Assembly (NCBI GenBank): GCA_964036295.1
Contig: OZ038464.1
Location: 13,192,001-13,256,000, forward strand
Direction: 5' to 3'
DNA from: Plumapathes pennacea
Lineage: Eukaryota > Cnidaria > Anthozoa > Antipatharia > Myriopathidae
Length of the DNA: 64,000 bases
Positions within the stretch are counted from its first letter, which is position 1. Each line of letters opens with the position of its first letter. The position numbers and the translations under genes are program-made. The notes beneath the pieces are model-generated. The model was not told the origin of the DNA and searched no databases. It worked only from the letters and a program-made list of their open reading frames with translations. This document shows, piece by piece, positions 1-64,000 of this stretch.

Positions 1-2260
1 TAAGAGCATCCCTTTCAATACGTTAACACTTCCGCTACTCCTAATGTTTTTTAATAACATACCCCGTATTTCAATCAAGATAGCCGGATTGTTAGCCTTT
101 TCAAAGTAAAACGCTTCCTCTTGAATTTGTTGACTTTTCTATTTAACATGATCACTTCCCTTGCGGTTTTTTCCGTCGTAAAAGACTCACAGCATCAAGC
201 TAATAGCAACTTCTGCGGGGGTTTAAATTTCAATGTTATTTTTTGGAAGGTTGAAACGTAGTGTGCGTAGTGTGCCCATGAATAGACGAACACGGGAAAC
301 TATGATTACTATTCATGAAGTTGTTCCGACATAAACAAGCCAAAAGCTAAAATCTATCACATGAAACTAATTTCTACTCAAGTGTGATAACACTTTGTAA
401 AGTAGGATATAACCAGTTGAACCATACCATACTTCAAAAGGGATTAAAGTATTCTCAAGTTAATGTATTCTTGGTAGGTTAGTGTATGGGTCTCTGACAA
501 TCTCCACCAGTTTGAATTCTTTCTTAAAAATAAAGACGGCTACATTCTGGACACGACAGAGTCAACAGGCCTCTTCATAAATTCAGTGATGTACGTGAGA
601 AGAAACAGGTGAAGCAAGAAAAAGATCGGGAAAAGGCACAGCAATACTTTTGTTCCTCGTATCTTATCAAATATAAATGCCCAATCAATTGTTTAATAAC
701 TAAATATATTTATAATCAGTCCTCTAAAGATACTGTGAAGCCTTTCTTCGAATTAAAACCAATTCTACTTAGCCAAGTACATCAGAGAGCGTATTCCGCC
801 CACCGAGAAGTTTTACTCGTTCAAAAATGACATAGACAATTGTTTATTTTAAGTGGCACTCGTCTGTCGCCTTATAGTATCGCTTCGACAAGAGAATATC
901 AGATGTAACTATGTCTTACTTATTCACGAGAAGTGCGGGTTCAAAAAGCAGATCTACAAACAGAAAACTTTCTCTTGCTTAGAGGATATTCGATGCTATC
1001 ATAACTATTTCATCCGATAACTTGTCGAGACGTGCTATTGTGAGAACATGAGCCGATGTGTTTGAAATGTTTTGGCGCAAGACGACGGCCCGAATTATTG
1101 CTTTCTGAGTTCAATGTTTTCGTAAGGTTTGCCGGTTGTCACTTAAAACGACGAGCACGCCCAAACGAACAAACATAGGGCGATAACTTTTCCTTTGATA
1201 ACTTTCGTGACAAACCTGTCGTAAAAAGTAAAAAAAAAAAAAAAAGAAAAAAGAAGCCCTGCTTTACATATCCTGTCTCAAATATAAATAACATCGAAAA
1301 CAGACGTTTCAGCATTCTATTTTAAAATATCTCTTATTGAAAGCATATCGAAATGTGACTTAGTTCAATATTCGGATCCCGAAGACATTCGCATCTACTA
1401 TATACCATATAATGGTTTCATTTACAATTCTAGCAGGCAGGTGATAAAGCGAGATTGCAACATAAGAAATCTCTCCGTACATAAGTGGCACTTTGCACGG
1501 TTTCCGCCGTCCCACGGTAAACTTCCTCCTTGTGTCAGAACGTCAAACTATCCACATCCAATGAGTTTGAGTTTTCTTAGTTAAGGAAATTGGGCAGATA
1601 AAGAAGAAAAAATACGAAAAACAATCATCAAATGATTTAATGAGATCCAGTGGGCTTCATCTGTGTAACATTTCTCGATTGAACAGAGCGATTGAGTCGC
1701 TGTGTTTTCGAGTAAAAACAGTACACTGAACGCACAAAGATCCGCGATTATCAAATACCATTGGCGGATTAGCGACAAAGCCTATATACCAGAAAGATTC
1801 GCCTATACGACGAGAGCACCCAACGAAGATATTTCTCAAAATATGTTAGTTTGTGTAAATGTATGGTTATTTGTGCAAAATATAGTTTATTTTCTGCTTT
1901 TTTTACGTTGCTGGCAAACACAGAGGTGTTTCACACTCCCAGGAAGGCAATTCAGAATATCCGTTTCCCAGCAGAGCGGTCCCAGAAAATCTCCCAGCCA
2001 GCAACTTGATGGTGTGCCACTTTGTCAGAAAATGTCAGCATTTCTAACAAAAATGAAGCCTCGATTGCAGTCTTGCTTGTTCCCATGCCTCCAGCGATAC
2101 TGAAAACGGCTATCTCTCTCCCAGCAGTCCGATTTATTATTTTTTTCCCAGCCAGCAAAAAAGCAGATAGATCTCATGCCAGCCAGGACAGGTTGCAATG
2201 CGGACTTTATGTAAGCTGACGCAAACGACCAAGCCGTGCCGCGCGTCAATAATTTAACAC
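1..2260. other. No gene recognised
   Basis: I see no coding region that resembles a known family. Open frames are short, overlap on both strands and lack splice or domain support. A homopolymer A tract lies at about 1229-1246. Around 1935-2180 the bases CCCAG and CCAGC recur in a loose cluster, which gives several overlapping meaningless frames. A distant exon of an unrecognised gene cannot be excluded without transcript data. Confidence 0.5.
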
Positions 2261-2261
2261 T

Positions 2262-2412
2262 GTTATATTAGAATGTATCCATCGAGAGCTTTCATTTGAG
2301 TGGCTGCACCATTTGCTTTCATTTGACAGTTTAGGAACCAAAAGTGAACACTGCTATCAGAATGTACTTATTGAGAGCTTTCATTTGAGTGGTCACACCT
2401 TTGTTTTCTAGG
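2262..2412 (-). repeat. Two units of the 89-bp tandem-repeat family
   Basis: Two adjacent copies of a unit read best on the minus strand. Each contains a block with CACTCAAATGAAAGCTCTCA followed by a block with TTCACTTTTGGTTCC and AACTGTCAAATG. The same unit forms arrays at 29.3, 48.8 and 51.5 kb and a single copy at 26.6 kb. It is non-coding and flanked by ordinary AT-rich sequence. Confidence 0.75.
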
Positions 2413-2892
2413 TAAAGTCAATTTCGTTGGATTATGATAATCCATTATAATATGTACACACACTCTCCTACTTCCTTGTTCCACAAATTATTTGAAATTG
2501 CCTCCGGTATCGTTGCCCACAAAGCAAAGTTTGAGCAAAGTTTGTCAACCAAAGACTCCCGAAAATCCTTTAAAATCTCGGATGGAATTAAGAAACCAAA
2601 ACATTTAGATGCGAAAACATAGGTCCGCAAAGCGTACGTGAAGCTATTTGCTAGTTGATGATAGTCTATGATAGGTAGTTCGTGTTACAACGGGGCACGA
2701 ACTATCATCGAATATTATCACCGTTTGATCGGGGTTTTACACTATGTTCTACTATGCCAGCTACGTACTATGCATGACCAAACACAAATGCACAAACATG
2801 ACAGTTTATTATGTGATTATTTTGAGCTGATCGACATAAAAGGAGGAAAGTATAGCTTGCCAAAATATTTCAAGTCGTTCTGTAAATTTCCG

Positions 2893-3380
2893 CGAGGCCA
2901 GACTTTGACTCGTTCTAGTAGTTTCGTATTAACGTAACACACTCCAGCCAAACAAACCTGTTTCTCGTGCTCTTCGAACGGTGGTGAAATAGATTCACAG
3001 TAAAATTTCCTGTCGACTTTTCAGTCGATTTTTCATTAGCGACAAAACCCGCTAGAGACAATTTTTGTAAACAAACAACTCAGACAAACCACAGTCGATC
3101 TGGTCATGAAATCATGTGTCAACAAACATATCATGCGAGGTAAACCAGATTTTGACTCGTTATAATAGTTTCGTAACGTAACACACTCCAGCCGAACAAA
3201 CCTGTTTCTCGTGCTATTCGAACGGTGGTGAAAAGGATTCACAGTAAAATTTCCTGTCGATTTTTCATTAGTGACAGAATCCGCTCGAGACAATTTTATA
3301 AACAAACAACTCAGACATACCACAGTCGATCTGCATTTGCAATTATGGCATGAAATCATGTGTCAACAAACATATCAGCG
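2893..3380. repeat. Direct duplication of a ~244-bp segment
   Basis: Two direct copies are offset by about 244 bases. Both run from a TTTGACTCGTT block through an AACACACTCCAGCC block and an ACAAACAACTCAGACA block to ATCATGTGTCAACAAACATA (at 3111 and 3355). The copies differ by scattered substitutions and small indels, so the duplication is not very recent. The minus-strand open frame across it contains the same short peptide twice and is a by-product of the repeat. Confidence 0.8.
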
Positions 3381-3389
3381 AACGCAAAA

Positions 3390-4860
3390 AAACTCGGAAT
3401 AAGCTTTTACCTTTGCCAAAACATATGTCATGGTCACACCATACAGCTGTGTTCCTTCTTTTGTGAGCGGACGTATATTCGCAAATGTGTCCAGAAATGT
3501 CGCTCTAAATGTGAATCTGTGTCGCCTGTTTGCCAGATACTACGGATATGTCAACCGGGGCCTGAAGGGGGAGCAGATTTCCACATGCAACCAAAGAATC
3601 GGTAACGCTCACAGCCGCCATTAAATAATGACTTCCACGTGCGAGAGAGCAAATTATATTTAGAAAACCCCTCCCCGGAGAGGTAATTTAGCTTCTGACA
3701 TTCTGTCGCAAAGTTATAACATTAGCACGGAAACCCTTCACTGGAAATCTCTCTGTGCATTCTTTGTGTTAAGTAGATAATAAAAGGCAAACTTTCTCAC
3801 GGGACCTGTACCACGGCGGCTTTTATATGGATAACACTTTATGCTCCTCCCCACTCAGTAGTTTTTGCCCCCTAGAGGGGGAGCATTTTAATGACCTAAT
3901 GAGATGGGCCGAACGGCGATTCAACTATCGCCCAAACGCCGACATAGAAGCTATTTGCATATTGCAAATAGCTTCAAAAATAATTAGCAAGGTTTGGAAT
4001 TGGGTTTCACTGATCGACCGCAAGAAATCACTTGTTTAGTTTACCTTGTCGCGCCATTCAAAAAGACTGATTCCCGTATATGAGTGATGTAGAGAGAATT
4101 AATAGTCCAATCAGCTTTTATCTGAGCAAATTATCAAAAGCCAAGTTCTCCAACCTGTGTGATATATCTTTGATGAAGGGTACAATCGAAGTTGATCACT
4201 CTCAATGTTAAAGCGCCACTTTACTGCGAGAACACCACTCTTAATAAAAATAATCGTCAAATGGTTTTGTAAAGAACAGCTGATACACAATAGCTGTCTG
4301 CATAACCGAAGATGAGAGAGAATGCGGGCATTCTGGAGTTGCAGTTGTCAGATAACTTGATGCTATTTCTATCAAAGACTAAATATTAAACTAAACTATT
4401 TCACGGAAAGAGAAAGTGAAAACCCTTACCTTCGTATTTTCGGCAATTTTAAGTCACACTTGTCTGAAGAAAGATATTAACTGCGAACCAAAAGAAAAAA
4501 CAAACAATGAAAGGCACTCATTAGACAAAGTTGTGTTCTTTTCACACAAGGCTTCCAATTGATCCGACCATCTACTTGAATGGCGTGACAAAAAACACTT
4601 AGATCATGTCTTCATGACCTTCCTAATACGTTTGGACCTTACAGTCTAGTATCTGTAACCAAAGACTTAATGGTTGTTTCTACCTCCAAAAACATCCTAT
4701 ACCATCTTCTCTTTTCTACCTTTCTAAGTTGAACAAGTTTACCAAGTGTATACCGATGAAATAGCTTGACCCTTCGGAACGGAACGTGGTTAAAATAGTA
4801 TTGTATTGTATTGTATTGTGATTTTTATCCTTACAGTAACCTCGGCTCACCTGACTTCCG
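3390..4860. other. No gene recognised; one degenerate MITE and a pentamer tract
   Basis: A plus-oriented, decayed copy of the TTAA-flanked MITE family lies at about 4075-4212, recognisable by GAGTGATGTAG, ATCAGCTTTTATCTGAGCAA and GAAGTTGATCACTCT. A TTGTA pentamer run lies at about 4799-4820. Nothing else stands out. Confidence 0.55.
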
Positions 4861-5870
4861 CTTCAGGGATAGGGCCCTTTCCGACGGTTCGGAGAATAGG
4901 CGGAAATTGATTTCTTGGAGGTTCGGGAACGTATGAGGGCACGTGGGTTAGCACGTGGAGTAATGGTATATAAGGAGGATTCAGAGTGTGTTCTGCCTCT
5001 CTCGTGGCATTCGTCACCTGGTTCACTTTTCGCTTCAGGGGTAGGGCCCTTTCGTGTATTGCTCAATGTTGATAATTCGATAAGCCCTAACTTCTCATAC
5101 GTCATAAGGGAGTCTCCTTTCATGACGAGCGTAAGACCTGTGTTTGTGTCCTGACTCATGAAGTTACGTCAGCGGTAAACGTGTTCAGCCTTCTGAGTAA
5201 AGCAACTTTACGGTCAGTATAAAACGCAGACTTCAGACTGGGTATAAAACGCAGAATGGGAATAAACTGACTCGTAAAACGGTCAATTTTCAAGGAGAAG
5301 AGATAAAAATAAATAAATGAATAAATAAAAAACAGATAAAATCCGTTTGAAACACGAGTATCCACAGGTTTGGAAGAGAAATTCCTCCTCTGCTACTCGG
5401 CCGGAAGTGGGGAAGGAACCCACAAAAGGGACTCACAAACCACCTGGTTCAGAAATTCATTGCTGATTCCCAAGCTAGAACGTTTTGGTCCATTAATTAA
5501 GTAAGAGAAGACTGGCCACGATGAAGGCCTATGAAAGATGCTTTTAAGAACCCTTGCGAGAGGCACGAGAAAACAAGATTTATCAAATTAAACCGAAAAT
5601 GAGCTTTGTGCTTCCAGACGGAAATGCCACTAACACTGAACGCAGATGGCATGAAAGTCGAAAACGGTGCAACGACGGTGAACGACAAATCAGTAAGAGA
5701 AAGTAAACAGCTTAGAAAAGATAAGGCGATAAAACGATTGGTCGCAGAGTGCTTTAGTGACGTTTTTCCGTTTTGGTTCGGCAAAAAATGCGTGGGTGAA
5801 CGGATACTGGAATCTACTGTGTTACGCAAAGCTTATGCTCTACTTGACACTCGATACTTTATATAAATAA
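4845..5870. other. Region upstream of the lectin gene with short dispersed repeats
   Basis: A 20-odd base block CGCTTCAGGG.TAGGGCCCTTTC occurs twice as a direct repeat (4860 and 5032). At 5212-5257 the motif GTATAAAACGCAGA occurs twice in tandem, a pattern I associate with dispersed coral repeats. A plus-strand frame of 86 codons ends at 5866, just before the lectin TATA box. It has no recognised domain, and I do not call it a gene. Confidence 0.45.
5860..5869 (+). promoter_or_regulatory. TATA box of the C-type lectin gene
   Basis: The sequence TATATAAATA lies 64 bases upstream of the lectin ATG at 5933. That spacing would place the transcription start near 5890 and give a short 5' leader. 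No transcript evidence is available. Confidence 0.6.
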
Positions 5871-5932
5871 CCACAGATCACATTTCAAAGCGTGCCAATA
5901 AAGAAAGCTCTGTTTGTTCGCACATATTAACA

Positions 5933-6329
5933 ATGAAGCCATCCAGCAAACAAGAATCGGTCATCATGGTAAAAGAGACCTTTCTGCCGCGGTCGGGCAA
6001 GTTCCAGCTGATGTTCTTTTTGCTTGTTCTGGTGCTCGTTGCTTTGGCATTTGCGGCCGGAGTGCTATTTCGTCCTTTTATTACATCGCACTGTGGAATC
6101 AGGCATGGTGACGACGGCGACAAAGTTCACTCAGTCCGCGGCAAGAGGACTTCGAGTGTCTGTATGACAAATGAAGATTTCACAAATCTTGTAGAGAAAG
6201 CCAGGGCTTCGCTGAAATCTTCTTTGCCGAAGGCTTCAAAGGGAACGAACTCTTTACATGAAATTGATCTGCCACGCAGAGAGCCACCAAGAATCACAGA
6301 AGGAATCGAGAAGGGAAAGTTAAAAAAAG
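5933..6329 (+). CDS. Lectin exon 1: cytoplasmic tail, membrane anchor, start of stalk
   Basis: Starts at an ATG and ends at an AAAAAAG|GTGAGG donor in phase 1. It encodes 132 residues. The first 24 or so residues are polar and basic, followed by MFFLLVLVLVALAFAAGVLF, a clear membrane span with no obvious signal cleavage site. The rest is a charged extracellular stalk with lysines and prolines. The frame stays open only about 40 bases past the donor, consistent with a real intron there. Confidence 0.8.
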
Positions 6330-7968
6330 GTGAGGGTTTACTAAGACTTTGTGTTGATCCTGTTTTTTGATTACACGGTAGACGTGTTTCACTGTTCGGC
6401 TGTTTAGTGAAACGTAGCTGTGTTGTTCGTGAAGATATGCCCTGCATGTGTGGCACTGCGGTGACAGGAACCACGGAGGCCCCACGAATTCAACTGATTT
6501 TAAGCAGTTTACAGTAAAATTGGAAGAACGAAAATATGACGCCACCATGACTCTTATTTAGGCCAGAAACTTGCTGATGGCAGAGACAAGAGGTTTATAG
6601 GGGAGAAGGTCAAAAGGGAAAGGAGAAAAGCTCTTTTCCCCTTACAGTTTTCTCCCTCCCTCCCTCCCTCTGCCTCTGCCGCTTTTTGCCCGCCTCCGAA
6701 CGATCTGCCCCTAAGCTGAATCAGTAGTGCCAGCCGCGGAGGTCTCCGAGGATGCTTCCAAGAGCGATCAACTTTAATCTTCTCTTGTAAATTCTCACTA
6801 GCCCACTAGAGCTTTTGATGGCTTACTTAGATGAAAACTGATTCTCACACACTCAAAGGTCATGTCAGGTCGTCCGGAGTTAGCAAACAAGATATTCGGA
6901 TCGGTGAAACCGCGGAACAAAAAGTTTGTAACCACAGGTTTAGAAACGGGAAGATGTCAGCGCCTGGGTGAGTTCTGCCCACATCAGGCGTCGCCACGTT
7001 GTGACGTCATTTCCCTGTAAAAGCCGTTTCCAAAACGGCTACACGCAGTTTATGGGTCTAAATAAATACAATACACAATTAAGCGTTGCTTGGCATGCAG
7101 TTCTATCCAAGTAATTTGAGAAGCTTCGTTTGACATAAAAGTGATATTTAGACCTACTTTGCCATCGAGATGCTGTTTGTTTCGTTTTGGGAACTAAGGC
7201 CCTGTTTACATGGAGAGAGGGTAACCTTCCAAGGAGGGACACCCTCCAAGAAGGGTCAGAAGATAGCCCCCCTTTACATGCCAAGCGTTATCCCTAGGGT
7301 TATCTCGCCAAGAGTCTGAAAGGAATCGCGCGGTCGCGAAATTTGAGATAGTAACCTGGCACCGCTAAACTTAGCCTCCCTGGGAGGGTAACCCTCCCTC
7401 GAGTGTTTACATGGCCAAAAGTTGTCCCTACTGGGAGGGTAACCCTAGCAAGAAGATAAGGTAACCCTCCTCCTAGGGTGACCCTACCGATCATGTAAAC
7501 GGAACAAGGAATTTCAATAGAGAAGGGTGACCCTTCTAGGAGGGTGTCCCTCCTGGGAGGGTTACCCTCCTTCCATGTAAACAGGGCCTAAAACAACTCT
7601 GAGTTTTGCAGATTCTCTTAACCGTTTTAGTAGAAAATGTACGAGTCATGTAGTGAGAATTGATAGCTCAATCAGCTTTTATCTAAACAAGCTATCAAGA
7701 GCCAATTTCCCCATTCACCGTAATATCTCTGATGAGAAAGTGAATCAGAAAATTAAAGTAGATCACTCTTGGGAGTGAAATGTTAAAACCGTTTGTGAGC
7801 TTCATGGTTTACCTGTCGGAGGCTTTTTGCGGAAGATAACAGCCAGAGTAGCCGAACTGCAATCGTACAGGCACGTTTTGCGACATCCTCAGTCGATCAC
7901 TAAATATACGAGTTCGTTTCTTCTAAATAGTTAGGCAGTAAAACTGTGGTTTTCTTTTTTTTCTTTCT

Positions 7969-8024
<56 letters not shown>

Positions 8025-11000
8025 AATTCTTCTTAATACGCAATTATAGGTTTGTTTCTTCTAAATTTAAGCAGTAAGAAAAGTGGTGTTTTTTTCCTCA
8101 CTTCTTCTAGATCTCAAAGTGCTCATCATAGCCAACTTGACAGCTTACCTCAACCGAACCTTGACGGAAATTTTGTCGGAAAAACTGGGAGAGTGTGCAC
8201 GCGGAGGAGATAGCCAAGAAACAACTCGAAATCCAAGTGCACGAGTTGGGCAGCGACACGAAACAACTCGACGGCCAACATTGATCCACATAAATTCAGT
8301 AAAACCGACTACTTCGCAAACAAGTACCAAGGGTAAGGAAAAAAAGATTGTAATACAGAAATTTAACTATAGCATAACATATTTACTGTGTAGGTTTCCA
8401 CTTAACCCTTCAACTCCCAAGCTCAATATGCATTTTTACAATAACACGTCAGTTTCTCGCTTTGTGATTGGCTAATTTTCATTATCAATAAGAGGACAGA
8501 CACATAAAATCGAGTGCTGACGACAGTGATTTGGACGAAGAAGGTGAATTCAGCTTCAATTTTACCTCAGTTCTTGCAAAAGCGACATTCGGCATTTGAA
8601 GTAGAAAACCAGAAGTGTTCAGAGGCGAATTTCCTTGAGCTTTGTCTTGAAATTGTCGAGAAAACCGCAGAAGAAAAGCGTCTAGTTCATTTCTTTCCAA
8701 CTTCTTTGACAAAATTTTATTTTGCATGCGCGAAATGCTCACGTCAAACTGTCACTTTTTAGCCAATGAAATGTCTTGAATTTCAACCTCGACCAATTAG
8801 AAAGCGGGAAAAGTTGTTGACAACATTTCGGTCAAATCGAACAAAATCCAGTTTTCTTGCGTGTTTTCCCCGCGTCGTCGCTTGAGTTTTGTTATTGTAA
8901 AAAACAAATTGACGTCAGTTTTTTATGTGTCTGTCCTCTTATTGATCATGAAACGCGTCATTACATTGTCAAACACAACTTTTTGACGATGTTATGACGC
9001 GTTTCATGATCAATAAGAGGACAGACAAAAAACTGACGTCAATTTGTAAAAATTCTCCTAAAACTTTTAAGAAGAAAATGTACGAGTGATGTAGTAAGAA
9101 CTGGTGGTTTAACCCTTTTACTCCTGAGAGTGATCAACTTCAATTTTCTCCTTTAGTCTCACCAGAGATATGTGATATAGTGTGGAGAATTTGCTGCTTG
9201 ATAGTTCAGTTAGATAAAAGCTGAGTTGCCTATCAATTCTTACTATTTCTTCTTGCATGATTAAGATAATATGTATTTTGAGCTCAGGACTGAAAGGGTT
9301 AAAGTCAGCTTTCATCTGAGCAAGTTATCAAAAACCGAGTTCTCCATACTGTTTGATATATCTTTATAGTGAGAGACTGAAGGAGAAAATTGAAGTTGAT
9401 AACTCATGGTTGGGGTGTTTACGACAGGCCCCGACTTCAACACTCTGAAACCAGGACCAGAAGTTATTGACAAGGTGGACGAGTCTGGTTCTGGATCCGG
9501 AAGTGGAAGTGAAATCTTCATCTTTGATAAGGAGGAGACGCATTGTCCGGACGGATGGTCGAAATTTGAACACTCGTGCTACACGATCAACAACGCAGCC
9601 CCGACACAGAACTGGCAGCGCGCCAAACAGGCCTGCACAAGCATGGACGCTTCACTGGTGGTTATCAACTCGCACGAAGAAAACCTTTTTGTGTACCAGC
9701 TTGCGCAGCAGAAAGCCCCGAGTTACCGGTACATGTGGATTGGCCTCTACAGACCTTCCCCCTGGGAGAAATTTCGATGGCTCAGATTCGTCGACTCAAC
9801 TTTCGGTTATCACAACTGGGCCAAGGGTGAGCCGAACAACGATCGGGGCAACGGAGAGAACTGCGTTCATATGTACCTTACAAACTTTAAAAACCGACAA
9901 GCGCAGTGGAACGACGAAAAATGCTTGAACCCTGGTAACGGAGGTCCCATGGTTTACATGTGCGAAAGGCCTGCTACAACCGAAATCCAAACAACTCGAA
10001 ATCCAAGTGCACGAGTTGAGGAGCGACACGAAACAACTCGACGGCCAACATTGATCCACATAAATTCAGTAAAACCGACTACTTCGCAAACAAGTACCAC
10101 GGGTAAGCAGAAAAGATTGTACCGATACAGGCAGACGAATTTAACTATAGTATAACATATTTACTGTTTAGGTTTCCACTTAACCCTTTCACTCCTAAGC
10201 TCAAAATGCATATTTCTCACAAACGTTTAAGAAGAAAATGTACGAGTTGTGATGTAGTAAGAACTGATAGTTTAAAGTCAGCTTTCATCTGAGCAAGTTA
10301 TCAAAAACCGAGTTCTCCATACTGTTTGATATATCTTTATAGTGAGAGACTGAAGGAGAAAATTGAAGTTGATCACTCATGTTTGTGATGTTTACGACAG
10401 GCCCCGACTTCAACACTCTGAAACCAGGACCAGACGTTATTGACAAGGTGGACGAGTCTGGTCATGGATCCGGAAGTGGAAGTGGAATCTTCATCTTTGA
10501 TAAGGAGGAGACGCATTGTCCGGACGGATGGTCGAAATTTGAACACTCGTGCTACACGATCAACAACGCAGCCCCGACACAGAACTGGCAGCGCGCCAAA
10601 CAGGCCTGCACAAGCATGGACGCTTCACTGGTGGTTATCAACTCGCACGAAGAAAACCTTTTTGTGTACCAGCTTGCGCAGCAGAAAGCCCCGAGTTACC
10701 GGTACATGTGGATTGGCCTCTACAGACCTTCCCCCTGGGAGAAATTTCGATGGCTCAGATTCGTTGACTCAACGCTCTGTTATCACAACTGGGCCAAGGG
10801 TGAGCCGAACAACGATCGGGGCAACGGAGAGAACTGCGTTCATATGTACCTTACAAACTTTAAAAACCGACAAGCGCAGTGGAACGACGAAAAATGCTTG
10901 AACCCTGGTAACGGAGGTCCCATGGTTTACATGTGCGAAAGGCCTGCTACAACCGAGGAATCCAGCGGCCAGGAGAAACCGCACCAGGCTGTTGGTGAAA

Positions 11001-11056
11001 GTTTTATCTTAAGTGACGCCATTCCTTCCGAAGACGACGACATATATATACTATAG
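5933..11056 (+). CDS. Type II transmembrane C-type lectin, four exons, two lectin domains
   Basis: Proposed exons are 5933-6329, 8111-8332, 9428-10102 and 10401-11056, stop at 11054-11056. All three introns are GT-AG and all are phase 1, so any internal exon can be skipped in frame. The four-exon product is 649 aa; without exon 3 it is 424 aa. Residues about 20-45 are a hydrophobic segment after a basic stretch, as in a type II membrane protein. Exon 2 encodes a stalk with NLT and NRT glycosylation sequons and a Thr/Arg-rich linker. Exons 3 and 4 each encode a full C-type lectin domain with cysteines, WIGL, EPN and WND motifs. In this fold EPN plus WND indicates calcium-dependent, mannose-type sugar binding. 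In corals such lectins are candidates for microbe or symbiont recognition, but that role is inference here. A poly(A) signal AATAAA lies near 11157-11163. Confidence 0.85.
6740..6870 (-). repeat. Degenerate TTAA-MITE copy in lectin intron 1
   Basis: Minus-oriented fragment recognised by AGCGATCAACTTTAATCTTC, then TTTTGATGGCTTACTTAGATGA and TGATTCTCAC, in the order typical of the family. Termini are decayed. Confidence 0.55.
7198..7588. mobile_element. Harbinger-type MITE with TAA target duplication
   Basis: A 391-bp element bounded by inverted GGCCCTGTTTACATGG termini and flanked on both sides by TAA (7195-7197 and 7589-7591). The interior is rich in inverted GGGAGGGTAACCCTCC blocks, so each strand could fold strongly. 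A 3-bp TAA duplication is typical of PIF/Harbinger elements. No transposase frame is present, so it is non-autonomous. It sits in intron 1 of the lectin gene, next to a TTAA-MITE fragment. Confidence 0.8.
7594..7796 (+). mobile_element. TTAA-MITE copy in lectin intron 1
   Basis: Plus-oriented copy with GCAGATTCTCTTAACC, GAAAATGTACGAGTCATGTA, ATCAGCTTTTATCTAAACAAG and a right end GATCACTCTTGGGAGTGAAA. The left terminus is missing or replaced by the neighbouring Harbinger-type element. Confidence 0.7.
7954..8022 (+). repeat. Poly-T tract in lectin intron 1
   Basis: A pyrimidine run that becomes an uninterrupted T tract of about 52 bases. It lies about 90 bases before the acceptor of lectin exon 2. 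Length in homopolymers of this size is unreliable in assemblies. Confidence 0.9.
8111..8332 (+). CDS. Lectin exon 2: glycosylated stalk
   Basis: The acceptor is a pyrimidine-rich TTCCTCACTTCTTCTAG and the donor is AAGG|GTAAGG. At 222 nt the exon is symmetric, phase 1 to phase 1. It encodes 74 residues: a hydrophobic start (KVLIIANLTAYLNRTLTEIL) with two N-glycosylation sequons, then a Thr/Arg/Pro linker containing ETTRNPSARV and KPTTSQTST. The linker half, about 120 nt, recurs almost unchanged at the 3' end of exon 3. That repetition is strong support that it is coding. Confidence 0.75.
8484..8946. mobile_element. MITE with AATAAGAGGACAGACACATA termini in lectin intron 2
   Basis: Inverted ends of about 25 bases: TCAATAAGAGGACAGACACA at the left (8485) and its reverse complement at the right (to 8945). 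The interior contains overlapping short frames on both strands but no recognised transposase. The corresponding second intron (10103-10400) lacks this element, so it entered after the exon duplication or was lost from the other copy. Confidence 0.7.
8904..9046. repeat. Long near-perfect palindrome
   Basis: Arms of about 55 bases (8904-8961 and 8993-9046) face each other across a loop of about 31 bases. Each arm includes ACGTCAGTTTTTT, GTCTGTCCTCTTATTGATCA and TGAAACGCGTCAT or their complements. The left arm overlaps the right end of the 8484-8946 MITE, so the palindrome looks like a second, inverted end of the same family. Confidence 0.8.
9113..9298 (-). mobile_element. TTAA-flanked piggyBac-type MITE, full length, with empty site known
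   Basis: A 186-bp element bounded by CCCTTTTACTCC and an inverted CTGAAAGGG end, flanked by TTAA on both sides (9109-9112 and 9299-9302). The duplicated intron at 10272-10275 has a single TTAA at the exactly corresponding place (offset 973), which is the unoccupied target. TTAA duplication with CCC-starting ends is the signature of piggyBac-superfamily elements. This copy is inserted in reverse into an older copy of the same family. Confidence 0.85.
9428..10102 (+). CDS. Lectin exon 3: first C-type lectin domain plus stalk linker, chimeric
   Basis: The acceptor ACGACAG|GC and the donor ACGG|GTAAGC make a 675-nt phase 1-1 exon. Bases 9428 to about 9982 match exon 4 at roughly 98-99%, including an acidic Ser/Gly linker and the whole lectin domain (HCPDGW to VYMCERP). 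Bases about 9986-10102 match the end of exon 2. The exon therefore fuses the front of exon 4 to the back of exon 2. Key motifs are WIGL, GEPNN and QWNDEKC. It is in frame with its neighbours in every splicing combination. Confidence 0.8.
10184..10380 (+). mobile_element. Older TTAA-MITE copy abutting the exon 4 acceptor
   Basis: Begins at TTAA|CCCTTTCACTCC (TTAA at 10180-10183) and runs through AAGAAAATGTACGAG, CAGCTTTCATCTGAGCAAG and GAAGTTGATCACTC. It stops about 20 bases before the exon 4 acceptor. The paralogous intron carries the same copy (about 9047-9108 plus 9303-9405, split by the nested insertion). The branch point of both lectin-domain exons probably lies within this element. Confidence 0.7.
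10401..11056 (+). CDS. Lectin exon 4: second C-type lectin domain and C-terminal tail
   Basis: The acceptor is ACGACAG|GC, identical to that of exon 3. It encodes 217 residues and the stop. The lectin domain is the same as in exon 3 except for a few residues, the most notable being a Phe-Gly to Leu-Cys change before YHNW that adds an extra cysteine. After the domain comes a unique acidic tail ending in DDDIYIL. EPN and WND motifs are intact. Confidence 0.85.
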
Positions 11057-11059
11057 GAC

Positions 11060-12400
11060 TTTATCTAAAGATATTTCTGCACTTAGCACACCGAAACAGT
11101 ATTCGCGGTTGTAGACTGCTTCTCGATTACTAGTTGTGTCTGATTATTTTCCAGCTAAATAAATATAGCAAATGCCAGGACTTTAGTTAATCGTAATACA
11201 TGTACGAGATACAAATGCTCCATTGTTGAGCCATGTGTACCTTTCCTGTAAAGACAGCAAATGCCTCTGATGAAGGCCTAACGCTCAAAACGTGAGTGAT
11301 CACCCTTATAGTGGTCAGCATATCCACATCAACCTTAACCCTTTTAATCCCTAGCTCAAAATACAGATTCTCCCAACTCTTTAGGAAGAAAATGTATGAC
11401 TGATGTAGTGAGAATTGATAGTTTATCAGCTTTCATCTTAGCAGGGTATCAAAAGCCAAGTTCTCCCTGCTGTACCATATGTTTTCTGGTGAGAAACTGA
11501 AGAAGAAAATCGACGTTGATCTGATTCAGTACATTCTACCGCTACCGTCACTCCAACGCAGAACAAAAATAGTACTCACAAGGAATACCATTTCATAACT
11601 AAAGACGCCTCATCATTGTATACTAAACCCAACTTCAACATAATGTTTTAGCTTCAACGCACGAACTTCATTGCGTTGGTTTTCCTCTTTTATGAACAAT
11701 TTTGTAACATTAATGCAACTTTAAGCTATCGTTATTTTAATGTTTGATTCAGTTCAATGTAATCACTATCACTATCAGAAAGTCAACCTCTTTTGTTAGT
11801 AGGATAAAAATACTAATAAAAGATCATGTTAGAAAGCGTCTACTTTGGTTCTGTAATTGTCCCTCGACCACAGTGCTTTGCGCGCATTGTTTTCATCCGG
11901 GTACCTGTCATTTGACGAAAGATTCACTAGAAAAATAAAGCTAAATATTTAGGTTTCCTGCAATAAACTTTACAAAGAATGACGTGATCAAGAAGACTTC
12001 GTCTGAACGCAAGGCCAAGTTAAAACACTTTACGGAGATAGTTGTACGATCCTGCTTAGATACACACATTCCACACAATAATCTCAGCTTTGTTGAAGCA
12101 TTTCACGTGTATAATCTAATAAATAACGCAAGGTTACCCGGAAGATGAAGTCAAAACGATTCTAATCCAAATCGTGGAGCGCATGCGCCATGTACCGGGT
12201 GTAATTGGTCCTCCGTTTGTAATTGGTGGAATCCTGACACGTGATCGAAAAATGTCAAATATAAGTCAACAAACTAAAATGTATGCTGTCGGCTCGACCA
12301 GCGCTACTCGGAGCAGATTAAATCCGCGGAAAAATATCTGAGCCTATTTCTCAGCCAAAATAAGTTTATTAATAATTTGTATTAATTTATTGATAAATGA
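11060..12400. other. Convergent intergenic region between lectin gene and DNAJC1
   Basis: Contains the lectin poly(A) signal near 11157 and a TTAA-MITE copy (11339-11527, plus orientation, right end decayed). Several AATAAA sites for DNAJC1 lie on the minus strand at 12363-12406. No gene was recognised in between. Confidence 0.6.
11339..11527 (+). mobile_element. TTAA-MITE copy downstream of lectin gene
   Basis: TTAA at 11335-11338 followed by CCCTTTTAATCCCTAGCTC, then AGGAAGAAAATGTATGA, TATCAGCTTTCATC and AAAATCGACGTTGATC. The right terminus is not preserved. Confidence 0.7.
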
Positions 12401-12401
12401 T

Positions 12402-25966
<13,565 letters not shown>

Positions 25967-26614
25967 CTTGAATTTTACAACTGAGTGACCTGGCCTGACT
26001 GCTACTTAGTTCAACCGCTGGACAGAATCACGCTGCACGGCGGGCACACATGCGTGACTTCGGCCTAATTGCTGCTGTCTGGTTGCTGTGGATATCAAGA
26101 ATTATTGGCGACTTCACCACGACAACGGAGTCCTCAGGAGTCTGTCAGCAGTGAAGCACGTGCAACTGGTTGATTGAGTTGCGGTTCACTACTTATGAGG
26201 ACCCCCGCGGTGAAACATCACCTCTCTTTGGTCAGAAGGCCGTTTCTAGCGTGATAAATGTGCTTTGCTATCCAGAAGTCAAACGTTCAGGTGACCAATT
26301 CTATTACCCTTGAATATGGCTTTAGTTCAGTCACCTGCACCAAACAATAAAATGTTTCCTAAAACTGAGATTTATGAAGCGGACATTATTATGCAAGGGC
26401 AAAGAGCACCTGTCAAAGGTTCGCTGATTGAACACGAAAAAGCTCATGGCATTGCTGCTTACTCGATTTCTTTTACTATTAATAGCTGAGACTCGAGTAT
26501 TTCTTCCCTTTCGCTTAATGCTGTCTTTTGTACTGCCAAACTTTGAATTTTCGAAAGTAAAAAATAAAGCCAGATGAACTCTGTTCAACAACATCGTGAA
26601 CTGAATAATTTTAC

Positions 26615-26700
26615 AATGCACTCATTGAAAGCTCTCGTTTGAGGGGTCACACTATTAGGTTTCATTTAACAGTAATGGGGTTAAAGTTTTCAAGGTTGAA
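26615..26700 (-). repeat. Single unit of the 89-bp repeat family
   Basis: CATTGAAAGCTCTCGTTTGA followed by GGTCACACTATTAGGTTTCA and TTTAACAGT, complementary to the arrays at 29.3 and 48.8 kb. Confidence 0.6.
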
Positions 26701-28038
26701 TCATATCACTTTACTGTTGGTAGTGAAAAAAGTGTTTAAATGTTAAAAATGTCCGCATTAAGTTTTGTATTCTCAAACCTCGTAAGCTGCACTGGTCAAC
26801 GGGTTCCACCGCAATTCCGCAGCCATGGATCAACTGCCTAATCAGTGAAACATTCTGGAGTCCAAATGTTAACTTTCATCCATATTTTAAGGAGGCCGTT
26901 TTTACATCTTCGCCGTCTTGTGGCATAAACTTTATGCCAACGGACGGCGCGTGCACACGTAAATGAACATTTCTACAAAGTTTTAATAGAGCACGGAACA
27001 AAACCCCAAAATATATTGGAGAAGTAAGGGAGTATTTTGCAGCCACGTACGTTAAACTTTAACTCTAAGGAGAACGTAAACTTCGCCCTAAAACACAGTA
27101 TATACACATAATATTAAAAATAGCTCTCTACAGTGAATGAATATGGATTTTGAGTGTGTACTGAATTGCAGCGGACGAGTCGAGGTTTGCGTGCAGAATT
27201 GAATACACCTGAACCTCACCTAAGCTTGACAATGGGATGTATTGAAAAGCTAAAATTCCTAAGTACCTGTTACGGCTTTTTGTGAAAGGTCGTAAAAAGG
27301 CTTTTAACTTTGTTGCGTAATAAAAATGCGGCCATACTTTAATTTGTTCCGGCTGAGTGCGAAAAAACGCACCAGTATAATTTATTCATGCACTTAAAAG
27401 ACAATAATAGCAACACTTGAGCTGCTCAATCTGTATAAGCTTGTTGTAATTATCATGGTTTCGTTACCTAGGAGTATCAACTAAACTTTCTGGTGGTGAC
27501 ACCTGGCGATGTTCTCAAGACGTCATCGCACGCTGCTCGACGCGGCTTTTATTATAATATATGATAAAAAAATATCGATGACTCAAACCATATCAAATTC
27601 TGTTCCCTCAAATGCATTGCTAGAGAGCGACATCACATGCAGAATCACCGCGGAACGGCACAAATCGACTTAAAAATGTTATGAGCCAGAAAACGAAACG
27701 AAGGGATCAACTGTTTCAGAGGTGTGGCGCAGCTGGTGTAGTGTGTGCAACAACTTTTGGGACTGAGGACGCCTACACAAACAGCACGTACCGTAAAGCA
27801 TTCCTTTGTTCTCGCTGTTGGACAACGAAGAGCTCAGTCAATAAAACCACCATGCTAAGCCGTTTAGTAAATACTGAATATGCTGTTATATAATATGCTC
27901 TGAATATGACTGTATGGAACTACATGATACGTCGACACACTAAAGTAATTAGTAACCGACTCGTTCAGCCGTGACAACACCCCGAGTTTCTTAGAAAACT
28001 TACAGACATTTTAAATACCCAGGCTCTTCCTACAGAAG

Positions 28039-28079
28039 CCCCCCCCCCCCCCCTCCTCCCCCCCCCCCCCCCCCTCCCC
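28039..28079 (+). repeat. Poly-C tract
   Basis: Runs of 15 and 18 C separated by TCCT. The complementary strand is poly-G and could form a G-quadruplex. Length is assembly-sensitive. Confidence 0.9.
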
Positions 28080-28134
28080 TTTTTTTCCTGGATCGTAGCT
28101 AAATGACCCACCCAACCTAAATGACCCACCCCTT

Positions 28135-28353
28135 CCTTTCAACTCTCTCAATTCTGAGAGTAATAAACTCCAACTGTCCCCTAGTTTCAGTCTCTCACCA
28201 GAGATCACATGATACAGTATGGAAAACTTCATAACTGATAGCTTGACAGCTTGCCTAGATGACAGCGGAGTAAACAATCAATTCTCGCTACATTCCTCCG
28301 GCACACACATATTTCGGTAATGGTTGAAACAATTCATGGGAGTGAAAGGTTCA
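28135..28353 (-). mobile_element. TTAA-MITE copy
   Basis: Minus-oriented copy with CTGAGAGTAATAAACTCCAA, TCAGTCTCTCACCAGAGATC, CTTGCCTAGATGACAGC and a right end TGGGAGTGAAAGGTTCAA. Termini have diverged from TTAA. Confidence 0.7.
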
Positions 28354-28483
28354 AATGAAAGACTCCTAGTGTGCGTGTGTGTGTGGACTGTGTATTCAAA
28401 GTTTGTGATAACCAAATCCTTGCCCTGTCTAATGTGAGCAAATTGGGTAGCAAGAATGCTTTATCTAGTACGTTTTAAATTGG

Positions 28484-28660
28484 TGAAGGTCCGGACACAC
28501 GGTGTAATAAAAGTAAAAATATAACTCCTGCTTCAGCAACAGTGCACGTACAAATTGCACTGCGTGTCCACCGTGACCTAGGGCTCAGTTGCGCGCAACG
28601 TTGACGTGCGCGTGGAAGGGCGTGGTTACTGAGTTGCACCGTGTGTCCTCGGGACCTTCA
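28484..28660. mobile_element. MITE with TGAAGGTCC termini
   Basis: About 177 bp bounded by TGAAGGTCCGGACACACGGT and the inverted ACCGTGTGTCCTCGGGACCT. The interior has CGTGTCCACCGTG and GTGCACG blocks. No coding capacity. Confidence 0.75.
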
Positions 28661-28974
28661 TCAAAACATGGAAAAGTAGCCGCGGCTCTTAGATATAGTA
28701 TGTTGTTGCTGAAAACAGTTAAATGATTTGTAAAAGAGAAGCAGATCAAACCGAAGTTTTCCGCTGACAATGTCCAGCTAAGTTATGGAACTAGATACAT
28801 ATACCGTTACTGCTACGCTGTGAAACTATATATTCGTAGAAGCGTCGTTAATGTTGCTCAGGAACGTCATATACACTGACAAATGCGAAAAGAAACTAAT
28901 ATGTCAAACAGAAGCAAAAAAAAGGACAAATGAATACTTTGTATCCAAGCGAAAGCGTCCTACACAAAACAGTT

Positions 28975-29190
28975 AACGCTTTCTGAGCGGACACTCTCGT
29001 TAGCGGACAGTTCTACTTACGGTACGAAACCCCGTTTGAACTAAGCGGCCGCGGACACCTTTGGGGTAAGACTCGGGTTTTATTCAAGCTCCCGTAAGCG
29101 GCACCTATTCCCTAGACGACGAGTGGACGGTGGTTTTAAGAATCATTCAAGTAAGCGGTCAGTTCCAGTTGCGGTCAGACTTCCTTCCAC
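28975..29190. repeat. Decayed mariner-type MITE (AAGCGGACA family)
   Basis: Contains GAGCGGACACTCTCGTTAGC, GGACAGTTCTACTTACGG and AAGCGGTCAGTTCCAGTTGC, in the order seen at 20872-21314. Outer ends are not preserved. Confidence 0.6.
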
Positions 29191-29289
29191 TAGTTCCCGA
29201 CTTCATAGTGAAGCAACAAAGTCAGCACAGAAAAAAATATCTTCAGATTGCTGAGCTTTTTTTTCTGCTTTTACCCCTTCCTCTCTGTT

Positions 29290-29690
29290 CCTGAAAACTG
29301 TGACTGCTCAAGTGAAAGTTTCCAATGAGTAAATTCTACTTCCAACTTTCAACTCCTGCCAACGTACTCAAATGAAAGCAGTAGTGCTCACTTCCAACTC
29401 CTGAACTGTCAAATGAAACCAAATGGTGGGACCACTCAAATGAAAGCTCTCAATGGTTATATTCCCAAATCAGTGTTCACTTCCAACTCCTGAACTGTCA
29501 CATAAAATCTAAAGGTGTGACCACTCAAATGAAAGCTCTCAATCTCTTATAGCAATTAGTGTTCACTTCCAACTCCTGAACTGTCAAATGAAACCAAATA
29601 GTGGGACCACTCAAATGAAAGCTCTCAATGGGTACGTTCCCAAATCAGTGTTCACTTCCAACTCCTTCAAATGAAAATCGAGGTAACATA
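29290..29690 (+). repeat. Tandem array of the 89-bp repeat family
   Basis: About four units. Each has GTGTTCACTTCCAACTCCTG, ACTGTCAAATGAAACC and ACCACTCAAATGAAAGCTCT. Units differ by substitutions and small indels. No open frame of interest. Confidence 0.85.
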
Positions 29691-32407
29691 AATGCGTCGA
29701 TCGATATTTTACGCTTATCGGGTAAAAAATCCGTGGATTGAGCGGAAAAGTGTTAAAACTGCTAACTCAGCAAAACTCAGTTGATTTAAAAGTCGAAAAG
29801 ACTTGCAGTATTTACCGAGACTAATCACCCCTTGACAGCTCTTTCCTAATGGGTGTTTTTGATCCTCGTTGATCGTCCTTCAGTATTTATGCCGGCTGCA
29901 AAACTCAACTAAAGCTGCGTGGTTTTCGCGTCTAGTTTTGTCTTTTCAGTGCGGAATTTGTGATCGATTATACTCTTTCATTTCATGGTGACTTCTAATT
30001 ATAATAAACTGTTTTTAATATCCTAAAAAAGGCAAACAAGATGTGTGTTTAGTCGCCTGACAGGAAGCCGAGAATCAAACACATTATGGAACAAAACTCA
30101 TATAGCAAGACACGTTTTTTGTATTTCTTGTCCAGGATCAGAGGCTTACAAAATCAAAGCCGCTATTTAGCCGCTGGAAGTAGTCAGTAAAGCAGTGAGG
30201 CCTAATTTGCCTGACAAAAGGTGGCGTTATCGAGTATCCTTGAACAACACTATCACAATGAACGAAACACTTTCTTTAGGAATTTGCTAAGCTTTACTGG
30301 TGGTTTCCATGACTGATTTGTGACGAGTAACCCGGCAACTTCGTCATTTTTGGCGTCAAAACTGCAATCAAATAAAATTCGGAATTCACTTCTGCAATTA
30401 TATCACATTGTTGTGAAAGTACACATTCTTTGAAAATAATTAATAAAACCCAAAAGGTGCGCGATATGACAATGAATACACACTGCTTTTAACAGGTTAC
30501 AGAATTTCAATTGAATTTCAAAACGAGATCAAGATACTCGTGTTCGTACTAACACCTTTGTTTGATAAGGACAAATGTTACAACTGCGAGCGAATCCTTA
30601 CACGCAGCTGTAAAACGCGTAATCTCGTATCGCGTCGGAAAGGAGTCTTAGTGAAGCTTCAAGCTCGAGTGAGTGTTTTCGGAACGCGAGCCGAAAGACA
30701 ATTAAAGTACCGTCTTTGTTTTCTTCCTGCTTCGGTGTCGATTGAATCAGCTGTGGTCCTAAAAGCGTATTATGTTCAGTCTCACGTATATATTCACAAA
30801 CAATCAGCTCTGTCTTAATTGTTAATTAGAATTTCACAAAAAAACTGAATCGTTTGGCTTGTTATTGACTCAGCTGAGGCATAGCCGCTTGTTCCACATA
30901 CCTAACCGTGCCAATTATCTCTGTCAGACAGTCTTAGATAGAGAAAGTACACCAAGGTAAAGAGTAAAGAGCTGCGACACTCAAAGGAGACCGAACGCAT
31001 TGTGAAATAATACAACTGATCCAGTAGCATTCTTCATCTACCTGAACAAAGCAAAGTAGCTCAACTGTCCACTAGTGTAAACATTCTCGTTGACTTTGGT
31101 CGCTAACATCTCAGTCGAACCAGGGTAATCAAGTAATTTAACTTCACGTCAGATAGGAAGTATAACTCCACGCAAAAACTATGCATCCAAACCAAACGAG
31201 TGAAAACTGTTATGAGCGTTGTGCGGTTATTCCGCATGGTGAACATACATTCAAATCGTGTTTATTTAAAGGATTCTTAATCGTTGTTAAATAATATAAT
31301 TCCTAACAAGCCGTGAGAAAGTCGCATCGTGCCACTTCGGATTTCTGCAGGCATATTCCCACGATGCAGATGGATAAGGGAGATAATAAAAGGCAATAAA
31401 TCAGAGCGTCACAGTAGATTTCATGAGTTACACACAACAAACTGACCGCTCGGGATGTGGCCTTGGGGGAAATCGCACAAACCACACTAAAAGCGTACGG
31501 CGCCCACAGCACCGAAGTGTTTTTGGACGAGGATTGTGTTTATAGAAGACGTTCAAAGGATTGGATTTACTCCTCACTGTTATGGCGAAGACTTTCCAGC
31601 AAAAGGAACACACTACATTGAAGTGAAGTATGGCTCTGGTTTAGTTTCTCCAGGTTGATCTAATCGTTGAACCAACACCGACTCGATTCTAATCGTTAAC
31701 CCTTTTGAATCCACAGGAAATACGCAGCTTGCTACCCAGTGAACTAGTTTTTTACTCAAACCGAGTTTTAATTCCTGATAGCTGCGTATCGAAACTGAAT
31801 GTCCGTACGAATATACTTCTGAAAATTGCTGATACCCTAATTGGACATTAGAGGTCCGAAATAGACCAGATTTGACGGTAAAGAACAACAACACAAAATC
31901 TTACTTCGCGATCTGTATAAACGCGGCGAGGATATGCGTCGATCGCGCGCAATCTGGGCCAAACTGAAGGAAAAAGCATTATAATACCCTTGCCAGGTAA
32001 ATCCTGACCAACAACTCAGTTCTCAAACTATAGACACCGCCTCGGGCAACCGGTGCCATATTGATTGAAAATCCAAGGCGAAATGACACAATAGGCGACA
32101 AAAACCTGACTGTTACTCATATGTGAAAGAGTGAGCCAGTCACTTAATAGATATTTCTCTATTTATTTATTTATTTATTTACTGAATGTTTTCCTTTGAA
32201 AATTAACTAGGCATGTTGTGCTCGCTAACCGCCTGTTTATATCAACCAGTTAACCGATCTATTTGCAACGTTTCTATCACTACTTCTGTTCGTTTATAGT
32301 TAGCTTTGTTTTTCTGATCGCAAAGGTTAAAAAATCCATACATCGAAATTCAGTTGTCACAAGCGGCATAAGTGTGAATCCCACATTTGACATGTATATC
32401 AAGTTAT

Positions 32408-32410
<3 letters not shown>

Positions 32411-32460
<50 letters not shown>

Positions 32461-32479
32461 TTTTGTTTTGTTTTGTTTC
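32411..32479 (+). repeat. Poly-T tract with TTTTG pentamers
   Basis: About 49 T followed by three TTTTG units. It creates a spurious frame rich in Phe (or Lys on the other strand). The complement could be the A-rich tail of an old retroelement, but no body is recognisable. Confidence 0.9.
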
Positions 32480-35400
32480 TTTTCAGTATTGTTCTGGAAA
32501 CTGACAATTCTCAGCTTAGGCAAATACATCATAGCCCATAACGCTTTCACTGCTGAACAAGACCGCGGGTAACATATAAAAGGAGAAATTCTCTGCCTCG
32601 CGAATGAAGGCAAAGATAAGCATTTTTGAAGGAAAAGTGAGAATACATTTAAAAAGCAGATTACGTGCGCTACCCCGATCAAACACTGTTTATCTTGTGA
32701 TCTATATTTACTGGTATCTTATCAGTCCATGTATCAATCAACTATTCAGGAAGCTAAGCTCTTAGAATGCCCCCACGAAGCAAGTTAATGTTCCATTAGA
32801 ATTCACTTAGCCATGCATGAATACGAAAATATGAGTCGAAATGTCGCGCGCTCTCTGATCTCTAGTCGGACGAAGAGTCGGTCTGTATTCTGTTTTCAAT
32901 TCATTGCATCAAATCCGTTGCGAAATCGTTTACAGCCGATTATTTATCTCATCTTTCGTTCTCTCTCTATTAAAGTACTATCAACGAGGAATACGTAGTT
33001 TACAAGGAGTCAAAATCGGTTAGCGAAACGACAGAAAACTCTTGTATAGCCGCTTGCACGAAGCACTTTCGGAGACAAGGTTGTAAAACAAAACATTCGC
33101 ATCTTGTCTCCTGCTGGGTTGCCCCGAAAAGTTCCAAGGTTTTGTTATATTTGAATACAGTATTTTTGCCAGATAAAGTGTACAGACGCAATACATCTAA
33201 CTTTCCTCGATTCACCTAACATCCACTAAGGAACACTTGATGTCATTCATTATATTCCGCTGTCGCTCTATAAGGGAGCGCTATTCGAGTTCATTTTTAT
33301 TCTAAAAGCTCGCTATAGAAATTTACTTTTGAGTGAAATGTATTTCGTATGCAAAATTGGCTTGTTCTAGTGGGAAAACAGGTGTTTTTTGGAAGTGATC
33401 TGAATACAGTTATTATTATTTTTTTGTTTCACAGATTGGTTGTTTCGCAACTCATGTTTCCTTCCTCTTGGAAAAAACTAGAATACTTTTGTTTCATTAA
33501 CTTCGTTATCAGTATTTCATTGCAGTATTTAATCTTATTTTCGGGTCATTTTTCTCTATTCAAACGCGACTCTTTATCTTCGCAGCGAGTCTCTGTACGG
33601 CAGTGGTAATAGTTTTGATTATATGCAGAAATTAATATCTCGTTTCCCACCCGTGGACCAAAGACCGAAAGATGAGATTACACCTATTGTGCTACAAACA
33701 GCAACACAGGTAAACAATCATGAGTTTCAGAAAAGTATCTTTTTAAGAATTAGCCCATCCTTCCGTTAAAGAGTTGTGCAAATGCTAAAAGTGATTGTAG
33801 CTTCTTCGCAATGAATTGTAAAAATATATGTATATTAAAATTGCATGAACTTTTAAGTCCCTGAAGTAGCTTCCTCCATTTAATTTCCTTGTTTGTTTTC
33901 TGTGCTGCGAAATGGTTTGGGTTTATTTCGAAATCAGGGAATCGCTTGTATTTCGTTTAAAATGAAAGATTAAAAATTAGCGGAGAATCAAATCGTCTTT
34001 CTATAGCTATACTGATACGAATACATTTCCGATCGAAAACTCTTTAAAACTGATACTTTCTCTTCCAACTGGTCACAAATGTTACCGCCTTTGAAGTCTA
34101 GCAATAAAAAGACATGCTAACAATAGAGAAAATGAAGATAGTATATGAAGCTGTTTCAATTCTACTTCTTATGATTGTAAGACCATATGTAGCCTTCCCA
34201 CGGTTTATCGTTATTCCGAAGCAGCTGAAAAAAAAAAAAAACTAAACAAATACATCTTAATGAACAATGCATTAACTGCCCATTGGCATAGCGGGGATCA
34301 CTAGCTTTCTTCTGAATTTTGCATTTAGACCTAATTAGCATTTCTTATGTATTTGTATATTCGGCTTGTTGTAAGATCAAACAATAGTGGGTGCGCGACT
34401 GAGTGTATCTTCCATTGTATCCTTTCTCATACAAGAAAATACACTATCGAAGTCGAATTACTGGCACACACAACATCTTTGAAGCCCCTCTACTCAAAAG
34501 GAAATCATTATTGCGAGGCCTTTGACGAGCATACAATCGAAGCAGACAATAGGTGCGAAATGGTATAAATATCTTTTGTATCTGATCCGCTCAACAAAGT
34601 TTAGTCGAGGGCAGTCGTAGAAAATAATTTAAAGATAGATTAAAAGCTGATTTTTCATCCCCTCGAAAGAGAAACTCTATCATAAAACAGACAAAACAAT
34701 GCTGTCTCGACTTAAAAACGAATCCGCTCAGAGATATTATAAGCGGCGAAAATTGTTTTATTAATAACCTAATTGGTTTTCTCAGGCAAAAATATGGGAC
34801 ACCGAAAACTTCAGCTATCGTTCAATATATCTCAAGAATATCCTAAAGGATGCGTATAGAAACGAAAACTATAAAACCAATAGTTGTTTTCCTGAAAATT
34901 AAACCACAAATTAAATAAAACTTTACATCCAGTGTTGTTGACATCTCTCGTTTTCACCTCCTCTCGTGAAATGAAGGGATTCATTATCATATCTTGAATT
35001 TCTTTGCTAATTTTCATGATTTAAAAGGAACAGTAATATTATCACAGATAGAAGAAATAACGTATGGCGTTTTTTTTTTTTTTTTTTTTTTTTAGTGTGT
35101 ATTCAAACATGTTCTAGGCGACTTCTGGAACTGCATTAGAAAAAGCATTAATGCGATATCGCTAATATTTGAAGCGACTTTCCCTGGGTTTTAATTACAG
35201 GCAAGAGTTAATTACATCCGGCAGAAATGTTGCTTCAATATTTTATCACACCAGGAAATGGGTTTCAAAACATATCTTTGTTTGAGAATAATAATAGTAA
35301 TGAGCTACATAACACTTCTCGTTTTCCTGATAAGGATCAGACGTATACGCGGTGGGGTAAAAAGCAAGAATTTCAAAAGTGAAACTCGGGCAAATAAAAT

Positions 35401-38400
35401 TTAACAAACAGACTTCATTAACTTTCGTAGTGCTTTGTTATCGTGTTGGAAATTTCGTCGCATCGTTCTCACCTAACTTAACTCGTTTATGATTGAGAGA
35501 ACAATAACGATTCTGGGATGAAATCTCTGACGGAAAACAACTCGCTCCTGAGAGAATAAAAGTCACCTTTCCGGCCAAAAATAACCCCCCCCCAAAAAAA
35601 ACAGACTAAATCGTTTGTATACACTGGAAAATCTGCCAAGCAACAGCTCTTTCAAGGTGACGCCAGCATGTACTCCGATCAATGCAATTCCGTGCGAGAA
35701 TGTCTTTGAGCGTTCGGTTTAGAAGTAAAAAGGCCCACAATAGCATTGCCTCATGCCGTATCTATCAAGGGGATCGCGTAAGAACCTAAGAAAAAGCATT
35801 TTCTACGTAATACGGTTTGTCAAGGACGATTTCGGATCTCGTCGAAGAGAAAACACGGGATTTAAGCAAAAACGGGCGAAATGCGCTTTCCGATTGTATT
35901 ATTTCCGGCCCACCAAACCAGCCGCATACATGCATTTTGAAATCGACCTAGAAGGGAAATTTGGAAGAAAACGTAGTTAGCGACTTCACTTAGAGGCTTT
36001 CTCTGATACAGACATCCATAATCAGGGTAATATTGGCCAACTACGAGATTTCTGAATATCAACGCGATGAAAGAGCCGGCGAAATCTGAAATATTCCTCG
36101 CCATTCCACCTGTACCGGATTCACATCGTCAAAGAAAACAAAATTAAACTTTAGAAGTCCAAACAAGACCTCGACAAGTCTTATAGATGACGCGACCCGA
36201 CTTTGACCGAACAATTAATTAAATATTCATGCTTCTTGTTGTTTTAAACGCGAGTTTTTTCTAGTGAACCTCTGACAGCACGTTATGTATATTCACAAAG
36301 GTACACGAGCACATACTTGCCAGTTTAAAACAACTAACGACACCTGCGATAGATAAACTTAGCCGGTGATATAGATCAAGACGCCTTGACAAGCTTTTTA
36401 ACATTCGTTGTATTTCGTCTCGAAATTTACGCATGCGCAGGACTAGAATTTGTTTCGTTTCGGCTTTTCAGTGATTTTTCGAGGTTTTCCTCTCGCTAGA
36501 AAATCGTTAGCTCGCTACAAGTAGCTTCGGTCATTTAAACTTCTTTTTTATCCACCGCAAAGTTGCAGTTTCCCTAAAGCTAAGGAAAAAACACGTTTTT
36601 GCATAAATTTTATGCATTTTGACGAAAGGGTGATTGCAAATCTGAGCAGAAACGGATTTCTGATTTGAGGAAGTGACTACGCCAAAGAGTTAAATTCAAT
36701 CCGATTCTTTTATGTCATAAAAACTGACTGTTTAAAACATTATCATTGTGACCCAACGTGCTTTAAAGCTTGTGTTTTTTTTTTGGCAGTATTGAAGAGC
36801 CTTTGAAGGATACAGTCAACGTGTTGACTTTCACGAGAACAATACTACCACTATTCCATCGTTAATTAATATCTTTCATTTCACAGACACTTTCAGAGTT
36901 AAACATTTGATTTGTGTGGTGTAAAGTTTTATCAGCAGGAAATTGCTGGTCTTCCCCTGCACCACTTTCTCAAGGTGGGGTCGAAGATGCACATCCGATT
37001 TTTTCAAAGTCTCCACAATTGGCGCAAGCCACCACTCTTCTACTCGCTGATTATTCATTCATGATTATTTTTAAGCTCAAAAAACATCTGCTTCCCCTAT
37101 TTAAATCTCTACAAACAAAAGAAAGCTAATTCACTGTACAGCGTGGGTAACACCTTTGATAAAGAAGACGAGCTCGGTTGAGGCCTCTCGTTGGGGACTC
37201 TCCATCCATGCGAGATAGAATGGAGGGTAGCATCTCAAGACCGACCGTGTACAAAGTACAAAAAGATGAAAGCCATCCACGTTGTACAGAGCAAAAGCAG
37301 TAAATTAAATTGCATGCAGCCAGTGAATAACCAACAAGGTTGACAATTAAAACAAAGCTATGAAAGGGGGAAAATAATTGATAAGAACTCGGCTCTGCTT
37401 AATTTAGGGCGTGCTTCACAATACTTATGTGTGGCGTCGACCAATCAGCTTCCATCACCACAGGGAAAAAGCCCTGCTAGTGTTTTAATAAATAGGCTAT
37501 TGATGTCAACGCAGGTTGCTGGCGATTGTGTAAATTGTGGAACGTGTGTCCACATAATACCTGTCCCCTTTCTATTAATGCAGTTCCTCCACGAAAACAA
37601 CCTCATGGCAGCTGTCCCTTGTTCGTGAAACAATAATAGCTCTGCAGCTGGATTAAGGAGTGCACTACGAGGCCCAGCAACGGACATGGTTGCTCTATTC
37701 ATCGTGTTTGACAGAGGCAATTAGATGCTCTTTACTCACTTATCTACAGAGACGACATGTATCAACCAATATCAGCATTCTGTGTACCCCCATTGATCAC
37801 AGAAACGCACCCCGTGCAGCAGCAGCAGCACCACCACCACCCCCTTCCATCAACACTATCGTTGTCTCTTTTAGTCTTAAAATACTTTTACTCGTATGCA
37901 AAGACAAAACGAGATCACCAGGGGATCGTGAGATTTCCCCCTCCATTGAAATGACCACACGATCGAACTTTGGCCATGCTTTGCACGTGCCCATCTTAAA
38001 AGGCCCATCCCACAGCAGAATGAGATCGTGCAGAGAGTGTGTGTGTGTGTTGTGTTGTTAATCACAAACGATGGCTGTTTTGTCTGGGGAGAACCATGAC
38101 AAAGTTACATTACGTGCGACGTCTCTAACGCTAAGGAAAACACGAGTGTGAGATAGAGCCATTCATGCAAGTGCAAATATGCTGCACGTGTAAGATCGAT
38201 AAGACCTTAAAAACGGACTGTTCATGGCCACGTTTAGCCTTAGGATACGTGACAAATTCACCCAGATACATCCTAAACGCCGCCGTGAGGTCTGCCAGGG
38301 CTGTTGTTTTCAAAGAGACCTGCTAAGAAACAAGATTTTGCAGATAGGAGCTGGCGTAGATTTCGTGTAGATCAAGGATACACTCTCGACCTGTCTCATC

Positions 38401-39048
38401 TGTATTCGAGGGCATTAGAGAGAAAAAAAAAGCCCACCACTTGAAGTTTTGACTCTTGGTTTTCTCAAGAGATTTAACATATCCCACTACAAAGTCAATG
38501 TATCTTCAATATATTAATATTTAATTTGCAAAGATTTTCGAGATCACAAAAACTTATTTTTTAGTTTCCATTGTTCGGTAAAAACGTATCTGCATACTAA
38601 AATATCCACCAGCCAATCCTCTTGGTCGTATAGGGCCAACATTTCAATTTCTTGATTAAACAGCAACTTCTAAATTGCTGACAGGAAAGATAAACAGAAG
38701 AAAACAACGCTTTCATTGAAATATCTCTTTTTATTTAACACAGCAGTTGGGAGGACGCGTTATTTTACAAGCTTTCCTCTCGTAACTCATTTTTCGTACA
38801 AAATATTTACATTACTATCTTTGCCACACACTCTTTAAATTCTTTCCAAAAACAAAGAAACATGCCAAAAAAAAAAAGACTTCTCTGCTTCTACATAGAA
38901 ACACTAAAATGTTTAAAGACACATTCAAATCAAATTTTCTTCGTTATTCCTTCAATGTTCGCTATTTATCAAAAAATAATTCTATTCCTGTTAAAATACA
39001 ATAAATATTCACTTTGTTGTCGCGCGCTTTTTGTGAGAGCTTTTCGCT

Positions 39049-39938
39049 TCACAATGTCGAGTAAAATCCTCTTTGATCTAATCGCGGATCCTCGGGAGTC
39101 CAAACCTTTGCCGTCAGCGTAGATGAGCTGTGTTTGGGTTTTTTCGAGTCAGTCCACGACAGCGAGTGTCCAGTGAGTGGTGATAAGCCATACTCGTTTT
39201 GTGATGCTGCAGGTGAATCACACACATAAAATGAGCAAACATATACATTCGAAGTATCACTTCCCCGACGCCAAAACGCGGTTGCGTGGCGTTGGCCAAT
39301 TTTGCAGAGGACAGCTAAGTTGACTATCCTTTTCTACGTTTTTATCTCACTGAGAACGGCACAAGATGTCGACCAATTTAGACACACAAGAATGCGAAAA
39401 ACTGCCCAAAACGTCAACCTATTAGTCATGATCGGTACATGAATGTGAGAACGACACAGATGCGTGAGAATTTTGTCAAACAACGCGGTCAATGGGAATT
39501 GAATGATAACCTACCAAATCCACGGTGACAGATCATTACTTTGCGTGGCTGGTCGGCACAGGAGCTTGGCTGAAGAGCTTGATTGTGGCTCATATCCGAG
39601 TTAATCATCTCAGTTAGGAAGCCAATGTATCCGATGGCCAGGCGAAGTGTATCCACTTTGGAAAGTCTCTTCTCGTACGGTAGGGTAGGGATGTGTTTCC
39701 GTAAGCCTTCAAAGGCTTCGTTTATACTCTGCATTCGCTTTCGCTCCCGCAGGTTTGCCGAGTGTCGCTGCAGAAGTTGTTGAGACGGGGATTTTTGCCG
39801 TCTTTTCTTCTTTAAGTCACTCTTTTCCTCAGCATCGGAGACGCTCGCTTTGTAGACCGCGAACGGTGGTGGCGATACTTGAGAAGAATTTTCATGAAAA
39901 ACGGTGCTTTCCATATGTTGCGCCATCAGGCTTTCCAT
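39049..39938 (-). CDS. PTF1A: Ptf1a orthologue, bHLH transcription factor, two exons
   Basis: Exon 1 is 39938-39515, donor TTTG|GTAGGT. Exon 2 is 39206-39049, acceptor CACCTGCAG. They join in phase 1 to give 193 aa. The bHLH domain is at residues 60-112 ([20 protein letters not shown], then [19 protein letters not shown]), characteristic of the PTF1A family. After it come KVMICHRG (134-140), [12 protein letters not shown] (148-159) and [10 protein letters not shown] (174-183). The last two match the vertebrate C1 and C2 motifs that bind RBPJ or RBPJL in the PTF1 complex. Family members pair with E proteins, bind an E-box next to a TGGGAA-type box, and specify neurons and, in vertebrates, exocrine pancreas. 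The N terminus is short, as expected outside vertebrates. A poly(A) signal AATAAA lies at 38735-38730. Confidence 0.95.
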
Positions 39939-39998
39939 GGTTCAAGAGTGGTGTGATTCAAGGCTAGTTAATCAGCACTTTCAGCAAACTGGCACACG

Positions 39999-40004
39999 TT
40001 TATA
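39999..40004 (-). promoter_or_regulatory. TATA box of Ptf1a
   Basis: TATAAA on the minus strand, 61 bases upstream of the ATG. A CCAAT-type sequence (GACCAATCAG on the plus strand) lies about 45 bases further upstream at 40044-40053. Together they make a plausible core promoter. Confidence 0.55.
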
Positions 40005-42594
40005 ACACGGCCAACTTATAGCCACTTTTTACGCAGCAGCCGACCAATCAGAAGCGAGGAAGCCAAGTTATCATTTAAATGTGCCATACAGCTATGACGT
40101 ATTGTTAAGAAACCCAGCCGATGAGTGGGCAGAATAGCACACACAAACACACACATAAATGCATGCATATACAAAAAGTGAGACTTGATGTATCAAAACA
40201 TAAAAAAGAAAGAGATTTCACCAAGGAAGCTTACACGATAAACGAGGTTTTGATCAGATTGCCGAACATTTGGACAGATTTTAAACTTTCCTTTCAATGA
40301 TAGGAGATTAATACAGATTATGGTATGAAAGGTAATTCAGCGATAGTTGAACTTTTGTTATTTCGGCTGTATCAGAAATTCTGCTTGACCAAGAGCATTA
40401 AGTGAACAATAATATTATTCCATTCTTATGCAAAACTACTCCAAGCGGTGTCGGACGGTTTGTAAGTACCCATGAAAAAGATTCGCGGCTATTCTTGTAT
40501 AAGCAAGCATAGAAAAGTATATTAATGGCCCGGGTTGGGCACGTTTTGGAAACAAAAGATATGAACTACATTATTATAGATTGGAAAAAGCCGATTATGA
40601 AGATTTGAAAATCGACACATCTTTTCTCCATTATCTAACTTTCAGGCGGCAGTTTTAACATTTGAACAACCTGACTGAATTGTGTACATCTAAAGATGAT
40701 TTGCAATGCAAAGAAACAAAGCACTTGAAATAAAACAAGTCGTTTCTCGGGGTGAAATTTTAAAATTTCTCATTTAGCACTGTCTTGCTTTTATGAAGCA
40801 CCCGCTCGACCGCTTCGAGACACAGAAATCAAGAGGATTTGGCGACAATTCGCCCAAAGAATTTTAAAAGTGGTAGCCAGCCTGCTACTCGTACTGCCTA
40901 CTATCACAACAAGAATACACTGAATTATACATACAAGAACTTGAGAAAGCATTTGTTAGATTATTTATTCCGCAGTATTATTTACATTTGAACTTTAGTT
41001 CGAATGCGAATTGAAGCGGCCCTAGTGACCACAGCACCTTGACCAAATTTGTGTCAAAAAAAACCCCACGGATGCTTCTCCTCCAAACTCGTTTTCTAAT
41101 TACAGAGATGAATTATTTTGAGGAAAATTAGACGACCACAGGGCTGTTAATTTCTAATTTACAATCAATGAAGGCACAGCCCAGGGGTAAAATTAGGTTT
41201 TTGAAAAGAGTTTTAGACTGGCGCTGGGTTCTCATTACTTCAACACTTGCCTCTGTTTCGACACAATACAGCAATCTTGTTCTGTTTATTTTGCGCTTTG
41301 TTTGCTCAAGCAAAGTCTTTCTTTCGAATGACTAATGCCTTAGTACCGATGACTTGGACAGCCCTGCACCGTTGTAAGATACCGAAGATTATTTTTGTCA
41401 CTATTTTACAACCTTTATAGGAGTGCGAAAATGTTATTTGGGATGAACAATCCTGACCGATATTTTAGAAAAGCTCGTCAAAAATAAACCTCCCTCACGC
41501 AGCTATCGCAGTCCACATAAATTACGGCTCTGCGAAGCTTTAGTTGTGATTTATAGCAGCCGAATACATTTCCCTGCTTCACGTTCTCGAATACTGCGGA
41601 CCAAAACCCAAACGTTCTTTTGTTCATATTAGTGGATGCTTTGGTAACAGTTAGCAGTTTGCAAAGGGCGATAGTTTCTCCAAGTAAAAACACAATTTTC
41701 CTCAAGGTTCCTTCAGTTTAGTGTGATGTGTCAGTTTTGTGTGAAGTTTTACAGAAGTCTGACAATAGAGGGAGCCTAACATGGAAACACCCACTTACAT
41801 TGCACTCTATCTGCCGATCGTATACGATCAAATCAGTATAACCGAAACCCAACGAATCACTGAAAATCTAAGCGTTCCCGACAATCGTGACTCAACGGAA
41901 ACCAGTTAAAAAGAAAACACTGGACGAACCAGATTAAGACCTAAATTCAGTGAAGGATGGCTCAAGTGAGTAATCGGATCACATGAATAGCGCACAACTT
42001 GAGTATTTTAGAGATTAACGAGATTTAAAGTGCTGCCACAGATTTTGTTTTTGCTGAATTTTGGACACGTGTTTTTAATCTGTGCAATCCCGCTCTCTTT
42101 GAAAATAAAAGCGTGAGATTTTTAAGATCTTGAACTAATTTGCTACTGGGGCACAATCAGGGCGGTGTCATTAAACAAATTACCTAAAAATAAATTGCAC
42201 TCTCTTTGGAGGATCCAAATTGACAATGCATCAATTTCTGTTTTTAGGAAAGACAAGCTAACGGCAAGTTCTATTTTGCACATACCACGCGGCAAGATTC
42301 ATAACAAATTGACCAACCGTCATGCTAAAGAAAAGCGAAAACATGGTTGAATATCTTAATGCTATTTTTATTGAACACCCTCAAGCGCAAATAGTTTGAT
42401 GATGGTTCTCGTCAGAAAATCTAGACTCAGATCATACTCTTGGTGGCGAGGGGGAGTCACTATACTATTTAAAACTAGTAGTTATCTAGTAAATATGTGT
42501 GTCTTTTTCTCTTCTCTCTTTCTCTCTCCATTCTATCTGTTTTCACTACACCTTCTGAGTGATTCTGAAAACCACTTAATATATAGGAAATGTA

Positions 42595-42725
42595 TAGTGA
42601 CAAAGAGAGACTTGATCATCGGCTTCCATCTCAGGAGGCTATCAAATGCAAAGTTCTCCTTACTGAATGATATTTCTTTGGTGAAGAATGTCAAGAGGAA
42701 AATGAAGCTGATCAAGGTGAAGGCC
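42595..42725 (+). repeat. TTAA-MITE fragment
   Basis: ATCATCGGCTTCCATCTCAG, GGCTATCAAATGCAAAGTTC, TGATATTTCTTTGGTGAAGA and AAATGAAGCTGATCAAGG follow the family order. It creates a spurious 130-codon plus-strand frame. Confidence 0.65.
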
Positions 42726-43597
42726 GACAACATTTTCCAGTATTCATCAATAAAAACGTTAGAGCTATATCTCTCGGAAAGTAATTAATGTTGATTCTTA
42801 AAGGATAAACAATCTGTCAGGTTAGTGCAGTGGTACGGATATACCCGCGTTTCATACACAAATGAGTGCCCCACCTTCCATCAAGAACAAAAATGCGCGC
42901 TTTAAATTAAGCTTGGTTTTCACGAGCAAGCACAGCACAAGACTTACATCATCACAGTCGGTCAGGACACTGACACAGACGCAAGAATCTATATTCACAG
43001 TGAAGCGCAAGCACGAAGGAGTCCCTATAACATCGATAGCAGGATTGACACAACAGCACCAAACGCAATGTTTCCTTATCCTTGTACGGGCGCGTCACTC
43101 GTTTTCACTTGATACATATCTCTTGCCTTCATGCATGCTTGCGTCGCTCGTGATTAATCAAGCTTTATCTATCGCTGCTCGGTTTCTTCGCTAATATATT
43201 GATTATATTATCATAATCAAGAACCCGAATGCTACCGATCAATTAAAAATATATTAGAATCTCATGCAGACTCAATTACGCGAGACAATTCTCACTAAGT
43301 CGAAGAGGAAAATTAATTTGTATTTATTGAGGAGATATGTGCGGGGCCTTATAGGTTTACCGACTACAACACGAGGTTAGAGTTCTTGTCAAGAAAATGA
43401 TTTGCTTGCTATCAGTCATCGTGCCTACTACAGATTAACGTTTTGCCGCAGGGCGAAATGAAACGAAATGTAACTCCCTGCTCTGTTCAGACATCATGTG
43501 AACTAACTGATTCAATCAAAACAAAGACTGGTCTGGTTCAATTGGGCAAAGTAACCCCGACTGTGTTGAAAAAAAAGAACAAAACAAAAGAAAACTA

Positions 43598-43731
43598 CAG
43601 TCAACTGTCTCTAAGCGGACACCTCTCTATGGTCCCTGTCGACTTTCACTTGTTTCTCTGTAACTGAACTCTCTTGAAAGGGGACACTAAATGCTAGTAC
43701 CGGGGGTGTCCGCCTCAGAGAGAGTTTACTG
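43598..43731. mobile_element. Short mariner-type MITE with TA flanks
   Basis: A 134-bp element with inverted ends CAGTCAACTGTCTCTAAGCG and the complement of CAGTAAACTCTCTCTGAGGC, flanked by TA on both sides. The TA duplication and CAGT start suit the Tc1/mariner group. No coding capacity. Confidence 0.8.
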
Positions 43732-45798
43732 TATATCAGTAAATGTCTTGAGCTTCCATACATGCAGTTTCTTCGTGCTTGCGTATGTATATACTTCAAT
43801 TTTCATTCATTTTCCAAACACTCATCGGAAATGCTTGCTTCTTACTCGCTTTGTGTCGGCAAGTTGATTTCTAATCCAATTATAGTATAGGCCGTGGTCC
43901 ACTTGCGCTTGAAGCGCGCTTAAATCCAGATTAACCTTATCGTATTTCGTTGTCTAGCACATGCTTGCTTGCACGTGAGGCGAACCTGAATGCGCATTCC
44001 CGCGTGCTCCCGGCCTGAGTATGAGGTATAAAGGTGTTTAATTCAAAAGGCCAATAATGTCACCATGCGTGCTCATAAAGTGAGCCGTACAATATCTAAC
44101 AACTCTCCCTCTCACCTCTGATCTCTTTGCGACGTATAAACCGAGTCAGTTGACTCGAGCGGCATTCGCTAAGCATGTAGCATAGAAGTCGCCGAGATTC
44201 CAGTTATTCGAGCACATTCTGGATTAAGCCTGAGCTTTTGTTGCTGTAAGACTGAAAACGGACGCGCTTCTTTCAGTACAACTGAAAGTAAGTAGTTAAA
44301 CAAGCGTTTTACAGTTGCTTGTACAGTTTGTTGGCCGGCAACAGGTTGGGTGAAGGAGCTTGGTTAATTCTGCGGTTTCTTGGGCTCATGGTTGACCTAT
44401 ATCAGTCTAATTAACGCCGGCACGCTGAATATAAACGAGTTGAAAATTTGACGCATTAATCGAGTCGCATGGCTGGAGTCACACATTTTCTTCGGTGATC
44501 CCTGACCCCATTTCTTTTCATTAACGTGTAATCCTGATCCATTTCTTTACTTACACGTCTGACACATAGACGAAAATCAAACATGGTCATACGTAGTCTT
44601 CCCTAATCCTTCTTCCATTCATTTCATTCCATTTCATTTGAATTGATAAGACCGTTTAAAGGTGCTAATCAGTGTCCAATGGCGGGATATAACACCGCGT
44701 GTGAATCGACGGACAAAAGAATTCTAGCCAGCGGTGAGCAGCGGGAAATGAAGAAGTTGATAACTAAAATTTCATACAAAGTGCAGTTCATAGACCTCCA
44801 ACAGACTTCCGTTGCATTCATTACGGTATGTGACTCAAACATTACATTCTAGCTTGCAAAGATGAACCTGCCTCGATTGTCTGAAACGGTGGGGGGCGGA
44901 GGACTGTTTTTGGAAATGCGTGAGAAACCCGTGTGATCGATAGGACTGGATCGTAAAGCGGACAAATCGTAGCCTTTCAGTGCTGGCAGATTCAATCTGG
45001 AAAATAGTTCCCAACTTATGAACTGTTGAGCTTAATGAATACATTGCGAATCACGCACCAGTGTTCACAGTCTTCGCAACGAAAGGTTAAATAACATCAT
45101 GTGTAATTATGTAAGATATAAGCGAAGTTGGACTTATGAAACACATACTGCCATTTCGGACCTTTATACACCTTTATAAGAATCAAATGCTTTGTCGCTT
45201 GCCAACTCTGAAAAGTACAGTGGAGATTCCGTAGAAAGCCCGCAGCCAACTCATTTGCGCTGTTTTGTTCTTTAGAAGTTAACTTGTTCAGGCAGTCTTG
45301 AGAAAGAGCAAACGCAATTTAGTTTGCAACAACAAAGTTCTTACAACGGGCTGTGACAATCCTGTGAGAAAAAAATTCAGGTCTGTTGTACAAATTTGTG
45401 TGAGAAAACCGCCACAGATCTCTCTATAGCTTACGTGAATGTGCTGTGGCTTATGGCAACATCGGTTTACGACCTCAAACAGAACAGTTGTGTTCAGGTT
45501 TTTTTCCTTTGACTATAGTGTCAAAGTAAGGCCCGATCTAGGACGACTCAAACAACTGTCCTACTACTAAAGCGTGCGCTAATTTAAAAATTAAAACGGC
45601 ATCTATCACTACTTAATAGTTAAATCTGACAGGCTCCTTAGCTTGCCATCTGTTTATCAGAAATGTGTTAACAGTCTGAGGTGAATTTCTGTAAAATTGT
45701 GTTGAATAAAACTTCGTCCTCCGTAACACACATACACACCAACTTGTTTGTGAAAACTGCAAGAGCTGTTTCATATATTGCACAACCCAGTTCTTCCC

Positions 45799-46042
45799 GG
45801 GGCCCGGTTTTTCAAAGCACGATTAGGCTAATCCCGGATTAGGTCTAAACTTTCATGTCATTTATATGCCTGAAAATGTGAAGGTTTCGTTCACAAAAAG
45901 TCTTCCTTTATGCATTTTTAAGCTGGAACAAGCTTTTTAGTCCATCTTCGAACAAAACTCTGCGGTTTATTGGAGAGGGGTCGAGAGAAAGAATTTCGTT
46001 AATCCTGGATTAGCTTAGTCGGCTTTCGAAAAACCGGGCCCG
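45799..46042. mobile_element. MITE with GGGCCCGGTTTTTC termini
   Basis: Inverted ends GGGGCCCGGTTTTTCAAAGC and GCTTTCGAAAAACCGGGCCC, with internal inverted TAATCCCGGATTAG and TTAATCCTGGATTAGC. About 240 bp, no coding capacity. A related copy hosts another insertion at 54446-54895. Confidence 0.8.
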
Positions 46043-48759
46043 GACAGTTATTGTGTGCCAAAGCACGTGAAAACAACCCTTGACTAAAGCACGCTGGACC
46101 TCTGCTGTTTCAGAGAATAACATCATTATAACATTTCACTTGTTGTTCCTATCAAATTTCTGAAACCGCTAGTTGGATATGAATTTCGCAGCCCTATATA
46201 TCACCAAAATAAAAGCACTGCGTGAAAATGCTAATTTTTAATGCGTGGGCCGTGTTTTCTGCTTTATTTCGTGTTTTATGAAAGTATACGCTGTGCATAA
46301 AAGCATCACTGACAGTCAACGTATCTCATTTAAAGTTCTTAAAATACATGGCACACATGGGTCTAACGGGTCATTAAAGAACAGTGACCTGAAACTCAAA
46401 AGTGCTATAGTTCCCTTGTAGAGATTTTCTGTTAATTTGTCAGGCACGCTCATGAAAGAGTTGAATAGTGCGCACTTAACTTTGTTTTCGATTGAAAATG
46501 TGCATTTGAATAAAACAATTTTCACTTGTTATTAGCATGGATGAAAGCCTTATGCAATTTTGAACTGTGATATCCGCCACGCAGAAGCACTTACTGTCAA
46601 ACAAACTCTCACAGAAAGCGTCAGTGTCTCAGTTTAGCAGAACTCTTGCTCGGCGTTGAAGGAAAAAACTAATTCAAGACCAAAAGGAACGTAACGTGAC
46701 TAACTGCCCGTGTTTCGGTGGGAATCGCGGCGAGAATTAATTTGCATCACAAAACGCAAATTTTGCCCCGCGTGGCCAGTGCTTTATCTCTAAAGAACCT
46801 CTTGAATTAATCAAAAGCAGTTCGAGTGGAAACTGAAAGGCAAAGAAGATGGGGTATAGAGAGGAAACAAAATCTCAAATGAGAAGACACTTCAAACTCG
46901 ACTCCTGTCAATTCAGTAAAGCCAACTTTATCTCCATGTTCTTTCAAGGAGATCAATTTGTTTGCTGAGGTGTTTAAGCGGACTACACAACTACCGTCAA
47001 TTAGCTGGGTGTATGCCTTGCGGATTAACAATCAGATACGTCTTAAAACTCGTTATTGATATTTTCTTTTTTTTTTTTTTTTTCTTTCTTTTTTTTTTTT
47101 TGAGGACATATTGCATCACTGAAGAATCGTAATAAAGTTGCTGCTTGAAGAGATGATAGCATCACGCCAGTCACAGCGATTTAGCTAAACAAACCGAACT
47201 AAGTCACAGGCACCGTATGCATACAACAAAGCTTTCTTCGAAAGAAAAAACCAAACCCATTCCATTTTTCTTTTTGTCGTTACCTAGTTCATTATTTCTT
47301 TTATACATATATATTCTTCTTTTACGTCAACCCCATGCAGCTCTGCCTATCCAGAGCAAGGATTGATGAAAAGAAAAACAAATGGAGCTAACGCTTTGAT
47401 CAAGGACATATTGTGAGCACCTTAGGGGCGCACGTGGGTCTGGTGACAGCAATGACACAACTGCCCCACTAACTACAAAAAAAAAAAGGAAAAAAAAAAA
47501 ACAATCGCAAACAAGCTGACGGTTCCTCGGATAGCCGTCGCATGTCATTTGCCTTTGTATCTTTTCCTCTCTTGACCTTCATGTGACTGACGAAAAGAAA
47601 TACTTAGGTTTGGCCTAAAGTTACTTCCTTTAGCACTAAGAATTGTTTCAAAGTGATTCACAATCAACAGGTGATTTATAGAAGTGACACCAATCCAAAT
47701 ATAGGTTGTTCTTTCAGTTCGAGTTAGTATACAGTGAATTCGACCTCATCACTGATTCTTTGAAAATATAGATTGCTCTTACTTTATAGCTAGGATTAGT
47801 AGTTCCACTGGCTCGCCATTTAATAGCATAACCTAAACGTTATCTGTGATGCACAAGAAAGCATAGCCTTAATTTCAGCCCCACTCAGCTCTCGTCAATA
47901 GCAAGTATACTTTATGTAAGCTAAGCGTAGTATTTTTAATGAGGTACAATGGCCAAATATTTCTTGTTGCTAAAAGTAATGATAAACGGCAACATTTTTC
48001 GTTCTGAGAACAACAATTACATAATGTTGACATCGGCTCTTGACAGTCTGCGGAGCATATATCGCAAGGAGAGCATTTCATAAGGAAAAATAGTCGCTGG
48101 ACTTGTTTCCAACACTTATATGAACTCTTCTAGTGAGTCTTAGTTGAATGTTGGCGAAAGATCGTAATAGACTACTTCAAATCAAAGTTCCTTGTCCCAT
48201 TACAATCTCTTAATAATTGAAACATCTGATAGTACATTAGGACGTCAAGGAAACTAACTGCATAATAGAGTTTCGATTAACTATCGAAAGTAAATGTGTT
48301 ATCTGCTATATGAGCTTTTTGATTCGTTGAAGCAAGTTCAATTGTGCAACATTTTTGAACGCCAGGTCGTCTTCTGGTCAGATTTAGACTTTTGGCTGTA
48401 TGACGAACATTTCCTTCGTCTGTCTATCGGACACCATCTTACCCCCTGCCTGTGTCCACTGGACTCAGATGAAGTTTACTGGACAACCTTATTAGCCGGC
48501 AGTTTGTTGCTTCCATTGTTTGTAGCCGAAAATGCTGAATCACCGATAAAACGTTAGAACGAAATGCATGTTCAGGTAAATCAAAGCTCCACACGTTCAG
48601 TTATAAATTAGTTAGCCTATTAAAGGCAAAGATAGATTCGGCATTGGAGAGAAGAAAATGCAGACAAAGCTAGTCAGAATACAAGCTTAATACAGAGGAC
48701 TTTCCACTGACTTTGACCACGCCTTACCGAAACAAACTTTTGGGCCCATCCGCCTGACA

Positions 48760-49090
48760 AACATCCAACTCCTAAACTATCAAATAAATCCTAAAGGTGT
48801 GACCACTGGATGAGTAAATCCTAATAGCAGTGTTCACTTCTAACTCCCAAACTGTAACTCAAATGAAATATTAAGGTGTGACCACTCAAATGAAAGCTCT
48901 CAATGAGTACAATCTGTCAGCAGTGTTTATTTCTAACTCCCAAACTGTCAAATGAAACCTAACGGTGTGACCACTCAAATGAAAGCTCTCAATGAGTACA
49001 ATCTGTCAGCAGTGTTTATTTCTAACTCCCAAACTGTCAAATGAAACCTCACGGTGTGACCACTCAAATGAAACTGCTCCTAGTGAGTAC
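48760..49090 (+). repeat. Tandem array of the 89-bp repeat family
   Basis: Four units; the two best conserved begin at 48923 and 49012, giving a period of 89. Consensus blocks are GTGTTTATTTCTAACTCCCA, AACTGTCAAATGAAACCT, GTGTGACCACTCAAATGAAA and GAGTACAATCTGTCAGCA. Confidence 0.9.
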
Positions 49091-51506
49091 ATCTAAATAT
49101 CACTTGAAAGTATAGGAGGAAATGCTATAAAACACGTTTCTCGGATCTCTACAGAGAACAAACAAATCCAAGCCTGATTGCGCATACGGACAGGTTCTTC
49201 GGTACGAAAATCAGCCATTTGTTAATACGCATAGTTTACAGAGCCTAGCCAACTGTTGTATAAACAGTGCGCGAATGAGGTTTGTGCGAACAAATGAATC
49301 AAGGGAAGTGATCCGCCAACAACATGTAATAGACTACTGACGTTGTGATTTTAACACGGATACTAAAATGAAACTCAGTTAATTAATTTGATCGCAATTA
49401 ACCCGCATATACAAAGAAAGACATTAATGAGTGATCATGGCAATCACTTTTACAGAATATTCTTAAGTGTAAAATGCCCACTACGAGACAGTTGTTGTTT
49501 TTATTTAGTTAGCAGACTATCCGTGGGATACGCAAAACAGATTGAAATATCTAAAATACGGTCATGATTGTCATTAGCGAAATATAAATACAGGTATTAC
49601 CACGAGAGTTTGAAAGAGTTCAAACAATTGTTTTGTGAATTAGAATGTCTGCGCTGTTTTTAACAAAAGGGCCCAGTGTTCTTCTGAGCACGTTATTAGC
49701 ATGAGCAAGACATGAAAAAGAAAATCTCAAAGAACTATCCGAATAAAAAATTTCTATGCTTGTTAATCGTGTGTTATCGTATTTTCGACATGAATTAGTG
49801 AATATTAAATGATTCTCTAAAACAAGGAATCAACTTTAAGGAGTGTCAAATCGGATAAAGACTGCCTTTTTTTGGCCGGATGCTAATTTCTCGGACAGTG
49901 AGATAAACGAGGGAATAATGGTTCTTATGAAGTAATTCAATCAGTTTAGAACAAGCTGCGAAGCTAATTTCATTGGTAACTGGGGAGACACCAATACGGG
50001 TAGATAACTACAGTTATTTCACTTCTAGAGACGGCAAAATACGGTGCTTATACCCTGCATGGACCAGGAAGAATGCTGAACACATGGGAACAAAGAAACA
50101 ATCCCGGGCCGAAACGGTTAAACACGTCTTTACTTTTCAAACAATCTGAACAGGCTACTTATACTTAAATGGACAAAATTAAATGCACCAACCTTTTCTC
50201 CCTCCTGTTCAAGTGTTTCGTTTCTCTGCTGGAAAGCTTTGTGGTTTGACTTTTAAGCTGATATCACACATAACCATGAGGCACTGCCACATCACAAACG
50301 ACGAGTCTTCACTAACCTAACAAAAGGAATACACTATTATCCTCAGTGTGGCTATGGATACCATTAATGAAGTATTTACATCAAACAGTATTCGTGTAAA
50401 CCAGCTTTAAGAAAACACTTCAACCAACTAAAAGTCAAAGTAATTATATGCATTCGGTGTTACTTTAAAGAAACATTGTTGGGGAAACGCACGCGCCACT
50501 TGCTTGCGCATGCGCGAACAGATCGAATGGGGTTTGTTCCTGGTTGGCAAAGAGTCTAAACTAGTGGATTAATCCATAAGCGTAGTAAAACGTAGAACCA
50601 AAGCAAACCACTAGATTCCTCGTGCTCTCTGGTCCAAGACAGGAGGAAAATGAGACATTGTGTCTTTCATTAGCATTGTGTCTTTCAATTTCATTACACG
50701 ACCCCACAAGCTGATGCTTAAACTCTTATCGTGTTTAAATAAAGATTATCGTATCGTATCGTATCGCATGAGAAGTTTGAATACTGTTGAAAATAGAAAA
50801 CAGCGCGTATTCAATAAGTGTCACACCTCCTAATTCTGTATGGATGCACAGGATTTCTAAAAGGCGATTTATTTCAATTGACTGGGGAACTCAATATAAT
50901 GTAATAAAGGAAGAAACCCCGACAGGAATTGCGTTATCTGTCAAACAGACTTTTCATCAGTCCGCAAAGCGATATCAGAAGTATTAGATAAACCCTCCAT
51001 ATATGGAGCTGGTGCGCATCCTTGGCACGTGGCTGTGTTTTGACTCAAAGTTAATAAGATTAAACCAAATATTTAAAAACACATTATTTGAGTGGAACAC
51101 TCCAAGGAACAACACTCCAAAAAGCAGAGAGCAATTGTTTCTCTGCAGGTCTCTGCATAACTGAGAAAACAGACCGCGGTTTTCATAATATGCGGGGGTG
51201 TTTTACATGCCTTTTCGAGAAGCAGAGTATCAAGTGTCTTTTAGTTCCCTGCGGGCAAATTGTTCAAGCAAAGAAGGAAATTTCATAACACAGCAATCTT
51301 ACAACACCGGAAACGTCAGCGATTCGTAACCACAGGTGCTCAGATTGAGTAGCGCTGCGACAGGTGTGTTTTTGTTAAACCATTTGACTCCCGCTGATAT
51401 TCAATAGAAGACGTCTTGAATACCCTTGGAAAACAGCTGACATTTTCGTCTCGTAACTTCGACTGTAAACAGCGCGTTCGACTCAAGTCTTGGACAAACG
51501 TCTAAC

Positions 51507-51850
51507 CCCTGACTGTCAAATGAAACCTGAAGTGTGAACACCCAAATGAAAGCTCTCAATGAGTATAATGTAAAATAGCAGTGTTCTGATCCCAACTCCT
51601 CGACCGTCAAATGAAACCATAAAGTGTGACAAGCTCTCAATTGAGTGAGTGCAGTGTTCACCTCCAACTTCTGAACTGTCAAATAAAACCTGAAAGTGTG
51701 ACCACTCAAGTGAAAGCTCTCAATGAGTACAATCTAATTGCAGCCGGTGACCATTCAAATGATAGCTGAGTATATTTACATTTATGAGTATATTTATATA
51801 CAGCAGTGTTCACTTCCAACTCCTGAACTGTCAAAAAAAAAAAAAAAAAA
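51507..51850 (+). repeat. Tandem array of the 89-bp repeat family, diverged
   Basis: Four to five units in the order of the other arrays, with more divergence and an A tract at 51833-51850. It generates minus-strand frames with repeated peptide blocks that are not genes. Confidence 0.8.
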
Positions 51851-53014
51851 AACCTGAAGCTCATATAGCAATGTCCATGTTGTGATAGCAATGTGATTCT
51901 TTTGGACAGAAACACCCCTGTGAAATAATTAAGTAGTTTTATTCGCATTGCGATGCATGGGCGACCCTTTACACCACTTCTAAAAACAATTTTTTGGAAT
52001 AATAAACATATAGTGAGCTGGGTTCACCATTAAATTACTGCCTATATACACACATAATGTTTGCATTTTCATACGCAAGCACCAAAAAAGGGGACAGTCG
52101 ATTAAATTATTACTCAAAGTTGAAAGCAATTTGTTGGAGTGGAGCTAACCGAGCGAAGCCAAGCAGAAAATTATAACGCTTCAAGAGTCATCCTTGATAC
52201 AATTTGTGTGATCTATCGGTTTGGTAAGCTGTTAAGCAAAAGGACATTTCATAATACAATCTTAGTAAATGTTACACAAGAGCTAATTAATGTGGTCAAA
52301 GACAATTTTCAACATACAACATGCATCACATCGCGTCGAAGTCAGTTTCAAGACATCCTTTCAGGTTCAGTGGGTTCTACTTCAATTGAAATTTAAGCGC
52401 CTGGAAACGACCACAAATATCATTTTGGCAGCACCAGCTATTAGCAGTCAATTGGCAATGCGTTAAAATCCAATTACTACGTTTGAAACAAACCGTTACA
52501 AAAATGTTGCCAAGATTTATTTTCCATCTGTCCGTAGAATGGGGGCAAAAGCTAGCGACATCTTCAGTTCCGTCAATAGAAAGCGTCCAAACATTTAGAT
52601 CCACTTCATCTGTGATCAAAGATGACTGATCAAAACTTGACTAATGTCAGTAGTTCGATTCTGTCAAAGCGACTTCGCATAGCTAATCTCATAATCTGTA
52701 AAGCAGCTTGTCAGCGTACGACTAAACAAAACGTCCTAAACGCATGCTTATAGACAACATCGCGTGCCAAGTGTGATGCACTGTTATCAAAAAAAGGGTG
52801 CGTTACCTATAAAATGAAATGCTTATGAAAAATGATCAAGAAACACTCTTACATCACACGCAAATCAAGACGGCTATCGTCCACTCCAACGGTTGCTATG
52901 TTCTGAGAACCGCGGCATACTCTTGCCAGCACACCCGGCCCGCGCATAAAGTTTGGCACACGTGTGCTTAGTTGTACCACAAATAGTCTCTTTGAACCGC
53001 AAAATCCATTGAAC

Positions 53015-53449
53015 TTAACCGCGGCTGACCGAGACCTTGGGCCCGTATCCGCGCAACGTTGTTTGTACGGCGTCCTCTGCTTCCACTAAAACGACGTCGC
53101 CGGAGGACGCCACTGCTGTCGCTAGTCCGCACTCTCCGTCTTCTTGTCTCTCACCGCTTTTTAAGAGCTGCAACAGCTCCGCGATGTATAAAATCGCGTA
53201 CCGCAGTGTCTGGATTTTCGAGAGCCGTTTTTCTTTGGGGGCAAACTTGGTGGGCAAGTGATACCTCAGATGCAGTAGCGCTGTGCTAATGCTGCGCATT
53301 CTGGACCTTTCACGAGCGTTCGCAGTCTGGCGCTGTTTGCTGAGACCAGTCAAGCGGGGCTTGCGTCGTCTTTTTCTTCTCTTGGTTGTTTCGTCGCTGG
53401 GAAAGAGGTCTGATCTGCACAGACTGTTGCATAACTCTCCGTCAGCCAT
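53015..53449 (-). CDS. Group A bHLH transcription factor, single exon
   Basis: From ATG at 53449 the frame gives 144 aa. An upstream in-frame extension to 53509 has no ATG. Residues 23-33 are a run of Lys/Arg that could serve as a nuclear signal. The bHLH domain spans 39-96: basic QRQTANARERSRM, helix 1 SISTALLHLRYHLP, loop TKFAPKEKR, helix 2 LSKIQTLRYAILYIAELLQLL. The Glu of the RER motif that reads E-boxes is present. A short tail rich in Val and acidic residues follows. It resembles the Mesp/mesogenin and Twist-related classes, but I cannot assign an orthologue by eye. Such proteins dimerise with E proteins and act in cell-fate choice. It is a paralogue of the gene at 57.0 kb, which shares RQTAN.RERSRM and KFAP. 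Confidence 0.85.
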   Translation of the reverse strand: MADGELCNSLCRSDLFPSDETTKRRKRRRKPRLTGLSKQRQTANARERSRMRSISTALLHLRYHLPTKFAPKEKRLSKIQTLRYAILYIAELLQLLKSGERQEDGECGLATAVASSGDVVLVEAEDAVQTTLRGYGPKVSVSRG

Positions 53450-53842
53450 CCAGAAAGCATTCAGATGCGAAGCTTTCAGGTCTCTGCGGCTTTGAACTGC
53501 TTCGAGCACTGACTAACTTGCTTTACCTCACACACACATTTTAAGGTGAGCTTAGCTAACGGTTACTTGACATGGCAGTCAACAATCATGACAGTTGCCT
53601 GGAGCGCGCGTCGCGCTGACAGTGACACGACGGGTTGACCCCCTTCTTTCGCCCAATCAAAACAAGGCAGTCAGAGATAATCAGTTCCAAATGAAACAAG
53701 TGACTGTCTTGGAGTTAATTGATCAGTGAGTGCTTCAGTGCGCCGTGATACAAAGCAGACGCACCTGGTTAATGACACCAATTTGGGCTCACAAGGGCCT
53801 TTGTCTAGCTTTGGTGCTAAAGATAGTTAGCAAAGGAAATCG

Positions 53843-54012
53843 AAGCTCTTTGAGTGGACACTCTCATAAGTGGACAGCTCTACTTATGGACGCCTTTATG
53901 AATTACCCATTTGAACTCTAACTCAGTCAAACTCTGTATTTACACATTCTCGTAAGCGGCCGATAGTTCCAGTTACGGACACTTTTTCTGTTTCCCAAGG
54001 GTGTCCGCTTAC
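53843..54012. repeat. Decayed mariner-type MITE (AAGCGGACA family)
   Basis: GAGTGGACACTCTCATAAGT, GGACAGCTCTACTTATGGAC, CATTCTCGTAAGCGG and GGGTGTCCGCTTACTG follow the order of the 20872-21314 copy. The inverted ends are partly preserved. Confidence 0.65.
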
Positions 54013-54059
54013 TGTTGCTTAAAATGTATCCGGGCTCGGTTTGAGGGCGGAAGTATTAA

Positions 54060-54440
54060 ATCTCAAGCCCGGGGGGGCTACTCCCATATATAAGCCATAT
54101 AGGTATGTGCCGCCCCAAAGGGCATCGTTTTCAAGCATTTTTAAATTTTTAGTCTGAAATAGGGTATCGATTTTGTCTTTTTGGTCTGGGATAGGTATGA
54201 TTTTAACAGAAATATGTCGCCGCGGACATTGCACGGCAAATGAAGAAAAACACAGGGCGAAAATCGTTGCAAAAGAACAAAAAATCTCTAAACAAAGGTC
54301 TGAAATAGCAGGGTATACATTTTGGAGTCAGGTCTGAAATAGGGTATAGAAAATCAGGTATTTTGGTCTGAAATAGGGTAAAGGTTTTCAGGACCGGGCG
54401 GCACACCCCCACCCAAAATTATAATGAGTGCCCCCCCGAT
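54060..54440 (+). repeat. Dispersed repeat (GAAATAGGGTAT family), longest copy
   Basis: Begins near GCCCGGGGGGGCTACTCCCA and ends near AGTGCCCCCCCG. It contains the block GGTCTGAAATAGGGTA several times. Related shorter copies lie at 22670-22890 and 25175-25370. Confidence 0.7.
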
Positions 54441-54445
54441 CTCAA

Positions 54446-54895
54446 GTATCAGGTCCTGGCTGTTCAAAGCTCAATTGAGTTAATCCAGTATTAACCCTTT
54501 CACCCCCAAGCTCAAGTTGCAGATTCTCCTAACCTTTTACGAAGAATATGTAAGAGTGATTTAAAGAGAACTGAGAGTTTGATCAGCTTTCATTTGAGCA
54601 AGCTATCAAAAACCAAGTTCTCTCTACTGTATGATTATATTATCTGGTGAGAGGCTGAAAGAGAAAATTGAAGTTGATCACTCTTTGAGGTGAAGGGGTA
54701 ACGACAAACTGCAAAGTTTTCATCAACAAATCAACAAAAAGCTTTTTCAGAACATATCAAGGAAACTGTGCAGTATGCAAAACCTTCACATTTTCAGGAC
54801 AAAAAGTTTGGACTTAATCCAGGATTAGACTATTAACACTACTAATTCTGGTCATTTCTGATATGCCTGTTGCTTCTGTTTCAAAAAGAGGCCCG
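54446..54895. mobile_element. GGGCCCGG-family MITE disrupted by a TTAA-MITE
   Basis: Outer parts contain GGCTGTTCAAAGCTCAATTG at the left and GACTTAATCCAGGATTAGAC and TTTCAAAAAGAGGCCCGGAG at the right, as in the 45.8-kb element. The middle (54495-54698) is a separate TTAA-MITE. Confidence 0.65.
54495..54698 (+). mobile_element. TTAA-MITE nested in another MITE
   Basis: TTAA (54491-54494) precedes CCCTTTCACCCCCAAGCTC. The right end GAGGTGAAGGGG is followed by a mutated GTAA. Internal blocks match the family: GCAGATTCTCCTAACC, ATCAGCTTTCATTTGAGCAA, GAAGTTGATCACTC. Confidence 0.8.
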
Positions 54896-54899
54896 GAGC

Positions 54900-56990
54900 G
54901 ATACCTTTATTACGAAATTTAGTTTTACTGGCAGCCCTCGTTTTGAAACTGAGGCAACATGCATCTCTGAAATGGTCTATTCGTTTGACATTGCACTTGT
55001 GAGCTCATAGTGTACAAATTCTTCTAGCTAAGTATACAAGAAGAAACGCAGGAATAATACAATGGTAACTGACAGCTCATCAGCTTTGACATTCAATAAA
55101 GCTGTTAATATTATTAACCAAGTTCTTCTGATTGTATGAAAAGTTCTCTCTACCGTATGTCACATATCGGGCGAAAGACTGAGTGAGAAAATCGAAGTTG
55201 ACCATTCTTGGGAGTAAATGATTTATAGCTTCTGTACTTTGGTGTGTGCGTAAGTGTAGACATATAGCTTCACTTTCCGCAAAGCTAATTTTAGCACTCA
55301 CTTTCCATAATCCTCGTGGAGTTCCTTGTGAGTGCTACGCTCTTGGCTTCCCAGGGGACTGAATAAAGTTTAGCCGTTACGACAGGCCAACTATCCTACT
55401 GGTACAATGAGGCGTGATGAGCTGCAAGACAGAACAATCAATCAATCAATTTCACTGGACACTAGACACTAGTTGTAGAAATTGGCATCTGAGTGCGGGA
55501 TCAAACAAAAACTGATTAATCCGCTGGTTTTCTGCGCGGTCCCGCGGTACTGTGTTTTTTTACGTCACTACAAAAGCGTTGGTCAGCGTTCGTCGCCATT
55601 GCAAAATGTGCAAGTTCTAGGAAATATCGTGTTTATTAGCCTTTAGAAATATTTTTGTTCTAAGAAATATCCTGTTTATTCCAACGCATAACGTTAGGCC
55701 GATTAGACGGTGGGCAGACGCATGCAATGCATATCGTTTATTCATAATACCAACATCGTTAGTTTGCAAAGTCCGTATTGTGGCATTACCCTCAAGTTAT
55801 ACAATTTAAGGAATGAAGAAGCCAACAAGCAGTTATTCACCTGTCACAAAAGAAAAGTTAATGGCACTTTCACGCTATAACAGTTTTCACAGACAACTGA
55901 CTAATATCCAATTTTCGATTCGATTGCTCGGAATGAGTGAATGACTTGATTCGATATTTTCACGTACACTGTATGTTTCTTAGCTCAACAGGAGGGACAA
56001 TGGTGGCCAGAAATTGTAGGATTTGGCGATTCGTTCATAATCCCGCTGCATCCCTGAATCAATGGCCAAACAACCGGAACGAAACATATGAGCCCAACTA
56101 GCCCTACAAGGCGACTGCTCTGAAACCCTTCCCTATAAAAGTAATAAATAAACAGCCTAAAAAAGTAAAAAGAAATGGCTGTCAACGTCACCAAACCAGG
56201 CTATAGTACCATAGTTTCAAATCACTTACATTCCTCTACGTCTATTAGCACGACTTTTTTCATTCCTCAATTCACAATGCAGATTCTCCTAACTATTCTT
56301 AAAGAACATATACCGGAGCGATGTAATGAGAATCGATAGTTCAATCAGTTGCCATCTGAACAAGCTATTGAATGCCAAGTTTTCTAAATTGTTCAATATA
56401 CTCGCTGGTGAAAGAGAGAAAATCCCAGGAACGGTCTACTTCAATTTTCTCTCAGTCTCGGGCCAGAGAAATATCATACATTATGGAGAACTTGGCTTTT
56501 GATAGTTTGCTTAGTTGAAAGCTGATTGGAATATCAAATCTCAATGCATCTTCACACATTTTCCTCTTGAATGGTTGGAAGCATCTACACATTTCAGTTT
56601 AACATCAAATTTAAAGATGTAAAAGTTAGAAAATTCAGTCAAGAATTATAGCAGTGTGCGCCACATCTATTCGACTTTCTTTCTCTTTTACGCCCTACCA
56701 TGCACTACATCAATACTTGAGCTGCCGTATTCAAGTGGTGGCACTCAAAGGGAAAAAATATTCAAAAAATTATCTTTTCTTTAACTGGTCTCAGAAATTT
56801 ATTGTTACAAGTGGATTCCTCCGTGTTATAATTACATCACCTAGAGCTGTTACTAAAAGCACATTCCGACACTAAAGATGGGTGTAGTTTGGAGAGAATT
56901 CTAGAAATATATCTAAAAACAATTTTTGAATTGATCAGTGCGGCAAAGTCTCGATAGTTAGCACCTAAAGAAATTTTTGCGAAAACTTTC
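54900..56990. other. No gene recognised; three more TTAA-MITE copies
   Basis: TTAA-MITE fragments lie at about 55083-55225 (plus), 56268-56440 (plus) and 56435-56575 (minus). The last two are back to back. An AATC tetramer run occurs at 55436-55452. No open frame has a recognised domain. Confidence 0.5.
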
Positions 56991-56993
56991 CAA

Positions 56994-59052
56994 ATGCCAA
57001 TGGTCGAGTCTGTCAACCGCACTCCAGACATTATAAAGGCAAGACCAGACTTCGCAATAAATTTTTGGAGACCGAACTCGAGATTCTTCCGCCGCGTTGC
57101 TTCGCGTTCAGCACTGATGGGAGATGAACTGAATGTGACACTTCCTCTCTCAAGAAGACGAGTTACTAAGCGTCACGATGCGCATGCAGGTCATGCAAGC
57201 AAGGAACGGCAAACAGCCAACGATCGAGAACGATCGCGAATGAGCTGCATCCGCGTTGCTTTCCAGAAACTGAGGAAAGTCATTCCAAGCAAGTTTGCAC
57301 CGCCGTTCAAGCATCTGCCCAAAATCAGCATCCTCCGCTTCGCGATCAGCTACATCTCGGAAATGTCGCAGATTCTGCGGGACCACGAAGATCAAAAACT
57401 CCGCAGCAGCCAAAACGAGTCAGCCGCTCTCTTGATGAAAGTTCGTTCTGATGAAGATGTGAACGAAACCAAGACTGACATCGAGAATACAAAGCATAAC
57501 GTGGAGTTGGATCAAAACAGTCAACAGTGTAGGGAGGCACCACAACCCAGAACTGACAGTAGTGCAGAGTCATCCAGTGGATTTCTGGATAAGGATTTAA
57601 GCCCGGAAGGTTTTCAAAATTTGTGGGAGCTGACAATCACGCCAAGTAAGCGAATGCAGCCCGATATGTCAGTGCAAGAAGGAACGCATGCAGCCCGACT
57701 TGAGACTTCGAATTCTTCGCCAGAGATTCTAGCAACACAGAGCCATTTTATGTCGCGGGAGCAGCCAGCAATACTGGCCGCAGAGAAGCATTTTGTGCGA
57801 GAGCAGCCAGGCATTCTGGCCCCACAGAGATATTCCCTGGATCAGCAACCAGATATTTTAGCAACACAGAGTCATTTTGTACGAGAGCAGCCAGAGATTC
57901 TAGCAGCACAGAGCCATTTTCAAGCAGAGCAACAGAGCACCCACAAAGAGAGTTATGCAGAGCTACCCAGATTCCTAACTACAACAGGACAAGAAGGCTG
58001 GACCTCAGAGGCACCATGTGGATCACAAACGCATTTGTATGAAATCGCCCCGGAACTGTCAGTGCTACATGCCCTGGAAACCCACAGATTGACAGAACAA
58101 GGACTTCACGCTAACCCAGAAAGACAGGATTTCTTTAGCTCCGAACAGTATTTAGATATCCTCCGGGAACTTTGGTTGTCATCGAACGACATCCTGCTAG
58201 CAACTGCTGCACAAACACCCTTCGAGGAGGAGCAGAAAAATACTGGAATGGAAGAAGAATACAGTTATCATAGTACAAGACGAGAACTGCCCCCACTAAA
58301 GGAAGAAGTAAGCTCAGATAATTCCTTGCAATGTGACGTTGACCTCGTAGACTACTTGAAAGATATGGGATCCTTCGGCACGCTGTTCAGAGGCGCGGCC
58401 GGGCATCAGGAGAGCCTTGGCTTCGGAGATTATCCAGAATTTGCAGACCTGACGCTAACAGATATTGACGAAATTCTTACGGCAGGGGTGAGTTTTAACC
58501 TTGATACATTTTCTTTTGAAAAACAATCCCGTCACAAACACGGGTTTTCCGTCCATATATCACACCATACACTCGAGCCTGCTCTACGAGATCGGTTTTC
58601 GGATGACTGTCAAAAGTAATCGTGTGGTTTTCGGATGACTGTCGATAGTAATCGTGTGGTTTTCGGATGACTGTAGATAGTAATCGTGTGGTTTTCGGAT
58701 GACTGTCGATAGTAATCGTATGGTTTTCGGATGACTGTCCATAGTAATCGTGTGGTTTTCGGATGACTGTCAAAAGTAATCGTGTGATTTTCGGATGACT
58801 GTCCATAGTAATCGTGTGGTTTTCGGATGACTGTCGATAGTAATCGTGTGGTTTTCGGATGACTGTCGATAGTAATCGTGTGGTTTTCGGTTGACTGTCA
58901 AAAGTAATTGTGTGATTGCTTTGGTTTTGTGTTTGCTGCGCTTTCAGATTCAAGTCCAAGCAACTCAGTATGGCAGCTTTCTCTGCCAATCACAAAAGCG
59001 GCAAAACGCGACTGCGATCTCAGTGGCCAAGCAAGCAAGCAAGTGGCAATGA
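56994..59052 (+). CDS. Large bHLH transcription factor with repeated C-terminal motif, two exons
   Basis: Exon 1 is 56994-58487 with donor GGCAGGG|GTGAGT. The proposed exon 2 is 58948-59052 with acceptor TGCGCTTTCAG, stop TGA at 59050. Joined in phase 0 they give 532 aa. An unspliced read-through would stop at 58619 after 541 codons, inside a minisatellite. The bHLH domain is at residues 71-128: basic RQTANDRERSRM, helix 1 SCIRVAFQKLRKVIP, loop SKFAPPFKH, helix 2 LPKISILRFAISYISEMSQIL. Residues about 242-313 contain five tandem repeats of 14-15 aa of the form P.ILATQSHFVREQ. The end of exon 1 is acidic and hydrophobic (YPEFADLTLTDIDEILT), as in activation domains. It is a paralogue of the 53.0-kb gene. 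I do not recognise an orthologue. Exon 2 needs transcript support. Confidence 0.8.
58592..58917. repeat. 32-bp minisatellite, ten copies
   Basis: Ten contiguous units of 32 bp with consensus GGTTTTCGGATGACTGTCGA then TAGTAATCGTGT. Main variants replace CGATAG with CAAAAG or CCATAG. It fills most of the proposed intron 1 (58488-58947) of the bHLH gene. There are no unique spacers, so it is not a CRISPR array. Confidence 0.95.
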
Positions 59053-59308
59053 CGTTTTCTCTCACTGCTGATTGGTCTCTCCCTCAAAGTAAAACTAAAG
59101 GCAAATTACATTGGCTTCTGGTTGGTTGAAAGTGTTTTACTAATTTGGTTTATATAAGTCACCTAGTGAAAACCGCTACATAACATGAACATTTGATTTA
59201 AGGTTGCTTTCACTACAGAAGTCTTAGTAGCTGTTTATACTGTTTCAATGAAGGTATACAAAAATAATCTAGACTAAGAAAGCCCCGAAACAAACGATTT
59301 GCGCTATA

Positions 59309-59829
59309 CAGTAGAACCCCACTAACTGAAAGTACAGTAGAACCCCACGAACTCTCCACTATCTCAAACTCAAACCCATTTCCCTTGGATTTCCCTTACA
59401 GTCATTTACTATCGGCTAGCTCGAACTCCCCGCTATCTCAAACTCAAACCCATTTCCCTTGGATTTCCCTTACAGTCATTTACTATCGGTTAACTCGAAC
59501 TCTCCGCTATCTCAAACTCAAACCCATTTACTTTGGAATTCCCTTTCAGTCATTTACTATCGGCTAACTCGAACTCCCTCTAACTCGAACTCGGTTAACT
59601 CGAACTCCCCACTATCTCTAACTCAAACCCATTTCCTTTGGATTTCCCTTTCAGTCATTTACTATCGGCTAACTCGAACTCGGTTAACTCGAACTCCCCA
59701 CTATCTCTAACTCAAACCCATTTCCCTTGGATTTCCCTTTCAGTCATTTACTATCGGCTAACTCGAACTCCCGCTAACTAGAACTATTTCTCGCTTCCCT
59801 TGGGGGTTCGAGTTAGCGGGATTCTACTG
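59309..59829. mobile_element. TA-flanked mariner/Tigger-type MITE with internal tandem repeats
   Basis: Ends are CAGTAGAACCCCACTAACTG and the complement of CAGTAGAATCCCGCTAACTC, flanked by TA. The interior is a tandem array of units containing AAACTCAAACCCATTTCC, TTGGATTTCCCTT, CAGTCATTTACTATCGGC and TAACTCGAACTC, in about five copies. Internal expansion has lengthened it to 521 bp. No transposase. Confidence 0.85.
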
Positions 59830-59920
59830 TAGTTTTAGCCATTCCTATTCTGGAATAGTCTCAGAGAACACACCCTTGTGGAGGACTGGTTTACACCGAA
59901 TTCAAAATTAAATCCCTGTT

Positions 59921-60043
59921 CATATGGAGTGAAGTTGTCCCCGGGGACCAGAGGCTCTTCTGCACTCCTAGGCGTTACGTGGATAAGTAAATTATGTATG
60001 TACATATATATGCCCCTGGTTTCCGGGACAACTTTTCACCATA
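59921..60043. repeat. Inverted repeat with ATATGG...CCATAT ends
   Basis: CATATGGAGTGAAGTTGTCC and GGGACAACTTTTCACCATAT face each other over about 120 bp, with GGGGACCAGAGGCT and CCCTGGTTTCC also paired. Probably a small foldback element. Confidence 0.65.
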
Positions 60044-60171
60044 TCAACAGGACCTTAGAAAATGATTAAGAACAAATTCCAGAACTAAACGTCAAAAATA
60101 CTATACTACAGGTCAAATTAATTCTATCAAAAATGAAGATTTCATTCCTTCACTCGCCCCATATTCTAAGG

Positions 60172-60371
60172 GTGGTGTTACACTTGTCGATTTGCAACGA
60201 TACGATGTTGCGCTAAAAATCGTTCAGGTGTAACACCCTATGGCGAACAATTTTTCGCGATGTTTGCAGTTCTGCAACGACTGGCAAGTTTTTAAAGGCG
60301 ATTCAAAAACTTGCAACACCGTTGAGTGAATTGGAGCAAATCAGCGTTGAAAATCGACCAGTGTAACACCA
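60172..60371. mobile_element. MITE with GGTGTTACACTTGTCGATTT termini
   Basis: The left end GGTGTTACACTTGTCGATTT pairs with the right end AAATCGACCAGTGTAACACC (inner bases also pair). The interior has repeated TTGCAACG and CGTTGCAGAAC-like blocks. About 200 bp and non-coding. Confidence 0.75.
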
Positions 60372-60374
60372 GTT

Positions 60375-63300
60375 TAAGAGCAATATTAAAAACGTATGTG
60401 GATTGCGCGCTAAATTCTCCTACGTTTGCCAATCAATAGAGCAAAATGTTGGACGAAGAAATACCGAGGTACATACTTTCAGACTAAACCGTAAAACTAC
60501 TTGCGAATGTCCACCGATGGCAAAAATGACAGTCAAATTCGGCATTCTGAACGTTGCACGATCGTTGGTTAACTTTGACAGTTTTTCTAGGTACGTTTAG
60601 AAATCTAAAACTTTTCTATTTCTTATGCTACGCCGCAGAATTCAAAGTTAAATGCGTTTTCTTGTCATTTTTTAAAACTTTACTCTATTAGCATCCCTTT
60701 GTGTAACCAAAGCTCATGTTGGGGGCTGCCAAAACCAAGCCTCTCTCTTATAGTAATATCGATAACAAAATAACTCCATCCGGCATGGACAACTGTCAGG
60801 CGGTGCACCGGTTTGAAACGCCCGAGACATAATGCATTCCTGCGTATAACACCTTCTGGCTAGAGTACATTTCCTATTGATAGTGCGTAAAATCGACTAA
60901 ATTTTATCTCGGTGTTCATTTCAATCAATCGATCTAACTGCTCAATGCAATGAAATTAATAATTCCCACGGGGAGAACTCACAGCACCACTTTTCAATTT
61001 TATCAAGTAATGCACATTAATGAATTTGTTGGGCAATATAACTAGTGCAAGACAGCAAGCCTGATACGCGAGAAGAGTTATCAGGCTGATGGTACAAGCA
61101 CAAATTTACTGACTTAATAACTGAAATACCAGAATAAAACGTCTTTTTCTCGTTTATGTTAAGAAAATGCCTTACATTCTTCCTTTAAAAAACTAAACAG
61201 TAATTAACATCATAATTGTGTTCTTTTACAAAAAGAAAGACCTCCCTTCTTTTGTAGCCACTGAAACGACCGACACAGTGAACGCGTTGAGAGCTTATAC
61301 GCCCAGCAGATCGAAATTTAAAGTACGAGAAAAAATATTCGTATTCTTTGTTGGTTCCTTGTTGTATTTCTTCGGTTGAGCAACAGATAGTGAATTCTGA
61401 CGTGTTTTGGTTGCACTAACAAAAGTACACTTATTTATTATCGTCATTATCGATACTAACGCTACTAAAGGATGGCTTCGGGTTTGAGGAAAATTCTACA
61501 AGTTTTGTCATCTTTGCATCAAGTGCAGATTAAACGGAATTTTCGGAAGATGCAGCGGTAACAGCGCTGACTGATCACGTTCTCATCACGTGTTCACAAC
61601 TGACTACTTAATGTTTAAAACTCTATGAAAGTAAACCGCTAGACCAATTAAGGACTTGACAACAGTCCTGCCCAAAACTTGAACAATTACACGTTTTTGT
61701 CTTATTCGAATACCCAAAGGGATTTCGGTTTAAAAAAGCTTATTTCTAACGCCTATTTTACGGCCGGTTGAGCAACATTCTCGTTGGGGAGAGAGAAAAG
61801 GGGTTAGCCTTTTTTTTTTTTACAAACCTCTTTCGTTTTTCTATTCACAAACAAATTTATGACCATTCCGTTTTATTTCCGTGTATAAAACCTTGATAGC
61901 TTTTCTTTCAGTTCCACAGGGAGCACAATATAGATTAATTCAATATCTGTAGTTACTCGGGGTTAGAAGCTAGAAACGAGCCTGAAATGCAACTGATAAA
62001 CACAGATTACGCTGCCACTACTGTCACAAATTTCAGAGTGCTGTGTAGAACGAGGGAAAATTAAAAACAAAAAGTTTCATTGTTACTAAGATTTATTAAA
62101 ATAAGATGCGGGGTATCTGTAATTTAACAGACGACTGACAGTATTTCGTAGCATACTAATTTATTATGCGTTTTGAAATCGCATATTATTGTAGCACTTA
62201 CATGCAGTATAATTACAAAATAGAACTAGCGAAACATCACCGCAAACATCGGGACTAGAAGTGCCAAACTTGCAAGACTGAAGTTACTGTGTTTGTATTT
62301 TCACTCCCAAGGATGATCAACTTTAATTTTCTCCTAAACTTTCTCACCATAGATACATAGTACAGTATTGAGAATTTGACTTTTGGTAGGTTGCTGCTCA
62401 CTTAAAAACCTGATTAAACTGTCGCATCTCAATACAAAATCACACATTCTCTTCTCGAAGAGCTGGATAACTTGGAAGTGAAAAGGTTAAGGTCCAAATA
62501 CTAGCGACAATGCTCTCACAAGCATCTTTGCGTTTAACTCTCCAGGTATGAAGTGACAGTTTCCAAGTTTTCACTAAAACTTCATGAAAAAACCCTCAGG
62601 ACTGATGTTGGATTCACTGCAGGTCGATGTCACAGAAAACTACCTCTTTTTAGATGGCATTCAAATCCTGCCTCGCCTAATCTTCTTTACTGCTTAAAAC
62701 TGTAATAAAGCTGAACAACAGAGACCTGGTCGCTTTTCAGTGAAAACAAATATAGAACCCCGAGTAAACTAATACAGGAAGAGGCAAGAAAGGAAGTTTT
62801 TACAGCAGCTGTTGTGAAGCGGGTATCTGTTCAAGTTAGGCAAGCTTTAAGGTCGTGTGGCGTCAATTTATGACTGTGAATGAAATAAAATGCGATTGCA
62901 ACATATGAGAATATTGTACTTCGTTAGAATGCAACGAAAAGGACTCAAGCGTCAAGTTACGGCAAGCGAGGTTGTTTCACCCTTAAATCTCTCTATTGTA
63001 CTGTACTTATACCATTGTATACAGGCCCAGTACTGAAAGCCAGTGGAGCTATAAGCACACGGGTGACTGAAACGTGTGCGATTTCTGTTGACAATTTAAT
63101 CAACTCTAAAGCGTTCTCGCGAAGCAATTTTTTAAACTAAAATTAGCAACAAGCCCGTTCCAGATCATGGATCACGTCTCTCTCTCCCCAAAGGGCGGAC
63201 TGATATCTCAAACATTCCAATGAATTTAGTGCACACAATAGCTACCTCAACGTTGTATTCGGCTTTAATTAATGTTCTTCATTGGCCAATTCAGCAGTCA

Positions 63301-63460
63301 CCGTGAGCACTAGGAAAAATATTGGAGGAAAGATCTAAAAGCAGTGTATCGAGTACCGGATGACAAGAACTGCTCAGTATTTGGTGGCAAGTTTGCAAAA
63401 ACGACGGCCCACAAGGGCGTAAAGCAAAGCCGCAGTTGCACAACAATTACTCGTCTCTTG
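60375..63460. other. No gene recognised between bHLH genes
   Basis: One TTAA-MITE in minus orientation (62301-62489). Remaining sequence is AT-rich and unique-looking, with no frame that resembles a known family. As it lies between two bHLH-type genes it may hold regulatory DNA. Confidence 0.45.
62301..62489 (-). mobile_element. TTAA-MITE copy
   Basis: TCACTCCCAAGGATGATCAA, CTTTAATTTTCTCCTAAACT, TTTCTCACCATAGATACATA and the end GGAAGTGAAAAGGTTAAGG follow the family in reverse orientation. Confidence 0.7.
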
Positions 63461-63468
63461 TCTTCTAG

Positions 63469-64000
63469 ATGACTGTATCTTCTTTGACAAACCATTGTGC
63501 GCATTGTAGTAGTCCTAATATAAACTGGCAGGATTATCTTGACAAAGTCAAAGTTGTAGACAGTCAAGCGTCCTGTTCAACACAAAGTATAAAAATTGCA
63601 GAAATGTCGAACGAGGTATGCGACCCTGTCCCAGCTAAAGTTGGACCTTCAGCTCAGAAAGCCAAAAAGACAAGAAGAAAAGATCGCCGGAAGCCTGCCC
63701 TTAAAGAGAATATTAAGAAACAGCGGAAGGAACCTGGGAAGGCTTTCGAAAACCTACCCGAAATTCAGTTATTCAGGCGCTTTGCGATAAGTTATGTGTC
63801 GCATCCTGGAAACGAAGAGCAAAAAGCAGCTGTTTTAAAGAAAAATCATCTCTCAGATGGCCTTGACATCCTCAGCAGAGTTGGGATGGAAGTCGATTGT
63901 GCATGGAGTCTACAGCAGCCAACGAGCGACCCAGCTTCTCAGAGCACAGCTCAGGAGACAAATTGTGATGCTCAAGCTAAATGCACTGTCTCAGGCCCGG
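63469..64000 (+). CDS. Divergent HLH-like gene, truncated by window end
   Basis: From ATG at 63469, directly after an in-frame TAG, the frame stays open for 177 codons to the end of the window. An internal ATG at 63604 (codon 46) is an alternative start, and an AATTGCAG before it could instead be a splice acceptor. Residues about 66-88 are very basic (KKTRRKDRRKPALK then IKKQRK). Then come LPEI and LFRRFAISYVS (about 96-111), which align with LPKISILRFAISYIS of the bHLH gene at 57 kb. The consensus NxRERxRM basic motif is absent and the loop appears about five residues shorter. The rest is Ser/Thr/Gln-rich. I read it as a diverged bHLH paralogue that may not bind E-boxes. The similarity is short, and confidence in the family call is modest. 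Confidence 0.6.
   Translation, partial: MTVSSLTNHCAHCSSPNINWQDYLDKVKVVDSQASCSTQSIKIAEMSNEVCDPVPAKVGPSAQKAKKTRRKDRRKPALKENIKKQRKEPGKAFENLPEIQLFRRFAISYVSHPGNEEQKAAVLKKNHLSDGLDILSRVGMEVDCAWSLQQPTSDPASQSTAQETNCDAQAKCTVSGP

Follow-up and report, generated by a model that had tools for sequence, protein, structure and literature searches.

Exon 3 of a C-type lectin gene in the coral Plumapathes pennacea appears to have been made by one tandem duplication that ran from the middle of exon 2 to the middle of exon 4, a reading which is strongly supported. All positions refer to the window, that is, the whole 64,000-nucleotide stretch of DNA that was analysed. The fuller history, in which a three-exon ancestor underwent one duplication, a further step at the junction and later insertions, is very probably correct. 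The exon model is a prediction from open frames and splice signals in the sequence. The boundaries so obtained give three introns, all GT..AG and each in phase 1:

5933-6329 (+): exon 1, coding part, with the start codon, a hydrophobic segment, a membrane-near stalk and a phase-1 donor
8111-8332 (+): exon 2, stalk, 222 nt, phase 1-1; the duplicated part is the last 114 nt (8219-8332)
8333-9427 (+): intron 2, 1095 nt, an ancestral intron copy with two later insertions
9428-10102 (+): exon 3, chimeric, 675 nt, phase 1-1, with an exon 4-type front and an exon 2-type back
10103-10400 (+): intron 3, 298 nt, an ancestral intron copy without later insertions
10401-11056 (+): exon 4, with a linker, the lectin domain, an acidic tail and the stop

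Other repeats are also found in the gene. The stalk exon contains an older 42-nt (14-residue) direct repeat at 8195-8278, its units 71% alike, which adjoins the breakpoint, and intron 1 holds an element (7197-7589) with 62-nt inverted arms (92%) built from AGGGTNACCCTCC words.

The first-pass annotation had described exon 3 as a fusion of the front of exon 4 with the back of exon 2, and the comparison of the copies agrees with this. The front of exon 3 (9428-9983, linker and lectin domain) differs from exon 4 (10401-10956) at 8 of 556 bases, and its back (9989-10102, the stalk) differs from exon 2 (8219-8332) at 3 of 114. The self-dotplot that had been proposed as a check was run as a self-comparison and returned two direct repeats, 8219-8437 against 9989-10215 (89.9%, E 1e-83) and 9286-9989 against 10260-10964 (97.45%, E 0). 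An intragenic tandem duplication is favoured because the order of both repeats is that predicted for one tandem unit. The adjacent copies begin at 8219 and 9989, with the junction at 9984-9989, and an intron was multiplied along with the flanking exon parts on either side.

The ancestral gene would have had three exons, encoding a membrane anchor, a stalk, and a lectin domain with an acidic tail. The unit from the middle of the stalk exon to the middle of the lectin exon would then have been duplicated in tandem at a similar 14-16-base word present in both exons. The acceptor and donor that had been claimed for exon 3 are seen in the sequence together with the open frame (225 codons) and the 1-1 phase; both sites come from the parents, the new middle exon having retained the acceptor of the lectin exon and the donor of the stalk exon. 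The "extra stalk" of the earlier description is present as a copy, but it comprises only 38 codons plus the junction and not a complete exon 2.

The intron after exon 3 had been said to match the intron after exon 2. Introns 2 and 3 are indeed copies, with matching ends and a shared old copy of one short dispersed repeat. Intron 3 matches both ends and a middle fragment of intron 2, and the remainder of intron 2 consists of later insertions:

8434-9051 (+): dispersed repeat element in intron 2, absent from intron 3
9108-9303 (-): second short repeat element in intron 2, inserted at TTAA within an older copy of its own family

The first element has 38 other near-full-length copies (92-95%) among 40 scored of 1148 candidates, and the second has 39 other copies (81-87%) among 40 scored of 2335 candidates. 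Intron 3 is uninterrupted at both places (empty sites), and the difference is therefore due to gain in intron 2, not to loss from intron 3. Both elements would have landed after the duplication. Repeat-mediated exchange between intron elements was considered as its cause and rejected, as both breakpoints are in exons, outside the repeats.

The breakpoints and the junction carry related short tracts:

8221-8236 (+): breakpoint tract in exon 2, ACAACTCGAAATCCAA, aligned as ACAACTCGA--AATCCAA
10949-10964 (+): breakpoint tract in exon 4, ACAACCGAGGAATCCA, aligned as ACAAC-CGAGGAATCCA
9976-10006 (+): junction in exon 3, with a 15/16-base word present twice, ACAACCGAAATCCAA and then ACAACTCGAAATCCAA

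The short similarity that the parents had been proposed to share at the breakpoints was found in these tracts. It is real, and uncommon but not extreme: when exon 4 and exon 2 were compared as pairs of 20-base windows, every third base being sampled, 95 of 14,416 pairs (0.66%) scored as high. Tandem Repeats Finder reports the junction as two copies of a 16-base unit. This doubled word, absent from the first-pass annotation, decides the reading frame of exon 3.

Four joins were modelled for the junction. A crossover inside the shared ACAAC.CGA..AATCC tract is out of frame and results in three stops, and a plain exon 4/exon 2 join after AATCC also gives three stops. A crossover followed by a 16-nt re-copy reproduces the observed exon 3 except for three known substitutions, and so does a plain join with loss of GG (2 nt); the re-copy and the loss are indistinguishable from the sequence. 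The open frame of exon 3 is not the product of a clean cut, because both plain joins give three stops. The earlier statement that a single tandem duplication explains everything is therefore upheld by the repeat geometry but has to be extended by a junction step. This second local step, either the re-copy or the loss, would have opened the frame, whether during the repair that made the duplication or afterwards. The alternative that exon 2 once carried the 16-nt repeat and then lost it was rejected on logical grounds, because losing 16 nt, which is not a multiple of 3, would have put exon 2 out of frame.

Divergence between the copies is uneven. With the insertions set aside, 16 of 271 columns separate the two introns, along with 4 indels; 9 of 100 columns are changed in the left part of the intron and 4 of 124 in the right part. 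In the right parts all four substitutions fall in the last 27 bases before the acceptor (9401-9427, 10374-10400). Between exon 3 and its parents in exons 2 and 4 there are 3 synonymous changes at 143.7 sites, one of them at the junction, and 9 nonsynonymous changes at 525.3 sites, which shows little apparent constraint on the amino acids and no strong purifying selection. The left intron part differs from the synonymous sites with P 0.017, the left from the right part with P 0.086 and all intron sequence from the synonymous sites with P 0.087. The exon copies are about 2% different, against 9% in the left intron part, and a span of 14 bases holds 4 of the 9 exon differences (P 0.0045). These patterns hint, weakly, at later gene conversion across the lectin domain, which may have preserved the likeness of the two domains. 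Both the unevenness and the clustered exon differences would also fit at least two rounds of unequal exchange, in which the locus expanded and contracted, in place of one event. Such a history is improbable: the gene holds no more than two lectin exons and a single additional stalk copy, a second junction did not turn up in it, and the unevenness is equally explained by gene conversion that followed a single event.

It is less probable still that the duplication is an assembly artefact in which both alleles of a single unduplicated gene were placed one behind the other. The exon difference and the insertions present in one copy would suit two alleles, there is a scaffold gap (14001-14200) about 3 kb further downstream, and allelic duplications are known from coral assemblies, as far as these are described in PMC10236652. 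That gap is, however, the sole run of N, and the junction itself has neither N nor a long overlap. The cuts are both exonic, the frame of the exon stays open across the junction and the junction has its own duplicated 15/16-base word, features that a joining error has no reason to make.

The encoded protein is a C-type lectin by profile and by predicted fold. In Pfam, the Lectin_C profile (PF00059) matches in two stretches (118.6 bits against a cut-off of 22.6, E 2.5e-34); UL45 also matches (28.7 bits, cut-off 27) without a stretch of its own. For the exon 4 domain, the structure prediction (pLDDT 78, low at residues 81-97) has 518 PDB matches at E <= 0.001, the lectin domains of CD23, mincle and DC-SIGNR among them. 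Both lectin domains contain the EPN and WND motifs, which would mark calcium and mannose-type sugar binding. The exon 4 domain has an extra cysteine (STLCYHNW), absent from 15 of 15 other aligned domains. By hydropathy only, there is a single hydrophobic segment, its best 19-residue stretch at residues 28-46, and the stalk that follows is rich in Ser, Thr and Pro. This order of an N-terminal hydrophobic segment, a stalk and a C-terminal lectin domain suggests a type II membrane protein. With all four exons the predicted product has 649 residues and would likely be a bivalent receptor, a type II membrane lectin that carries two almost identical lectin domains one after the other; a one-domain form of 424 residues would result if exon 3 is skipped.

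Exon 3 is probably included in at least some transcripts, as judged from its sequence. The shared exon parts have 0 indels, whereas the intron rate would predict about 10 (or about 5 with a single copy free to change; P 0.007). The missing indels are not proof of selection, since gene conversion would have the same effect. Skipping of exon 3 keeps the frame, as both exon 2 (222 nt) and exon 3 (675 nt) are symmetric; phase symmetry would thus permit a choice in splicing, as had been proposed. It is rather unlikely that exon 3 exists in the DNA but goes unused, with exon 2 joined to exon 4 and the one-domain lectin still made. The acceptor tract of exon 3 is weak (8 of 18 pyrimidines) and the copies are young, which would be in line with an unused exon, and a phase of skipping is plausible because a clean join would have been out of frame. 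Yet exon 3 is open over all its codons without an indel, and its acceptor is little different from that of exon 4 (10/18; exon 2 has 17/18), which must work for the stop to be reached.

In a bolder version of the history, the chimeric exon would have been born out of frame, tolerated through skipping thanks to its symmetric 1-1 phase, and then opened by 16-nt slippage at the breakpoint tract, and the lectin would now switch between one and two domains by splicing. This sequence of events is improbable; if true, a domain would have been gained in two steps through a silent exon.

A relative of the gene in the same genome (G000, contig C3) bears on the ancestral state:

C3 21780751-21774530 (-): relative, three-exon gene model, 388 residues, 8.6 Mb away
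C3 21780751-21780325 (-): its exon 1 (modelled), with an open frame, a hydrophobic segment and a phase-1 donor
C3 21775530-21775324 (-): its exon 2, stalk, with phase-1 junctions
C3 21775062-21774530 (-): its terminal lectin exon, with an acidic tail and a phase-1 junction

The lectin exon of the relative is 49% identical to the query domain and is the best of 126 matches after the two exons of the window. The stalk exons of the two genes can be aligned: their score is reached by 5 of 2000 shuffles, and that of the front part by 0 of 2000. For the first exons no alignment above chance was obtained, with 1599 of 2000 shuffles reaching the score, and they have in common only the hydrophobic segment and the donor phase. 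A genome search with exons 1 and 2 (E <= 0.001) found three places, all in the window gene, and did not find the relative. The one-domain ancestor that had been predicted is thus matched by an unduplicated three-exon gene model with phase-1 introns. The unduplicated form was found as a paralogue in the coral's own genome, the one animal genome that the search covered, with exon 1 modelled, and not as the orthologue in another species that had been anticipated. The relative supports an ancestor with one lectin domain and three exons, of which the first is less certain. Lectins with two domains are in themselves no novelty in this genome: on contig C8, which has 26 lectin-exon matches, there are 8 places with two or three such matches within 2.5 kb on one strand.

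Other features of the window lie downstream of the lectin gene. Just behind the 200-N gap there is an uninterrupted array of the ATG trinucleotide (14744-18905; 1387.3 copies, 100% matches), which yields very long homopolymer reading frames on both strands. A DnaJ domain exon was detected at 23761-24213 (-; E 7.5e-11), and 10 kb downstream of it on the same strand is a frame (13032-13571) that looks SANT-like and had no Pfam match. The two are perhaps parts of one DNAJC1/2-like gene that spans the ATG array. A small bHLH gene cluster is represented by helix-loop-helix open frames at 39492-39941 (-; E 3.4e-21), 53018-53512 (-; E 1.6e-13) and 56958-58616 (+; E 6.2e-14).

Domain gain through duplication inside genes is common knowledge, and the process seen in this lectin gene is a known one; its junction is unusually legible and its copies are fairly young. 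Among the papers looked at in a literature search, nothing was recognised as this lectin gene. At this young age the words at the breakpoints, the edit at the junction, the splice sites taken over from the parents and the subsequent insertions can still all be seen, and the origin of a two-domain receptor from a one-domain one can be followed base by base. The edit also illustrates how narrowly an event of this kind escapes failure, given the three stops in both plain joins modelled. If both forms are made, they would offer a simple test of the effect of the second lectin domain on binding.

CD23, mincle and DC-SIGNR share the C-type lectin domain fold with the window gene, according to the PDB matches, and are type II membrane lectins with a stalk. 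Each of their chains has a single lectin domain, and avidity comes from oligomerising, whereas the window gene would have two lectin domains in one chain if exon 3 is used. A close parallel in gene structure is Arabidopsis TOUCH3 (Knowles and McLysaght 2006, as cited in PMC4974935), where an intron was duplicated internally with flanking exon parts. As in the lectin gene, the whole intron was tandemly duplicated with exon sequence on both sides, but TOUCH3 belongs to another gene family and, in the account of PMC4974935, two such duplications are described. In the potato RdRp gene, as presented in the same source, a tandem duplication across an intron-exon border also reused parental splicing signals, but there a new intron arose via a cryptic donor, while in the lectin gene an existing intron was multiplied with both of its sites (PMC4974935). 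The chimeric genes of Drosophila yakuba, so far as PMC5460883 sets them out, similarly arose by tandem duplications that ignore gene parts and join unlike ends; in those cases two neighbouring genes were joined, and in the lectin gene two exons of one gene. Like the lectin, bivalent spider toxins and caspase-16 went from a one-domain to a two-domain protein by intragenic duplication (PMC13172734, PMC12198278). Unlike the lectin gene, the spider toxin Hc1a is described there as duplicated within one exon and caspase-16 as duplicated by whole exons (PMC13172734, PMC12198278).
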